Of a DNA stretch of 64,000 bases, positions 1 to 64,000 are shown in pieces (within the stretch, counting starts at the first letter, position 1; each line of letters starts with the position of its first letter). The position numbers were made by a program, and so were the translations under genes. Source of the stretch: Carboxylicivirga caseinilyticus. GTDB taxonomy: Bacteria; Bacteroidota; Bacteroidia; Bacteroidales; Marinilabiliaceae. The stretch covers positions 1 to 64,000 of the forward strand of contig JAFMVE010000006.1 of assembly GCA_025499705.1 (NCBI GenBank), written 5' to 3'. Below the pieces are notes generated by a model. That model was given only the letters and a program-made list of their open reading frames with translations, did no database searches and was not told the DNA's origin.

Positions 1-123
1 GCCTCCCTTTTAGGGGAGGTTTGGTGGGGTATAATGAAAGTAAAGTTACAATTTGAAAGATTCCTTATTTGCAGAATCACTTTTTGGACACCCTCATTTT
101 TGTATCTGTATCCAAAGAAAGGG

Positions 124-300
124 TTATTCTTCTTCGGATGGTTCGTTTTTCTTTTTTAAGCGTTTGGCATCTTTTAAAGCCTTATGGATCATCCACTCTA
201 ATTGCCCGTTTACACTTCTAAATTCATCTGCTGCCCATTTTTCAATCTGCTCAAATGTTTCAGGATCTACTCTTAATACAAAGGTCTTCTTTTTTGCCAT
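124..300 (-). CDS. Small Arc/RHH-type DNA-binding protein (58 aa)
   Basis: This 58-residue reading frame was found by reading the minus strand. It begins MAKKKTFVLRVDPETFEQIE and has the ribbon-helix-helix pattern: a short basic beta strand (KTFVLRVD), then two helices (ETFEQIEKWAADEF and SVNGQLEWMIHKALKDA). The tail is highly charged (KRLKKKNEPSEEE). It starts 6 bp after the SPFH gene stop, so the two are probably one transcript. Arc/MetJ-fold proteins usually bind tandem operator half-sites as dimers of dimers. A spaced palindrome of that kind lies upstream of the SPFH gene, so autoregulation is a reasonable inference. No toxin partner is visible. Confidence 0.8.
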   Translation of the reverse strand: MAKKKTFVLRVDPETFEQIEKWAADEFRSVNGQLEWMIHKALKDAKRLKKKNEPSEEE

Positions 301-306
301 ATATAA

Positions 307-1158
307 TTATGAATGTAGTGTGCCTGTATTGATTACAGGAGTTGCTTCTTTATCTCCACAAAGTACAACCATCAGGTTGCTCACCATGGAAGCTTTTTTA
401 TCTTCATCAAAATCTACAATGTTATCGTTTGCCAGTTGGGTTAAAGCATCCTCTACCATACCAACAGCGCCTTCAACAATTTTCTTACGTGCAGCCACAA
501 TTGCAACAGCTTGTTGTCGTTTTAGCATCGAACTCGCAATTTCAGGAGCATATGCAAGATAACCAATCCGGGCTTCCATCACCTCTATACCTGCAATTGC
601 CAGACGTTCTGTAATTTCGTTTTCCAGAGCTTCGTTCACTTCATCCATACCTGAGCGTAATGTTATATCAGCCTGTTCATCATCAAAATTGTCGTAAGGA
701 TAAGAACCAGCAAGTTTTCGAACAGCAGCATCTGTCTGAACTCTTACAAATTCTTCGTATTGATCTACTTCAAATGCTGCTTTGTAGGTGTTTTTCACTC
801 GCCAAACCAAAATAACATTGATCAGGATCGGATTTCCGATTTTGTCATTGACTTTCACTCTTTCACTGTCGAAATTTCGAGCACGAAGCGAAATGCGTTG
901 TTTGGTTAGAAACGGATTGGCCCAGAAAAACCCATTGTCTTTTACAGTGCCCTTATAAGCTCCAAATAGGACAAGGACTTTTGAGCCATTCGGGTTTACA
1001 ATAAAAAATCCCTTGATGATAAAAATTATTGGAAGTAGTAAAATAAGCGCATAAAGCCTTTCTCCAACTAAACCAACTATCAATACAGCTATGAGGATAA
1101 ACAGAATGACCAACATTGTGTATCCACTCGTTGCATTTACAATCTTTTCGTTTTTCAT
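307..1158 (-). CDS. SPFH/band 7 domain membrane protein
   Basis: The 283-aa protein has two N-terminal hydrophobic segments (about residues 13-33 and 34-52). An SPFH/prohibitin-homology domain follows (about 53-250), with the typical strand-helix pattern and the band-7 stretch around EVMEARIGYLAYAPEIA. A helical tail rich in Ala/Glu and the word KRQQAVAIVAARKKIVEGA are normal for the family. SPFH proteins form membrane-associated oligomers that scaffold proteases or microdomains; no specific partner is encoded here. Its operon partner is the 58-aa RHH protein. The ATG abuts a palindrome that may be its operator. Confidence 0.85.
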   Translation of the reverse strand: MKNEKIVNATSGYTMLVILFILIAVLIVGLVGERLYALILLLPIIFIIKGFFIVNPNGSKVLVLFGAYKGTVKDNGFFWANPFLTKQRISLRARNFDSERVKVNDKIGNPILINVILVWRVKNTYKAAFEVDQYEEFVRVQTDAAVRKLAGSYPYDNFDDEQADITLRSGMDEVNEALENEITERLAIAGIEVMEARIGYLAYAPEIASSMLKRQQAVAIVAARKKIVEGAVGMVEDALTQLANDNIVDFDEDKKASMVSNLMVVLCGDKEATPVINTGTLHS

Positions 1159-1192
1159 AGTGATATTAATTTGATATCACTATATTATCACT
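1159..1192 (-). promoter_or_regulatory. Palindromic operator candidate for the SPFH-RHH operon
   Basis: Immediately before the SPFH start codon lies AGTGATAT (1159-1166), seven bases, then its exact reverse complement ATATCACT (1174-1181). A third half-site, TATCACT, sits at 1186-1192, exactly 11 bp from the second. Half-sites spaced by one helical turn suit RHH repressors, and an RHH protein is encoded in the same operon. The binding relation is inference. Confidence 0.5.
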
Positions 1193-1220
1193 TTATTTTT
1201 ATTTATTCAAATTTTGTAGC

Positions 1221-1248
1221 AAAAAAATACCCGGGATGATTCCCGGGC
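1221..1248 (-). terminator. Rho-independent terminator of the uracil permease gene
   Basis: On the minus strand, CCCGGG (1242-1247), a six-base loop and CCCGGG (1230-1235) form a GC-only stem. It is followed by TA and a run of seven Ts. It lies 27 bp past the permease stop and separates that gene from the SPFH operon. Confidence 0.85.
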
Positions 1249-1274
1249 ATGATAAATAAAAATTAATGATATTA

Positions 1275-2486
1275 TTATTTTTTCATTTTCACAGGCTTTG
1301 ATTTATCTGGTAGGATAAGATTTAGAATTACTCCAGATAACGAGGCTAAACCAATGCCGGCAAGAGAAAAATTACCAATGTTAATGACGGCACCACCAAT
1401 TCCAATGGTTAAAATGATAGATACAATTACCTGATTTCGGGTAGAAGATAATTTAGCTTTGGATTCGACCAGGGTTCGTATGCCAACGCTGGCAATCATA
1501 CCAAAAAGTAAAAGCATAATACCACCCAATACGGCCGATGGTATTGACTTAAGAAAGCCGCTAACCTTACCAACCAATGAGAATACAATTGCTGTGATAG
1601 CAGCAATACGTAAAACTCTTGGATTAGTAATTTTTGTTAAACTGATTGCACCAGTTACTTCAGAATAAGTAGTATTAGGAACACTTCCCATCAATGCTGC
1701 TAATGAAGTTGCAATTCCATCACCCAGCATGGTTCGGTGCAGTCCTGGTTTTTTAATGAAATTCTTTTCAGCCACAGCTCCAATGGCATACATGTCACCT
1801 ACATGCTCGATTAATGGAGCTATGGCAACTGGAGTCATATAGATAATAGCTTTCCAGCTCCATTCAGGTGCTGTAAAAGGAGGCAATGAAAACCAGGCTG
1901 CGTCTTTGATTGGAGTAAAATCAATTTTGCCCAGTATCAATGCTAGAATGTATCCAACAAGAATTCCCATAAATATAGGAATCAGTTTAATCAGTCCTTT
2001 TGTGTAAATAACAATGGCAATGGCCGTTAGTAAAGAAACAATAGCCAGTGTCCAATCACTTTTTGCCATTTTAACAGCTTCGGGAGCAAGTGAGAGACCA
2101 ATTACCATTATTACAGGTCCTACTACCACAGAAGGAAAGATGCGCTCAATAAACCCGATACCCCATAATTTAATCAGGCCGGAAACAATCATGTAAACGA
2201 TACCTACAGCAATTAATCCGGATAACGTTCCTGCCAGACCAAATTGTTTTGTTGCTTCTACAATAGGTGCAATAAAGGCAAAACTACTTCCCAGAAATAC
2301 AGGCACTTGTCCTTTAGTGACTAAATGAAATAATAAAGTGCCGATACCTGCAGATAGCAGAGCAATTGATGGGTCGATACCAACAAGAAGTGGAACCAGA
2401 ACGGTAGCGCCAAAGGCTACAAATAGAAATTGAATTCCAATAATTATTTGACGCGGCAATGGCATCGAATCAGATTTTTTATTCAT
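1275..2486 (-). CDS. uraA: Uracil/xanthine (NCS2) permease
   Basis: The 403-aa polytopic membrane protein belongs to the nucleobase:cation symporter-2 family and probably imports uracil with protons. Key NCS2 features are SSFAFIAP (67-74), EHVGD with the substrate-contacting Glu (227-231), and PNTTYSE (270-276), the form found in uracil-type members. The open frame extends 99 codons further upstream. I chose the ATG at 2486 because MNKKSDSMPLPRQ is the normal UraA N-terminus and the extension would run across the promoter. Length fits the family (about 400-430). Another pyrimidine or xanthine as substrate cannot be excluded. Confidence 0.85.
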   Translation of the reverse strand: MNKKSDSMPLPRQIIIGIQFLFVAFGATVLVPLLVGIDPSIALLSAGIGTLLFHLVTKGQVPVFLGSSFAFIAPIVEATKQFGLAGTLSGLIAVGIVYMIVSGLIKLWGIGFIERIFPSVVVGPVIMVIGLSLAPEAVKMAKSDWTLAIVSLLTAIAIVIYTKGLIKLIPIFMGILVGYILALILGKIDFTPIKDAAWFSLPPFTAPEWSWKAIIYMTPVAIAPLIEHVGDMYAIGAVAEKNFIKKPGLHRTMLGDGIATSLAALMGSVPNTTYSEVTGAISLTKITNPRVLRIAAITAIVFSLVGKVSGFLKSIPSAVLGGIMLLLFGMIASVGIRTLVESKAKLSSTRNQVIVSIILTIGIGGAVINIGNFSLAGIGLASLSGVILNLILPDKSKPVKMKK

Positions 2487-2518
2487 TGATTGGCGATTTG
2501 TATTAGTTAGAATTGGTT

Positions 2519-2548
2519 CAAAGATAGAATTGTGTATTTGATTCTCAA
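2519..2548 (-). promoter_or_regulatory. Promoter of the uracil permease gene
   Basis: On the minus strand TTG (2546-2548), 19 bases, then TATCTTTG (2519-2526) matches the Bacteroidota housekeeping promoter TTG-N19-21-TAnnTTTG. It is 33 bp upstream of the chosen ATG, which supports that start. Confidence 0.65.
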
Positions 2549-2585
2549 AATGAAAGAAAACGTAATGGTTGGCAATGTAATGTAG

Positions 2586-2617
2586 TTTGTGCAAATTATT
2601 TAAAAATGCTAGGTTTG
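2586..2617 (+). promoter_or_regulatory. Promoter of the CCC-type transporter gene
   Basis: TTTG (2586-2589), 20 bases, then TAGGTTTG (2610-2617) is a full match to the Bacteroidota -33/-7 consensus. It ends 17 bp before the ATG at 2635, giving a very short leader. It is divergent from the permease promoter, with 37 bp between the two. Confidence 0.7.
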
Positions 2618-2634
2618 TTATAAACAAATAGTTT

Positions 2635-4869
2635 ATGCAGAAATCCCTCACAAATCCAAATGCTGGCTTTGGTTCAGTGGCCGTTTTTATGACAGCCATC
2701 TCAACGATCCTTGGAGCAATATTGTTTTTACGATTTGGATATGCTGTAGCACATGTTGGATTAGGCGGGGTGATTGGTATCATTGTTATTGGACATATTG
2801 TAACGGTACCAACCGCATTGGCAGTAGCTGAAATTGCAACAAATCAGCGTGTGCAGGGTGGAGGGGCTTACTTTATTATTTCCCGGTCTTTTGGATTGAA
2901 CATAGGTGGTGCAATTGGTTTTGCTTTGTTTTTATCACAAGCAATAAGTGTAGCTTTCTATATAATTGCTTTCGGAGAAGCTTTTGAACCCCTTCTGGCA
3001 TACATGTCGGAACAACTGAACCTGCATATGGATGTCGTTGTTTTGAAGCGAATTATTACTCTTGTGGTAATGACGATCCTTGCCTTGATAGCTGTTCTGA
3101 GGGGTGCTAATATTGGAATGAAAGCTTTATACGGAGTGGTGGCATTATTATTTGTCTCAATTGCCATGTTTTTATTGGGTGATCCAATAGATGGCAACCA
3201 ACCACTAACACTAAATGAAACCATAAAGGAACATGATTCCTTCTTTTATGTATTTACCATTGTGTTTCCTGCATTCACCGGTATGGCTGCCGGCTTGGGA
3301 CTATCGGGAGATTTAAAGAATCCTAAAAAATCGATTCCAAGAGGGACGCTGTTAGCCACCTTGGTTGGTATGTTGGTATATATTGCTGTTGCAGTCAAAC
3401 TCGCCGTGTCAGCCTCTGTTGAAGATCTTGCTTCTGATCAGTTAATAATGTCTCGTATTGCTATTTGGGAGCCTATCATTCCTATTGGGCTTGCAGCAGC
3501 TTCTCTATCATCAGCTATTGGGTCAATGTTGGTTGCACCACGCACTTTACAGGCCATTGGTTATGATTCAATCATGCCCTTTAGTAATTTCAATAATTGG
3601 ATTGCACGTGGTCGTAAGGAAGATAATGAACCTATTAATGGTAGCCTTATTACAATCATCATTGCCTATTTTTTTATTGTAATTGGAGATGTGGATTTTG
3701 TCGCCAAAATTATTTCCATGTTTTTTATGGCAACCTATGGTGCAATTTGTCTGATTTCATTCCTGGAGCATTTTGCAGCCGATCCTTCCTATCGGCCTAC
3801 TTTTAAATATAACCGTTGGATCTTTTCATTGATTGGAGCACTTCTCTCGTTTTGGTTGATGTTTAAAATGAATTGGGCCTATGCTGCTTTGTCATCTTTA
3901 ATAATGGCTGTAATCTATCATCTTATTACAATTGCCCGGCCTGAAAAACAAGGATTGGAAAAGCTTTTTAAAGGAGTTGTTTTTCAATTGAGCCGACAAA
4001 TTCAGATTTTTGTTCAGCGAGCCAATAAAGAAGAAGAGCAATCGCATTGGCGACCATTTGCCATTTGTGTAACAGAAGACTCATTTAAACGGCAGGCGGC
4101 TTTTGATATGCTACGATGGATTTGCTATAAGCATGGATTCGGAACGTATATTCATTTTATCAAAGGCTTTTTGAATAAAGAGACACATCATGAATCACAG
4201 GAAGTTTTATCCAGATTAATAAAACAATCTGAAGGAAGTAAAAGCAGACTTTATCTTGATACCATTATCAGCCCTTCATACACTTCGGCGATTGCACAGG
4301 TTATACAGCTTTCAGGTATCAGTGGAAAAGGAAATAACCTGATCTTGTTCGAATTTTCACGATCAAATCCTGAAACACTTAAAGATGCCCTGGACAATTA
4401 TCATTTATACCAGGCCACAGGCTTTGATGTATGTATGCTGAATTCATCTTACAAGGGATTTGGTTATCGTCGCGAAATTCATGTTTGGATTACGGCTAAA
4501 GATTTTAGAAATGCCAACCTGATGATCCTACTGGCATATATCATCTCGGGTCATCCCGACTGGCATAATGCGGTCATCAAGATTTTTGCTACCTTTCCGC
4601 AGAATCAGGTTGAAAAACAACGTGCGCGATTATTGGAATTGATACAAGGTGGACGATTGCCTATATCCCCAACAAATGTTTGTTTCATTCCTTTAGCCGA
4701 TAATCAAACCATTCAGGAGGCGATTGTTAAAAACAGTGCTGATGCAGATTTAACAGTTGCCGGTTTTACTCCTGATCAGGTTACTAATGATCAGAGTTGG
4801 TTGGTTGATTATGGTGACTTAGGTAATGTATTGTTTGTTAATACCTTTAATAAAAAAGATATCAAATAG
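2635..4869 (+). CDS. APC/cation-chloride-cotransporter-type permease
   Basis: This 744-aa protein has about 12 membrane segments in residues 1-430 and a soluble C-terminal half (about 440-744). The N-terminus (FLRFGYAVAHVGLGG, then GGAYFIISRSFG) is the TM1-TM3 signature of prokaryotic SLC12-like (Na-K-Cl cotransporter) members of the APC superfamily. A large cytosolic C-domain also fits that group better than ordinary amino-acid permeases. Likely role: cation-coupled solute or chloride transport at the inner membrane. The substrate cannot be read from sequence. The start is supported by the promoter 17 bp upstream. Confidence 0.75.
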   Translation: MQKSLTNPNAGFGSVAVFMTAISTILGAILFLRFGYAVAHVGLGGVIGIIVIGHIVTVPTALAVAEIATNQRVQGGGAYFIISRSFGLNIGGAIGFALFLSQAISVAFYIIAFGEAFEPLLAYMSEQLNLHMDVVVLKRIITLVVMTILALIAVLRGANIGMKALYGVVALLFVSIAMFLLGDPIDGNQPLTLNETIKEHDSFFYVFTIVFPAFTGMAAGLGLSGDLKNPKKSIPRGTLLATLVGMLVYIAVAVKLAVSASVEDLASDQLIMSRIAIWEPIIPIGLAAASLSSAIGSMLVAPRTLQAIGYDSIMPFSNFNNWIARGRKEDNEPINGSLITIIIAYFFIVIGDVDFVAKIISMFFMATYGAICLISFLEHFAADPSYRPTFKYNRWIFSLIGALLSFWLMFKMNWAYAALSSLIMAVIYHLITIARPEKQGLEKLFKGVVFQLSRQIQIFVQRANKEEEQSHWRPFAICVTEDSFKRQAAFDMLRWICYKHGFGTYIHFIKGFLNKETHHESQEVLSRLIKQSEGSKSRLYLDTIISPSYTSAIAQVIQLSGISGKGNNLILFEFSRSNPETLKDALDNYHLYQATGFDVCMLNSSYKGFGYRREIHVWITAKDFRNANLMILLAYIISGHPDWHNAVIKIFATFPQNQVEKQRARLLELIQGGRLPISPTNVCFIPLADNQTIQEAIVKNSADADLTVAGFTPDQVTNDQSWLVDYGDLGNVLFVNTFNKKDIK

Positions 4870-4894
4870 CCTAACATTTCATTTCTGCAAAAAA

Positions 4895-6550
4895 ATGAAG
4901 AAGAAGAAAGAGTCAGATTTGGATTTTATGGATAAGTTTGAAAACTTCTGTAAAAGCCGGTCATCAGTAATTTTAATGGTTATTTTAGCTATTTTCTCGC
5001 TCATGTCATTCCTGTTATTTAGCCTGCGTGTGAGCATTGGTGGAGATGATAGTACCTACATTATCAGGGCAGTAAATTTTTTAAATGAAGGATCCTATCC
5101 TTCCTTTCAAGGTCCGGTATATCCTCTGTTCTTATCATTATTCATTAGTGTTTTTGGTGTTAAACTGGGATTACTAAAGTTAACGTCTTTTGCCTTGATG
5201 TTGACTTCAATGATAGGCTTTTATAAAGTGTTTAAAGAAAGAATACCCTATTGGTTGGTGTTTTCAACAATGTTGCTGTTGAGTGCCAGCAGTTATTTTA
5301 TCTTTTTCACAAGCCAGACCTACAGTGAAGCTTTGTTTATGGCTTTACAGATACCTGTATTTATTCTGTTGTTTAAAGATGTTGATTCAAAAGAAGAATT
5401 TAACTGGAAGCGTCTAATATTTATTGCCGGATTAATTGTTATCAGTTACCTGACCCGTACTGTGGCAATCGGAACATTGATAGCTGTTTTAGTTTTCTAT
5501 TTAATCAATAAAAATTATAAAAAAGCTGGAGCTGTTTTAGCAGGCACTGTGGTACTCTTCTTTGTTTTCCTATTACTGAAAAGTTTGATTTGGGGTAATG
5601 GAATGTTTGATGGAGGTCAGGCTTCTACCTTAATCTACAAGCATCCATACGATAAATCTCAGGGATTGGAAACTTTTGGTGGCTATCTGATGCGTTTTGT
5701 TGATAATTCAAACTTATATCTGGGTAAGCAATTACTCAAGATGACAGGACTTAAAGAAGCTACATCGATATCGTACAATGTGTTGATAACTATTATGTTG
5801 TATGCGCTTTTTATTTTTGGTTTTATCAAATCGTTTAAAGAGAATAAATATATCCAGTTTACAGGAATTTATGTTGCTGTAATGTTAGGAATAACATTTG
5901 TGGTACTGCAGAAATTATGGGATCAGTATCGTTTAATTGTGCCGTTCTTTCCATTCATGCTAATCATGATTTTTTATTCGATGAATAAAATAAGACAGGT
6001 TTTTAAACTGAAACTAATTGGTTATGCTTTTATAGCATTGTTTGCATATTCTACCCTTTCATCCTTTGTAATTTCATTCGACAACATTGATTTGATGACC
6101 TTGCGTCGAAATATAAAAGGCGAAAAGCTTTTAGGTTATACCGATGACTGGGTGAATTATTTATCTATGACTGAATATGTGGATGATCGTTTGCCTAAAA
6201 CTGCGTATGTGGCAGTTCGTAAACCCAATATGGCAAGCTTGTATGCCAACGGACGTAAATTTTATGGAATCTATCGATTTGATACACAGGATCCGGATAA
6301 ATTACTACAGATGCTGAAGGATAAGAATGTAACACATATTATCATGGCAAGCTTAAGAAAGAATCCAACGGTTTATAACAAACAAACCATAAATACCATT
6401 CAGAGATATATGTATTACATTGTTCAGAAATATCCTGATGTTTTTGAGGTTATTCATCGTATAGGAGAGCAGGAGCCTGCATATCTTTTTAAGATTCATT
6501 ATGACAGGTTAAGAATAAATCCTGAGTTGGAAACCGAAACAAATCAATAA
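4895..6550 (+). CDS. GT-C fold membrane glycosyltransferase (GT39/ArnT-like)
   Basis: The 551-aa protein begins with a basic cytoplasmic tail and one membrane helix (about 25-45). A periplasmic GGDDSTYI follows (Asp51-Asp52), placed like the catalytic acidic pair of GT-C enzymes that use polyprenyl-phosphate sugars. About ten further hydrophobic segments and a soluble C-terminal region after about residue 400 complete the GT-C plan. I chose the ATG at 4895, 25 bp after the upstream stop; an earlier in-frame ATG at 4826 lies inside the upstream gene. Its neighbour is a methyltransferase-GT2 fusion, suggesting a small lipid-linked-sugar pathway. Acceptor unknown. Confidence 0.65.
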   Translation: MKKKKESDLDFMDKFENFCKSRSSVILMVILAIFSLMSFLLFSLRVSIGGDDSTYIIRAVNFLNEGSYPSFQGPVYPLFLSLFISVFGVKLGLLKLTSFALMLTSMIGFYKVFKERIPYWLVFSTMLLLSASSYFIFFTSQTYSEALFMALQIPVFILLFKDVDSKEEFNWKRLIFIAGLIVISYLTRTVAIGTLIAVLVFYLINKNYKKAGAVLAGTVVLFFVFLLLKSLIWGNGMFDGGQASTLIYKHPYDKSQGLETFGGYLMRFVDNSNLYLGKQLLKMTGLKEATSISYNVLITIMLYALFIFGFIKSFKENKYIQFTGIYVAVMLGITFVVLQKLWDQYRLIVPFFPFMLIMIFYSMNKIRQVFKLKLIGYAFIALFAYSTLSSFVISFDNIDLMTLRRNIKGEKLLGYTDDWVNYLSMTEYVDDRLPKTAYVAVRKPNMASLYANGRKFYGIYRFDTQDPDKLLQMLKDKNVTHIIMASLRKNPTVYNKQTINTIQRYMYYIVQKYPDVFEVIHRIGEQEPAYLFKIHYDRLRINPELETETNQ

Positions 6551-6598
6551 ATTAGATTTTTACACAACTAAGTAGATAGCAACTGGGAAAAGTAGATT

Positions 6599-8026
6599 AT
6601 GAGAGCAAATCCTGAGCGTATTAAATATTTTGAATCAAGAGCTGATAATTGGGTTAAGTACCGTAAAAGAAGATCATATTATTGGGATTCAATAACCAGA
6701 TATTGTAATTATTTTATTCACGAAGACAGTTCAGTGCTCGAAGTTGGTTGTGGATCCGGAGAACTTCTGGCTGCTATCAACGGTAAAGAAAAAGTGGGGA
6801 TAGACTTTTGTAAACCTATTCTTGATCAGGCAAAAGAGCAATTTCCAGACATCAGATTTGAATTGATGGAAGCTGAAAATATTAACCTGGATCATAAGTT
6901 TGATGTTATTATTCTCTCAAATTTAATCGGTGTCTTAGATGATATTGAACATGTTTTCAATCAGTTAAAAACTGTTTGTCACGAGAAAACCAGAATCATT
7001 GTAACTTACTATAACCGATTTTGGGAACCTGTTATAAGACTGGCTGAATTTCTTGGGATTAAAAAGCACACACCGGAGCAGAACTGGCTTTCAAATGGAG
7101 ATATAGTAAATTTGTTGTATTTGTCAGATTTTGATGCATATAAGAATAACCGGAGCATGTTTTTGCCATATCGAATTCCGCTTTTGTCAACATTCTTCAA
7201 CCGGATATTATCACGTTTGCCCTTACTGCAGAATCTGGGGCTGAATCAGTTTGTTTTTGCTCGTCCTATTCCTAAAAGACTGACGAATGAAGAGATGGAA
7301 AAAGAGTATTCTGTTTCGGTTGTTGTTCCGGCTCGAAACGAAAGTGGAAATATTGAGGATGCCATTACCCGTACTCCATCGATGGGTAAATTTACAGAGT
7401 TCATATTTGTTGAAGGTAATTCAACTGATGATACCTGGGAAACCATTCAGAGAGTTGCTGAAAAGTATAAGGATACACATCGTATTAAAATAATGCAACA
7501 GGATGGCAAAGGGAAAGGTGATGCAGTTAGAAAGGGTTATGCTGCTGCCGAAGGTGATATACTAATGATTTTGGATGCAGATTTAACAATGCCTCCTGAA
7601 GATTTACCTAAATTCTATAAGGCAATAACCAAAGGCAAGGGCGAATTTATTAATGGAGTTCGATTGGTATATCCCATGGAGAAAAATGCTATGCGCACAC
7701 TTAATACAATCGGGAATCATTTTTTTAGTCGTTTTTTTACCTGGATTTTAGAACGACCTATTAAGGATACTCTCTGTGGAACCAAAGTAATGTTCCGTAA
7801 TGATTATAAAAGGCTTGCCAAAAACAGAAAGTTTTTTGGTGATTTTGATCCATATGGTGATTTTGATTTGTTATTTGGAGCTTATAAATTAAATCTTAAA
7901 ATTGTTGATTTACCAATTCGTTACCGCGAAAGAACCTATGGAGATACTAACATTTCAAGATTTAGCGGAGGATGGTTGTTATTAAGGATGTCGGCCTTTG
8001 CAGCTGTAAAGATTAAATTCTGGTAG
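6599..8026 (+). CDS. Methyltransferase-GT2 glycosyltransferase fusion
   Basis: The 475-aa protein has two domains. Residues 1-220 are a class I SAM-dependent methyltransferase with motif I LEVGCGSGE (47-55) and an acidic end to strand 2 (VGID). Residues 238-475 are a family 2 glycosyltransferase: nucleotide-binding SVVVPARNES, a DAD metal motif (326-328) and the acceptor-side region around CGTKVMFR. The second half resembles polyprenyl-phosphate sugar transferases (DPM1/GtrB type) but has no C-terminal membrane anchor. It would make the lipid-linked sugar used by the adjacent GT-C enzyme; that link is inference. No frameshift or internal start suggests two separate genes. Confidence 0.75.
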   Translation: MRANPERIKYFESRADNWVKYRKRRSYYWDSITRYCNYFIHEDSSVLEVGCGSGELLAAINGKEKVGIDFCKPILDQAKEQFPDIRFELMEAENINLDHKFDVIILSNLIGVLDDIEHVFNQLKTVCHEKTRIIVTYYNRFWEPVIRLAEFLGIKKHTPEQNWLSNGDIVNLLYLSDFDAYKNNRSMFLPYRIPLLSTFFNRILSRLPLLQNLGLNQFVFARPIPKRLTNEEMEKEYSVSVVVPARNESGNIEDAITRTPSMGKFTEFIFVEGNSTDDTWETIQRVAEKYKDTHRIKIMQQDGKGKGDAVRKGYAAAEGDILMILDADLTMPPEDLPKFYKAITKGKGEFINGVRLVYPMEKNAMRTLNTIGNHFFSRFFTWILERPIKDTLCGTKVMFRNDYKRLAKNRKFFGDFDPYGDFDLLFGAYKLNLKIVDLPIRYRERTYGDTNISRFSGGWLLLRMSAFAAVKIKFW

Positions 8027-8105
8027 GCGTATAAATCTTTCTTTTTCTTGCAGAACGTGAGTATTTTTACATATTTTGCAAGCTTGTGACCAATAAAAAC
8101 GAAGA

Positions 8106-8579
8106 ATGAAGAGAACAGCTATATTTCCCGGATCATTTGATCCTTTCACTGTAGGGCACGAAGATGTGGTTCGTAGAGGTCTTAGTTTATTTGAACAAGT
8201 TATTATTGCTGTTGGGTACAATTCCAATAAAAAGGATTTCTTCCCCATAGAAGACAGAATGCAATGGATTCGTGATGTATTTAAGGATGATACCAGAGTT
8301 CTGGTGGAAAAATATGAGGGATTAACAGTTGAGTTTGCCAAAGAACGGGCATGTACTCATATTTTGAGAGGTATTCGAACGGCTGCCGATTTTGAATATG
8401 AACGTGCCATTGCTCAGGTTAATAAGGCTATGAGTGGTTTTGATTCAGTGTTTCTTCTAACCACTCCGGAACATACACCTGTAAACAGTTCCATTGTTCG
8501 TGATATTATTAAACATGGAGGTGATGCAGGTCAGTTTTTACCAAAAGCTATTCAAATAAATATTAAAAAATACCTGTAA
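8106..8579 (+). CDS. coaD: Phosphopantetheine adenylyltransferase
   Basis: The 157-aa protein is a full-length CoaD, catalysing the fourth step of coenzyme A synthesis (ATP plus 4-phosphopantetheine to dephospho-CoA). The nucleotidyl-transfer motif FPGSFDPFTVGH occupies residues 7-18, with the TxGH signature at its end, and NSSIVR near residue 130 is the second ATP-binding motif. The next gene starts one base after its stop, so the two are probably translationally coupled. Confidence 0.95.
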   Translation: MKRTAIFPGSFDPFTVGHEDVVRRGLSLFEQVIIAVGYNSNKKDFFPIEDRMQWIRDVFKDDTRVLVEKYEGLTVEFAKERACTHILRGIRTAADFEYERAIAQVNKAMSGFDSVFLLTTPEHTPVNSSIVRDIIKHGGDAGQFLPKAIQINIKKYL

Positions 8580-8580
8580 G

Positions 8581-10038
8581 GTGAGACACGGATTTTTAAT
8601 ATTATTTGCAATCTTTCTTTATCTAACTAATGTAACAGCACAAAATAATGTTGTTATAAAAGGTAAGGCTCCTGAATATGCCACTTATAGTTTGGTTTTG
8701 GAAACCTTGATTAATCCTATTTCATCTGAAATGCAGGATTTGCTTGTTATAAAAGTGGATGAAGAAGGTAATTTTTACGAAACTTTTGAATTAGATCATA
8801 TCACCCATGCATCTCTTGACGTTGGAAGATATAGAGGTAACATTTATCTGGAACCTGGTAAAACATACGAATTAATATTACCTCCATTTCAACCTCGCAC
8901 AGATGCAGAGCGATTCAATCCATTCTTCATTCCCGAGGATGTTATCCTTGGGATAGCAAATCCTGAGTCTCAAGAACTAAATAGAAATATTGTAGAATTT
9001 GATGAGGCGTTGCTGTCGTTATACAACGCTAATGCAAGGCAAATTTTCACAAGAGGTGATACAAAGAAAGCTTTATCAATTATTAATGAATTAGATAGTG
9101 TTTTCCCTTCTGCGAAAGGATCTTACTTTTATCAATACAAACAATACGCATACGGAGATTTAAAGTCAATAGCATATAAAAATCAAAAACGTAGAGTAAT
9201 AAAAGAGGTTTTTGCCGATGAAAAGTTAGATGTAACCATCCCAAGTTTTAAGACGGCAATTAATACTGTTTTTAATAATTTTTTCACTACTTATTTTTCT
9301 AATTCACAAGGGGATTCATTGAAGAATGCCTTTGTAAGTCAGGTTAGTTTTGATACCCTTTCATATACCCTTCAAACCGATCCGTTATTTGCTAATCCAG
9401 AAATGGCTGAAATTGCTTTGTTAAAAGGGTTGTATGATGCATTTTATTCAGGTAGATATAATGAAGCTCAAATAATTAATTTGTTTAATGAGGCAGAGAA
9501 GGTAGGTTCTACTGAAACAATAAGAGAGCTGGCCATCGGCCTTCACAAAAAAGTAATTATGTTACGTGCCGGTTCGAAGGCTCCTTCATTTACCTTATAT
9601 CGTTTAGATGGAAAAGAAAAATCATTAAGCGATTATTCGGGACATTTTGTGTATCTGAGTTTTATTCATACTCAAAATCATGCTTGTAAACAGGATCTTC
9701 AGTTATTAGAGGTAATCTCGAAGCGCATGAAGCGTGATGTTAAACTAGTAACAATCATTCTGGATGAAGATCCGACTGATGCTATAGAGATGATAAAAGA
9801 GAATAAATACAAATGGGATTTTCTACATTATGCTTTGATGCCTAAAGTGGTATTGGATTATAACATTAAAGCATTGCCGGTTTATTATGTGATTGATCCC
9901 GAAGGTAAATTAAGACTATCTCCAGCTCCTGCTCCCGGCGAAAGTTTTGGGCCAATATTTATGGAAGCTCTAAGGCAGTATAAGTATGAAAACCTTCGAA
10001 AAACCAGAATGAAGGAGAAATCTATTTATGATTTGTAA
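8581..10038 (+). CDS. Exported thioredoxin-like protein without CXXC
   Basis: This 485-aa protein starts at GTG one base after coaD. It has a Sec signal peptide (1-20, ending NVTAQ), a long helical and beta N-terminal region as in Bacteroidota TlpA/DUF4369-type proteins, and a C-terminal thioredoxin fold (about 333-470). The cis-proline loop is present (ALPVYYVID, Pro433), and strand 1 is followed by HTQNHACKQD. The usual CXXC is missing: only Cys369 remains. A dithiol oxidoreductase mechanism is therefore unlikely; a one-cysteine or binding role is possible. The GTG start is the only one that keeps the signal peptide. Confidence 0.7.
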   Translation: MRHGFLILFAIFLYLTNVTAQNNVVIKGKAPEYATYSLVLETLINPISSEMQDLLVIKVDEEGNFYETFELDHITHASLDVGRYRGNIYLEPGKTYELILPPFQPRTDAERFNPFFIPEDVILGIANPESQELNRNIVEFDEALLSLYNANARQIFTRGDTKKALSIINELDSVFPSAKGSYFYQYKQYAYGDLKSIAYKNQKRRVIKEVFADEKLDVTIPSFKTAINTVFNNFFTTYFSNSQGDSLKNAFVSQVSFDTLSYTLQTDPLFANPEMAEIALLKGLYDAFYSGRYNEAQIINLFNEAEKVGSTETIRELAIGLHKKVIMLRAGSKAPSFTLYRLDGKEKSLSDYSGHFVYLSFIHTQNHACKQDLQLLEVISKRMKRDVKLVTIILDEDPTDAIEMIKENKYKWDFLHYALMPKVVLDYNIKALPVYYVIDPEGKLRLSPAPAPGESFGPIFMEALRQYKYENLRKTRMKEKSIYDL

Positions 10039-10062
10039 AATATACTTTAATTGCTATTATAA

Positions 10063-10335
10063 TTACATGCCTGTGTTGAATACCATCTTTTGAACTTCAA
10101 CGCCAGGGATCACTTTTAATTTCTGTTCAAGTTTCTCCTGTTCTTTTGGATCACCAAATAATTCAAGAAGGATCAGTCCGCTTTGACTACAGAATTCATC
10201 ATTTACCTCGTGTAGACCTAATCGGGTTTTAATTGAGCATCCATAGCGGGTAAGTAAGGTTTGTACATGACCTGCTTCTTTAGCTCTGTCGAAGACACTA
10301 ATTCCTAGTATTACGGTTAAAGCATTGTTTTTCAT
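10063..10335 (-). CDS. TM1266-type ACT-like regulator
   Basis: The 90-aa protein has the small beta-alpha-beta (ACT/NikR C-domain-like) pattern of the TM1266 family. It opens with ALTVILGISVFDR, followed by a helix, GCSIKTRLGL, a hydrophobic strand (GLILLELFGD) and a C-terminal IPGVEVQKMVF. The family is often annotated as the iron-only hydrogenase system putative regulator. I chose the ATG at 10335, because the 17 extra codons upstream add nothing typical of the family. No hydrogenase or maturase gene is nearby, so the role here is open. Confidence 0.65.
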   Translation of the reverse strand: MKNNALTVILGISVFDRAKEAGHVQTLLTRYGCSIKTRLGLHEVNDEFCSQSGLILLELFGDPKEQEKLEQKLKVIPGVEVQKMVFNTGM

Positions 10336-10742
10336 CTTGTCTGATTTTAGAATAATCAAATTACCAATAATGTGATAGGTTTTCAATAGTAATCCTATAT
10401 TCCAACGCTATTCTATTTATGTTTTTCTATGGGGTAGTTGTAAATATGTTATTTAAAAATTATGAAAATCAATCTGAAACTGACATGATTCATAATATGA
10501 ATCAAATATGATGATGCAATGTTTGCTTGCTAAGCATTAATTAATAACAAGAATAACAGATATATAGCAAGGTGACAAGAGTGTGTTTTTGACTTTTATG
10601 ATGAAATATTTATCTAATAATAATGTTAGGAATAATATTATGATGAAAATATTACTGAATATAAGGTAGAGAACGTTATATATATTGATTCTTAGTAAAA
10701 AAGTTACAAAATTTAATGTGAATCAATCCAAATCTACCTTTT
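10336..10742. other. AT-rich divergent intergenic region
   Basis: These 407 bases separate the TM1266-type gene (minus) from the chemoreceptor (plus). The region is very AT-rich with short repeats of ATAATATT type around 10610-10650. I see no open frame of interest, no RNA fold and no full TTG-N20-TAnnTTTG promoter on either strand. Confidence 0.5.
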
Positions 10743-12623
10743 ATGAAATTATGGAATAATATGCGAATCAGATTAAAGCTTTTGGTAAGTTTTGGTCTGA
10801 TCTTAATCTTACTATGTCTGGTAGGATTAATTTCCAATCTAGGAATTTTCGGGATAGTAAATGATGCAAATCAAGTAATTGCTGGCAATCAACTAAGAGC
10901 TGAGCTTGAAACGCGATATACCCAGCATTTACTGTGGGCCAAGCAGGTAAGTGAGTTTTTAACCAGTCCTGAAGCTGATAAGCTGACAGTGCAAACAGAC
11001 CATCATCTATGTGATTTTGGGCATTGGTACTATGGAGATGGCAGGAAAAATGCCGAACTATTGGTTCCTGAATTAGCTGGTATCATGGCTAACTTTGAAG
11101 AACCACATATGAAACTTCATCAATCAGCTGTTACCATTGAGGAGTTGCATCAAAATGTTGATATTAATTTGGCGATTGCGCTTAATAAAGCCAAAGCTGA
11201 TCATTTATTTTGGTTGCTTAATGTGGAAGAAGCCATTCTTAACAGAAAAAGTAGTTTGGGTGTTCAGATGGATCACACAAAGTGTGGTTTTGGTGCATGG
11301 TTATCCGAACCAGAAACACAAACTATTCTTGCCAATGATACCGCATTAAAAGCAGCGTTTGAAAAGCTGTATGAACCGCATCGGATACTTCATAATTCCT
11401 CAAAGTCTTTGCAAAAGATGGTTGCTTCAGGGAATTTTGAAGGGGCGCAAGCTTATTTTAAAAGTAATACACAGCAAGCTGCCCAAAGTGTACTGTCTAA
11501 ATTAAATGTTCTTATTCAGGAGACTAATGAAAAGTTAGAGATGTCGAAAGCAGCAGATAAAGAGTTTTATACTAATACTTTATTGCAGCTTGATACTCTG
11601 GGTAAGTTATTCCAGACATCCATTGAAATATCCAGAGATAATATTTTATCTGAAGATAAATTAGTGAGTGATGCGAAACTAACCGGTTTTATCTCTTTAT
11701 TTATTCTTTTGGGATCATTGGCATTGGGATTATTTCTTGCCTTCTTTATTTCTAAATTTATTGTGAAAGGAATTAATAAGGGTGTTTTATTCGCGAAGAA
11801 AATTGCAGAAGGTGATTTGACGCAAAAAATGGAAGTTAACCAAAAGGATGAAATTGGTGATTTAATCCATTCATTAAACGAAATGGTTGTAGGTATTGGG
11901 CAGTTAATCCGACAAATTAAAACCAGTTCCGATGCCTTGGTAACTGCCAGTAGTCAGATGAATACTACATCAATGGATATATCTTCAGGTGCAAGTGAAC
12001 AGGCATCTTCAACTGAAGAAGTTTCGGCTTCGATGGAAGAGATGAGTTCCATTATTAATATGAATCGTGATTTTAGTTTGCAAGTTGAGCAAATTGCCTT
12101 ATTAATGGCTAAAAGTATAAGAGAAGGAAGTGATGCTTCTAATAATTGTGAGAAGATAATGCATAATGTGGCTGACAAAGTTGTAGCCATAAAAGAAATT
12201 GCCCAGCAAACCAATATACTTGCGCTAAATGCTGCTGTTGAGGCATCCAGAGCCGGCGATGAGGGAAGAGGTTTTGCGGTTGTTGCCGCAGAAGTAAGAA
12301 AGTTGGCTGAACGAAGTAAAGAAGCCTCTGACGCAATTAGTGCCTTAATTGAAAAAGGAGTAATGGAGTCGTCAGAAGCTGGAGAAAAGCTACGTTCATC
12401 ACTGGAAGATGTGACTAAAACAACGTCAATGATTCAGGAGATTTCTGAAGCTAGTAAAGAACAAGCTATTGGAGCGCAGGAAGTAAATAATGCAATTAGT
12501 GAATTGAATAATGTAACCCAATCAAATGCTGCTGCATCAGAAGAACTTGCATCGAGTTCAACCGAGTTGGATAATCATGTCAGAGACCTGACAAAAATGA
12601 TATCGCGATTCAGGTTGCAATAG
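10743..12623 (+). CDS. Methyl-accepting chemotaxis protein with two periplasmic CZB-like modules
   Basis: The 626-aa receptor has TM1 (about 13-33), a periplasmic region (34-312), TM2 (about 313-335), HAMP (about 336-390) and a full cytoplasmic signalling domain with the conserved hairpin tip around [20 protein letters not shown]. The periplasmic part carries two copies of a pattern like chemoreceptor zinc-binding (CZB) domains. Copy 1: His62, Cys90 in HHLCDFGHW, His122 and His126. Copy 2: His154, Cys181 in HTKCGFGAW, His213 and His217. In CZB domains three His and one Cys hold zinc and sense oxidants such as hypochlorite. Most CZB domains are cytosolic, so a periplasmic tandem is unusual. 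No other che genes are in the window. Confidence 0.85.
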
Positions 12624-12634
12624 ATGAGATGGTA

Positions 12635-12667
12635 TAAAAAAAGCATGGCTGATAACCATGCTTTTTT
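12635..12667. terminator. Bidirectional terminator between convergent genes
   Basis: A-run, GCATGG (12643-12648), a seven-base loop, CCATGC (12656-12661) and a T-run. It serves both the chemoreceptor gene (ends 12623) and the minus-strand SpoIIE gene (ends 12684). Confidence 0.85.
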
Positions 12668-12683
12668 AATGTGATTGTATTAT

Positions 12684-15600
12684 TTATAACTTAATTCCCA
12701 TAAACAGAACATCATCAATTTGATCCAGATCCCCTTTCCAGTTCTCAAAGTTGGTTTTTACCTTTTCATATTGCTGGTCAGATGGTAATTCACAAATTTC
12801 TTCAATAAGATTCCGAACTCCTACTTTCATGAATTTCTTACCTAAAGGACCACCGAATTGATCAGGGTATCCATCAGAGAATAAGTAGATTTGATCTCCT
12901 TTTGAACAATTGTATTCGATGTTCATAAACGAACTTTGTCCCATATCTTGCAGGCTGTCTCCAATACTGCGCCTGTTTCCTTTATATAACGTCATCTCAT
13001 TATTGATGATTAAATAAACAGGTCGTTTAGCGGAAGCAAGGCGAACTTTGCGGGTTGGGATATGTACTTCCACAACAGAAATATCCATACCGTCCTTACT
13101 TTGTGCTTCATCGCTTTTTTGAAGCAATTTCTTTATTTCTTCATCCAGTTTCTCCAATACATCAGCCGGAGAGTTTATTTCTGGTAATCGGAAGATATCA
13201 TTCAAAATGGTTGTTCCGATCATTGACATAAATGCTCCAGGAACACCATGACCGGTACAGTCGGCACAACAGATAACCAGATAATCACCATTTCGGTTGA
13301 ACCAATAGAAATCACCACTAACAATATCACGCGGAGCAAAGAAAATGTATGATTCAGGCAATACGTCCATTAAATCATTCATTGGTGGTAAAATGGATGA
13401 TTGAATCTTTTTTGCATAATTAATACTGTCGGTGATATCCCTGTTTTTTCTTTCTATTTCTTCTTTTTGTTCGCGTAAAACAATGGTTTGTGAATCAACC
13501 TCGCGTTGAAGAATCTGTTTCTGTTGTTGTAGTTTTCTTTCTCTGAACTTAATGAGTAAATAAATAAAATACGAGAGAATTAAAACGCATACAACATAGA
13601 ACCAAATACTCTTGTAAAATGGCTTGGCAACAGTAATGTTTAATGTAAGAGGGGTACCTGTTCTTACACCATCAGCGTTATAGGCACGTATTCGAAGTTT
13701 ATGATCACCATCTCGCAGATAGTCAATCTCTTTAAAGTTTATACTGCCTAACTGAGTCCATTCTTTATCCTTGTCATCTTCGCCAACATCATCAATTCTG
13801 AATTCATAAGTCACATTTTCTGGATTGATGAAGCTGATAGCTCTGAATTCAATACGAATATTGTAATATCCTTTATTATATGGATAACTTAGGCTAAGGG
13901 GCTGATCAGTAGGATAATTTACATCATCAATAGTTAAAGACGTGATGTTAAGAAGCGGTGCAACATTGTTCTTAGCATCCATCAAAGGATCATAATGAAT
14001 TGCTCCATTACTTGACGCAAACCAAAGTGTTCCATCATTGTCTTTGATTATTTGGTTGAACTCACCATCAATATTACTTTCGTGATCAAAAATGCGTATT
14101 TGTTTGGTATTTAAATCCACACAACTTAATCCCACATGATGACAAACCCATAGTCGATTTTTACTGTCGCATTCAATGTTGTAGCAATAATTCTTTTTCA
14201 AACCGTCCTGAACAGTAATTGCTCTCATGCTATCAGCAGCATAATAAAGTATGCCTTTGTTTTTTGTAGCCAGCCATTTATTACCGTCCTTGTCTTCTGT
14301 CATATCAACCACATTAACTGCGGCTTGCATTAACTTATGTCTTTCTATTTTATTGTCTGATATGCTGCAGATTCCATTGTCTTTTGTACCTACCCATATA
14401 ATACCTTCTTTATCTTTATAAATAAAATTGATGGTATTATGAGATAAGCCACTACCCATATCGTAAAGCTTCAAACTGCCATCTTCTGTGTTTAAAAGAT
14501 AGAGACCCTCGCTGGTAGCTATATATATGAGCGAGTCAACACCCATTAAGTCATTTATTTTTTTGCCCGACTCAGATTTGGTGTAAGAATAAGATTTAAA
14601 ATGAAGCTCATCTTTAGTACGGTAGTATAAACCATTATTTGCTGTACCCACCCAAATGGTACCTTTCCCATCTTCAATTAACTTTGTAATTTTATCACGG
14701 GGAACACCCAAAGCCGGATCGTAAAATTCAAAGTCGGTAAAACACATTGGATCGTGTTTTATTAAGCCATTGTCAAGTCCAAGCCATAAGCTGTTACCCG
14801 ACTTCAAAATTGAATGCACTTTTTGGCTTTTAAAACCGATCTCCTCGAGGTTGTAGAATACAAAATACTGATTAATAAGAGTTGCAACACCACCTCCATA
14901 AGTTCCAAACCAATAGTTGCCTTCTCGGTCACTTAGAATCTGTGTAATGTAATTAACTTCCAGTCCGTTAACCGTATTGAAGTTCATCGATTCGGTATAT
15001 GCATCTTTGGTAGCATCATAAAACAGTTTGATTACACCATTTTTCTTGGTTGCAATCAATAAGTTGCCGTCCTGATCTTCGTAGATATCATTTACGGTTT
15101 CTTTTTCGATATTGAAACTTAAGCAAAGTCGGTTGTCAGATATATGTTCTGATTTATTGGTTCCGGTGCGGTATTGATAAAAACCATAATCTTCCGTTCC
15201 AATCCAATAGTCTCCATTCTCACTTTTGCTTTTGATGATGGTGTTTATTCGGGTAGTTGGGATGTCCTTAACTTTTGAAACCTCAACATCTTCGTATGTG
15301 TTGTCGCTGAAGGTTAAATGATATAAACCTTCACTGGTACCAATTAAAAACTCAAGTGGAGATATAATGGCTAAAGAAGAATAATTACGAATCTTATATT
15401 TTTTTCGTCCAAAAAACGTAGTGAATTTAAAATTTTCGTCAACCCTGATTAGGCCATTACGTTGTTCAATTGCCCAAATATTGTTATCGGAATCTTGCTC
15501 AATATCATTTATCTTTTGATTGGTTTCTTCAATTTCAATTTTACTGAAAGAACCATCTTTAAAATAGGATAAGTTACCATTTTTATGACCACACCAGATT

Positions 15601-15890
15601 ATTCCCTCATTATCAATAAACAAGGTGTTTACAAAATCATCTGCCAAAGAATCTTCAACAGTGTATACTTTGAAATCAAAACCATCATATTTTACCAAGC
15701 CTTCACCTGTGGCAATCCACAGGTATCCGTTTTTTCCTTGTTTTAAACTGTATACATAGTTTTGAGGAAGACCTATCTCACTATTATAAATTTTAAAATC
15801 GAAGGATTGACCTATGATTTCTCCTGAAATAAAAAGTATCAGGAATAGCATGAATGTACTTCGAAAAATCTTATGACGATTCATTATCAT
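12684..15890 (-). CDS. Two-propeller sensor with SpoIIE-type PP2C phosphatase domain
   Basis: The 1068-aa protein has a signal peptide (to about 27), then about 14 Reg_prop blades of the form WIATGEGLVKYDG (to about 660), i.e. two seven-bladed propellers. A Y_Y_Y domain (about 680-750), one TM helix (761-782), a coiled coil (783-840) and a PP2C/SpoIIE phosphatase (847-1068) follow. Metal-binding Asp residues are present: SGD (Asp860), CADCTGHG (Asp877), FSDG (Asp1006) and DD near 1060. The periplasmic architecture is that of hybrid two-component sensors, but the output is a Ser/Thr phosphatase, usually acting on anti-sigma antagonists. It is the last gene of the T9SS operon. An alternative ATG lies at 15884. 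Confidence 0.85.
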   Translation of the reverse strand: MIMNRHKIFRSTFMLFLILFISGEIIGQSFDFKIYNSEIGLPQNYVYSLKQGKNGYLWIATGEGLVKYDGFDFKVYTVEDSLADDFVNTLFIDNEGIIWCGHKNGNLSYFKDGSFSKIEIEETNQKINDIEQDSDNNIWAIEQRNGLIRVDENFKFTTFFGRKKYKIRNYSSLAIISPLEFLIGTSEGLYHLTFSDNTYEDVEVSKVKDIPTTRINTIIKSKSENGDYWIGTEDYGFYQYRTGTNKSEHISDNRLCLSFNIEKETVNDIYEDQDGNLLIATKKNGVIKLFYDATKDAYTESMNFNTVNGLEVNYITQILSDREGNYWFGTYGGGVATLINQYFVFYNLEEIGFKSQKVHSILKSGNSLWLGLDNGLIKHDPMCFTDFEFYDPALGVPRDKITKLIEDGKGTIWVGTANNGLYYRTKDELHFKSYSYTKSESGKKINDLMGVDSLIYIATSEGLYLLNTEDGSLKLYDMGSGLSHNTINFIYKDKEGIIWVGTKDNGICSISDNKIERHKLMQAAVNVVDMTEDKDGNKWLATKNKGILYYAADSMRAITVQDGLKKNYCYNIECDSKNRLWVCHHVGLSCVDLNTKQIRIFDHESNIDGEFNQIIKDNDGTLWFASSNGAIHYDPLMDAKNNVAPLLNITSLTIDDVNYPTDQPLSLSYPYNKGYYNIRIEFRAISFINPENVTYEFRIDDVGEDDKDKEWTQLGSINFKEIDYLRDGDHKLRIRAYNADGVRTGTPLTLNITVAKPFYKSIWFYVVCVLILSYFIYLLIKFRERKLQQQKQILQREVDSQTIVLREQKEEIERKNRDITDSINYAKKIQSSILPPMNDLMDVLPESYIFFAPRDIVSGDFYWFNRNGDYLVICCADCTGHGVPGAFMSMIGTTILNDIFRLPEINSPADVLEKLDEEIKKLLQKSDEAQSKDGMDISVVEVHIPTRKVRLASAKRPVYLIINNEMTLYKGNRRSIGDSLQDMGQSSFMNIEYNCSKGDQIYLFSDGYPDQFGGPLGKKFMKVGVRNLIEEICELPSDQQYEKVKTNFENWKGDLDQIDDVLFMGIKL

Positions 15891-15891
15891 G

Positions 15892-16869
15892 TTACTGGGC
15901 GTTTACTTTTCTGTGAGTTGGTTTTGGAATATACTTTGGTACTCCACCAATTGGAATGCTATAAAGTTTGATTCCTTCACCGTCTTGATTCTCAAGTCGA
16001 ATAACAACATTGTTGTTAATGATTTTTGCATTCTTATTTTTAATCATGCGTATATCCAACGACGAAAAGTACTCTTTCTCACGAATCTTAAAATTACTGT
16101 CAATCCAGTTATCATCAACTGAAACATTCATTGGTGTACCGGGGCGGTCAACTGACCTTACCAGAATCATACCATCATTATCCCAGTCGAAGTTGGATTG
16201 CTTAATATAAACCGTTGAAGTGTCATTGATATATGGATAAATATGCGAAACCTGGGTTACGTCATCGTGCATTCTGAATTTATATTTAAAGTAGTATGCA
16301 AAAGCTCCTTCTACTTCATGATTTTCATTAGAATTACTACTTAAAAATAACCGGTACATATTTCCGTCATCCCCTTCTGTTCCTTCAATTATTATCTTAA
16401 AAATATATCCACCATCCTCAGGTAAATACTCTCCTTCGCTTGGATTATAAGGACCAAAAGTATACCATTTAAGATTGTATTCAGGATTGTTTTCGAAAAT
16501 TTTTGAATCTAATTCTGCACCACTATCATAATCTCCATTCAAATTACCATCTCTTGCGTCCTGATTGGAGCAGCTACCTTTACCACCATAAACACTTATG
16601 CGGGTTTGGGTATCCCATTCTCCTTGTATTTCATCATTATCACCACCCGTATCGGGGTCAAATACCCTTAAATAAATAGGTTTGTTGAAATTTTCGGGAA
16701 CGGCAAAGAATATAATCTGACAGAAGTTGTCATCTCCCCAGTACGTTTCCCCTTCTGATCCGAAGGTAACAAGATTAGGAATATTTTCATCAACTCCTGG
16801 TACTGGTTGCGCAAGGGTGATTGTGCTAAGCAGTAACGAGGGTAAAAGTAGTTTGAGTAATTTGGACAT
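15892..16869 (-). CDS. Exported protein of unknown function in T9SS operon
   Basis: The 325-aa protein starts with a clear signal peptide (MSKLLKLLLPSLLLSTITLAQ). I chose that ATG over an upstream extension that would run into the preceding gene. The mature part is acidic and aromatic, with Asp/Asn/Gly-rich turns (DPDTGGDNDE, DNDG) suggesting a beta-rich, possibly calcium-binding fold. I recognise no named family. It is packed one base from the SpoIIE gene and two bases from the PD40-PKD gene. It could be an outer-membrane-associated or periplasmic ligand module for the propeller sensor; this is inference from order only. Confidence 0.7.
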   Translation of the reverse strand: MSKLLKLLLPSLLLSTITLAQPVPGVDENIPNLVTFGSEGETYWGDDNFCQIIFFAVPENFNKPIYLRVFDPDTGGDNDEIQGEWDTQTRISVYGGKGSCSNQDARDGNLNGDYDSGAELDSKIFENNPEYNLKWYTFGPYNPSEGEYLPEDGGYIFKIIIEGTEGDDGNMYRLFLSSNSNENHEVEGAFAYYFKYKFRMHDDVTQVSHIYPYINDTSTVYIKQSNFDWDNDGMILVRSVDRPGTPMNVSVDDNWIDSNFKIREKEYFSSLDIRMIKNKNAKIINNNVVIRLENQDGEGIKLYSIPIGGVPKYIPKPTHRKVNAQ

Positions 16870-16871
16870 AT

Positions 16872-18281
16872 TTAATCGCTTACAATAATTTCTTTGATTG
16901 AGCACATTTTTATCTGTGGATGTTCCTTTGATATCGCTCCACATCTTACCTGATACTTCCCTTTTGTTCGAAAAATATGACGAATAGTTTCACCTTTTAG
17001 CAAAGTTCCGTCTCCCATATCCCAATAAAATTCCTTGGGTTGGAAGTCTCCCATGAATGATTGTGAAACATCAAAAGTTGTAAGTTGGTTAACCTTAATG
17101 CTTTCCTCGGTTGTAATATATATTTGTTCAATGCGGGTAACATCAAGATTATAATCAGAAAGAGCAAACATTTCTTCACCAATAGAAGTGTCTAGCAAAC
17201 TTAAACGCACATTGTATTCTCCCGGTCCGGTAAAACAATGAATAACCGTGTCACCCATGGCACTTTCGGTATTATTGAATGTCCATTGGTATTTATATGG
17301 GCCACGACTCATTTCTTCATCCTGTGTAACATCATCATAGAACTCAAAACAATAACTGTCTTCTTCCTGTATGTTACAGGTTTCAAATGATGGGAAAAAT
17401 TGATCGAAGCGGTATAGATTATCCGATCCATCTCTGTCGGAGGCGAAAATACCCCACATTTCATCTTCGTTTATATAACAACTAAACTCGTTGGCTTCAG
17501 TATTTATGTTATCCATGGCTACAGGCTCAGACCATCCATCTTCTGTTTGATAGGTGTAAAAGATATCAAGACCACCCAGACCTCCATGGCCGTTGGAAGC
17601 AAAATACAACTTGCCATTAGGATGATAAAATGGGAATAACTCTGATTCACTTGTATTGATTCTTTCTCCAAGATTTACTGCAGGTCCCCATTCTCCGTTG
17701 ATATTTTCTGAATAGTAGATATCAGTTTTCCCCATTCCTTCTTCCATGTCGGAGATAAAGAACAGAAATCTTTCATCTGGGCTGATAGAAGGTTGTGCTG
17801 TATTATAATTACGTCTGGAATTGAAGGATAAATTATTTTTGCGCGACCATCCTTTGTTGCCTAAATCAGATTCATAAACCCCCATTAGATTACCACTATT
17901 GCTCTTACTACTTCTTTTGTACGTATCATAGTGGTTTTGTCCAATATACATTTTATTCCCGTCGTTTGAGAAGGTTATCGATCCTGTATTAAAAGGAGAT
18001 AAGAAATCACTTTCGTAACGAATGGGTTTGCTAAAACTCGAATCTGGATTTAGCTTAACACTAAAGATATGGTAAAGCAGTTGGCGGTTATCGTCAAAGT
18101 ATCTTCTTAGGAAGCTTATCGGTTTGTTTGTACTGAAATATAGGACAGAGTCCTTAATAAATGGAGACATTTCATTACTCGAGTTGGTGCTGAACGGAAG
18201 TCTTTGCACCTGAACATCCTGAGCCACTAAACCTGAACTTATTGCTAACAAAAATGATATGGTTAAAAATATTATTCTCAT
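16872..18281 (-). CDS. Exported PD40 propeller and PKD domain protein
   Basis: The 469-aa protein has a signal peptide (MRIIFLTISFLLAISSGLVAQ). Residues about 25-330 hold PD40/WD40-like repeats, recognisable by SPDERFLFFISD and HPNGKLYFASNGHGGLGG followed by DIFYT. One or two PKD-type Ig domains follow (the second with FYWDMGDGT, C-terminal). PD40 repeats also occur in the T9SS accessory protein PorE and other gliding proteins, but PorE ends in an OmpA domain that is absent here. It lies between PorP/SprF and an unknown exported protein. Start chosen for the signal peptide. Confidence 0.8.
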   Translation of the reverse strand: MRIIFLTISFLLAISSGLVAQDVQVQRLPFSTNSSNEMSPFIKDSVLYFSTNKPISFLRRYFDDNRQLLYHIFSVKLNPDSSFSKPIRYESDFLSPFNTGSITFSNDGNKMYIGQNHYDTYKRSSKSNSGNLMGVYESDLGNKGWSRKNNLSFNSRRNYNTAQPSISPDERFLFFISDMEEGMGKTDIYYSENINGEWGPAVNLGERINTSESELFPFYHPNGKLYFASNGHGGLGGLDIFYTYQTEDGWSEPVAMDNINTEANEFSCYINEDEMWGIFASDRDGSDNLYRFDQFFPSFETCNIQEEDSYCFEFYDDVTQDEEMSRGPYKYQWTFNNTESAMGDTVIHCFTGPGEYNVRLSLLDTSIGEEMFALSDYNLDVTRIEQIYITTEESIKVNQLTTFDVSQSFMGDFQPKEFYWDMGDGTLLKGETIRHIFRTKGKYQVRCGAISKEHPQIKMCSIKEIIVSD

Positions 18282-18291
18282 TGTGTTTGGT

Positions 18292-19215
18292 TTAGAAGAA
18301 TTTAGGGTTCGGAGTACTGATTTTGTATCCAAAATCGAACTGAATTGAAATCTCGTGAGTACCGCTATTATATGATTTAATGTAATCACCTGCAGAATAA
18401 TCATAGCTATATGCAAATCGCATTTGAGGAGTGACCTGATAACCCACTAATCCAACAATGTCAAGATTGTTTCTGACACTTGCACCCAACCAAATAATGT
18501 TATTAAAAATAGTTGTACAATTTAAATCAACAATTGGTTTTTCCTGTGGATTGTAACGTGCCAATATACTCGGTTGAATATCAAATTTTTCTGATAACTT
18601 AAATGAGTATCCTCCTGTAAAAATGTAATTTGATTTACCTGGGGCAAAACCTTCTGATTTATTTTTTCCAATATCGAAATACATAAAATTTGGAGCGGAT
18701 AAGCCTATAAAGAACTGATTGCTATACCATGCAATACCTAAACCAACAGTTGGCGTTCCTGCACTTTCGTTAGATGAAAAATTCGAATCATGGCCAAACT
18801 CTGGGAGCGTTTTTACCGAAGTCCAGTTTGAATTATAGTTGACAAAACCAGCATTTAAACCAAAGCTTAATCGCTGATTTTTTTTCACTAAAACCCGGTA
18901 GGTATACGAAAATGATGCACCGGTTTGACGGGTAACACCATATTGCTGATTGTAAATATCGATGCCAAGAGCAATATTTTTATTACGTAAAGGTGCATGA
19001 CCACTGAGATATTGTTCGCTTGGAGCACCATTAAATCCGACCCATTTTTGTCTGTAGGAACCAAAAAGTGAAATTGCCTCGCGATTACCAGCAAAGGCTG
19101 AGTTTATAGTATAGCGATTATGCATATACTGACTCATGACTATATCTTTTTGAGCAAAAACAGCAATGGTAGGAAGTGTTAGAAAGAGTAATAGTAGTTT
19201 GGCTATTTTATTCAT
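18292..19215 (-). CDS. PorP/SprF family T9SS outer-membrane protein
   Basis: The 307-aa protein has a signal peptide (1-21, ending VFAQ). The conserved N-terminal PorP/SprF words follow: MSQYMHNRYTINSAFAG, then YRQKWVGFNGAP. The rest alternates beta strands, as in a 14-strand barrel with PorV-like topology. SprF-like proteins act with a specific large adhesin cargo of the type IX system, and here the CHU_C protein encoded just upstream is the obvious partner. The intergenic gap is 16 bp. Confidence 0.9.
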   Translation of the reverse strand: MNKIAKLLLLFLTLPTIAVFAQKDIVMSQYMHNRYTINSAFAGNREAISLFGSYRQKWVGFNGAPSEQYLSGHAPLRNKNIALGIDIYNQQYGVTRQTGASFSYTYRVLVKKNQRLSFGLNAGFVNYNSNWTSVKTLPEFGHDSNFSSNESAGTPTVGLGIAWYSNQFFIGLSAPNFMYFDIGKNKSEGFAPGKSNYIFTGGYSFKLSEKFDIQPSILARYNPQEKPIVDLNCTTIFNNIIWLGASVRNNLDIVGLVGYQVTPQMRFAYSYDYSAGDYIKSYNSGTHEISIQFDFGYKISTPNPKFF

Positions 19216-19231
19216 TGTGTTTTGCTTTATC

Positions 19232-21502
19232 TTAATATTTAATTACCACAAAATCTTTTTTGGTAAACACCTGACCATTATAATCACCAGTAAAAGTGTA
19301 ATAGTAAGTATCGGCTGGCAATATGTTCCCATCGTTATCCTTTCCATCCCACCATATTACTATATCACTACCTGTATTGTAATCACCAAGATTTTCAGTA
19401 TCATATATTAACATGCCCTTTTTGTTGAAGACTGCTAGCTTTTTATTACTTAAGTTCTCCGCACCTCCAATTTTGAAATAATCATTAATGCCATCTCCAT
19501 CTGGTGAAAAACCATTGGGAGCTGTTAATGGATTCTGCGTTATGGTGATTTCATCACTGATATAACAATCATCGCTGCTTTTTACAGTCCAGGTTAAATA
19601 ACTCGTTCCGGGGGGTATACCGAAAGCTGTATAAGTACTATCATCTGAAAATTGAATGATAACATTGGGATCGGAGCTTTCCCACCAAACTGTCATGCCA
19701 TCTTCCCAATCTTCTGGTTTCAACACAACATGGTCGACCAAATATATTGTGGTATCTGATCCTGCCGAAACATTCTCAGGCTCCTTTGTAAAGTAAAGCT
19801 TAAATACTGCAGAATCTCTACAGTAAAGATTTTCTTCATTAACAACCAACCATTGAACGGAAGCAGAATCAATTACAGCTGTTTGATTAAATGTAAAGTC
19901 TGATGTCGGTGATGAAAGATCAGAAAAAGTACCATCCTCTGAACTCCAGTGTCCACTTGTTGTGTTTTCTAAAATTTCGGCATTTAAAGGTGTCCAGTTT
20001 CCGCAGATGGTATCATAGGTTCCTGTCATTAGTTCCGGAATATAATCAACCACTACATTAAATGTTTCGCTTAATTCTGTTGAGCAACCTTTATTGTCTG
20101 TAATTGCGGTGAGTTGATAAGCTGTTGTTTCAGATGGCTCCAAAAATGTTTCAGTATTAATTGAATTAATATTGGCCGTTAACGTTTGTGCTCCATCAGT
20201 ATAAGTTAAAACCAGATCATAATATTCGCTTGTTGTTGCAGTGCGTAATAAAGCATTATTACCGGCACAGATAGCTGTGTCAGGGCTTAAAAGGTTTAAA
20301 GTTGGTGGCTCAACAAAGGTAATGTCAACGGTAGCTACATCACTACATCCGCCATTGTCTGCTAACCATGTTAATGTTTGTGCACCATAAACAGTAGATG
20401 AAGCTAAGGTTTTGGGATCATTATTATTTACAAAACTAACATTGGGATGAACTTGCCATGCTCCGGTTTCGCCTTCTTCTAAAGAAGCTTGCAGTTCATA
20501 ACCTTCGAGTTGACACCAATCATCTGCAAGGCCTGCAAATGGATTGGGTTTCTTATCAACAACGGTAGCTTCTCCATGCAAGCTGTCAACGTGTGCCTCA
20601 CACCCTCTTTGATCAACAACTTCGATTAGACTCCAGGATGTTTCTTCTGTTGCCTGTATTGAGATATTGTCTGCAAATGTTATACCTGTGCGAGTTTGCT
20701 GCAAAGAACCATTGGAAATGGTATATCTATAAGGAGATGTACCATTGGTTATTTCTGTTGTAACATTCAAAGAATAATTAGTTCCATCGTTCGAACAGAT
20801 AATCTGGTTACCACTAATTGTTGCATTTGGAGAACCCCATAAATCAACTTCAATTACATCAGTGGCTTTGCATGCGCCATTCTCTTCTGTTAATGTTAAG
20901 GTGTACAAACCCTTTGAATCTGCAATAAATATTGCATTCGGAATAGTGTTATTACCACCGCTAAAACTACCGGCACCCGATTCTTCTGTCCAATATATTA
21001 TATGATCAGGATCACTTAAGGTTGCATTTAATGGTGCAACATATCCACATTGGGGTGTGAAATTATCTGCGATTGGTGTTGGCATCTTATTAATATTAAG
21101 AGTCATTTTCCCATTAACATCTAATGAGCCATATCCATTATCACCTAAACTATATTTCCAGTCTGCTGCATTAATAGTATTATCAAAAACTTCAATTAAG
21201 GTAATTTCTGAAGTGTCGCTAATGTTTATTGTTGTTGTTGTCCAAACTCCATCAACTAAGTTGTTATCAAAGATGTTCTTATCAAGTTCAATTTGATATG
21301 AACTTCCTCCTGTTTCTTTATTGTCAATTCTATAAACTACCCCAAAAGGAGCTTCTCCTTCAAATAAAATTTTTAGTTCTGCTTTACCAATTTCGCAAGA
21401 ATCTGCATCTAAGCTAACAATAGTGGCAGTAGGTTGTGCAAAAAGGCTTATATAAGAAAGGCCCCAAAGGGCTAAAAACGTCCAAAGAATTTTCAACTTC
21501 AT
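19232..21502 (-). CDS. Large T9SS type B (CHU_C) surface protein
   Basis: The 756-aa exported protein has a signal peptide (MKLKILWTFLALWGLSYISL) and a series of Ig/PKD-like beta modules with paired Cys and repeated AICAGNNA-like words typical of gliding-adhesin repeats. The last 90 residues are the gliding-motility-associated CHU_C domain: APNGFSPDGDGINDYFKIGG, then WWDGKDNDGN, PADTYYYTF and the C-terminal KKDFVVIKY. This tail directs export by T9SS and surface retention (type B signal). It is smaller than SprB but has the same operon partner (PorP/SprF). The annotated start is the ATG at 21502; a TTG six bases earlier is possible. Confidence 0.88.
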   Translation of the reverse strand: MKLKILWTFLALWGLSYISLFAQPTATIVSLDADSCEIGKAELKILFEGEAPFGVVYRIDNKETGGSSYQIELDKNIFDNNLVDGVWTTTTINISDTSEITLIEVFDNTINAADWKYSLGDNGYGSLDVNGKMTLNINKMPTPIADNFTPQCGYVAPLNATLSDPDHIIYWTEESGAGSFSGGNNTIPNAIFIADSKGLYTLTLTEENGACKATDVIEVDLWGSPNATISGNQIICSNDGTNYSLNVTTEITNGTSPYRYTISNGSLQQTRTGITFADNISIQATEETSWSLIEVVDQRGCEAHVDSLHGEATVVDKKPNPFAGLADDWCQLEGYELQASLEEGETGAWQVHPNVSFVNNNDPKTLASSTVYGAQTLTWLADNGGCSDVATVDITFVEPPTLNLLSPDTAICAGNNALLRTATTSEYYDLVLTYTDGAQTLTANINSINTETFLEPSETTAYQLTAITDNKGCSTELSETFNVVVDYIPELMTGTYDTICGNWTPLNAEILENTTSGHWSSEDGTFSDLSSPTSDFTFNQTAVIDSASVQWLVVNEENLYCRDSAVFKLYFTKEPENVSAGSDTTIYLVDHVVLKPEDWEDGMTVWWESSDPNVIIQFSDDSTYTAFGIPPGTSYLTWTVKSSDDCYISDEITITQNPLTAPNGFSPDGDGINDYFKIGGAENLSNKKLAVFNKKGMLIYDTENLGDYNTGSDIVIWWDGKDNDGNILPADTYYYTFTGDYNGQVFTKKDFVVIKY

Positions 21503-21745
21503 CCCCAAAAGTTTAGTTTAATGTTTGTGTATCGGCGCTCCTTAAATCGCTTCTGGATGAACACTATAAGTCGTGTATACAAACATATATATAAATTAAC
21601 AAACGGCATTAAATTTTAACATAGCTATTACGGTGTTGATAAACAAAAAGATTCATTTAATCAAATTTATGCTTTTTTAAGGGGTTAATTATATGGGTTG
21701 TGAGAGCTGGTATAAGAATTATCGGATGCCTTATTGTTAAGTAAG

Positions 21746-22312
21746 TCAGGGTAACAAATCGGTTTTGTCATTTATATTGGCAAATAGGTTTGGGGTATCA
21801 ATCACAAAATCATTCATTGAAACAACCTTTAGTTGGCACGATTCGATAAACAATTGCATTTTGAGTTTCTTTTCAGTTAGTGCTTTTCTAATTTCTTCAA
21901 TCAGACTTTTATGATAGCAGGCAAAAAGAGGTTGCCTTTGTCCGTTTAAACTTGCGACAATGCAATTAATATCCTTATCTATTTGATTGATAAAATAGGC
22001 TACGGCTTTAGAAGTAATATTGGGCATATCACAGGTTGTAACAAATATCCATTCGTTGGATGAATGTACAAGTCCTTCATAAATACCAGAAAGAGGACCC
22101 AACTCATTGTAAGTGTCCTTTATTATAGGTAAATTAAACTGTTGGTAATCGTCAGAATTGGCGCTAATGAAAATCTCCTTACAGTTTGGCTCAACAGCAT
22201 TGATCGCGTATGTAATCATTCGCCTGCCATTGAATTTCATTAAGCCTTTATCCAACCCCATACGAGAGCTTTTGCCACCTGATAATATGAGTGCTGATAT
22301 GTTCTTTTTCAA
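21746..22312 (-). CDS. mobA: Molybdenum cofactor guanylyltransferase
   Basis: The 188-aa protein transfers GMP from GTP to Mo-molybdopterin, making the MGD cofactor. The nucleotide-binding motif LSGGKSSRMGLDKG spans about residues 10-23, TCDMPNI contains the metal-binding Asp, and the RQPLFACY segment is typical. It is divergent from the psrA-like gene, whose product needs bis-MGD. It is separate from the riboswitch-controlled moco operon 6 kb away, and no riboswitch is seen upstream of it. Confidence 0.92.
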   Translation of the reverse strand: MKKNISALILSGGKSSRMGLDKGLMKFNGRRMITYAINAVEPNCKEIFISANSDDYQQFNLPIIKDTYNELGPLSGIYEGLVHSSNEWIFVTTCDMPNITSKAVAYFINQIDKDINCIVASLNGQRQPLFACYHKSLIEEIRKALTEKKLKMQLFIESCQLKVVSMNDFVIDTPNLFANINDKTDLLP

Positions 22313-22444
22313 GGTGATGCGATTTTAGATATACAGATATTGGTTTGAAGATAATTTTTTGATTACTAAAACAAAAATAATGATCAGATTACCAGATTTA
22401 TATAAAAGAAAAAATTCGTTATTAAAATTAAGTCTAAATAGCAA

Positions 22445-22477
22445 TTGCCTCATACATAAAGATATCTGTATATTTTG
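22445..22477 (+). promoter_or_regulatory. Possible promoter of the psr-like operon
   Basis: TTG (22445-22447), 21 bases, then TATATTTTG (22469-22477). The -7 box has three rather than two bases between TA and TTTG, so it is an imperfect match. It ends 30 bp before the chosen ATG. Confidence 0.35.
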
Positions 22478-22507
22478 CTATATATTTATCTATACAATTC
22501 TCAAACA

Positions 22508-24751
22508 ATGCAACTGATGGGGAAAAGTAGAAGAGATTTTATTAAAATTTCGGCCTTAGGAACAGCGGGAGCTGTAGTTGGGTCGAAATATTTGATGGCT
22601 CAGAATCAGCAACTGATCAAAGAAAATCCACAAGGGCCATGGAAAATGGCTGAAGATCTGGAACGAACACCTACTTATTGTGAAGTTTGTTTCTGGAAAT
22701 GCGCCGGTTGGACTTATAAAAATAAGGATGGCCAGATTCAAAAAATTACCGGTAACGATGATGATCCGAACAGTAACGGTCGTTTTTGTCCCAGAGGAAC
22801 TGGTGGTGTGGGTATGTATTATGATGAGGACCGGCTAAAACATCCACTAATAAGGGTAAAAGATTCTGATGGAAATCAAACGTACAAACAGGCTTCTTGG
22901 GATGAAGCTTTTGATTTTATTAGTGAGAGACTTAATGAAGTAATTGAAGATCATGGCCCTGAGTGTATTGCTTTGTTTACGCATGGCTCTGGAGGAACGT
23001 ATTTCGGTAACCTGCTTAAAGCTTTGGGCTCTCAAAATATTACCGCACCATCTTATGCCCAGTGCAGAGGCCCGCGTGAAGTGGGATTCATAACCACCTT
23101 TGGTGAAGGTCTTAGCTCTCCGGAGCCAACTGACATCAGGGATACAAAATGTATGGTTCTGATTGGTTCGCACATTGGTGAAAATATGCATAATGGGCAT
23201 GTGCAGGAGATGTCTGACGCCATTGATAAAGGGGCAACAATTATTACAGTTGATCCTCGCTTTTCAACTGCTGCCAGTAAGTCAAAATATTGGTTGCCCA
23301 TCAAACCAAGTACCGATTTAGCCTTGTTACTGGCATGGATTCATGTATTAATATACGAAGAACGATACGATAAAAAATACGTTGAGCAGTATACCTATGG
23401 TTTTGATCAGCTGAAAGCTCACGTTAAAAATATGACGCCCGAATGGGCTTACGGTATTACTACCATCAAACCACAGGTTATCAGAGAAACAGCTCGTGAA
23501 ATGGCAAATGCTTCTCCTGCCACAATTGTTCATCCAGGAAGACATGTTACCTGGTATGGAGATGACACACAGCGCTTAAGGGCTGTAGCAATTTTAAATG
23601 CGTTATTAGGTTCCTGGGGACGCCGTGGTGGATTCTATATTCCGGATAAAGCCAAAGTTCCGGGTGTACCACATCCTCCTTATCCAACCCCAAGAAGAAC
23701 CTGGCGGGATGCAATGGAAGGTAAGTATGAACTGGCTGATCTGGCGTTAGCCAATGGAGTTTGTGATGCCACGATTCCAAGTGCCCGATTTGATTGTAGT
23801 ATTAAAGCCTGGATTGTTAATGGTACCAACCTGATTGAAACTCTTCCAAACAGACCAAATACTTTAGAGGCGATTAATAACCTTGAATTATTGGTTGTGG
23901 TTGATACTATGCCGATGGAGATTACAGGTTATGCTGATGTTGTACTTCCTGAGTGTACTTATCTCGAGCGTTACGATTCCCTTCGGATAACACAGCACCG
24001 CGAACCTACTATTGCCTTACGAATGCCAGCTATGAAACCAATGTATGAGTCAAAACCTGCATGGTGGATGGCGAAAAATCTTGCCGACAGAATGGGTAAA
24101 GGAGATTATTTCCCATTTGATTCAATTGAGGAGGAATTGGATTATCAATTAAAGAAAGTTGGCTTGTCATTAGAAGAGATGCAGCGAATTGGAGTGAAGA
24201 AAATGGAGCGACCTTATGATGATTTGTATTATCATGATGGAGAAGAAATCGAATTCAATACTAATACAGGTAAGATTGAACTGTACTCAACATCTCTTGA
24301 AGAATATGGTTTTGATCCAATGCCAAAGTATACAGCACATCCCGAACCACCTTCAGGCTATTACCGTCTGATTTATGGTCGTGCACCCATGCATACTTTT
24401 TCACGCACTGCCAATAATCCAAATCTTACAGATTTGATGGATGAAAATACGGTATGGGTTAATCCTAAAGTAGCAAAAGAGTGGGGACTGAAAAATGGTC
24501 AGGAAGTGTATTTGCAAAACCAGGATAATGTAGTTTCATCATTTCCTATCAAAGTTAGAGTTACAGAACGAATCAGATGGGATTCGGTTTACATGGTCCA
24601 TGGATTCGGACATGCCAAGAAGCAACTGAGTCGTGCTTATGGAAGAGGTGCCAGTGATGCCCAGTTAATTACGAATATTATGATGGACCCTATTATGGGA
24701 GGCACCGGAATGAGAGGAAATTTTGTAACATTCAACTTTGATAAAGCTTAA
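22508..24751 (+). CDS. Psr/Phs-type molybdopterin oxidoreductase catalytic subunit
   Basis: The 747-aa protein is a DMSO-reductase-family enzyme of the polysulfide/thiosulfate reductase group. A Tat signal (SRRDFIK, 7-13) sends the folded protein out. Cys58, Cys61, Cys65 and Cys94 are the ligands of the N-terminal 4Fe-4S cluster, and Cys187 in SYAQCRGPREVGF sits at the molybdenum-ligand position. The C-terminal molydopterin-binding beta-barrel is intact. With the next two genes it forms a PsrABC/PhsABC-like complex at the membrane; substrate (polysulfide, thiosulfate or tetrathionate) cannot be fixed from sequence. I used the ATG at 22508; 22517 is equally possible and would still keep the Tat motif. 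Confidence 0.88.
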   Translation: MQLMGKSRRDFIKISALGTAGAVVGSKYLMAQNQQLIKENPQGPWKMAEDLERTPTYCEVCFWKCAGWTYKNKDGQIQKITGNDDDPNSNGRFCPRGTGGVGMYYDEDRLKHPLIRVKDSDGNQTYKQASWDEAFDFISERLNEVIEDHGPECIALFTHGSGGTYFGNLLKALGSQNITAPSYAQCRGPREVGFITTFGEGLSSPEPTDIRDTKCMVLIGSHIGENMHNGHVQEMSDAIDKGATIITVDPRFSTAASKSKYWLPIKPSTDLALLLAWIHVLIYEERYDKKYVEQYTYGFDQLKAHVKNMTPEWAYGITTIKPQVIRETAREMANASPATIVHPGRHVTWYGDDTQRLRAVAILNALLGSWGRRGGFYIPDKAKVPGVPHPPYPTPRRTWRDAMEGKYELADLALANGVCDATIPSARFDCSIKAWIVNGTNLIETLPNRPNTLEAINNLELLVVVDTMPMEITGYADVVLPECTYLERYDSLRITQHREPTIALRMPAMKPMYESKPAWWMAKNLADRMGKGDYFPFDSIEEELDYQLKKVGLSLEEMQRIGVKKMERPYDDLYYHDGEEIEFNTNTGKIELYSTSLEEYGFDPMPKYTAHPEPPSGYYRLIYGRAPMHTFSRTANNPNLTDLMDENTVWVNPKVAKEWGLKNGQEVYLQNQDNVVSSFPIKVRVTERIRWDSVYMVHGFGHAKKQLSRAYGRGASDAQLITNIMMDPIMGGTGMRGNFVTFNFDKA

Positions 24752-24763
24752 GGAGAGACAGCT

Positions 24764-25297
24764 ATGAGATATGCAATGGCCGTAGATACAAAGAAATGTG
24801 TGGGCTGCAGCGACTGTGTTGTAGCCTGTCAGACAGAAAACAATGTACCCATAGGATATTGTCGTGATTGGATTGTAGAAGTCACCGATGGTACTTATCC
24901 TCAACTGGAACTGGAATATCGTTCGGAGCGATGCAATCACTGCGAGAATTCGCCATGTGTGCGTTGTTGCCCAACAGGAGCCAGTCATTATAGTGATGGT
25001 GGAATCGTTTTAGTGGATCATGATAAATGTATTGGTTGTGGAGCCTGTATAGCTTCATGTCCTTACGATGCCCGTTACACTCATCCAAAGGGATATGTTG
25101 ATAAATGTACTTTTTGTGAGCATCGCGTAAAGCATGGTCAGGATCCTGCATGTGTTGCGGTATGTCCTACCAAGTGTATGTATTTTGGCGATTTGGATGA
25201 TCCTAATTCAGATGTCAGCAAGGTGATAAAGAAGCGTAAATACAAAACCTTAATCCCTGAAGCCGGAACGAATCCTCAATTGTACTTTTTGATTTAA
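24764..25297 (+). CDS. 4Fe-4S electron-transfer subunit (PsrB/PhsB-like)
   Basis: The 177-aa iron-sulfur protein has four cysteine groups, the first CVGCSDCVVAC (Cys12, 15, 18, 22), the third CIGCGACIASC. This is the DmsB/PsrB pattern that carries electrons between the quinol-oxidising anchor and the catalytic subunit. It has no own signal, as expected if exported with the Tat partner. A good Shine-Dalgarno-like AAGGAGAG lies 7 bases before the ATG, unusual for this phylum. The gap to the catalytic gene is 12 bp. Confidence 0.9.
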   Translation: MRYAMAVDTKKCVGCSDCVVACQTENNVPIGYCRDWIVEVTDGTYPQLELEYRSERCNHCENSPCVRCCPTGASHYSDGGIVLVDHDKCIGCGACIASCPYDARYTHPKGYVDKCTFCEHRVKHGQDPACVAVCPTKCMYFGDLDDPNSDVSKVIKKRKYKTLIPEAGTNPQLYFLI

Positions 25298-25318
25298 CAA
25301 ACCATTCATAAAAATATT

Positions 25319-26260
25319 ATGAGAGAAGAATTAATTGTAAGCGGAAGAATGAATCCTCATATCGATCCGCAATTACACATCTGGGAATGGCAAATACCTG
25401 CCTACCTGTTTTTGGGTGGTTTGGCGGCAGGTATTCTGTTTTTTGCCGGATACTATTTTATTAAAGGAAAGAGTGAAGAATATCCAACAGCAGTTAAACT
25501 GGCGCCTATTTTCGTACCTGTGTTTCTGGCTTTGGGTTTGTTTTTTCTGTTTCTTGATTTAAAGCATAAACTCTATTTCTGGCGGTTGTATACTGCCATT
25601 AAACTGGAATCGCCCATGAGCTGGGGAGCTTGGACATTGATGATTATAACTCCTTTATCAATGGTTTGGGCAGCACTTCATATCAAATCGTTATTCCCAA
25701 AGTGGGATTGGAAATTTGACTTTGTGAAAGACATTATCAAATGGCTCGAGGATTATAAAACACCTGTTGCATGGGCTATGATGATACTGGCAGTGATACT
25801 TGGAATTTATACAGGTATTTTACTTTCGGCTTTTAATGCAAGGCCGTTGTGGAATACATCCATTCTGGGGCCTCTATTCCTGGTATCTGGATTATCTACC
25901 GGAGCTGCAGCTATAATTATTATGTCAAAGTCATCTGCCGAACGACATATGTTTGCCAAGATAGATCTTGTATTGATAGCAGTGGAACTATTCCTGATCA
26001 TACACATGTTTATGGGGTTCAGGGCCAGTACGCAGGTTCAGATTGATGCGGCAAGTATGTTTCTGGGAGGACAGTTTACAGCTCCTTTCTGGGTATTTGT
26101 AGTCGGTTTGGGATTGCTAGTTCCGGCATCGCTTGAAGTAATGGAACTTCGAAATAAGAAAATTCATTACATGGTAGCTCCGGCTTTGGTGTTGTTTGGA
26201 GGTTTATTATTCCGTTTTATAATGGCTTATGCCGGACAAATGAGTCGCTGGCTTTATTAA
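25319..26260 (+). CDS. NrfD/PsrC-type membrane anchor
   Basis: The 313-aa protein has eight to nine hydrophobic segments and belongs to the NrfD/PsrC family that binds menaquinol and anchors the catalytic and Fe-S subunits. The N-terminal WEWQIPAYLFLGGLAAGILF is the conserved first helix, and RPLWNTSILGPLFLVSGLSTG is in the family core. It completes a three-subunit respiratory reductase. Confidence 0.9.
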   Translation: MREELIVSGRMNPHIDPQLHIWEWQIPAYLFLGGLAAGILFFAGYYFIKGKSEEYPTAVKLAPIFVPVFLALGLFFLFLDLKHKLYFWRLYTAIKLESPMSWGAWTLMIITPLSMVWAALHIKSLFPKWDWKFDFVKDIIKWLEDYKTPVAWAMMILAVILGIYTGILLSAFNARPLWNTSILGPLFLVSGLSTGAAAIIIMSKSSAERHMFAKIDLVLIAVELFLIIHMFMGFRASTQVQIDAASMFLGGQFTAPFWVFVVGLGLLVPASLEVMELRNKKIHYMVAPALVLFGGLLFRFIMAYAGQMSRWLY

Positions 26261-26328
26261 TTTGAAAAAAGAAAATAACTAATAAGGCTATTTATCATTG
26301 ATAATAGTAATCAGCTAAAAAAAGTATT

Positions 26329-26853
26329 ATGAGTGAAGATCGTAGTAGAAAATACATCAATCCATACATAGGTGGTGTTTTACTTGGCTTTGTATTACTG
26401 GCCGCATTTTTCTTCTCAGGTCGAGGACTGGGAGCCAGTGGTGCTATAAAAAGTGCAGTAGTTAAATCAGTTGAAACCGTGGCTCCGACTCATGTTGAAA
26501 CAACGGATTTTTATAAAGGTTATAAAGAAACACATCCCGGCGGACCATTGAAAGATTGGTTGGTTTGGGAAATGTTGGGTGTTTTGGTTGGAGGTTTTAT
26601 CTCGGGTGCCATTGCAGGCCGATTAAAATTTAAGGTTGAACATAGTCCTAAGATTACAAGCAAAACCCGAATTATTTTTGCTGTTATCGGAGGTATTTTA
26701 TTTGGTTTTGGATCGCAGCTGGGAAGAGGTTGTACCAGTGGATCAGCTTTGTCAGGAATGGCTGTGTTATCTCTCGGAGGTTTTATTACCATGGCTTTTA
26801 TTTTCGGAACAGCCTTTGCTTTAGCTTATATCGCACGTAAATTATGGATTTAA
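26329..26853 (+). CDS. YeeE/YedE half-transporter, first unit
   Basis: The 174-aa protein has about four membrane helices and the YeeE/YedE signature GRGCTSGSALSG with Cys135. In the full-length thiosulfate transporter TsuA, equivalent cysteines in the pore pass thiosulfate through the membrane. Here the protein is half-size and an independent second half follows 13 bp later, so the two probably form a heterodimer equal to one TsuA. A periplasmic loop (about 40-75) is longer than usual. It sits in a sulfur-respiration operon, so thiosulfate or another sulfur anion is the likely substrate. Confidence 0.85.
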   Translation: MSEDRSRKYINPYIGGVLLGFVLLAAFFFSGRGLGASGAIKSAVVKSVETVAPTHVETTDFYKGYKETHPGGPLKDWLVWEMLGVLVGGFISGAIAGRLKFKVEHSPKITSKTRIIFAVIGGILFGFGSQLGRGCTSGSALSGMAVLSLGGFITMAFIFGTAFALAYIARKLWI

Positions 26854-26866
26854 AAACTAAGTAATC

Positions 26867-27457
26867 ATGGGACCATTAGTTGTATACGAATATATTTCAG
26901 CCAACACTAATTTGTTAATGGCTTTTATCATTGGAATTGGCTTTGGCTTTGTTTTGGAAAGAAGTGGATTTTCTTCGTCAAGAAAACTGGCAGGTATGTT
27001 TTACGGTTATGATACAACCGTACTTAAGGTGTTTTTTACAGCGGCTATTGTAGCTATGCTTGGCTTGTTGTTTTTCAGTTTGTTTGGCTGGATCGACCTG
27101 AGTCTTGTTTATATTAATCCAACCTTCTTATGGTCGGCTATGGTCGGCGGAGCTGTTATGGGAGCCGGTTTTATTACAGGAGGTTTCTGTCCGGGTACAG
27201 CTTTCTGTGCCTTATCAATTGGTAAGCTGGATGCTCTTGCATTTATTGGAGGGTTGGTAATTGGTGTATTAATCTTTACTGAAGGATTCCCAATGTGGGA
27301 AGGATTGTTCTATGCTGAAAACATGGGAACTCCAACAATCAACCAGTTATTAGGAATCTCTCGCGGAATCTTTGGTTTATTGTTGATATTAGTTGCATTG
27401 GGAATGTTTTTTGTTGGTGAGTGGGCAGAACGTAAATTTCCCAGAGAAGAGTATTAA
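26867..27457 (+). CDS. YeeE/YedE half-transporter, second unit
   Basis: The 196-aa protein has four to five helices and the second YeeE/YedE signature, GGFCPGTAFCALSIG, with Cys108 and Cys114. It starts GFGFVLERSGFSSSRK after the first helix, a typical family stretch. With the preceding gene it probably rebuilds a complete sulfur-compound channel. Spacing and order make one transcript with the psr-like genes almost certain. Confidence 0.85.
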   Translation: MGPLVVYEYISANTNLLMAFIIGIGFGFVLERSGFSSSRKLAGMFYGYDTTVLKVFFTAAIVAMLGLLFFSLFGWIDLSLVYINPTFLWSAMVGGAVMGAGFITGGFCPGTAFCALSIGKLDALAFIGGLVIGVLIFTEGFPMWEGLFYAENMGTPTINQLLGISRGIFGLLLILVALGMFFVGEWAERKFPREEY

Positions 27458-27475
27458 TCTGTAAAATTGGATGTT

Positions 27476-28096
27476 ATGAAGATGAGAATTAAACTGGCAT
27501 TGGCAATTATTCCTTTGGGAATTATCATTGCTGCAGTGCCTGAGAATACAACAAAACCATACAAGCTTACAGCAGGTCAGATGTTGGAAGAGGTGAAAGA
27601 AGGGATACAGTTTGTAACGACCGATCAGGTGGCTGATATGATTATTCAGAAAGATCCGTCTTTGCAGTTGATTGATGTACGTGATCAGGATAGTTACGAT
27701 AAATTTCATTTGCCAGGAGCAATAAATATTCCTTTGGCTGATTTGTTATCGCCAGAAAATGAGGATTATCTGAATCAAGATGTAAAAATGAACGTTTTTT
27801 ATTCGAACGGTTCTACCAGTGCAAATGAAGCATGGATGATTACCCGACAGTTGGGTTACTTGAATAATTATGTGATGCAAGGTGGGTTGAATTATTATGC
27901 TGAAACAATAATGAATCCGCAAAAGCCTGCCTCTACAAGTCCGGATGATGAATTTGCGCGTTACGATTTCCGTAAAGGAGCCAGTGCTGCCTTAGGTGGC
28001 GGTAATTTAAGTGCTGCAACTGAAGATGCACCGGTGGCGCCTAAACCTGTTATTAAGAAAGCTGGCAAGAAGAAAAGAGTGGCTGGTGGATGTTAA
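27476..28096 (+). CDS. Rhodanese-like protein with inactive site and C-terminal GGC tail
   Basis: The 206-aa protein has an N-terminal membrane/signal helix (about 5-21) and a rhodanese domain (about 45-155) recognisable by LIDVRDQDSYDKFHLPGAIN followed by IP. The active-site loop, normally Cys-Arg-x-Gly-x-Arg, reads FYSNGSTS; the catalytic Cys is replaced by Tyr109 or Ser110 depending on alignment. A lysine-rich, proline-containing tail ends in AGGC, and that last Cys206 is the only Cys visible near the end. Sulfur transfer may use this mobile C-terminal cysteine or be lost; both are inference. I chose the ATG at 27476 rather than a TTG nine bases earlier. Confidence 0.75.
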   Translation: MKMRIKLALAIIPLGIIIAAVPENTTKPYKLTAGQMLEEVKEGIQFVTTDQVADMIIQKDPSLQLIDVRDQDSYDKFHLPGAINIPLADLLSPENEDYLNQDVKMNVFYSNGSTSANEAWMITRQLGYLNNYVMQGGLNYYAETIMNPQKPASTSPDDEFARYDFRKGASAALGGGNLSAATEDAPVAPKPVIKKAGKKKRVAGGC

Positions 28097-28154
28097 AATT
28101 CATGTTTAAGGAATAAGTCTTTAACCAAAAGATTAGTTTATTTGTTAGTTAAAT

Positions 28155-28265
28155 AAGTCTCCGAGCTGTTAAACCTGTAAAATGGTTTATTAGCCGATGG
28201 GTTAAACCGGAAACAGTTTGGCCTCCCGATCCCTGGATAGGGATAATTTGGAAAGGAGAGATTAG
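28155..28265 (+). promoter_or_regulatory. Moco (molybdenum cofactor) riboswitch aptamer
   Basis: The sequence CTCCGAGC ... GCCGATGG ... CCGG ... GGCCTCCCGATCC ... GGAAAGGAGAG contains the conserved words of the Moco RNA motif in correct order. P1: TCTCC (28158-28162) with GGAGA (28255-28259). P2: GCTGTTAAACC (28165-28175) with GGTTTATTAGC, one mismatch. Distal hairpin ATCCC-TGGATA-GGGAT. It lies between the rhodanese-like gene and the moco biosynthesis operon. I cannot separate Mo-cofactor from tungsten-cofactor specificity. Confidence 0.85.
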
Positions 28266-28280
28266 ATAAAGCATTATAAG

Positions 28281-28324
28281 ATGCCTGATCTCTGCGTGTA
28301 CATGGAGGTCAGGCATTTTTTTTT
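28281..28324 (+). terminator. Riboswitch-controlled intrinsic terminator
   Basis: ATGCCTGA (28281-28288) pairs with TCAGGCAT (28309-28316), extended by inner pairs, and nine Ts follow. It ends 13 bases before the first codon of the mobB-like gene, so it can switch off the whole moco operon. Bases 28285-28293 also pair with 28257-28265, an antiterminator that overlaps the aptamer P1 stem. Confidence 0.85.
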
Positions 28325-28337
28325 ATGAAGTAATTTA

Positions 28338-28877
28338 ATGGCAAAACGAAACCTAAATAATTGGTTATTAATTTCTGGTAATGGAAGGCATGTTGGGAAG
28401 ACATGGTTGGCTGAACGTTTCATTCACCAATTATCGGAGTCGGAAAATGTGGTTGCCATAAAAATAGCTTCGCATATGCATCAATTGGGTCCGGAAGTGA
28501 AATGGCTCGACGGTGGACCTGATAAATGGATGATAGGGGAAGAGACCGATACAAAATCAGATAAGGATAGTGTGCGGATGCTAAAAGCCGGAGCTGAAAA
28601 GGTCTTTTATGCACAAATGAATGATGATATATATAATCTGGATCAATTGAATTATCTGGATAAGGTATTAACCGGTGAAGAACTGATCATTTGTGAATCT
28701 GCTTCAATAGGGAATTTTATCAATCCTGGTGCAGCATTTTATGTGTATGATCCAAACAACATAGCAAAGAATTGTAACTGGAGTTTTTCATATCAGGCTC
28801 TGGAGTCCTTGCAATCAAAAATAGTAAATCCGCCAAAAAAAATACGATGGGAAAAGAACAGCTGGATAATCAACTGA
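28338..28877 (+). CDS. mobB: MobB-like P-loop protein
   Basis: The 179-aa protein starts with a P-loop GNGRHVGKT (14-22) after a beta strand NWLLIS. It has the general layout of MobB, the GTP-binding partner of MobA in molybdopterin-guanine dinucleotide synthesis. After the P-loop it differs from E. coli MobB, so the symbol is tentative. It overlaps moeA by 31 bp, showing tight coupling. Its ATG lies just past the riboswitch terminator. Confidence 0.65.
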   Translation: MAKRNLNNWLLISGNGRHVGKTWLAERFIHQLSESENVVAIKIASHMHQLGPEVKWLDGGPDKWMIGEETDTKSDKDSVRMLKAGAEKVFYAQMNDDIYNLDQLNYLDKVLTGEELIICESASIGNFINPGAAFYVYDPNNIAKNCNWSFSYQALESLQSKIVNPPKKIRWEKNSWIIN

Positions 28878-30046
28878 TATCAGTTGAGGAGGCAAAGGTG
28901 ATTGTTGAGAAAGTAGTGAAGCCTTTAAAGACCGAGTCAGTTTCATTAACAGATGCCCAAGGCAGGTTTCTGGCTGAGGATGTTTTATCAACCGTTTATA
29001 TCCCTCCGTTTAATCGTTCTGCAATGGATGGATTTGCCTGTCGCAAGGAAGATCTTAAGAGACCACTGTCGCTAATTGGTACCTTGGCTGCCGGAGATTC
29101 AACAAAATATCAAATCAAAGAGGGTGAATGTGTAAGAATTATGACAGGAGCTTCAGTTCCTGATGGTGCTGATACGGTAATAATGGTTGAAAATACCAGA
29201 GAGAATGATGGGAAGGTTGAGTTTTTGAAAGATGATACCAAATCGAATATCAGTCCTAAAGGGGAGGATTTAAAACCGGGTGATTTGCTGGTTTGCAAAA
29301 ATACTCTTCTGAGGTCATCTCACATTGCAGCTTTGGCATCCTCAGGTATAGCAAAAGTTGAGGTATATCAAAAGGCATCTGTTGCAATTATTTCAACAGG
29401 AAGCGAATTAATTGAACCTGGATCAGAATTACTGGAAGGTCAGATTTATAATAGTAATGGTTACCAGTTAAAAGCCCGTTTAAAAGAGTTAGGCTTTGAT
29501 GCCCTTAATTATGGTGTCAAGAAAGATGATTATCAAACTCTGAAAGAAGAAATCGAATCGGCTGTTACGAACCATGATTTGCTTGTTGTGACAGGTGGTG
29601 TTTCGGTAGGCGATTATGATTATATTCCGGCTATTGTAAAAGAATTGGGTTTTGAAATTCATTTCTCAAAGATGAGCGCCAAGCCCGGAAAGCACACCCT
29701 GTTTGCCTCAAAAGAAGACAAATACATTTTGGGCTTACCGGGTAATCCTGTTTCTACTTTTATTCAGTTTGAAGAATGCGGGCAGTGGATTTTGCATGCC
29801 ATGTGTAATCGTTGCTTTCAACCTTTGCGAATTGAGATGGAAATAGCCTATCATCACCGAAGAAAAAGAAGTGATAGATTCGAACTTTTTCCTGTATGCA
29901 TCGCTGGAGATGGTCAGATACAAAGTTTAACCTATCATGGTTCAGCGCATATGCATGCTCTTACTCAAGCCAATGCTTTGATGGAAATACCTGAAGGTAT
30001 TAATGAGTTAAATCCCGGAGATAAAGTTTATGTTAGACCCCTATAA
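28847..30046 (+). CDS. moeA: Molybdopterin molybdotransferase
   Basis: The 399-aa protein inserts molybdate into adenylylated molybdopterin. The MoeA signature PFNRSAMDGFA lies at about 54-64, the GASVPDGADTV segment follows, and the MogA-like domain has TGGVSVGDYDYIP; GLPGNPVS is the conserved turn before domain IV. It overlaps the MobB-like gene upstream by 31 bp and moaA downstream by 17 bp. Full length for the family. Confidence 0.93.
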   Translation: MGKEQLDNQLISVEEAKVIVEKVVKPLKTESVSLTDAQGRFLAEDVLSTVYIPPFNRSAMDGFACRKEDLKRPLSLIGTLAAGDSTKYQIKEGECVRIMTGASVPDGADTVIMVENTRENDGKVEFLKDDTKSNISPKGEDLKPGDLLVCKNTLLRSSHIAALASSGIAKVEVYQKASVAIISTGSELIEPGSELLEGQIYNSNGYQLKARLKELGFDALNYGVKKDDYQTLKEEIESAVTNHDLLVVTGGVSVGDYDYIPAIVKELGFEIHFSKMSAKPGKHTLFASKEDKYILGLPGNPVSTFIQFEECGQWILHAMCNRCFQPLRIEMEIAYHHRRKRSDRFELFPVCIAGDGQIQSLTYHGSAHMHALTQANALMEIPEGINELNPGDKVYVRPL

Positions 30047-30830
30047 CAGACATATCACTTACCTGCGCATCTCCGTAACAGACCGGTGTAATTTGCGTTG
30101 CCGTTATTGTATGCCCGAAGAAGGGGTTGATTTAATGGCACATGAAGATATTCTTCGGTTTGAAGAAATTGAGCAACTTGTTAAGTTGTCTGTCGATAAT
30201 GGAGTTACCAAAATAAGACTGACAGGTGGAGAGCCTTTAGTTCGCAAAGGTATTGTTGAATTAGTTGAGATGATCGCTAGAATACCCGGTGTTGAAGATC
30301 TGTCGATGACGACCAATGGAATTCTGCTGGATAAATATGCATCTGATTTAAAAAAGGCCGGACTCAAAAGAGTGAATATAAGTCTGGACACAATGGATGC
30401 TGAAAAATATAACTACATCACCAGGGGTGGAGATATTAATAAGGTTTTCAAAGGAATTGATGTTGCTCAGAAAGTTGGTTTGGAACCAGTAAAGATTAAC
30501 TGCGTCGTTCGTAATTCGTCAGACGAACCTGATGCTCTGGCTGTAAAGGAATTCTGTGAAGCAAACAATTTATCTATTCGTTATATCCATCAAATGAATC
30601 TCGAGGATGGTACTTTCTCAAAAGTAGATGGTGGTGATGGTGGTAATTGCGCTAGTTGTAACCGACTTCGTTTAACAGCCGATGGCTCATTTAAACCCTG
30701 CTTATTTAATGAGTTGGGATATAACATTAAAGAGTTTGGGCAAGAAAAGGCATTTCAGATGGCTATCAAAAATAAACCATTGGCAGGAACACGCAATAAA
30801 TCAGGACGTTTTAATCAGATTGGAGGATAG
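30030..30830 (+). CDS. moaA: Short GTP 3',8-cyclase (MoaA) with internal deletion
   Basis: The 266-aa radical-SAM protein converts GTP to the cyclic intermediate of molybdopterin synthesis. The radical cluster triad Cys20, Cys24, Cys27 (CNLRCRYC), TGGEPLVR, and the second cluster Cys207, Cys210, Cys224 (spacing 2 and 13) are all present, and the C-terminal Gly-Gly required by MoaA is kept (QIGG). Usual MoaA is about 320-340 aa. The missing 55-60 residues lie between the TIM-barrel strand (RYIHQMNL) and the second cluster, and the C-terminal region is also shorter. Ends match, so this is a compact variant and not a frameshift. Confidence 0.88.
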   Translation: MLDPYNRHITYLRISVTDRCNLRCRYCMPEEGVDLMAHEDILRFEEIEQLVKLSVDNGVTKIRLTGGEPLVRKGIVELVEMIARIPGVEDLSMTTNGILLDKYASDLKKAGLKRVNISLDTMDAEKYNYITRGGDINKVFKGIDVAQKVGLEPVKINCVVRNSSDEPDALAVKEFCEANNLSIRYIHQMNLEDGTFSKVDGGDGGNCASCNRLRLTADGSFKPCLFNELGYNIKEFGQEKAFQMAIKNKPLAGTRNKSGRFNQIGG

Positions 30831-30832
30831 AA

Positions 30833-31282
30833 ATGGCAAATAAATTTTCGCATATCGATGATAAAGGTAAAGCTAACATGGTGGATGTTGGTGATAAACC
30901 AATTCAAAAAAGAACTGCTAAAGCCAGTGGTTTTATCAGCCTGAATAAGGAAACGGTGGGACTGATTACCGAGAATAATATGAAAAAGGGTGATGTGCTA
31001 ACGGTTGCTGAAATAGCCGGAATTCAGGCTGCAAAGCGAACCTATGAACTCATTCCTTTATGTCACACAGTAATGCTAACGAAAGTGGCTGTTACCTGTC
31101 ATCTTCAGGCAGATGGAGTGAAGGTTGTATCTGAGGTGAAATGCAGTGTCGAAACGGGTGTTGAAATGGAAGCTTTAACGGCGGTAAATGTTGCTTTGCT
31201 AACAATTTATGATATGTGTAAAGCCGTAGACAAAGAAATGGTCATGTCAGATATCAAACTGGATTTGAAAACAAAAGAATAA
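30833..31282 (+). CDS. moaC: Cyclic pyranopterin monophosphate synthase
   Basis: The 149-aa protein acts after MoaA to give cyclic pyranopterin monophosphate. The N-terminal FSHIDDKGKANMVDVGDK and the catalytic stretch KRTYELIPLCHTVML are diagnostic, as are the VETGVEMEALTAV residues. It follows moaA by two bases. Neither moaD nor moaE is in this operon, so MPT synthase must be elsewhere. Confidence 0.95.
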   Translation: MANKFSHIDDKGKANMVDVGDKPIQKRTAKASGFISLNKETVGLITENNMKKGDVLTVAEIAGIQAAKRTYELIPLCHTVMLTKVAVTCHLQADGVKVVSEVKCSVETGVEMEALTAVNVALLTIYDMCKAVDKEMVMSDIKLDLKTKE

Positions 31283-31286
31283 CCGT

Positions 31287-34531
<3,245 letters not shown>

Positions 34532-34555
34532 GAAATAGATAGAGTATACTATTGG

Positions 34556-34586
34556 GCCGCATCCGTTTGGGTGCGGCTTTTTTTGT
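34556..34586 (+). terminator. Terminator of the GH97 gene
   Basis: GCCGCATCC, a four-base loop, GGGTGCGGC (one G-U type pair) and a T-run, 25 bp after the stop. Confidence 0.9.
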
Positions 34587-34664
34587 GTTCTTTAGTTACG
34601 TTTTAAATAATCGAACATTTGATTAAGTTTTCAAACGATTTCTTTTTCAGGATAATTATTCTTT

Positions 34665-34672
34665 TAATTTTG
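34665..34672 (+). promoter_or_regulatory. Possible -7 element of the acyl-CoA synthetase gene
   Basis: TAATTTTG matches TAnnTTTG, but no clear TTG is seen about 20 bp upstream. It is 74 bp before the GTG start. Confidence 0.35.
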
Positions 34673-34746
34673 CCCTACCAAAACACAACAAATCGAAATT
34701 GAATAGTCTACAATAATTTCGAAGTATAACCTAAAAACCAGGAAAA

Positions 34747-36372
34747 GTGAATAAACTATCGTATGACAATGGTATATCTTCTACTCCATTGCTGGGTATC
34801 ACCATCTCGGAACAATTAAAACAAACAGTTGATAAATACCCTGATAATGAGGCATTGGTTGTGCCTTATCAGAATTATAGGGCTTCATATAAAGAATTTT
34901 GGGAGCAGGTAGAAGAAGTTGCCAAAGGAATACTTTCATATGGGGTTAAGAAAGGCGATCGTGTTGGAATCTGGTCACCAAACAGGTATGAATGGGTGCT
35001 GGTTCAGTTTGCAACTTGTCGTATTGGGGTGATCATGGTTAATGTAAACCCGGCATATAAGGCTGCTGAACTAAAGTATGCTCTTAAGCAATCAGAAATC
35101 AGCTTGTTGATTATGTCAAAAGGTTTTCGCCAGACCAATTATTTAGATATACTGAATGAGGTGAGACCTTCGTGTATTCATTTGAAACATATTGTGGTTA
35201 TTGATCACGACTGGCAGACGATGATTGATGCCGGTAAGAAAGTTTCGGATGAGCAGCTGCATGAGCTGGAAAGCAGTCTTCAATTCGATGATCCGATTAA
35301 TATTCAATATACTTCCGGTACAACAGGTTTCCCAAAAGGGGCAACACTTTCGCATCACAACATATTAAACAATGGCTTTTTTATCGGAGAGCGATTAGGT
35401 TACACCGAAAAAGATAAAGTAGCTATTCCGGTGCCGCTGTATCATTGTTTTGGAATGGTTTTGGCTAACCTGGCCATCATCACTCATGGATCCTGTATGG
35501 TATTAACTGGTGAGGCTTTTGATCCGGAAGTGGTTTTAAAAACGGTTCAGGATGAAAAATGTACATCACTATACGGTGTACCACTGATGTTTATTGCTGA
35601 ATTGAATCATCCTAACTTCGATAAGTACGATTATTCGAGCTTACGAACAGGTATTATGGCCGGAGCTTCTTGTCCTGAATCGGCCATGAAAGCGGTTCGC
35701 GAAAAGATGAATATGAAAGAAATAGGTATTTGCTATGGTATGACAGAAACATCGCCGGTAAGTACTCAAACATTTGTAGACGATACAGAATACCGCCGTT
35801 GTGCCACTGTAGGTAAAGTGCATCCTCATCTGGAGATTAAGATTATTGATCCTGAAACGGGTAAGATAGTTCCTCGTGGAGAGAAGGGCGAATTTTGTAC
35901 ACGCGGTTATTCGGTGATGTTGAAATACTGGAATAACCCGGAAGCAACAGCTGCTGTAATTGACGAAGGCCGATGGATGCATACCGGTGATTTAGCCGAG
36001 ATGGATGATGACGGATACGTTAAGATTGTTGGACGCATCAAGGATTTGATTATTCGGGGAGGAGAGAATATTTCACCTTTCGAAATTGAAGAGTATCTTC
36101 ATAATCATGATGAAATAAAAGACGTGCAGGTAATTGGAGTGCCCGATGCTAAATATGGCGAACAGGTGATGGCATGGGTGGTTCTGAAAGAAGGATCGCG
36201 TGTAACGGAAGATGAACTGGTGAAATATTGCAAGGGGCAAATTGCTACCTACAAAATTCCACATTACTGGAAATTTGTTGATGAATTCCCAACGACTGTA
36301 ACTGGTAAGGTTCGCAAGGTTGAAATGCGCGAGATATCTGCCCGTGAATTGGGTTTGGAGCAACGAAAGTAA
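34747..36372 (+). CDS. AMP-forming acyl-CoA synthetase
   Basis: The 541-aa enzyme activates a carboxylic acid with ATP and links it to CoA. Core motif [16 protein letters not shown], then [21 protein letters not shown] and the C-terminal TGKVRKVEM with the catalytic Lys are present. Medium- or long-chain fatty acid is the probable substrate (FadD-like), but the substrate pocket does not allow a firm call. It starts at GTG, and no ATG lies near the family's normal N-terminus. No beta-oxidation gene is adjacent. Confidence 0.85.
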
Positions 36373-36390
36373 GATATGATCAGATAATAA

Positions 36391-36431
36391 ATGCCCGATG
36401 TAAATAATTGCTTCGGGCATATTTTTTTTTA
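36391..36431 (+). terminator. Terminator of the acyl-CoA synthetase gene
   Basis: ATGCCCGA (36391-36398) pairs with TCGGGCAT (36413-36420), followed by A and nine Ts. Confidence 0.9.
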
Positions 36432-36442
36432 TCGCTCTAGCC

Positions 36443-36620
36443 GCTGGGCTCTTCATTTTTGGCTTGACCCAAAAACGAAGCAAAAAAGTCAAGACTGCAT
36501 TAGAAATGGAATCATTTTATCTCAAAACATAAGTGTGGCCGGGTGATCTTCGAACAAGTTCTCAGCTTCCCGGTCTTACTAACGTTTTGCTTCTAAAAGA
36601 ATGGCATTTCTAATAAGGTC
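36443..36620. repeat. Candidate dispersed intergenic element with crossing complementary arms
   Basis: Between convergent genes lies a structured stretch. GAAGCAAAA (36477-36485) is complementary to TTTTGCTTC (36585-36593), and ATTAGAAATG (36499-36508) to CATTTCTAAT (36605-36614). The order is A, B, A', B', so the arms cross instead of nesting. In the middle, CCGGG (36539-36543) to CCCGG near 36570 makes a hairpin with GAAC/GTTC inside. CTTGAC (36463-36468) also pairs with GTCAAG (36488-36493). I have only one copy here, so the repeat call is inference. Confidence 0.45.
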
Positions 36621-36647
36621 AATTAATTTATGGGTAGTATATACAAG

Positions 36648-38288
36648 TTATGCTTTTGCTGCTTCCAGTTCGTTCAGGTGTTCCATCTTTTTTGTTTCAA
36701 GGAAACCCTTGATATCGCTCAGATGTTCTTTTACCTTTTTGTTTCCAAACTCATATACTTTGCTGACCAATCCATCCAGAAAATCACGATCGTGTGAAAC
36801 AAGAATTAGTGTGCCATCATAAGCCTGTAGTGCACTTTTTAAAATATCCTTGGTTTTCATATCAAGGTGATTGGTAGGCTCATCGAGTATCAACAGGTTA
36901 ACGGGTTCCAATAAAAGCTTTATCATTGCCAGTCGGGTACGTTCACCACCTGATAAAACCTTCACTTTTTTGGTTGATTCTTCTCCTCCAAACATAAAGG
37001 CTCCCAGCAAATCTTTTACCTTGGTACGCACATCTCCCACAGCAATATCGTCAATCGTTTGAAAAACGGTTAGTTCTTCATCCATGAGTGATGCCTGATT
37101 TTGTGCAAAATAACCAATCATGGTATTATGGCCCAATTGCAATTCACCGTCAAACTTAATTTCGTTCATGATGGCTTTAACGAGGGTTGATTTACCTTCG
37201 CCGTTTTTACCAACAAAAGCTACTTTTTCACCACGTTCGATGGTTAAAGAAGCGTCTTTAAATACCAGGTGATCATCGTAACTCTTACTTAATTCAGTCA
37301 CAATAACAGGGTATGAACCCGAACGAGGTGCGGGCGGGAATTTCAAACGAAGTGCTGATGTATCTTCTTCATCCACTTCAACCAGTTCCAGTTTTTCGAG
37401 CATTTTAACGCGCGACTGAACCTGTAATGTTTTTGAATACGTTCCTTTAAAACGTTCGATAAAAGCCTGGTTCTCGGCAATCATCTTTTGCTGTTCTTCG
37501 TATGCTTTCAACTGATGCTGACGACGATCCTGACGAAGTACCAGATATTGTGAGTAGTTTACTTTGTAATCATAAATACGGCCCATGGTTACTTCAATGG
37601 TGCGGGTAGTGATGTTATCAACAAAAGCACGGTCGTGGGAGATTACTACAACAGCTTTTCCACAGGCAATCAAAAACTCCTCTAGCCATTGAATTGATTC
37701 TATGTCGAGATGGTTGGTTGGCTCATCCAGTAAAATCAGGTCCGGATTGCGTAACAGAATTTTTGCCAACTCAATACGCATGCGCCATCCACCACTAAAC
37801 TGACTGGTTGGAGCTTGAAAATCATCACGTGTAAATCCCAATCCTAAAAGGATCTGTTCTACCTTGGCATTGTAGTTGGTTTCTTCAATTGAATAATACT
37901 TCTCGCTTAGCGCAGAAACTTCTTCAATAAGTTGCATGTATTCTTCCGATTCATAATCGGTACGGGTGGTCATCTCAGTATTGATCTCCTCAATACGTTT
38001 TGCCATGGCCTGAATCTCAGCAAAGGCTTGCGATGCTTCTTCGAAAACAGTGCGGTTATCCTCTGTCATCAAATGCTGTGGTAAATAAGCCACCACTTTA
38101 TCTTTTGGAACCGAAACTTTCCCTTTATTGGCTTCGCGTTCACCAGCCAGAATCTTCAACAGGGTTGATTTACCTGCACCATTCTTACCCATCAAAGCAA
38201 TCCTGTCTTTTTCGTTAATTACAAACGAAATATCTTTAAACAGAGTGCTTGCACCGAATTCAACGGTTAATCCATCAACAGAAATCAT
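36648..38288 (-). CDS. ABC-F family ATPase
   Basis: The 546-aa soluble protein has two ABC domains and no membrane segments. Domain 1: GKNGAGKST, SQFSGGWRMRIELA, LLDEPTNHLD. Domain 2: GKNGEGKST, VLSGGERTRLAMIK, LILDEPTNHLD. A basic/coiled linker (about residues 240-310) between them and a charged C-terminal tail are typical of ABC-F proteins that act on the ribosome. Whether it is a translation factor of the EttA/YbiT/Uup type or confers antibiotic protection cannot be read here; no drug-resistance context exists. Confidence 0.9.
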   Translation of the reverse strand: MISVDGLTVEFGASTLFKDISFVINEKDRIALMGKNGAGKSTLLKILAGEREANKGKVSVPKDKVVAYLPQHLMTEDNRTVFEEASQAFAEIQAMAKRIEEINTEMTTRTDYESEEYMQLIEEVSALSEKYYSIEETNYNAKVEQILLGLGFTRDDFQAPTSQFSGGWRMRIELAKILLRNPDLILLDEPTNHLDIESIQWLEEFLIACGKAVVVISHDRAFVDNITTRTIEVTMGRIYDYKVNYSQYLVLRQDRRQHQLKAYEEQQKMIAENQAFIERFKGTYSKTLQVQSRVKMLEKLELVEVDEEDTSALRLKFPPAPRSGSYPVIVTELSKSYDDHLVFKDASLTIERGEKVAFVGKNGEGKSTLVKAIMNEIKFDGELQLGHNTMIGYFAQNQASLMDEELTVFQTIDDIAVGDVRTKVKDLLGAFMFGGEESTKKVKVLSGGERTRLAMIKLLLEPVNLLILDEPTNHLDMKTKDILKSALQAYDGTLILVSHDRDFLDGLVSKVYEFGNKKVKEHLSDIKGFLETKKMEHLNELEAAKA

Positions 38289-38307
38289 ACAATCATTTTT
38301 AGCGCTG

Positions 38308-38337
38308 CAAAGATATATCTTTCAGTCATAAGCACAA
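38308..38337 (-). promoter_or_regulatory. Promoter of the ABC-F gene
   Basis: TTG (38335-38337), 19 bases, then TATCTTTG (38308-38315) on the minus strand is a complete Bacteroidota promoter. It is 19 bp before the start codon, so the leader is very short. Confidence 0.7.
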
Positions 38338-38445
38338 CAGCTAAAAGAAGTTCGTAAAATTTGATTTGTAAATGCCGGGTTTAGCATGCTTAGGAACCAA
38401 GAGGGTTATGAAACAGATATTTTACCTTTTAATCAATTAATATTA

Positions 38446-39186
38446 TCAACTTAATCTCATGGTTTCTTCATCAGATTCTAAATCCTGAATTTCTCTGGCC
38501 TTTGATAGAGAAGATGCCACTAATCCTGCCGGAACAGTAACCACACCTACTCCAAGTACTAAGATAAAGAAGGTGAAAATTCGACCTGCAACAGTGATCG
38601 GATAAATATCACCATAACCAACTGTAGTTAAGGTTACAATTGCCCACCATAAACTGTGAAATATAGATTTAAAAGCCTCAGGTTGAGCTTCATTTTCAAA
38701 TATATAAATTCCGGATGCAGAGAGAAAAATAAAGATTGCGGTCGTAATGAAGAAAAGAATTAGTTCTTCCTTTATTAATAGAAATGCAATATGAAACCTT
38801 CTTAATGCCCTACTGTAGCGTATTAACTTGAAAGCCCTGAATACTCTGAAAACCCTGAATATTCGTAATGCTCTCAGATCGATTGTGAATTTTAGATAGA
38901 AGGGGAGAACAGCAAGTAAATCAATGATTCCGTAAAAACTAAAAATGTATTTCAGAGGTTTATCCGATACGTAAATTCTTAGTATATATTCAATAGAGAA
39001 TAAAATGACACTTACTACTTCAATAATATAGAGAATTTTTCGAGTCTGTTGAGTAATGTCTGGTAGTGTTTCTAATGCAAATGAAATAAGAGAAATTAGA
39101 ATTAAAATTTGAATGAAATAATCAAACCGTCTTCCCCATGTATTTGTATTATCCTCTATAATGCTCTTTAAATTCGCTTTTTTCAT
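38446..39186 (-). CDS. Voltage-gated-type potassium channel
   Basis: The 246-aa protein has six membrane segments. S4 carries regularly spaced arginines (LRALRIFRVFRVFRAFKLIR), and the pore loop has the potassium filter TLTTVGYGD. It is close to the Kv/KvAP layout with short N- and C-tails and no RCK domain. It likely conducts K+ across the inner membrane. A 6-bp-arm palindrome, AGATAG to CTATCT (39198-39215), lies just upstream and might be an operator. Confidence 0.88.
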   Translation of the reverse strand: MKKANLKSIIEDNTNTWGRRFDYFIQILILISLISFALETLPDITQQTRKILYIIEVVSVILFSIEYILRIYVSDKPLKYIFSFYGIIDLLAVLPFYLKFTIDLRALRIFRVFRVFRAFKLIRYSRALRRFHIAFLLIKEELILFFITTAIFIFLSASGIYIFENEAQPEAFKSIFHSLWWAIVTLTTVGYGDIYPITVAGRIFTFFILVLGVGVVTVPAGLVASSLSKAREIQDLESDEETMRLS

Positions 39187-39367
39187 TGTATTTCATATTC
39201 AGATAGAAATATCTATCTAAAATAGAGAAACAATTTATTTTCTTTTATTGATTTTTGAATTCTTTACATAGCTGAACCTATCTTGATAAGTATTTTTGAT
39301 CAGCAATGATTACTAATCAAATTGTATGTCAGTTTTTATATCAGAATCTCTTAAAAATAGTTTTGTA

Positions 39368-42300
39368 ATGAATCCGAAATCTATTCTTATAAAAGTACTT
39401 TTTGCTTTCATATTGTTGAGCCCGTCCTTTGTTGTAAAAGCACAAGTGAACGAAGGAAATATTATTACTGATGAAGGAGCCTGGTGTTGGTTTGCAGACC
39501 CACGAGCTTTACATTACGAAAATTCTGAAGGTACCATTAATAGTACTTATATTGGGTACATTGATGTACATGGTAATATCAAAGCAACTCAACACAATTT
39601 TTTAACGGGAGTAACCAATGAAGTGTTGATACGTTCTTATTTTCAACCCGACGATCACAATAACCCGTCATTCTTAATATTGCCCGATGAGCGTGTAATG
39701 ATTTTCTATTCACGCCATACCGATGAAGCCTGTTTTTATTATCGTATCTCAACAAAGCCCGGAGATATAACATCATTGGGAGATGAAATCAGGTTGAATA
39801 CACAATATAATACCACCTATCCGTCACCATTTATTCTTTCCGATGATCCGGATCATATCTATCTTTGCTGGCGAGGTATTAACTGGCATCCTACCATTGG
39901 TCGTTTAACTATGCCTGATGCAAATGATGAGGTATCGTTCGATTGGGGACCATATCAAATGGTACAGTCAACTGCTGCTCGTCCATATTGTAAATACGAT
40001 TCGAATGGTAAGGATAAAATTAATCTGACTTATACTCTTGGTCATCCTGATAATGAATATCCAAACTATGTTTTTTATAACTATGTGGATATAAATACCA
40101 GGCAATTAAAAGATATAAATGGAACTATATTAAGTAACATTTCCAATGGTCCTTTAGGTGTTAATCAAACCACATTCCCAAATTCTTTTCCTAACGCAGT
40201 TGTTGATAACCCAACAAATAAGCGAGATTGGGTATGGCAAACAACAATCGATACTGACGGGAATCCTGTAATTGCAATGGTGCAGATCAGCTATGATAAA
40301 TCATCGCACGACTATTACTATGCCAAATGGACAGGTAGTGAGTGGCGTAAAACATTTTTAGCCAATGGAGGAGGTCATTTTCATCAGACTCCGGGGCTGG
40401 AACTATGTTATAGCGGAGGTATGGCCATTGATGACAAAGCACCTAATGAAGTATATTGCTCAGTTCCGGTTAATGGTTCTTCAGGGAGTGTTTATGAGTT
40501 AAATAAATATTCTTTGGATGAAGATGGAGTTGTTTTATCAACAGAACAAATAACTACAAATTCTGAATTAAATAATGTTAGACCATATATTATAACCAAT
40601 TCAGATGATAGTCCTATGAAGTTGGTTTGGATGCACGGTAATTATTACGATTGGATTGTGAGTTCATCACGACCACAAGGATATGCAACAGGTATTAACA
40701 GTGATTACGCTGTTTTTACCGGTAATATTGATTTGACTAATGGATTACTCATTGATGAGGCTTTTGATACTGATGTTCCCGGAACTGCAACCACAAAAGA
40801 TGGTGTATTAGTTGTTACAGAAGATACCTATGGAGCCTTTGCGGTTGAGGAGACTTCGACTTTTTCAATCTCATTCTCTCCTTATCTCTATTCAGAATCA
40901 TATGCCGGTATGATGCTGGAAGCTGGTTTATTGGAATACGGATTGGATGCATCAACCACTAAACCTTACTTTAGAGTGGGTGGCGAAACATACAATAGTA
41001 ACAATCTACTGGGAACTTCAGATGTTTGGCAAACAACAAACCGTGGTACCGGAGGACAATGGTATACTCCGACTAAACTGGAATATTTTAATCTTACTCT
41101 TACTTATGCCAATAATATTTTAACCATTTATCGAAATGGATTGATTGATCAGGTGATTGAAATTGAAGGATTGACGTTGAGTGATCTTAAATTAGGTGGT
41201 TTTAATGGCTGGGTTGAGGATTGCAAAATTTATAATAGAGCATTGATTCAGGAAGAAGTTAGAGAGTTAACGAAAGTCAGCTTGGCTTATGCCTTAAATA
41301 ATGAAATGTTGACAGATATGGAGCTGCAGAGTTTATCAGTTCCGGCAAATATCTTCACAGATATTGTATTGCCTTCAAAAACTGTATCAGGAAATGATAT
41401 TAACTGGTTATCTGATAATACTTCTGTTATTTCAAGTAACGGTATTGTAACTTTACCAGGTGTTGTCACTACTGTCTCTTTAACTGCGACTATTAATGTT
41501 ACAAGTAAGCATTTTGATGTCGAAGTTTGGCCTCGTAATATTAATAACAACCTGGTATTGAAATACACTTTCGATAGTGAAGATGAATATCTTCAAAATG
41601 GAATACGTTTTGTGAAAGATCAATCAGACAACGGATTGGATGCTGTAGTTCATGGAAGTGCACAGATTAACGGATCACTTGTTCTAAGCTCCAACACTGC
41701 AACAGGGTTTTCGACGAATGGTTATGTGGTGGCACCTGAAGGTATTCTGGATGAGATTCGAAGCTTCACTTTCTTAGCCACAATTAATCCGGAGTCGCTT
41801 AGTAATTTGCCTCGTATTTTTGACTTTGGCTCAGCCAGTTCTAATAGTTATTTTTTAAGGGCTAATGGCTTTTCTGCGGGATATAAGTATAATGGTAACT
41901 CAACCACTTTAATAAATGCATCTCAAAGCCTTTATGTTGGAGAGGAAGCTAAAGTAGCCATGACTTTTGATGCTAAGACAAAAACAACAGCCATCTACCT
42001 CAATGGAGTTAAGTTGGCTAATAGCACTTCTATAATTTACGAACCTTATCAATTAACCAACATCGCATCAGACAAAAGAAATTACATTGGTCGTACACAA
42101 TGGTGGGATACCAGTGTTGCTAGTAGTAATGTTGATTTTAAAGGAACTATTGATGAGGTATATGTTTATGATATCGCTTTATCTGAAGAAGAAATTAGCA
42201 CAATTCAATCAGATCCTACATCAATAAATAAAACAGAAACAGGATTATATAGCTTATTCCCAAATCCGGTATTATGTAATAATGTTGTGAAGGTTGATTA

Positions 42301-42490
42301 TAAGTTGGAGGAAGTCAATTCGAATAATATAAAGTTAGAGGTAGTTAATTTAAAGGGAGACTTGGTGTGTAGCTACTTTCCAACATCTTTCCCATTTGAA
42401 ATGAAAGGATTTCGATCTTCAGGGATATACTTTGTGAATCTGTTTAACGGGAACAAAATTCTTGGTATGGAAAAGTTGATTGTAATGTGA
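39368..42490 (+). CDS. T9SS-exported BNR_4/LamG protein, possible ulvan-lyase-like enzyme
   Basis: The 1040-aa protein has a signal peptide (about 1-25, ending VVKAQ) and a BNR_4-type propeller (about 30-450) beginning ITDEGAWCWFADPRAL, a family that includes PL24/PL25-type ulvan lyases. Next is a region with LamG-like strands, an Ig-like segment (about 640-720, NDINWLSDNTSVIS), a C-terminal concanavalin-like LamG domain (about 730-960, ending GTIDEVYVYDIALSEEEI) and a T9SS type A sorting tail (SLFPNPV ... KLIVM). Polysaccharide binding or cleavage on the cell surface is likely; catalytic residues cannot be assigned. I chose the second ATG (39368) for the signal. No SusCD or sulfatase neighbours. 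Confidence 0.75.
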   Translation: MNPKSILIKVLFAFILLSPSFVVKAQVNEGNIITDEGAWCWFADPRALHYENSEGTINSTYIGYIDVHGNIKATQHNFLTGVTNEVLIRSYFQPDDHNNPSFLILPDERVMIFYSRHTDEACFYYRISTKPGDITSLGDEIRLNTQYNTTYPSPFILSDDPDHIYLCWRGINWHPTIGRLTMPDANDEVSFDWGPYQMVQSTAARPYCKYDSNGKDKINLTYTLGHPDNEYPNYVFYNYVDINTRQLKDINGTILSNISNGPLGVNQTTFPNSFPNAVVDNPTNKRDWVWQTTIDTDGNPVIAMVQISYDKSSHDYYYAKWTGSEWRKTFLANGGGHFHQTPGLELCYSGGMAIDDKAPNEVYCSVPVNGSSGSVYELNKYSLDEDGVVLSTEQITTNSELNNVRPYIITNSDDSPMKLVWMHGNYYDWIVSSSRPQGYATGINSDYAVFTGNIDLTNGLLIDEAFDTDVPGTATTKDGVLVVTEDTYGAFAVEETSTFSISFSPYLYSESYAGMMLEAGLLEYGLDASTTKPYFRVGGETYNSNNLLGTSDVWQTTNRGTGGQWYTPTKLEYFNLTLTYANNILTIYRNGLIDQVIEIEGLTLSDLKLGGFNGWVEDCKIYNRALIQEEVRELTKVSLAYALNNEMLTDMELQSLSVPANIFTDIVLPSKTVSGNDINWLSDNTSVISSNGIVTLPGVVTTVSLTATINVTSKHFDVEVWPRNINNNLVLKYTFDSEDEYLQNGIRFVKDQSDNGLDAVVHGSAQINGSLVLSSNTATGFSTNGYVVAPEGILDEIRSFTFLATINPESLSNLPRIFDFGSASSNSYFLRANGFSAGYKYNGNSTTLINASQSLYVGEEAKVAMTFDAKTKTTAIYLNGVKLANSTSIIYEPYQLTNIASDKRNYIGRTQWWDTSVASSNVDFKGTIDEVYVYDIALSEEEISTIQSDPTSINKTETGLYSLFPNPVLCNNVVKVDYKLEEVNSNNIKLEVVNLKGDLVCSYFPTSFPFEMKGFRSSGIYFVNLFNGNKILGMEKLIVM

Positions 42491-42511
42491 TTCTTAAAGA
42501 GAAAATTTTAA

Positions 42512-43228
42512 TTATAACTTTTCTAATCGCTCAATAACCTCGTTTTTATAGCTTCTGCTTATGGGTATTTCGTGGTTGGCTATCTCAACGATTTCATGGG
42601 TAAAAGCCTTAATATGCTGAATGGCTACAATAAAGGAGCGATGTGTTCTGATAAAGTTAGTTGATGGTAATTTAGCCTCAATATTACTGATTGTTTCGCG
42701 GGTAGTAATCGTCTGGTCAGTTAGATGAATTCTGATGTAGTCACTCAGACTTTCGATAAAGAGAATTTCATTAAAACATATTTTTACCATTTTTCGATCG
42801 GAGCGAACAAAAATAAAATCATTCGTTTCAGATTGAATCTCCTCCATCGAAGTTTTATGTATTTGAGGGGTTTCATCCAGATATTTTTGAACCGATTGAA
42901 GAAGTCGGTCAAAAGCTATGGGTTTGAGCAGGTAATCAACAGCTTTCAAATCAAATCCGTCAATGGCATATTCGCGATAGGCAGTAGTAAAAATTACCTT
43001 ACAGTTTCGGTTGATCGCTTTGGCAAAATCAAGTCCTGATATTTCAGGCATGTTAATATCGAGGAAAATAAGGTCAATGGATTGGTTGGTTAACCATTGA
43101 AAAGCTTCCAGTGCATTTTTACATAAAGCCACCACTTTAATCTGGTCAATCTTGCTTAAATGACTTTCCAGAACATCGCGGGCAGCCGATTCATCATCAA
43201 CAATCAGGCAATTAATAACTTTGCTCAT
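42512..43228 (-). CDS. LytTR response regulator
   Basis: The 238-aa protein has a receiver domain (1-120; phospho-acceptor Asp57 in LIFLDINMP, Lys of the LLKP turn) and a LytTR DNA-binding domain (about 135-238: FIFVRSDRKMVKICFNEILF, then the NFIRTHRSFIV word). It overlaps the kinase gene by 4 bp, so it is the cognate regulator. LytTR proteins bind imperfect direct repeats; the likely targets include the small gene just beyond the kinase. Confidence 0.93.
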   Translation of the reverse strand: MSKVINCLIVDDESAARDVLESHLSKIDQIKVVALCKNALEAFQWLTNQSIDLIFLDINMPEISGLDFAKAINRNCKVIFTTAYREYAIDGFDLKAVDYLLKPIAFDRLLQSVQKYLDETPQIHKTSMEEIQSETNDFIFVRSDRKMVKICFNEILFIESLSDYIRIHLTDQTITTRETISNIEAKLPSTNFIRTHRSFIVAIQHIKAFTHEIVEIANHEIPISRSYKNEVIERLEKL

Positions 43229-44289
43229 GGAGTAAATTGTTTTAAATCATTGATGGTTAGTTCTGCAATAAACCATTGGTTTTCGGGTTGTATCAATAGT
43301 TTATAATTATTACTGTAATGCAAATCAAGGCGCTTTCGAATGTTATTTAATCCTATCCCTTCATGCTTTAATTCATCATACTCCCGAATACTGTTAGCTA
43401 CCTTAAATACCAATTGTGATTGTTTTAATTCGATATGAATATTGATGGTCAGAAAGCCATTCACAATTTCTCCGTGCTTAAAAGCATTTTCAATAAAAGG
43501 GATTAACAGCATTGGGGCCGTTTTAATGGAATCGCCATTGATTGCCTTATTAAAGTTCACCTTCAGATGATCTTTAAATCGTATGCGCTCCAGTTCGATG
43601 TACTCTTCAATATGGGCAATTTCTTCTTTTAATGGAACTTCAGCCTGATGAATCTGGTAAAGAATATAATCCAGCAGATTTGATAAGCGAAGAATCACTT
43701 CCGGGGTATGTTCCGACTGCTTAATGGCCAACCCATAAATGGTATTTAAGGTGTTGAAAAGAAAATGAGGATGAATCTGTTGCTTCAGATATTGCAGTTC
43801 CTGTTCTTTTAATTGAAGCTGGGTTGTTAAGATTTTGTTTTCCAGTTCTTTGTTACGGGCATCGGTTTTAAAGTTATTATTCAAAATGCGAATGAAACTA
43901 ATAATACCTACTATCAAATAAACCAACATCAGAATAAACAAGAAATTTTTACTCATTGGTGGCATTACTGAAGTATTGAATTTTAAAAGAAAAATGAGGC
44001 AGGCATAAAGTGCCAGTACAATCAGGTAAGAAGAAACCACCAGGGTATAAAATGAATACAAAGCAAATAGTTTGTATTTCTTTGTCAGTAAAAAACGAGG
44101 GATCAGATATCGCTCCATAAAATAGGTGACTCCCATGGTGAGTGGCAGTAAGCAACTCGAAAACCATGTGATGTATACTTTATCGTCTGAATTATAACTG
44201 AAGAAATAATAGAAGAAAAACCAAACACCAATCCAAAACAGGAAATGGATTCCTACGGTTTTGATTGATATTTTAATTGGTTTCCACAT
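43225..44289 (-). CDS. LytS-type sensor histidine kinase
   Basis: The 354-aa kinase has four hydrophobic segments (about 12-28, 42-60, 76-102, 116-136), a short coiled linker, and a His_kinase domain with the phospho-His stretch QQIHPHFLFNTLNTIYGLA (about 171-189). A HATPase follows (IPFIENAFKHG, EGIGLNNIRKRL). It has no large external sensor domain, so the stimulus is probably membrane-derived. Paired with the following LytTR regulator. Confidence 0.92.
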   Translation of the reverse strand: MWKPIKISIKTVGIHFLFWIGVWFFFYYFFSYNSDDKVYITWFSSCLLPLTMGVTYFMERYLIPRFLLTKKYKLFALYSFYTLVVSSYLIVLALYACLIFLLKFNTSVMPPMSKNFLFILMLVYLIVGIISFIRILNNNFKTDARNKELENKILTTQLQLKEQELQYLKQQIHPHFLFNTLNTIYGLAIKQSEHTPEVILRLSNLLDYILYQIHQAEVPLKEEIAHIEEYIELERIRFKDHLKVNFNKAINGDSIKTAPMLLIPFIENAFKHGEIVNGFLTINIHIELKQSQLVFKVANSIREYDELKHEGIGLNNIRKRLDLHYSNNYKLLIQPENQWFIAELTINDLKQFTP

Positions 44290-44501
44290 TCTTACAATAT
44301 TAGTATTTTTTAGAGTTATAGATTAGTATTATCGACCAAATACCAATTTAAGACTCATTTTTACCTAATTTAGGAATGTTAAATCAATTGTCCGATGAAT
44401 TTATGCAGAAAAGCATCAAGAACCGGGAGCTCATCGCTAATTAAAATTCTGTATCGAAAAGCAGTATAAATTAGTGTCAGTATTCATTAAAACATATTGT
44501 T

Positions 44502-44894
44502 ATGGCAGATATTATTGGCAAATTAAACGATGGCGGTCCTGTTTTTACTTATCCGCTTTTACTATTAATGATTGTTATTATTGTGATGATCATTATGGCT
44601 GGTATAAATAAATCAAATAACGGAAAATCGATAGCATTGATAAAATCATTGGGTTGGTTTGTGTTGGCATGGGGATTTCTTGGAAGAACTTTTGGCCTGA
44701 TCATGGCTTTTGATAATGTTTCAGCGCATGGTGAACTGACACCTAGTTTATTAGCCGGTGGTTTAAAGATGGCTTTGATAAATCCTTTGTTCGCACTCTT
44801 TATCTTCTTGATTGCCAGAGGTGGTGTTCTTTATTTATTATGGATGAAGAAAAAAGAAGATTTTGACGATAAGGGTCAGTTGAAAACGGAATGA
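44502..44894 (+). CDS. Small MotA/TolQ/ExbB-like membrane protein
   Basis: The 130-aa protein has three hydrophobic segments (about 18-36, 48-68, 92-116) and the order seen in short Bacteroidota proteins annotated as MotA/TolQ/ExbB channel-like: N-terminal GGPVFTYPLLLLMIVIIVMI, then a Gly-rich middle and LLAGGLKMALINPLFALFIF, which resembles the ExbB region with ALxTTxxGL. It is shorter than ExbB and has no ExbD partner nearby. It is divergent from the LytS/LytTR genes and could be their target (inference). Confidence 0.55.
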   Translation: MADIIGKLNDGGPVFTYPLLLLMIVIIVMIIMAGINKSNNGKSIALIKSLGWFVLAWGFLGRTFGLIMAFDNVSAHGELTPSLLAGGLKMALINPLFALFIFLIARGGVLYLLWMKKKEDFDDKGQLKTE

Positions 44895-44914
44895 TTGATG
44901 ACACATAAAATAAA

Positions 44915-44950
44915 CAAAAGAGGCAAGCCATTTGGCCTGCCTCTTTTGCT
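44915..44950. terminator. Bidirectional terminator
   Basis: CAAAAGAGGCA (44916-44926) pairs with TGCCTCTTTTG (44939-44949), giving a T-run on both strands between convergent genes. Confidence 0.85.
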
Positions 44951-44982
44951 TTTAAAGTAATATAAACTTAGGCATCAAGAGT

Positions 44983-46191
44983 CTAGTTGAGTTTATTTTG
45001 AGTCTTTTTTAATATCAGGTTCAGATTATCTTCAAACAGATACAGATAGGTTATTAAATCTGTAATGTATTCAGTTGAACCGTCACTGAAAGTAAATGCA
45101 ACATCAACAATCCATTCATTCGAATCATCATTCAGTTCGCGGGCTACTGCTTGTCCGTTTGCTATAATGGCATCATTTGTATAACGCAGACTAATGGTTG
45201 AATTATCATTAACTAACTGAGCAGTCTCAGTAGCCACCTTTTCACTTTCCATCTCTTTTGTTTCAATTATTGAGATATCATCAAGTAACTGAGCACTGTT
45301 AACATCTGCCATCAATTTAATATTGAAAATTTGAGTGGAAGATTGCAGGTTCTTAATCAAGGGATTATCGTCAGATGTCTCCTCATATGTGCCGGATATA
45401 ACTTGTTCAAAAATCAGTTCAAAATCGTTCAAAAGCGTATATCGCCAGATTGCATTGTTGTCTTTTGCCGACATCTCAGACTGGAATGAATAGGGTATAG
45501 GATTGAAGGTTAGGTTCAGATTTTCAATTTTTCCGGAATCTGAAAAATCGATAATAATATTGCTGGAGGCTACCAGTTTATCATCTACTTTAATTTCCAG
45601 ATAAAGACTCTTAAGAATTTCAGTCATCGTTGATCCATCATCCAATTCATCTCCTTTTCCCGGGAAATCACCATCGTATGTTGAAAAATCATACAGTCTG
45701 AGGAAAGCATTGTTTTCCTCCTTGCCAGGTTCTGATGGAAAAAATAAGGTAATATCATCGCCCAGATCAGATGTTTGTTCAAAATCAGATAATTCATTGT
45801 TCCACTCCCAGGTTCCGTGTCCCTGATTCCATAATATTCCTAGATCACCACAACTGGTAGTTGTCAATAACATCAAATCTTCAAACTGGCTTTGTACGAA
45901 AGTTTCATTTGCCATTGACTCTCCAATAAGTGCAATAGAATAAACCAGATTTTGATGGCTACTCATTTCTTTCGTCATGTAAGCTGATAAATGTACACCT
46001 AAGGTGGCAAACGAAGTTTCGGATAAGCCTTTGGTCTCACTAAAAAGTGCGAGCCCTGCATTAATAATATTCTGCTTATCCTGTGAAGCTCCTAATGTAC
46101 TGAACTGATCGCCGGAATCTTCCCTGTTACAACCTGTATATAAAAGATTGAAAACCAGTAGGAATGAATATATGTAAGCTAATTTTTTCAA
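44983..46191 (-). CDS. Lipoprotein of unknown function
   Basis: The 402-aa protein has a lipoprotein signal: LKKLAYIYSFLLVFNLLYTGC, where Cys21 is the lipid-attachment site. This requires a TTG start at 46191; the longer frame with a GTG at 46221 would put ten residues before it. The mature part is acidic and beta-rich, with a CGDLGILWNQGHGTWEWN word that might be a fold signature. I recognise no family. Surface or periplasmic leaflet location is likely. Confidence 0.6.
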   Translation of the reverse strand: MKKLAYIYSFLLVFNLLYTGCNREDSGDQFSTLGASQDKQNIINAGLALFSETKGLSETSFATLGVHLSAYMTKEMSSHQNLVYSIALIGESMANETFVQSQFEDLMLLTTTSCGDLGILWNQGHGTWEWNNELSDFEQTSDLGDDITLFFPSEPGKEENNAFLRLYDFSTYDGDFPGKGDELDDGSTMTEILKSLYLEIKVDDKLVASSNIIIDFSDSGKIENLNLTFNPIPYSFQSEMSAKDNNAIWRYTLLNDFELIFEQVISGTYEETSDDNPLIKNLQSSTQIFNIKLMADVNSAQLLDDISIIETKEMESEKVATETAQLVNDNSTISLRYTNDAIIANGQAVARELNDDSNEWIVDVAFTFSDGSTEYITDLITYLYLFEDNLNLILKKTQNKLN

Positions 46192-46437
46192 AATGTCGAA
46201 TTCTATTAAGATTGATCTCACTCTCTAGTATGACAAATAAACTAGCATAAACACGTATTTTGTTTTGAAAATAGCAGAAAGTGAGCGTGTTACTGTATTT
46301 ATTAATTAAGTATTGAGAAGTAAAATAGTCTATTTCTTCAGTTTTATTTAACTTTAACTAATGACTTCAGTGGAATTATTCTTTAATGATAATAGCACTG
46401 GATGTAGAATTCAACTTGTATTTATCCAATCATAACT

Positions 46438-48048
46438 ATGAAAAGAAGACATTTTATCCTAAGTTCTATGATGGCAGGAGCTGCATTAGGTATTAATGCA
46501 TGTAAACCTAAGGGACAGGGATTAGAGGAAGATTCAAAATCAGATGTTGCCAATAAATTTGATTTAGAAGAAATCACAGTTCAGGATTTACAAAACAAAA
46601 TGACTGAAGGTGAATTAACTTCGGAGCAAATCACGCAGCTGTATATCGATCGTATTAAGAAAGTTGATCAGGTAATGACAAAAGCTGTGGTGGAGTTAAA
46701 TCCTGATGCCTTAATGATTGCTCAGGAACTGGACAAAGAACGGAAGGAAGGTAAAGTAAGAGGTCCGCTTCATGGTATACCTGTACTTATCAAAGACAAT
46801 ATCAATACAGGTGATAAAATGATTACTTCAGCTGGTTCTTTGGCTTTCATCAGTCATAAGGCTTCTGGTGATGCCTTTATTATTAGCCAGTTGCGTGAAG
46901 CCGGTATGGTATTGTTAGGTAAAACAAATCTGAGTGAATGGGCCAATTTCCGATCAACCAATTCAAGCAGTGGTTGGAGTGGAAGAGGTGGTCAGACCCG
47001 CAATCCGTATGTGTTGGATCGTACACCATGTGGATCATCTTCGGGTTCAGCCGTGGCTGTATCTGCAAATTTAGCACCTCTTGCAATTGGCACTGAAACA
47101 GACGGATCCATTGTTTGTCCGTCTGGTATAAATGGTATTGTTGGCATCAAACCAACTGTTGGAGCCTGGTCGAGAAGTGGTATAATTCCAATTTCTGAGA
47201 GTCAGGATACAGCCGGTCCAATGGCACGAACCGTAAAAGATGCAGCCTTACTGTTGAGAGCTTTGGTTGGCAAGGATGATGCAGATGAAGCAACGAACAA
47301 ACAACCTGATAATTTTGGTATCTATCTGAATTTTGATGAATTCGCACTGGAGGGATCCCGAATTGGATATTTAAAACAAGTCTCTGCCTTTGACACACGT
47401 GTTAGTGCCATAATGGATGAGGTCGTTCAAACCTTAAAGGATAAGGGTGCTGATGTTATAGAGGTTGAGACGGATGACGAATTAAAGCAACTGGGTCAGC
47501 ATGAGTGGACGGTTCTACAATGTGAGTTTAAAGATGGAATTAATAAGTATTTGGCTGCCCATCCTGGATTACCTTATAAGACATTGACTGATTTAATTGA
47601 ATTCAATAAAAAGAATGCTACAAAAGAAATGCCCTGGTTTGGGCAGGAGATTTTTGAATTGTGTGATCAGACGAATGGACTGGAAGATGAAAAGTATAAA
47701 GAGTCGATAAAGAAATGTAAGGAGCTGTCGCAAACAAAGGGAATTGATAAACTGATTGATAAATATAAGCTGGATGCATTGATGGCTCCAACCAATGGAT
47801 CTGCCTGGGTAATTGATTTTGTAAATGGTGATAACTTCAAAGGCGGAAGTTCACAACTGGCTGCTGTTTCTGGTTATCCGAGTGTTACGGTTCCTGCGGG
47901 TGATATTAAAGGCTTGCCAATTGGGGTTTCATTCTTTGGAAAAGCATGGACAGAGAGCCGTTTAATACAATTATCATATGCATACGAACTGGCCAGTAAA
48001 AAGAGAATTGTACCTGCTTTTAAAACCAGTTTACTGGATGAGGCATAA
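46438..48048 (+). CDS. Lipoprotein amidase (amidase-signature family)
   Basis: The 536-aa enzyme has a twin-arginine-like lipoprotein signal (MKRRHFILSS ... GINAC, Cys22) followed by the amidase-signature fold. The catalytic triad region is clear: LIKDNI with the Lys near residue 120, then the Gly/Ser stretch CGSSSGSAVAVSANLAPLAI and ETDGSIVCPSG, which hold the cis-Ser and nucleophile Ser. Substrate (peptide amide, aryl amide or glutamine derivative) is not determined. Location at the outer face of the inner or the outer membrane follows from the lipobox. Confidence 0.88.
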   Translation: MKRRHFILSSMMAGAALGINACKPKGQGLEEDSKSDVANKFDLEEITVQDLQNKMTEGELTSEQITQLYIDRIKKVDQVMTKAVVELNPDALMIAQELDKERKEGKVRGPLHGIPVLIKDNINTGDKMITSAGSLAFISHKASGDAFIISQLREAGMVLLGKTNLSEWANFRSTNSSSGWSGRGGQTRNPYVLDRTPCGSSSGSAVAVSANLAPLAIGTETDGSIVCPSGINGIVGIKPTVGAWSRSGIIPISESQDTAGPMARTVKDAALLLRALVGKDDADEATNKQPDNFGIYLNFDEFALEGSRIGYLKQVSAFDTRVSAIMDEVVQTLKDKGADVIEVETDDELKQLGQHEWTVLQCEFKDGINKYLAAHPGLPYKTLTDLIEFNKKNATKEMPWFGQEIFELCDQTNGLEDEKYKESIKKCKELSQTKGIDKLIDKYKLDALMAPTNGSAWVIDFVNGDNFKGGSSQLAAVSGYPSVTVPAGDIKGLPIGVSFFGKAWTESRLIQLSYAYELASKKRIVPAFKTSLLDEA

Positions 48049-48073
48049 GTAATTTTGTGGAATTTTATATTGA

Positions 48074-48106
48074 AAAAGCCGGGGTCAGCAAATGATCCCG
48101 GCTTTT
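48074..48106 (+). terminator. Terminator of the amidase gene
   Basis: AAAGCCGGG and CCCGGCTTT enclose a 13-base loop, with a short T-run. Confidence 0.75.
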
Positions 48107-48172
48107 CAGTAACAACCTAATCGATAATTTTTAGAGATATGTTCATTGCTTACACGAAGCAATGAATTTGAC

Positions 48173-49591
48173 TTAGCTTAAATATTCATGTACTTTTTCA
48201 GCGGCTTCACGTCCTTTGGCAATGGCAGTTACCACCAAACTGGCACCATTTGAAGCATCACCTGCAGCAAAAACTTTTGCTTGGCTTGTTTGGTAATTAC
48301 CGTCCACTTTAATATTGCCACGTCCGTCAAGCTCAAGGCCGAATTCGTTAACAATACCTTCGTGAACAGGACTCACAAAACCCATCGATAACAATATCAA
48401 TTCTACATCCATAATTTCAGTAGTATCGGGTTTTTCAGCCATTTTCCACTGGCCTTTATCATCTTTGCTCCATTCCACTTCAACAAGCTCCACCTGTTTC
48501 AATTGACCATTCTCACCAATAAAACGTTTGGTGTTCAGGCTCCAGCGTCTTTCGCATCCTTCTTCGTGCGAAGTAGATGTTTTAAGTACTGTTGGCCAGT
48601 AAGGCCATGGGTTGCCCGCAGCACGTTCTTTTGGAGGCTTAGGTAAGATCTCAATTTGAGTCACTGATTTAGCTTTCTGACGAATAGATGTTCCAACGCA
48701 GTCACTACCTGTATCACCACCACCAATTACCAATACATTTTTACCTGTGGCAATCAAACGCTCACCATTGGTAAATTGCTCACCACGGTTTACTTTGTTT
48801 TGTTGTTTTAGAAAATCCATCGCAAAATGAATTCCATTCAATTCACGACCTTCAGCCGGTAAATCGCGTGGTTTCATGGCGCCGATAGTAAGAACAACCG
48901 CATCGAATTCTTTTAACAATTCTTCACCAGTTACATCTTCACCTACAGCAGTATTAGTTTTAAAAATGATGCCTTCTTGCTCAAAAATGGCTAAGCGGCG
49001 ATCAATAACTTTTTTATTTAGTTTGAAATCAGGAATACCATAACGTAATAATCCACCAATGGCATCATCCTTTTCGAACAAAGTAACAGTATGACCAGCC
49101 TGATTTAATAGGTCGGCAGCCGACATTCCTGCAGGTCCCGATCCAACCACAGCTACTTTTTTACCTGTTCTGTATTCTGGTATGCGAGGTTGAACAAAGC
49201 CTTCTTTAAAAGCTTTTTCAACAATAGAGGCTTCATTTTCGCGAATGGTTACAGCTTCTTTGTGAATTGCCAAAACACATGATTTCTCGCATGGGTTAGG
49301 ACAAATACGACCTGTAAATTCAGGAAAACTATTGGTTGAGTGAAGAATATCGCTGGCCAGTTTCCATTCTTCCTTGTAAACTGCGTCTTGCCATTCAGGA
49401 ATTTTACTTCCTACCGGACAAGCCCAGTGACAGAATGGAATTCCACAGTCCATGCATCGTGATGCCTGAAGGACGCGATCTTCCTGGTTTAGTGTTTGCT
49501 CAACTTCACCATAATCATCTACACGCTCACTAATGGGGCGGTTGCCACCTTCTTTTCGTGCTATATTCATGAATCCTTTTGGATCTGCCAT
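48173..49591 (-). CDS. gltD: Glutamate synthase small (beta) subunit
   Basis: The 472-aa flavoprotein passes electrons from NADPH to the large subunit, which makes two glutamates from glutamine and 2-oxoglutarate. Two N-terminal Cys groups (CMDCGIPFCHWACPVG and GRICPNPCEKSC) bind 4Fe-4S clusters. FAD-binding GSGPAGMSAADLL and the NADPH-binding GGGDTGSDCVGT follow. It is downstream of gltB by 92 bp, which hold a hairpin. Confidence 0.95.
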   Translation of the reverse strand: MADPKGFMNIARKEGGNRPISERVDDYGEVEQTLNQEDRVLQASRCMDCGIPFCHWACPVGSKIPEWQDAVYKEEWKLASDILHSTNSFPEFTGRICPNPCEKSCVLAIHKEAVTIRENEASIVEKAFKEGFVQPRIPEYRTGKKVAVVGSGPAGMSAADLLNQAGHTVTLFEKDDAIGGLLRYGIPDFKLNKKVIDRRLAIFEQEGIIFKTNTAVGEDVTGEELLKEFDAVVLTIGAMKPRDLPAEGRELNGIHFAMDFLKQQNKVNRGEQFTNGERLIATGKNVLVIGGGDTGSDCVGTSIRQKAKSVTQIEILPKPPKERAAGNPWPYWPTVLKTSTSHEEGCERRWSLNTKRFIGENGQLKQVELVEVEWSKDDKGQWKMAEKPDTTEIMDVELILLSMGFVSPVHEGIVNEFGLELDGRGNIKVDGNYQTSQAKVFAAGDASNGASLVVTAIAKGREAAEKVHEYLS

Positions 49592-49611
49592 AATCTAATG
49601 TTTTAAAAGAA

Positions 49612-49661
49612 AAACCGGGACTGGTTCCATTGAACCACACTCGTTCTCATAATCCCGGTTT
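49612..49661 (-). terminator. Hairpin between gltB and gltD
   Basis: On the minus strand, AAACCGGGA (49653-49661) pairs with TCCCGGTTT (49612-49620), with an inner GGTTC/GAACC hairpin (49623-49636), and the stem runs into TTTTTCTTTT. This is a terminator-like structure inside an operon; partial readthrough would lower gltD relative to gltB. Confidence 0.6.
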
Positions 49662-49683
49662 GCTCTTAATTATTCTTTAAATA

Positions 49684-52600
49684 CTATTCTCTAATAAATG
49701 GAGCGTCTTCTGTTTCACGCAACTTTTTCTCAAGCTCTTTGATTTTTTGTTCCTGTAACACTTTTTTGTACTCAAATGGAATTACCTTCACAAATTTAGG
49801 TAAGTACTGTGTCCAGTTAACTAATATATCCTGAGCTTTTTCACTATTGGTGTGTAATAAATGCTTATTCAACAGAAACTGCAATTCCTGAATATCGGCA
49901 TGATCTTCAACTGGAGTTAGGTCAACCAACCCTTTATTGCAGTAATAGTCAAAGTTTCCATCTTCATCAAGCACATAAGCAATACCGCCACTCATACCAG
50001 CTGCGAAGTTACGTCCGGTTTTACCCAGTACAGCAACACGTCCGCCAGTCATATATTCACAACAGTGATCTCCCACTCCTTCAACTACAGCATACGCACC
50101 TGAGTTACGCACAGCAAAACGTTCTCCGGCAACACCTCTTACATAAACAAAACCATCTGTAGCACCGTATAAAACTGTGTTACCGATAATAATGTTTTCT
50201 TCAGGTACAAAATCTGAACCATGAGGAGGAACCACAATGATTTTACCTCCAGACAGACCTTTACCCATGTAATCGTTGGCATCACCTTCTAATTTAAAAC
50301 TAACACCTCGGCTAAGGAATGCTCCGAAACTTTGTCCGGCAGATCCTTTAAAGGTACAGTTGATAGTATTTTTAGGTAAACCTTCTTCACCATATTTTTT
50401 CGATACTTCACCAGATAGCATTGCTCCAACAGTACGGTCAACATTGTTAATGTCTTTGGCAATCCATACTTTTTGCTGGTTCAATAATGCTGGCTGAGCC
50501 ATCTTAATTAAACTACGATCAAGAACTTCATCAATTTTATGATCCTGAACAGTAGTGTTTTTGATTGGATATTTCTTACCCTCTTCAGGGAAGAATAGCA
50601 ATTTGCTTAAATCGATACCTTTCGATTTCCAGTTGCTTACTTCTTTATTTTGTTCAAGTAAGTCGCTTCGTCCAATGATTTCATCCATTGATTTGTAACC
50701 CAGCTCGGCAAGAATTTCACGAACTTCCTGAGCAATGAAGTTGAAGAAATTAACAACGTACTTGTATTTACCAATGAAACGTTTTCTTAATTCTTCATCC
50801 TGGGTTGCAATACCGGCAGGACAAGTATTTAAATGACACTTACGCATCATGATACAACCTAAGGTTACCAATGCAGAAGTTGCAAAACCATATTCTTCAG
50901 CTCCCAGCATAGCCATTTTTACAACGTCCAAACCAGTTTTTAACTGACCATCAGTTTGAATTTTAACCCTGCCTCTAAGGTTATTCATAACTAACGTTTG
51001 TTGTGTTTCAGACAAACCAATCTCAACAGGTAAACCAGCATGTTTGATGGAACTTGTTGGACTTGCTCCAGTACCACCTTCAGTACCGCTGATTACGATA
51101 AGGTCAGCATGAGCTTTGGCAACGCCGGCAGCTACCGTACCTACTCCGTTCTCAGAAACCAGTTTCACACTGATTCGGGCAGTAGGATTGGTATTTTTTA
51201 AGTCGTAAATCAACTGAGCCAGATCCTCGATAGAATAAATGTCATGGTGAGGAGGAGGTGAAATTAAAGTAATACCTGGAGTTGAGTTACGCAAGCGAGC
51301 GATAATCTTATCAACTTTAAATCCTGGCAACTGACCACCTTCACCTGGTTTAGCCCCCTGTGCAATTTTGATCTGAAGTTCATCAGCATTCACCAGGTAG
51401 TTATTGGTTACACCAAAACGTCCACTGGCAATCTGTTTGATAGAACTTCGTGCATCACTCTTGAAACGTTGAGCATCTTCACCACCTTCACCGGTATTAC
51501 TTCTACCGCCAATGGTATTCATGGCTCTTGCCATAGCTTCGTGTGCTTCTCTTGAAATGGAACCATAAGACATTGCTCCAGTTACAAAACGCTTCATGAT
51601 GGCTTCAACAGGTTCAACTTCACTAATGTCAATTGACTTGCCTTTGCGAAGTTTCATCAATCCTCTTAAGAAGAGAGGAGTTTGATTGTCATGATCAACT
51701 TGTTGGCTATATTCTTTATATTTCGAATAATCGTTTTGTGATGTAGCCCACTGAAGTAATCCTATCGTTTCAGGATTCCATCCGTGTTTTTCACCGTACT
51801 TACGATAAGCATAGCTTCCTTTTGAATCAAATGGATTTTTATTGAAAGTTGGTGCAAATGCTTTGGCATGATCAATTGCACTCTCTTTTGCAATTTCTTC
51901 AAATCCAATTCCTCCAATTTTAGAAGGTGTTCCAACAAAGCACTTATTAATAACTTGCTCTGAGATACCTAAAGCTTCAAATATTTGAGCACCGTGATAA
52001 CTTCTCAAGGTACTAATACCCATTTTTGAGAAAATCTTCAATAAACCTTTATCAATTGACTTGATATAGTTTTTACGGGCTGTACTGAAGTCAACATCAA
52101 TATTACCTTTAGATGTAAGATCATCCAAAATAGCAAAACTTACATAAGGATTAATTACACTGGCACCATATCCTAATAAAAGTGCAAAGTGCATTACTTC
52201 TCTGGCTTCTCCTGTTTCAACAACTAAACCAACCTGCATACGCTTCTGAGCTTTGATCAGGTGATGATGTGTTGTTGCTACAGCAAGTAACGAAGGAACT
52301 GGTGCATGTTCAGCATCAATATCTTTATCACTAAGAATAATATAATTTTTTCCTTCATCAACGGCTTTTTCAGCTGCTGCGCATATGGCATCAATTGCTT
52401 TTTCAAGACCTTTGCTGCCATCTTTGACTTTGTATACCATTGGAATGGTAACATGAGTAAATTCTTCGCGACGGAAATCTTTGATTTTTGCCAAATCATT
52501 GTTTGTCATGATTGGGCTTTCGAACTTGATTGATCTGCACTGTGAAGGTTCTTCACTAAGCAAGTTCTTTGATACAGATCCGATATAATTTGTTAATGCC

Positions 52601-54204
52601 ATCACCAAGCCTTCGCGAATCGGGTCGATTGGCGGGTTGGTTACCTGGGCAAATAACTGACGGAAATATGAGAATAATCTCTGTGGCTTATCTGATAGAG
52701 CAGCTATTGGGGTGTCGTTACCCATCGAACCAATAGGTTCTCCAGCTGTCGTCGCCATTGGTTTTATAATTTGGTCGAAATCTTCCTTATTATAACCAAA
52801 TACTTTTAAATAGGTGTCAAATTTATCACCCAATTGCGATTTTACCGGATTATTAGAGGTAATCTCATGCAAGCGAATACGGTTTTCTTTCAACCAGTTT
52901 TCGTATGGATGACGTTTTGATAATTGTGATTTGATCTCCTGATCTGGGATAATAATACCCAGTTGAGTATCTACTAATAATAGCTTACCTGGTCTTAAAC
53001 GTCCTTTTTCTTTAATAGCTTCAGCAGGGAAGGTCTGAACACCTACTTCAGAACCCATTACAATCATATCATCCTTGGTAATCACATATCTGGAAGGACG
53101 TAATCCGTTACGGTCAAGTGTACCTCCAATATATCTACCGTCAGAGAAAACGATTGAAGCAGGACCATCCCATGGTTCCATGATAGTTGAGTGGTACTCA
53201 TAATAAGCTTTTAGACTTTTCGGAATTGGGTTTTTGCTGTTCCACGATTCCGGAATCAACATACTTAATGCATGAGGTAGTGTGCGACCTGTTAAGAACA
53301 GGAACTCCAATACGTTATCTAATGAAGCCGAGTCACTCTTATTTGGCTCTATAACCGGGAATAGCTTTTTGAGGTCATCTCCGAATAAATCCGATTCAAG
53401 TAAACTTTCTCTGGCTTGCATCCATAAACGGTTTCCTTTAATAGTGTTAATCTCACCATTATGAGCCATAATACGGAAAGGCTGTGCCAGATCCCATGTA
53501 GGGAATGTATTAGTACTAAACCGTGAGTGAACCAATGAAATGGCACTCTTAACATTTGGATTTTTTAGATCAAGATAATATTGCCCCAATTGTTCAGGGG
53601 TAAGCATACCTTTATATATAAATATCTTTGATGATAAACTAGGAATATAAAAAGCTTCTTTTTCACTTAAGTCAGATTGACGAATCGTGTTTTCTGCTTG
53701 TTTTCTGGCAAGATAAAGTTTTCTTTCCAGCAAGTCCTGTTCGTAGTTGCCTTTAACAAATATCTGACGGATAACTGGTTCTGTGCTTTGGGCTATTTCT
53801 CCAATCACACTGCTATCTACCGGTACATCGCGATATCCGATTAGTTCGAGTCCTTCCGTGAGAATGAATTTGTCTAGTATTTCGAGGCATTTATGTGCTT
53901 CTTTTTCATCTGTTGGTAAAAAAACCAACCCGGTTCCATATTTACCTTTTTCCGGTAGGTTAAAACCACAAGATTTACAAAAGTCATGTGGAACCTGCAT
54001 CAATATACCTGCACCGTCACCCGATTTATTATCCGAACTTTCTGCTCCTCGGTGGGTCATATTGGTTAATACCTCTAAACCGCGTTTAACGATATCATTG
54101 GTTTGTTGTCCTTTAATGTTGGCAACAAATCCAATTCCACAATTGTCACGTTCATTGGCCGGGTCATACAAACCCTGAGGTTTTGGAAATCTTTTCTGCA
54201 TCAT
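49684..54204 (-). CDS. gltB: Glutamate synthase large (alpha) subunit
   Basis: The 1506-aa protein has the full set of GltB domains. The Ntn-type glutaminase has nucleophile Cys22 after a 21-residue propeptide (ERDNCGIGF), then the central domain, the FMN/3Fe-4S synthase domain (MSYGSISREAHEAMARAMN and GEGGEDAQR; Cys in CIMMRKCHLNTCPAG), and the C-terminal GXGXG beta-helix (SGGIAYVLDEDG, CCEYMTGGRVAVLGKTGRNFA region). It works with GltD to assimilate ammonia taken up by Amt. An AT-rich control region upstream carries its promoter. Confidence 0.97.
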   Translation of the reverse strand: MMQKRFPKPQGLYDPANERDNCGIGFVANIKGQQTNDIVKRGLEVLTNMTHRGAESSDNKSGDGAGILMQVPHDFCKSCGFNLPEKGKYGTGLVFLPTDEKEAHKCLEILDKFILTEGLELIGYRDVPVDSSVIGEIAQSTEPVIRQIFVKGNYEQDLLERKLYLARKQAENTIRQSDLSEKEAFYIPSLSSKIFIYKGMLTPEQLGQYYLDLKNPNVKSAISLVHSRFSTNTFPTWDLAQPFRIMAHNGEINTIKGNRLWMQARESLLESDLFGDDLKKLFPVIEPNKSDSASLDNVLEFLFLTGRTLPHALSMLIPESWNSKNPIPKSLKAYYEYHSTIMEPWDGPASIVFSDGRYIGGTLDRNGLRPSRYVITKDDMIVMGSEVGVQTFPAEAIKEKGRLRPGKLLLVDTQLGIIIPDQEIKSQLSKRHPYENWLKENRIRLHEITSNNPVKSQLGDKFDTYLKVFGYNKEDFDQIIKPMATTAGEPIGSMGNDTPIAALSDKPQRLFSYFRQLFAQVTNPPIDPIREGLVMALTNYIGSVSKNLLSEEPSQCRSIKFESPIMTNNDLAKIKDFRREEFTHVTIPMVYKVKDGSKGLEKAIDAICAAAEKAVDEGKNYIILSDKDIDAEHAPVPSLLAVATTHHHLIKAQKRMQVGLVVETGEAREVMHFALLLGYGASVINPYVSFAILDDLTSKGNIDVDFSTARKNYIKSIDKGLLKIFSKMGISTLRSYHGAQIFEALGISEQVINKCFVGTPSKIGGIGFEEIAKESAIDHAKAFAPTFNKNPFDSKGSYAYRKYGEKHGWNPETIGLLQWATSQNDYSKYKEYSQQVDHDNQTPLFLRGLMKLRKGKSIDISEVEPVEAIMKRFVTGAMSYGSISREAHEAMARAMNTIGGRSNTGEGGEDAQRFKSDARSSIKQIASGRFGVTNNYLVNADELQIKIAQGAKPGEGGQLPGFKVDKIIARLRNSTPGITLISPPPHHDIYSIEDLAQLIYDLKNTNPTARISVKLVSENGVGTVAAGVAKAHADLIVISGTEGGTGASPTSSIKHAGLPVEIGLSETQQTLVMNNLRGRVKIQTDGQLKTGLDVVKMAMLGAEEYGFATSALVTLGCIMMRKCHLNTCPAGIATQDEELRKRFIGKYKYVVNFFNFIAQEVREILAELGYKSMDEIIGRSDLLEQNKEVSNWKSKGIDLSKLLFFPEEGKKYPIKNTTVQDHKIDEVLDRSLIKMAQPALLNQQKVWIAKDINNVDRTVGAMLSGEVSKKYGEEGLPKNTINCTFKGSAGQSFGAFLSRGVSFKLEGDANDYMGKGLSGGKIIVVPPHGSDFVPEENIIIGNTVLYGATDGFVYVRGVAGERFAVRNSGAYAVVEGVGDHCCEYMTGGRVAVLGKTGRNFAAGMSGGIAYVLDEDGNFDYYCNKGLVDLTPVEDHADIQELQFLLNKHLLHTNSEKAQDILVNWTQYLPKFVKVIPFEYKKVLQEQKIKELEKKLRETEDAPFIRE

Positions 54205-54334
54205 ACTATCATCATTATGGAGAGTTACTCAACTACTTATCCCCTGAAAGGTGATTCTAATCTCTCTGTCGTTATGCCTGTAAAACATCTTTCATTTAGA
54301 AAGCGACAAGCATTTCCTTGTGAATAATCGTAAG

Positions 54335-54365
54335 CAAAAGTACAAATTTCAACATCAATCTCCAA
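54335..54365 (-). promoter_or_regulatory. Promoter of gltBD
   Basis: On the minus strand TTG (54363-54365), 20 bases, then TACTTTTG (54335-54342), a full Bacteroidota match. The leader to the gltB ATG is about 125 nt and holds no ORF of note. Confidence 0.6.
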
Positions 54366-54609
54366 CTATTTGAAGCTGTGAGGCGCTAATTTTATGACTT
54401 TTCGCATGTTTTGGCGCAGAGTTTGTGCAAAGGCGATTGGCTTAAAAAATGCAAATATTTTAATGACCCCCTTTTGAGAGAGGGGTGTAAATAATAAAAG
54501 TGTAAAAAAAATGTACCGTACCCCTATAAAATGATAGTATAACGAGTCAAAAAGTAAAAAAATGAAAAAATAACTGTCAAAAAATTAGGATATGAATTTT
54601 TTTTTCAGA

Positions 54610-54617
54610 TATATTTG
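54610..54617 (+). promoter_or_regulatory. Possible -7 element of the porin-glnB-amt operon
   Basis: TATATTTG is a perfect -7 box, 122 bp upstream of the porin ATG, but no TTG lies 19-21 bp further up. Weak -33 elements usually mean activator dependence. Confidence 0.4.
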
Positions 54618-54739
54618 CAGAGTACACCCCTCAGAAGTGAGGGTAAAGAGTTTAAAAAGTACTTTTTTTAGAATTAACTCCCCCAATCAACAATATTAAT
54701 AAGGCAAATATTAACTATTAATTAATTAACCACATTCCG

Positions 54740-55798
54740 ATGAAAAAGAATTTAATTTTAATTGCTTTGGGGCTTGCATTTGGTTTTTTTGCTAATGCTC
54801 AAGAAGAAGAAACACCAGGTTTAGAGATTACTGGATCTGTTGATACTTATTTTAAGTATGATTTCTCAGGTGAATCACAAATACCTACAAGTTTTGCAGG
54901 TGACCAGAACTCAGTTTCAATAGGTATGATTGACCTTGGAATTTCTCAAACTGTAGGTAAGGCTTCGTTTGTTGGTGAAATTTCTTTCGGTCCTAGAGGT
55001 CAGATCGAATCTTTGCCAGAATATGGATATTTTAATATTCAAAATCTTTATGTGAGCTATGCATTAAGCGATTTAGTTACTCTTACAGCAGGTTACATGG
55101 GTACTTTTATTGGATATGAAGTAATTAGCCCGGCAGCTAATTTCAACTACTCAACATCTTATTTATTTACCAATGGCCCATTCCAAAACGCTGGTATTAA
55201 AGCTGATTTTGCCATTGCTGATAATTTTGGATTAATGGTAGGTTTATTCAACGACTGGAATATTTATACCGATTTTAATGGTGTATCTGACATAGGAGCA
55301 CAAGTATATTATGCACCTGCTGATGGTATGGATATTTATTTGAATGCTATCCATGGTTATAATGATGATGCTATCTATATGGGAGCTCCGGGAAAATCTA
55401 CTGAAATCGACTTAACTGCAGGTTTCCAGTTAGCTGATGCTTTTTATTTAGGAGTTAATGCTGCTACAGCTAGCTACGATTTGAATGATGGTAGTGAGGA
55501 AAAAGGTGGATTTTCAGGAATCGCAATTTATCCTCAATATTCTTTCTCTGATAAGGTAGCTTTAGGTTACAGAGGTGAGTATTTCGCATTCAAAGAAACA
55601 GAAGTTGCTGGTACAGCTATGGATGATGCATCAAATGTACTATCTAACACATTCACATTAAATTACTATGCCGGACCACTTACATTCTCTACTGAACTTC
55701 GTTTTGATAGCGCAAGCGAAGAGTGGTTTACTAAAGAGAATGGTGATCCAACAAAATCTGCTACACAATTTTTATTAGCAGCCATCTATAAATTTTAA
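54740..55798 (+). CDS. Outer-membrane beta-barrel porin
   Basis: The 352-aa protein has a signal peptide (MKKNLILIALGLAFGFFANA) and alternating amphipathic strands with aromatic girdles, such as SYALSDLVTLTAGYMGTFIGYE. It ends in a terminal Phe (AAIYKF), the outer-membrane barrel signal. It matches the Bacteroidota putative porin (bbp2/OmpL-like) group. Being the first gene before glnB and amt, it likely admits nitrogen compounds such as ammonium or small amides (inference). Confidence 0.85.
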   Translation: MKKNLILIALGLAFGFFANAQEEETPGLEITGSVDTYFKYDFSGESQIPTSFAGDQNSVSIGMIDLGISQTVGKASFVGEISFGPRGQIESLPEYGYFNIQNLYVSYALSDLVTLTAGYMGTFIGYEVISPAANFNYSTSYLFTNGPFQNAGIKADFAIADNFGLMVGLFNDWNIYTDFNGVSDIGAQVYYAPADGMDIYLNAIHGYNDDAIYMGAPGKSTEIDLTAGFQLADAFYLGVNAATASYDLNDGSEEKGGFSGIAIYPQYSFSDKVALGYRGEYFAFKETEVAGTAMDDASNVLSNTFTLNYYAGPLTFSTELRFDSASEEWFTKENGDPTKSATQFLLAAIYKF

Positions 55799-55864
55799 TT
55801 ATAAGCCAAAAGTGGTTAGTATATAATTGATTAACTGCTTAAAAATATACAATCCAAATCTATG

Positions 55865-55954
55865 AAAGTAATAGAGCATCCGAATAAAATTTAGTTAGCA
55901 CATAGCAACTACACCTTTATCACACACCACCTGGATGCTCTATTACTTTTTAAA
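55865..55954 (+). ncRNA. 17-bp perfect inverted repeat between porin and glnB
   Basis: AAAGTAATAGAGCATCC (55865-55881) is an exact reverse complement of GGATGCTCTATTACTTT (55933-55949), enclosing 51 bases, with a further inner hairpin GTTAGC/GCAAC and five Ts after the stem. It could be a terminator or attenuator that makes the porin more abundant than glnB-amt, or a stable 3'-UTR RNA. No frame is present. Confidence 0.5.
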
Positions 55955-55983
55955 GACAAACATGAACCATAAAAAATAACGCC

Positions 55984-56328
55984 ATGAAAAAAATTGAAGC
56001 AGTTATCCGTTTGTCACGTTTTGAAGCAGTTAAAGCTGCTCTTGAGGAACAGGATATTACTTTTTTCTCATACTGGGATGTGAGAGGTACCGGAGTGGCT
56101 CGCGAAGGTCATTTATACAGAGGTACACTATATGACACAAGTATTATTGAGCGTCGTCTTTTATCTATCATTGTTAGAGACGAGAATGCTGATAAAACTG
56201 TACAGGCAATTATTTCAGCTGCTAAAACAGGTGAAATAGGTGATGGTAGAGTATTCGTTTTCGATGTTGAAGATACATTCCGCATCAGAACTGGAGAGTC
56301 GGGACCTGAAACCCTTTATGAAAAGTAA
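55984..56328 (+). CDS. glnB: PII nitrogen regulatory protein
   Basis: The 114-aa protein is a PII signal protein. The T-loop EGHLYRGTLYD holds Tyr50, equivalent to the uridylylated Tyr51, and one residue is missing before it compared with E. coli GlnB; the second signature (GEIGDGRVFVFDVEDTFRIR) is normal. It binds ATP/ADP and 2-oxoglutarate. Placed directly before amt, it is a GlnK-type partner that blocks Amt when nitrogen is plentiful. Confidence 0.92.
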   Translation: MKKIEAVIRLSRFEAVKAALEEQDITFFSYWDVRGTGVAREGHLYRGTLYDTSIIERRLLSIIVRDENADKTVQAIISAAKTGEIGDGRVFVFDVEDTFRIRTGESGPETLYEK

Positions 56329-56367
56329 TTAACAACCTTAAGAAGAACACATTAAAACTTAGAAATT

Positions 56368-57558
56368 ATGGACGCAAACGGAGCATTAGATATTCTATGG
56401 GTCTTAATCGCCGGTATTTTAGTCTTTTTTATGCAGGCTGGATTCGCTATGGTAGAAGCAGGTTTTACCAGAGCTAAAAACGTTGGTAATATTATTATGA
56501 AGAACTTTATGGACTTCTCAATAGGTTCATTGGTTTTTTATGTAATTGGATATAGCATTATGTACGGAGGCGAAGGAGCTTTCTTTGGTGCATTTGATTT
56601 ATTTTATGACAAACCAGATGATTTACACAATTTATTCTTCCAAACAGTATTTGCCGCAACTGCAGCAACAATTGTTTCAGGAGCCATGGCTGAAAGAACA
56701 AAGTTCAGCACATATCTTGTGTTTTCATTGATCATTACAATGGTAATTTATCCTATTTCAGGTCACTGGGTATGGGGTGGCGGATGGTTAAGCGAGCTTG
56801 GCTTCCACGATTTCGCCGGTTCAACTGTAGTACACTCTGTTGGTGGATGGGCTGCTTTAGCTGGAGCTTGGATTATCGGTCCTCGTATTGGTAAATACAA
56901 TGGCAAAACTAATGCTATCCCTGGTCACAACATGGTATTAGGTGCTTTAGGTGTATTTATCCTTTGGTTAGGATGGTTCGGATTTAACCCAGGATCGCAG
57001 TTGGCAATTAGCGGTGATAATGCATATGCTGTTGCTTTAATCGTGATTACTACTAACCTGGCTGCTGCTGCTGGTGCTGCTGCAACAATGTTTGTAACCT
57101 GGTTCCGTTATGGTAAGCCTGATTTATCAATGACATTAAACGGTGCTTTGGCTGGTTTAGTTGGTATTACAGCTGGTTGTGATGCTGTATCACCTGAAGG
57201 AGCTATTGCAATTGGTGTTATTGCAGGTATTATTGTAGTTTTCTCAATTGAATTTATTGATAAAGTATTAAAGATTGATGATCCTGTAGGTGCTGTTTCA
57301 GTACATGGTGTTACAGGTGCTGTTGGAACATTATTAGTAGGTTTCTTTGCTACTGATGGTGGTGTATTCTACGGTGGTGGATTCTCATTACTAGGAGTAC
57401 AGGCATTAGGTGTTCTTTCTATTGGAGCCTGGGCATTTGGTTTGGGATTGATCTTATTTACTGTTCTTAAATATACAATGGGTCTTCGAGTTTCTGAACA
57501 AGAAGAACGTGAAGGACTTGACATTCATGAGCATGGACAAAGCTCATACAACTACTAG
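56368..57558 (+). CDS. amt: Ammonium transporter
   Basis: The 396-aa protein has 11 membrane helices; there is no cleavable signal. AmtB-type features are present: the NIIMKNFMDF region, the conserved Asp in HDFAGSTVVHSVGG with the first pore His, and SVHGVTGAVG with the second. It imports ammonium for GltBD. glnB lies 39 bp upstream. C-terminal tail (LRVSEQEEREGLDIHEHG) is the usual PII-contact region. Confidence 0.96.
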   Translation: MDANGALDILWVLIAGILVFFMQAGFAMVEAGFTRAKNVGNIIMKNFMDFSIGSLVFYVIGYSIMYGGEGAFFGAFDLFYDKPDDLHNLFFQTVFAATAATIVSGAMAERTKFSTYLVFSLIITMVIYPISGHWVWGGGWLSELGFHDFAGSTVVHSVGGWAALAGAWIIGPRIGKYNGKTNAIPGHNMVLGALGVFILWLGWFGFNPGSQLAISGDNAYAVALIVITTNLAAAAGAAATMFVTWFRYGKPDLSMTLNGALAGLVGITAGCDAVSPEGAIAIGVIAGIIVVFSIEFIDKVLKIDDPVGAVSVHGVTGAVGTLLVGFFATDGGVFYGGGFSLLGVQALGVLSIGAWAFGLGLILFTVLKYTMGLRVSEQEEREGLDIHEHGQSSYNY

Positions 57559-57589
57559 ACGTTGCGTTGTTTTACTATAATTGAAAGGG

Positions 57590-57625
57590 AAAGAGGCTGT
57601 ATCTAACGAGATACAGCCCTTTTCT
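57590..57625. terminator. Terminator between amt and aspartokinase
   Basis: GGCTGTATCT (57595-57604), loop AACG, AGATACAGCC (57609-57618), then CTTTT on the plus strand. On the minus strand the T-tract is poorer. Confidence 0.8.
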
Positions 57626-58995
57626 TATTTAAAGAATTCATCGTGAATAGCTGCAATTGCCTTTTCGCGATCATCAGATGATACAATAAAATAAGATGCA
57701 ACTGATGATGCACCTGAAATAATCATCTGAACATTAATGCTTTTTTGAGCCAGTGCCATAAACAGTTTACCTGAAATACCTGGTTTCTCCAACATTCCTT
57801 CTCCAACCACTGCTATTGTTGATACCTTATCAATAGTTATGATTTCAGTAATGGCTGAAAGATTTAATTCCTCAACTATTTTAAATGCTTTTCTGATATC
57901 ACTGACAGAAACCAATACATTAATTACAATCTGAGAGGTTATCACAGATTTAATATTAATACCAGCGTTATCCAGAGCCGAAGTTACTTTTGCTAAAACA
58001 CCCTGTTTTAAACCTACTCCTGCACCTCTGAGCTTAAGAATGCAAAAATCGTTACTGTAGGTAACACTCTTTAAAATACTTTCGCTTATTTCTTCAGAAC
58101 CGCAAATAGAGGTACCCGGAATAATCTTGTTTTTGAAAGTGTCGATGTTACTTATATTAATGGGAATACCAACTTCTTTAAGAGGTTCAACAGTTCGGGG
58201 ATGTAATATTCCAGCTCCAAAATAGGAAAGTTCTGCTGCTTCAGAATACGAAAGACTTTTAATGCGTTTGGGATTATTTACCAGTTTTGGATCGGCACTC
58301 ATAAAACCATCAACATCTTTCCAAACATCTAATGATTCAGCTTCGAGGCAGCGTGCAATTGCTGCAGCTGAATAATCGCTTCCACCTCGTCCAAGCAGGG
58401 TGACTTTACCTTCTGGCGAAACTCCATAAAATCCCGGAACAATGTATATCTTATTTTCTTTTAATTTTTCCTGAACCAATTTGGCAGATACTTCAAAGTT
58501 AACTGTTGCATTTCCGAATTCACCGTCAGTTATGAGTGGCATATCTTCCGGAAGAGCCTCTACTGCATCTATGCCATTGGCTTGTAGAATGGAAGTAAGA
58601 ACCAATGAGCTTAAACGTTCACCGTAGCTTAATACTACGTCTTCAACAAATTCTGGAACATCGCCTATATAATGAATGCCGGTTAGGTATCTACCTAATT
58701 GATTTATTCGATCCTCAACTTTTGACATTGTCTGATGACGCCATTGTTCATCATCGAAATTTTCAAATATACTTTCTTCCTTAATTTCTCTAAGAAACTT
58801 TTTCAGGACGTCAATTTGTGATTCGTCCTTTTTAACTTCTGCTAATGATTGTATCAGGTGGTTGGTAATTCCATAAAAAGCTGAAACAACAATTACCATG
58901 GGTCTGTCATATGCTTTTATTACTCGCACAAGTTTTTGGATATCTTCTTTGCGTTTAAGGTTAGATCCGCCAAATTTGGCAACCACTTTTTTCAT
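57625..58995 (-). CDS. lysC: Aspartate kinase
   Basis: The 456-aa enzyme phosphorylates aspartate, first step for lysine, threonine and methionine. The N-terminal KFGGSNLK motif (usually KFGGTS), the GRGGSDYSAAAIA substrate site and DVDGFMSADP are present. Two ACT domains follow (about 300-456). It is monofunctional, with no homoserine dehydrogenase attached. A SAM-I riboswitch lies upstream, pointing to a methionine-branch enzyme. The symbol is by function; the paralogue group is not resolved. Confidence 0.93.
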   Translation of the reverse strand: MKKVVAKFGGSNLKRKEDIQKLVRVIKAYDRPMVIVVSAFYGITNHLIQSLAEVKKDESQIDVLKKFLREIKEESIFENFDDEQWRHQTMSKVEDRINQLGRYLTGIHYIGDVPEFVEDVVLSYGERLSSLVLTSILQANGIDAVEALPEDMPLITDGEFGNATVNFEVSAKLVQEKLKENKIYIVPGFYGVSPEGKVTLLGRGGSDYSAAAIARCLEAESLDVWKDVDGFMSADPKLVNNPKRIKSLSYSEAAELSYFGAGILHPRTVEPLKEVGIPINISNIDTFKNKIIPGTSICGSEEISESILKSVTYSNDFCILKLRGAGVGLKQGVLAKVTSALDNAGINIKSVITSQIVINVLVSVSDIRKAFKIVEELNLSAITEIITIDKVSTIAVVGEGMLEKPGISGKLFMALAQKSINVQMIISGASSVASYFIVSSDDREKAIAAIHDEFFK

Positions 58996-59066
58996 TCGAT
59001 AAATATTATTTATAAAAATTCTGTGAATACTATTGAGATCTCCTAGTTAAAGGATAATGTAAACAA

Positions 59067-59079
59067 GCCCTGTCAGGGC
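59067..59079 (-). promoter_or_regulatory. Hairpin of the riboswitch expression platform
   Basis: GCCCTGTCAGGGC is a tight palindrome on either strand, followed on the minus strand by TTGTTTACATTAT, which has only a weak T-tract. It lies between the SAM aptamer and lysC. Whether it stops transcription is uncertain. Confidence 0.4.
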
Positions 59080-59119
59080 ATTCGAAATATCTGAAGTATC
59101 ATATTAAAAGGTTTAAATT

Positions 59120-59212
59120 CATTATCTTCCTAACTGGAATCAGGTTTTGGCACCTGCCATTGGTGGTTGCCAGAAGTTCTGCGAGCCTGTCTCTCCCTTC
59201 TTCTTAATAAAC
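59120..59212 (-). promoter_or_regulatory. SAM-I (S-box) riboswitch aptamer
   Basis: Read on the minus strand, the S-box landmarks occur in order: TTATTAAGAAGAAGGGAGAG (P1 strand, then kink-turn), CAGGCTCGCAGAA, TTCTGGCAACC (P3 end), GGTGCCAAAACCTG (P4), and GATAA. P1 forms between TTATT (59206-59210) and GATAA (59122-59126). GGCAACC is at 59165-59171 and GGTGCCAA at 59147-59154. It precedes lysC by about 125 nt, as expected for methionine-linked control. Confidence 0.85.
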
Positions 59213-59242
59213 TCAAACTAATTCAAATGAATTGAATCTCTA

Positions 59243-59274
59243 CAAAACTATATGAAGTGAATTGATTTACCAAA
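59243..59274 (-). promoter_or_regulatory. Promoter of the riboswitch-lysC transcript
   Basis: TTTG (59271-59274), 20 bases, then TAGTTTTG (59243-59250) on the minus strand, a full match. It ends about 30 bp before the aptamer, and starts within ten bases of the upstream gene stop. Confidence 0.7.
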
Positions 59275-59283
59275 CCACGCGTC

Positions 59284-60093
59284 TTAAAAGCAATTTTTAT
59301 CCAAAAGGCCTAATAAATCAGGGTGTTGAAACTGATAGTTTAACTGGGATTTAAGTTTTTCGTTGCTAACAACCTTTCCTTCATTGGTTTCATTGGATGT
59401 TATTACTTGTGGTGATGGGAAACCCAGTTTTTCTGATGCTTTTGTGTAAAACTCCAGTTTTGTAGGATGTGTATCGGCGCAAGCATTGTAAATCTCATTC
59501 CATTGATTCCTATTAAGAAGCAGTTTTATGATGGAAATACAGTCATCAAGGTGAATAAGATTTACCGGGATGTTGGGATCGGAAATGCTTTTGCCGTTTG
59601 CAAAGAATCGGCCAGGATGACGTTGCGGACCTATTAGACCAGCAAATCTTATAATGTTTACTTTATTATTTAGTTTTTGAAAAATACGCTCGAAGTTGAT
59701 GGTTTTGTTATAATTGTCGGGTAGCAAGATGGTATCATCCTCAGTGGCAATTCGGTTTGAATTGTCGTAGGCAGAAGTAGAACTTATAAAGATGACTTTC
59801 TGAACGGGACTCTTATCTATTAATGAACTTAATATTTGGTATTGCTCTAATGGATTATTAAGCTTTCTGGGAGGTAGATTAATAATCAGAATCTCTGAAT
59901 TAAGAAAATCAAGAAAATCAGGCTGATCATTTAAATCAATTAAGTATGGTTTAATATTGTTTTCTTTCAGGCGAGCGATCTTCTCTGATGATGTTGATGT
60001 ACCCTTAACTATCCAACCGTCATTTGCCAGTGAGTTACCCAAAGGAAAGCCTAACCATCCACAACCCAATATACTTATACTCTTTACTTCCAT
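59284..60093 (-). CDS. Extended-SDR/YeeZ-like NAD(P)-binding protein
   Basis: The 269-aa protein begins with a Rossmann dinucleotide motif GCGWLGFPLGN (10-20), followed by a strand ending TSTSSEK. It resembles YeeZ-type NAD(P)-dependent epimerase/dehydratase-like proteins. SSTSAYDN contains the Ser and Tyr positions, but the Tyr-x-x-x-Lys catalytic motif is not clear. Substrate unknown. It is packed 3 bp after the unknown exported gene, and is upstream of the lysC promoter. Confidence 0.7.
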   Translation of the reverse strand: MEVKSISILGCGWLGFPLGNSLANDGWIVKGTSTSSEKIARLKENNIKPYLIDLNDQPDFLDFLNSEILIINLPPRKLNNPLEQYQILSSLIDKSPVQKVIFISSTSAYDNSNRIATEDDTILLPDNYNKTINFERIFQKLNNKVNIIRFAGLIGPQRHPGRFFANGKSISDPNIPVNLIHLDDCISIIKLLLNRNQWNEIYNACADTHPTKLEFYTKASEKLGFPSPQVITSNETNEGKVVSNEKLKSQLNYQFQHPDLLGLLDKNCF

Positions 60094-60096
60094 TAA

Positions 60097-61140
60097 TTAA
60101 TAATCATCTAGACATGTGTTATTCAATTTCTTTATAAATCGATCAGGTTTTTCCAGTTCATTGAAAAATGATTCGATATATTTTAAAAGCACTTTTCGTT
60201 TGTTTTGTTCAAGCCATTCAAATTCAAGGATGGTTTGATAGATAAGGTCTTTTTTCTCCATAAAACCATTAACCAGTATTCCATAGTTACGGTTGGTTAT
60301 TCGGCATTTTCCTAAAAAGTCTCTTTCGGTTATGCTTTGGGCAACTGACCACTCTGAAGGATTGGCATATGCTGCATTGATAAGTCCTGCATGATCAAAG
60401 TCGTAAGGAACAGGGGTTACTTTAAGAACTTTAAAGTTATTAGGTTTGATGAATTTGATGTTATGACCACTTTTAATTCTCCAATCTGTATTGCCAATCA
60501 TATACATAAACAGAGCTACCCGGTCTGCTTCCAATTCATCGACTTCAGAAAGATGGAATGCACTTGATTTTAATTCAATCGAATTATTTCTTCGGCACAT
60601 GGCATCTAAAGGCTCAATTAAGAAACCAATATTTTTTGCATGTTTTTCACGTTTGCCGGTGTCGGTGTATGTAACTTCAACCAGGCGTGTTTTCAAACTA
60701 TTCGGACTTATTATTTCATAAAGTTTGTATGCCAGATATTCTTTTAGCAGGTAATCTTTGTAAATTTTTGATTTCTGGCAATGAGTCACCAGTTTAATTT
60801 TACCATAAGTGCCTTCAGCTGTTTTTAGAGAATCAGGTTTGAAGTTTAACATCAGAGGAGGGAAATAACAGTTAATTCTTCTGTAATAACCTCTTGCTTT
60901 AATTTTTAGTGGTACATCAAATTTATATGAATCAGACCAATGAAAGGTGCATTCTCCACTGAAATAGATTTCTTCGTTGTCCTTTCTTTTAATTAATTGT
61001 GAAAAATCTGTGTTTAAAGTAATTTTTAATAAGGAGTTTTCATCAAAAAGAACGCTGTTTCCACTGTTACTTATTGCCTGACCTAATAATGTTGAATTTG
61101 ATAAAACTGTGATTAATAGTAAGATTATCAGTTTATTCAT
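60097..61140 (-). CDS. Exported protein of unknown function, weakly CotH-like
   Basis: The 347-aa protein has a signal peptide (MNKLIILLLITVLSNSTLLGQ); that ATG is chosen over an upstream extension reaching into the divergent gene. A beta-rich part holds YYRRINCYFPPLMLNF, then KLVTHCQKSKIYKDYLLKEY and YDFDHAGLINAAY near the end. The order of an Arg-rich strand, a helix and a late DFD is loosely like CotH-type atypical kinases, but I cannot assign this family with certainty. It ends 3 bp before the SDR-like gene. Confidence 0.55.
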   Translation of the reverse strand: MNKLIILLLITVLSNSTLLGQAISNSGNSVLFDENSLLKITLNTDFSQLIKRKDNEEIYFSGECTFHWSDSYKFDVPLKIKARGYYRRINCYFPPLMLNFKPDSLKTAEGTYGKIKLVTHCQKSKIYKDYLLKEYLAYKLYEIISPNSLKTRLVEVTYTDTGKREKHAKNIGFLIEPLDAMCRRNNSIELKSSAFHLSEVDELEADRVALFMYMIGNTDWRIKSGHNIKFIKPNNFKVLKVTPVPYDFDHAGLINAAYANPSEWSVAQSITERDFLGKCRITNRNYGILVNGFMEKKDLIYQTILEFEWLEQNKRKVLLKYIESFFNELEKPDRFIKKLNNTCLDDY

Positions 61141-61273
61141 GATCAAATGATTTAGAAAAGGAAAGCAATAAATGGGTCCATTCCAACTGAAAGTTATGAA
61201 ATTTAAAGAAGAAGCAAAATTGCAGTTGAATTTCAGCAAATTAATTAGTAGTTTGAAATATAAAACGAATGCT

Positions 61274-62179
61274 ATGGCAACCTATCGATTTATAATAGAC
61301 AACGAGGAAGAATTAGGGGAAGGAATTCAGCGTGTTATCATCGAACAATTGAATTATATAAAACAGCAGGCCCGTATTCCTGTTAATATTGATTTATCAA
61401 CCCATGAAATCAGAAAATCTTTCAAACGTTTGAGAGCAGTTCTTCGACTGATTCGCTATGATATAGGTGAAGAGCTTTTTCTTTCAGAGAATGTGAAATA
61501 TAAGGAATTTGCTGCCCGTCTTTCACGATTACGGGATATACATGTGATCATTTCGTATCTGGCTAATTGCTTTGAGGCTGAGGAGTTGGTTATTGGTGAA
61601 GAAAGTTTTATTCGTTTTATTGGATATTTAAATGAGCAAAAAGAAAAGGAATTAAGGTTGCTGACAGAGAAAGGTGTGATGGAGGATATATTTAAACATT
61701 GCAAGAGGCAGTTGAAAGTAGTAAAAGAATATCCCGTTCAGAATCTCGGACCTCATACCATTCATAATGGTGTAATTCATGCTTACAAAAGATGTCTTGA
61801 TAAGATAGAAGATGCTCAGTTAAGGCTGGATGATGAAGCTCTTCACCAGTTGCGTAAGAAAGTAAAATATTTGTACAATCAAATGCTGTTAATGGAAGCT
61901 GTTTGGCCTGAATATTTTGTAACCTATTCTTCATCACTGAGTGTGGCAGCAGAATTATTGGGCGATGATCATAATCATGCGGAAACCATTGCTATCATTG
62001 AAGAAACTCCTGACCAGATTATGGGTGAAGATGAAAAGCAGAGTTTAATTAAAAGTCTTACTAATGAAAGAAGACATATAACAAGAGATTTATGGCCTTT
62101 ATTGGGTAAAATATTCGCCGAAGATGCGGTGGCTTTCGCCAAGCGCGTAAAATCATATTGGTTGATAAGCAGAGAATAG
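61274..62179 (+). CDS. CHAD domain protein
   Basis: The 301-aa alpha-helical protein carries the conserved-histidine CHAD domain, which binds polyphosphate granules: HEIRKSFKRLRAVLRLIRYD, HQLRKKVKYLYNQMLLME and a late LLGDDHNHAETIAIIE. Earlier in-frame ATGs (61172, 61196) would leave only 31-55 bp to the divergent gene and add an unlike N-terminus, so I prefer 61274 (MATYRFII). No CYTH/polyphosphate kinase is adjacent. Confidence 0.85.
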   Translation: MATYRFIIDNEEELGEGIQRVIIEQLNYIKQQARIPVNIDLSTHEIRKSFKRLRAVLRLIRYDIGEELFLSENVKYKEFAARLSRLRDIHVIISYLANCFEAEELVIGEESFIRFIGYLNEQKEKELRLLTEKGVMEDIFKHCKRQLKVVKEYPVQNLGPHTIHNGVIHAYKRCLDKIEDAQLRLDDEALHQLRKKVKYLYNQMLLMEAVWPEYFVTYSSSLSVAAELLGDDHNHAETIAIIEETPDQIMGEDEKQSLIKSLTNERRHITRDLWPLLGKIFAEDAVAFAKRVKSYWLISRE

Positions 62180-62228
62180 GTCCCGAAGGACCTATTCAAA
62201 AATCAAAAATAATATTAGGAATCAGGCA

Positions 62229-63554
62229 CTAATTCGAAGGGGTCGAATTAGTGCTTTTTAGTTTAGTCGAAGCTTTCATGATAAATGCCAAAGCTACAAA
62301 CAATCCAATGTTACCAGCTAGGAATGCAAAGTCGTTTAATTGCAGAAGAACAAATAAGAATGCATAAAGAATAATTAATAGTGCTGCTACCCAAAAAGCC
62401 TGCACCTTATCTTTCAACACTCCATAAGAATATAGTGTTACCATTGAAATGATTGCTGCAGATGCAACCAGGTATGCCCATGTGAAGCCCATAAATTCGC
62501 TCAGCGCGGTGAGGATAGAAAAAAACAACACCAAAGCCAGACCCACCAGCAAATATTGTAAAAGCTGGATTGTTTTCTTTTTAACCAATTCGATAAAAAG
62601 GAAAACCAATAATGTAAGGCAGATAATAAGAATTCCATATTTAGCTGATCGTAATGATTTTTGATAATGATTTACCGGAACGTATAATTCAACACCCAGT
62701 TGATGTTCGTTGATTGAATGTTTCGAACCGATCCAGTATTGCGGGAAATTGCGGTTGAGATGAGTGATGATCCATTGGGCTTTAAAACCATCATCAGAAA
62801 TAGTGCTTTCGGTAGGCAGGAACGAACCGTTAAAACTTGGATCTTTCCATGTTGATGACAGATTGATATCTGTCTTTTTCCCAATAGGATTGAAAGAAAT
62901 AGCCTTTGCTCCACTGATGTTTATCGCAATGTCAAATGGAATTTTTTGTTCCAGCATTTCGCTTGAAACAGGGAACTTGACTGTCATTCCTGAAGTAGCC
63001 AGATCGGTAGTTGCCATGCCTGCTTCCGGATCGTATGATTGGTTGTTTATTTTAAAGTCTACCTTTCCTTTTATTCCTCTGTTATCAGTTATGGCGATTG
63101 ATATACAGGCTTTGCTCCAATCAACTTCATCTGCATCAGGGTTGAGTTTGCTCAATGAGTCGAAATTACCTTTGATAGAGAGGTTCGTATTGTAAATAAC
63201 AGTTTCGTAAATTCCCCGATGCTTTTTATCGGGTTCGATAAAACCTTGTGAGTTTAATTCATCCGGCATGATGTGTAACCATCGTTTTGTTTTGATTTCG
63301 TGTCCATCTTTATCCAAAGAATTGTAGTAAACCGGTACATGCATAATCGGACCAGAAATGATTTGCGGACCTCCCCATTGTTGCATTATTTCAGTTTCTA
63401 CTTGTTGATCTGTGGCTTCTCTCTCGCGGATCACAGATTTTACCATGCTTAAGGGAATGAGTAATACCAGTATCAGTATGCCAACTGTAACTAGTTTAAA
63501 AGTAATGGTTTGATACCATTGCTCTGTTCCTGTTGTTTTAAGTTTTACTTCCAT
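62229..63554 (-). CDS. creD: CreD-type inner-membrane protein
   Basis: The 441-aa protein matches CreD: one N-terminal membrane helix (about 18-40), a large periplasmic beta domain (about 45-290, WGGPQIISGPIMHVPVYY, then GVELYVPVNHYQKSLRSAKYG), and about six C-terminal helices (EFMGFTWAYLVASAA). Its role in envelope integrity is inferred from family work. I chose ATG 63554. It follows the winged-helix gene, as often in this phylum. Confidence 0.88.
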   Translation of the reverse strand: MEVKLKTTGTEQWYQTITFKLVTVGILILVLLIPLSMVKSVIREREATDQQVETEIMQQWGGPQIISGPIMHVPVYYNSLDKDGHEIKTKRWLHIMPDELNSQGFIEPDKKHRGIYETVIYNTNLSIKGNFDSLSKLNPDADEVDWSKACISIAITDNRGIKGKVDFKINNQSYDPEAGMATTDLATSGMTVKFPVSSEMLEQKIPFDIAINISGAKAISFNPIGKKTDINLSSTWKDPSFNGSFLPTESTISDDGFKAQWIITHLNRNFPQYWIGSKHSINEHQLGVELYVPVNHYQKSLRSAKYGILIICLTLLVFLFIELVKKKTIQLLQYLLVGLALVLFFSILTALSEFMGFTWAYLVASAAIISMVTLYSYGVLKDKVQAFWVAALLIILYAFLFVLLQLNDFAFLAGNIGLFVALAFIMKASTKLKSTNSTPSN

Positions 63555-63603
63555 AATTATTAAATAAAGTACTTTGTAAAACAAAGTGAATGATTAAAAA
63601 AAA

Positions 63604-63900
63604 TTACGTATTACCTAATAGTTGTTCAAGTGCAGCGAGGTGTTTCTTAAAAGATAATTTTCCATACTCGGTTACACTATATGTTGTATTGGGTTTTCGG
63701 CCCACAAATTTTTTTGATACATTAATCAGCTCGTTTGTCTCCAGTGCCTTCAGGTGACTGGCTAAATTTCCATCCGTTACACCCAGCAGGTCTTTGAGTG
63801 CATTAAAATCGAGTACGTCATTTACCATAAGAGCAGACATAATGCCTAATCTCACCCGATTCTCAAAATTCTTATTTAGTCCTGCTATAATCTCTTTCAT
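63604..63900 (-). CDS. Winged-helix transcriptional regulator
   Basis: The 98-aa protein has one winged-helix domain of the HTH_34 kind: FENRVRLGIMSALM, LKDLLGVTDGNLASHLKAL as the recognition helix, and the wing YSVTEYGKLSFKKHL. No ligand domain. It is encoded in one operon with creD, and its ATG overlaps the stop of the gene to the right (ATGA). It may regulate its own operon. Confidence 0.85.
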   Translation of the reverse strand: MKEIIAGLNKNFENRVRLGIMSALMVNDVLDFNALKDLLGVTDGNLASHLKALETNELINVSKKFVGRKPNTTYSVTEYGKLSFKKHLAALEQLLGNT

Positions 63901-64000
63901 CGGTCGTATTTAAGGTACATTACAATACCGTAAATTATATGAAATACTCCAAAGCCAAGGGTCCAGAATAACAATCCGTAATTAAGAAATATGCCAGCTG
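63897..64000 (-). CDS. C-terminal fragment of a small membrane protein (partial)
   Basis: The minus strand holds an open frame entering from beyond the right edge and ending in TGA at 63897-63899. The visible 33 residues (GIFLNYGLLFWTLGFGVFHI, then YGIVMYLKYDR) contain one or two hydrophobic segments, like the end of a small two-helix membrane protein. Its stop overlaps the start of the winged-helix gene by four bases. Start and identity are outside the window. Confidence 0.6.
   Translation of the reverse strand, partial: AGIFLNYGLLFWTLGFGVFHIIYGIVMYLKYDR

Follow-up and report, generated by a model that had tools for sequence, protein, structure and literature searches.

The RNA at 28147-28324 of a 64,000-nucleotide stretch of Carboxylicivirga caseinilyticus DNA (contig JAFMVE010000006.1, positions 1 to 64,000; the window) is a P3-less member of the molybdenum cofactor (Moco) riboswitch family and very probably operates as a transcription OFF switch, with the molybdenum cofactor as its presumed ligand. 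By computation we find family membership, a covarying aptamer, a terminator, the complementarity of an antiterminator, an order of folding energies during transcript growth, and an operon of cofactor synthesis genes. The RNA itself belongs to a known family. The larger find is the regulon that it opens, which deserves attention: across the phylum, the RNA points to uncharacterised uptake genes, both for molybdate and for the cofactor itself.

The aptamer and its relatives

A cmscan search of the 64 kb on both strands matched 28147-28274 of the forward strand to RF01055 (Molybdenum) with 57.2 bits (gathering score 36) and an E-value of 4.6e-11. The match spans the whole model (1-135). The initial annotation had proposed a Moco-family aptamer here, and the significant Rfam match bears this out; its start, placed at 28155, moves to 28147. 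A search of the whole genome (5.65 Mb) found no second RF01055 copy. The region 28147-28330 (184 nt) folds with -61.7 kcal/mol versus a mean of -41.4 for its shuffles (z -4.8), and none of 200 shuffles was as stable.

The named stems P1, P2, P4, and P5 are all present, with 27 of their 29 pairs standard. The 5' strand of P1 (28158-28162) pairs with 28255-28259. P2 (28165-28194) joins 28165-28175 to 28184-28194 with 10 of 11 pairs standard. P4 (28199-28224), which shows covariation, joins 28199-28209 to 28214-28224, again with 10 of 11 pairs standard, and carries the GNRA tetraloop as GAAA at 28210-28213. P5 (28225-28251) is closed by 28225-28226 with 28250-28251 and holds a variable hairpin. 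The P3 hairpin of the RF01055 model is absent from the window RNA. Also absent is the CUAA strand in P2, which we take to be the mark of the tetraloop receptor; P2 has instead an eight-nucleotide loop, UGUAAAAU. Among 67 RNAs, the P2 loop follows the CUAA pattern in 56, is UGUAAAAU or a one-base variant in four (the window, G003, G005, and G256), and is neither in seven. The P2 receptor is not strictly defining, as two GAAA members without it are described in Regulski 2008 (PMC2408646).

Covariation was assessed on a set reduced from these 67 RNAs. Removal began with 13 RNAs (four that have P3, three that carry long inserts, two below threshold, L049 for having no P1 3' strand, L004 and L025 as near-duplicates, and L010 as divergent) and went on to 14 from outside the order, leaving 40 P3-less relatives. 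In their aptamer stems, 88.4% of cells were paired versus 68.5% after shuffling and 34-53% when the partner strand was slid, and double changes numbered 253 versus 88 in shuffles. P1 had changes on both sides in three of its five pairs.

The E. coli moaA RNA (RF01055, PMC2408646) shares with the window RNA the stems P1, P2, P4, and P5, the GAAA tetraloop, the conserved words of the junctions, and moa/moe genes downstream; unlike it, the window RNA has neither P3 nor the CUAA strand in P2. The window RNA ends in a transcription terminator, whereas the E. coli RNA was modelled with a ribosome site in P1 (PMC2408646), and TaRTLEt (PMC12121620) reports transcription termination by the E. coli RNA too. 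The host of the window RNA lies outside the groups named in the abstract of Regulski 2008 (PMC2408646). The nearest prior case is Caldithrix abyssi, in which a Moco RNA lies near a MOT1-type molybdate transporter in the moa locus (PMC5317091). Like the window, it places a Moco RNA at a moa locus outside the Proteobacteria and Clostridia; it differs in belonging to another phylum, and the passages of that report concerned with it hold no terminator model.

The terminator and the competing antiterminator

The aptamer is followed by an intrinsic terminator on the same strand (28278-28324), consisting of a hairpin (28278-28319) of 17 pairs with a loop of 8, and then a T run (28316-28324). A scan of 21500-33000 gave no overall excess of terminator-like sites, with six versus 8.3 in shuffles; the next best of the six has 7 pairs.

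An antiterminator can form at 28257-28293 of the forward strand. The pairing of AGAGATTAG (28257-28265) with CTGATCTCT (28285-28293) over nine positions, one of them G-U, is exactly as claimed in the initial annotation, and the helix proves longer than was seen there, with five further inner pairs between 28271-28275 and 28280-28284. With this spacing and up to three mismatches allowed, the expected number of such word pairs in the window is 0.05; a second hit there is the same site on the opposite strand. When the P1 3' region was shuffled, the duplex energy was equalled or bettered in 2 of 300 shuffles and the run length in 7 of 300.

The two folds exchange rank as the transcript grows. In forced-fold ensembles, the antiterminator is ahead of P1 by 3.5-6.2 kcal/mol in transcripts ending at 28294-28310, the sign of the preference flips between ends 28314 and 28316, and at 28330 the fold with P1 and the terminator is ahead by 4.6 kcal/mol. 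Given this order of fold energies, a ligand that held P1 in the early transcript window would commit the RNA to termination; and since the finished terminator is energetically favoured, the ON state would depend on kinetics.

In the proposed mechanism, binding of the cofactor would close P1 and leave the 5' arm of the terminator free, so that the 17-bp hairpin would form ahead of the T run and halt transcription of the mobB-like, moeA, moaA, moaC, and MOSC-mog genes. With no cofactor, 28257-28265 would pair with 28285-28293 as soon as these are transcribed, the helix being extended by the inner pairs, and this antiterminator would hold the terminator back until polymerase has moved beyond it. 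The OFF switch proposed in the initial annotation is supported by the family membership, the gene context, the terminator, and the folding of the growing transcript. From these we infer that the RNA binds a ligand, that this is the molybdenum rather than the tungsten cofactor, and that the switch is functional in vivo. The greater stability of the completed terminator would also suit a constitutive or protein-controlled attenuator, in which the terminator works and the aptamer is unresponsive to ligand, but the aptamer core is conserved and covarying, as an unused aptamer would not be kept, and we consider such an attenuator highly improbable.

How far the OFF-switch layout extends to related RNAs was judged from their own pairings. 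In G003 and G005, both close relatives, the antiterminator has a 10-bp version. The 10-bp pairings of G202 and G201 use another register and are matched in energy by none of 300 shuffles, and the 9-10 bp pairings of G349 and G775 fail the 5% level in shuffles. A strong hairpin and U run lie within 75 nt in 26 of the 67 RNAs, and the pairings of these 26 average -10.2 kcal/mol at their own loci versus -7.8 across loci (one-sided p 0.012). Six of the 26, three of them in the genus of the window, are at or below 2% in energy shuffles. For 11 of the 26, the complementarity to P1 is equalled by more than 25% of shuffles, and the antiterminator layout is therefore not general.

In the four closest relatives, the outer arms of the antiterminator are nearly invariant, with G-U changes only, and one inner pair is changed on both sides; the arms of G003, G005, and G022 are almost invariant, the contig of G022 ending within the region. 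Because the arms hardly vary in these relatives, the antiterminator is unproven by covariation, and its support comes from shuffles and folding energies. Of the covariation that the initial annotation sought in P1 and in the antiterminator arms, the first is seen strongly, along with the other aptamer stems, and of the second there is little.

The first open reading frame called starts inside the matched stretch in 11 of 59 RNAs, which suggests translation control at those 11. At four loci of the genus's sister group (L003, L004, L005, and L008), a terminator-like hairpin is visible by eye between the rhodanese gene and the RNA; after the RNA no hairpin was found at these loci, and a TauE permease follows it.

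Upstream of the aptamer, a possible -7 promoter element, TTTATTTG (28137-28144, forward strand), has one mismatch to TAnnTTTG, which we take to be the -7 promoter consensus. Exact copies of TAnnTTTG lie upstream of 21 of 64 related RNAs, versus a mean of 3.3 and a largest value of 12 in shuffles; when one mismatch is allowed, little excess is left (49 versus 38.8). A good part of the related RNAs seem, from these motifs, to start at promoters of their own. For the window RNA itself the promoter call is weak, and a promoter scan of 21500-33000 showed no overall excess over shuffles.

Genes at the window locus

The RNA is located upstream of Moco synthesis genes, the context expected of a Moco riboswitch. 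The first gene that it would control (28338-28877, forward strand, as are the four that follow) encodes a MobB-like P-loop protein of 179 aa, with a Pfam MobB score of 21.6 bits, under the cut-off of 26.6. Next are moeA (28847-30046), moaA in a compact 266-aa form (30030-30830; TIGR02666 289.1 bits, cut-off 284.05), moaC (30833-31282), and a gene for a MOSC domain fused to a MogA/MoaB-type domain (31287-32216). The compact MoaA does not attain the usual model length of 336 positions ahead of the C-terminal CxxC...C motif, and the same form occurs in many Bacteroidales and in metagenome-assembled genomes labelled Delongbacteria and Hydrogenedentes.

Upstream of the RNA are genes for a PhsA-like enzyme, an FeS protein, an NrfD-like protein, two Sulf_transp (YeeE-type) proteins, and a rhodanese. 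The PhsA-like molybdopterin oxidoreductase (22475-24751, forward strand), a consumer of the cofactor that scores below the equivalog cut-off, accounts for the genome's single PF01568 match. A mobA-like gene (21746-22312, reverse strand) scores below the cut-offs of the NCBIfam MobA models. Elsewhere in the window, a SAM riboswitch (RF00162, 57.5 bits) lies at 59117-59213 on the reverse strand, upstream of an apparent aspartate kinase gene (57625-58995), named by eye.

Molybdenum or tungsten cofactor

P3 was absent from 58 of the 176 RNAs in Regulski 2008 (PMC2408646), and of 19 organisms with such RNAs 17 had tungsten genes, so that sensing of the tungsten cofactor (Tuco) was proposed for these members. 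The missing P3, overlooked in the initial annotation, would by that proposal mark the window RNA as a tungsten-cofactor candidate. The proposed role of P3 has rested since 2008 on this correlation in 19 organisms (PMC2408646). The same report relied on E. coli genetics, which pointed to Moco as the ligand and against closely related analogues; it states that direct binding could not be demonstrated, owing to the instability of Moco.

To set the window RNA among its relatives, we used a survey that found the RNA in 10 of 60 relatives, 33 of 393 genomes of an order sample, and 19 of 395 of a phylum sample, giving 58 genomes once overlaps were removed. Weaker matches in G396, G496, and G705 were dropped, and the first-look filters can miss RNAs. 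On reading the sequences, 54 of the 58 genomes had RNAs without P3 and four had RNAs with it (G427, G509, G594, and G757).

The genome of the window has no match to AFOR (PF01314) and none to WtpA (TIGR03730) at E 0.001, and it has two ModA proteins over the cut-off. By eye, none of its three PF12849 matches resembles TupA: one is a short secreted protein, another a regulator of the LysR type, and the third a membrane protein of 558 aa. TupA we take to be a PF12849 member bearing TTTS. The look for TupA through PF12849 was crude and covered 27 of the 45 genomes without AFOR and WtpA. It comprised 31 matches (30 of the 37 listed, and the third of the window genome), judged by their opening stretches and a motif, and at least one entry (L092) was a neighbouring protein instead. 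Across the survey, AFOR and above-cut-off WtpA occur in the same 13 genomes, all P3-less, and neither occurs in 41 of the 54 P3-less genomes or in any of the four with P3. AFOR is no commoner with the RNA than without it in the order sample (13 of 34, G396 counted, versus 137 of 359; Fisher p 1.0), its 393 genomes being taken as the same 393 as in the RNA search. In all 13 genomes with both markers, WtpA is on another contig than the RNA, some of these contigs being short. Tungsten can enter enzymes other than AFOR.

Like the P3-less variants proposed to sense Tuco (PMC2408646), for which terminator-type platforms are known, the window RNA has no P3; it differs in that its genome yielded neither AFOR nor WtpA. 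Sensing of the tungsten cofactor, for which the absent P3 and the 17 of 19 organisms speak, is thus opposed here by the lack of marker matches beside two ModA proteins, by the even distribution of AFOR, by the 41 marker-less P3-less genomes, and by the separate contigs of WtpA and RNA. It is not supported by the AFOR, WtpA, and PF12849 searches, the last within its 27 of 45 marker-less genomes, and we regard it as improbable. In the surveyed genomes, loss of P3 appears to follow lineage more than tungsten use. With two ModA proteins and neither marker here, and with both markers missing from 41 of 54 P3-less genomes, Moco is the likelier ligand of the window RNA.

An intermediate or derivative could be sensed in place of Moco, namely molybdopterin or Mo-MPT before or after GMP attachment. 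Gene context does not distinguish these from Moco, and MobA-like genes occur close to the window operon as well as to three of the import operons described below; the E. coli genetics of Regulski 2008 (PMC2408646), which favour Moco over close analogues, make this somewhat unlikely. As to Moco and Tuco, the window supplies a clear example of an RNA without P3 whose genome gave no AFOR or WtpA match, and 40 further such cases come from the survey, so that the question is open to a reporter test.

First genes of the regulon and candidate molybdate importers

The next gene downstream of the RNA was readable in 56 of the 58 genomes, the contigs ending in G022 and G151; small unassigned or opposite-strand reading frames were passed over in G005, G256, G362, and G757. 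In 13 of the 56, genes for cofactor synthesis follow the RNA directly. The first gene encodes a TauE/TSUP permease in 23 (one representative matched PF01925 with E 4.9e-33, the remainder being assigned by BLAST), MOT1 (PF16983) in one, and a TonB receptor or S-like protein in 15, with a CMD gene ahead in G775. In four genomes a CMD-family small protein and a chromate-type transporter come first, as at L155:4185-5013, where they precede moaA. The CMD/chromate-type loci have a Moco RNA variant with the words CCTGCC and TTTGCAAAGGAG (G484, G570, G574, G610, and G657).

ModA is over the cut-off in 10 of the 13 genomes with synthesis genes first versus 2 of the 43 with transporter-like genes first (p 4.7e-7, not corrected for kinship), and within the window's own family in three of three versus one of five. 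Among the TauE-first genomes, 21 of 23 are without ModA over the cut-off, and 8 of 23 have WtpA instead. The TauE/TSUP permeases, exemplified by the first gene after the Moco RNA at L124:9133-9861, are candidate molybdate importers that may replace ModABC. No report linking TauE/TSUP to molybdate was found among the entries listed by the literature searches, one of which was noisy.

A candidate import system for the cofactor

The best MoaA (TIGR02666) match reaches at least 240 bits in 46 of the 58 genomes with the RNA and at most 77 in the other 12 (G087, G250, G355, G356, G416, G473, G546, G638, G646, G771, G775, and G807). These MoaA-less genomes are 90-99% complete and belong to six families; in four of these families, other genomes carry both the RNA and MoaA. 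Each of the 12 encodes at least one PF01568 enzyme over the cut-off. A TonB receptor and/or an S-like protein follows the RNA in every one of the 12, versus 4 of the 44 other readable genomes (G153, G329, G392, and G570; p 3.3e-9, not corrected for kinship), a count that leaves out the TonB receptors several genes off in G003, G006, and G164. The position of the RNA next to a TonB/ECF-like system in every MoaA-less, molybdoenzyme-encoding genome leads us to predict import of Moco or molybdopterin.

The system consists of S-like, T-like, TonB receptor, and THEP1-like NTPase genes at Moco RNAs (L160:4131-7878, L154:6784-9867, L142:8136-9866, and L150:389-4114). The S, T, and NTPase parts are separate or form one fused chain (G250, G356, and G153). 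G087, at a contig end, and G355 have the TonB receptor alone within the stretch examined, and G356 has the fused S-T-NTPase gene beside a TonB receptor on the other strand. The S-like protein, whose structure was predicted with pLDDT 89 and pTM 0.85, had no significant Foldseek match, an unrelated symporter ranking first (E 0.25). The closest plausible folds for it are those of ECF S components, TmRibU ranking second (E 0.95, prob 0.94, TM 0.52/0.60), and against Pfam it has a sub-threshold ABC_cobalt match. For the T-like part no Pfam family was found. The NTPase part, presumably THEP1, matches PF03266 and the solved NTPases 1ye8 and 2i3b; in a Foldseek search with the fused chain, this part alone fell under E 0.001. 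The names S, T, and ECF are our own reading of these proteins.

We give about an even chance to a broader role of the Moco RNA in Bacteroidota that would include salvage. MoaA-less genomes with molybdoenzymes would import Moco or molybdopterin through the TonB receptor and the ECF-like transporter, the TauE (TSUP) permeases would be the missing molybdate importers, and the P3-less aptamer would sense Moco, so that P3 would not select between Moco and Tuco. We know of no earlier bacterial Moco importer, and the import system, if real, would be the first. The literature searched, to which most subscription papers were external, yielded no study of bacterial Moco or molybdopterin import; a genome note on the Gram-positive Desulfitobacterium applies the term "molybdopterin import cluster" to three genes, with no detail in the part concerned (PMC4511579).

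In G250, G356, and G775 the system has MobA-like genes as neighbours, as expected if Mo-MPT were imported and GMP then added inside the cell. A MoeA label on a further protein, G484_8, was rejected, the protein being MobA-like by sequence, and other short "MoeA" entries of about 200 aa are likewise MobA-like.
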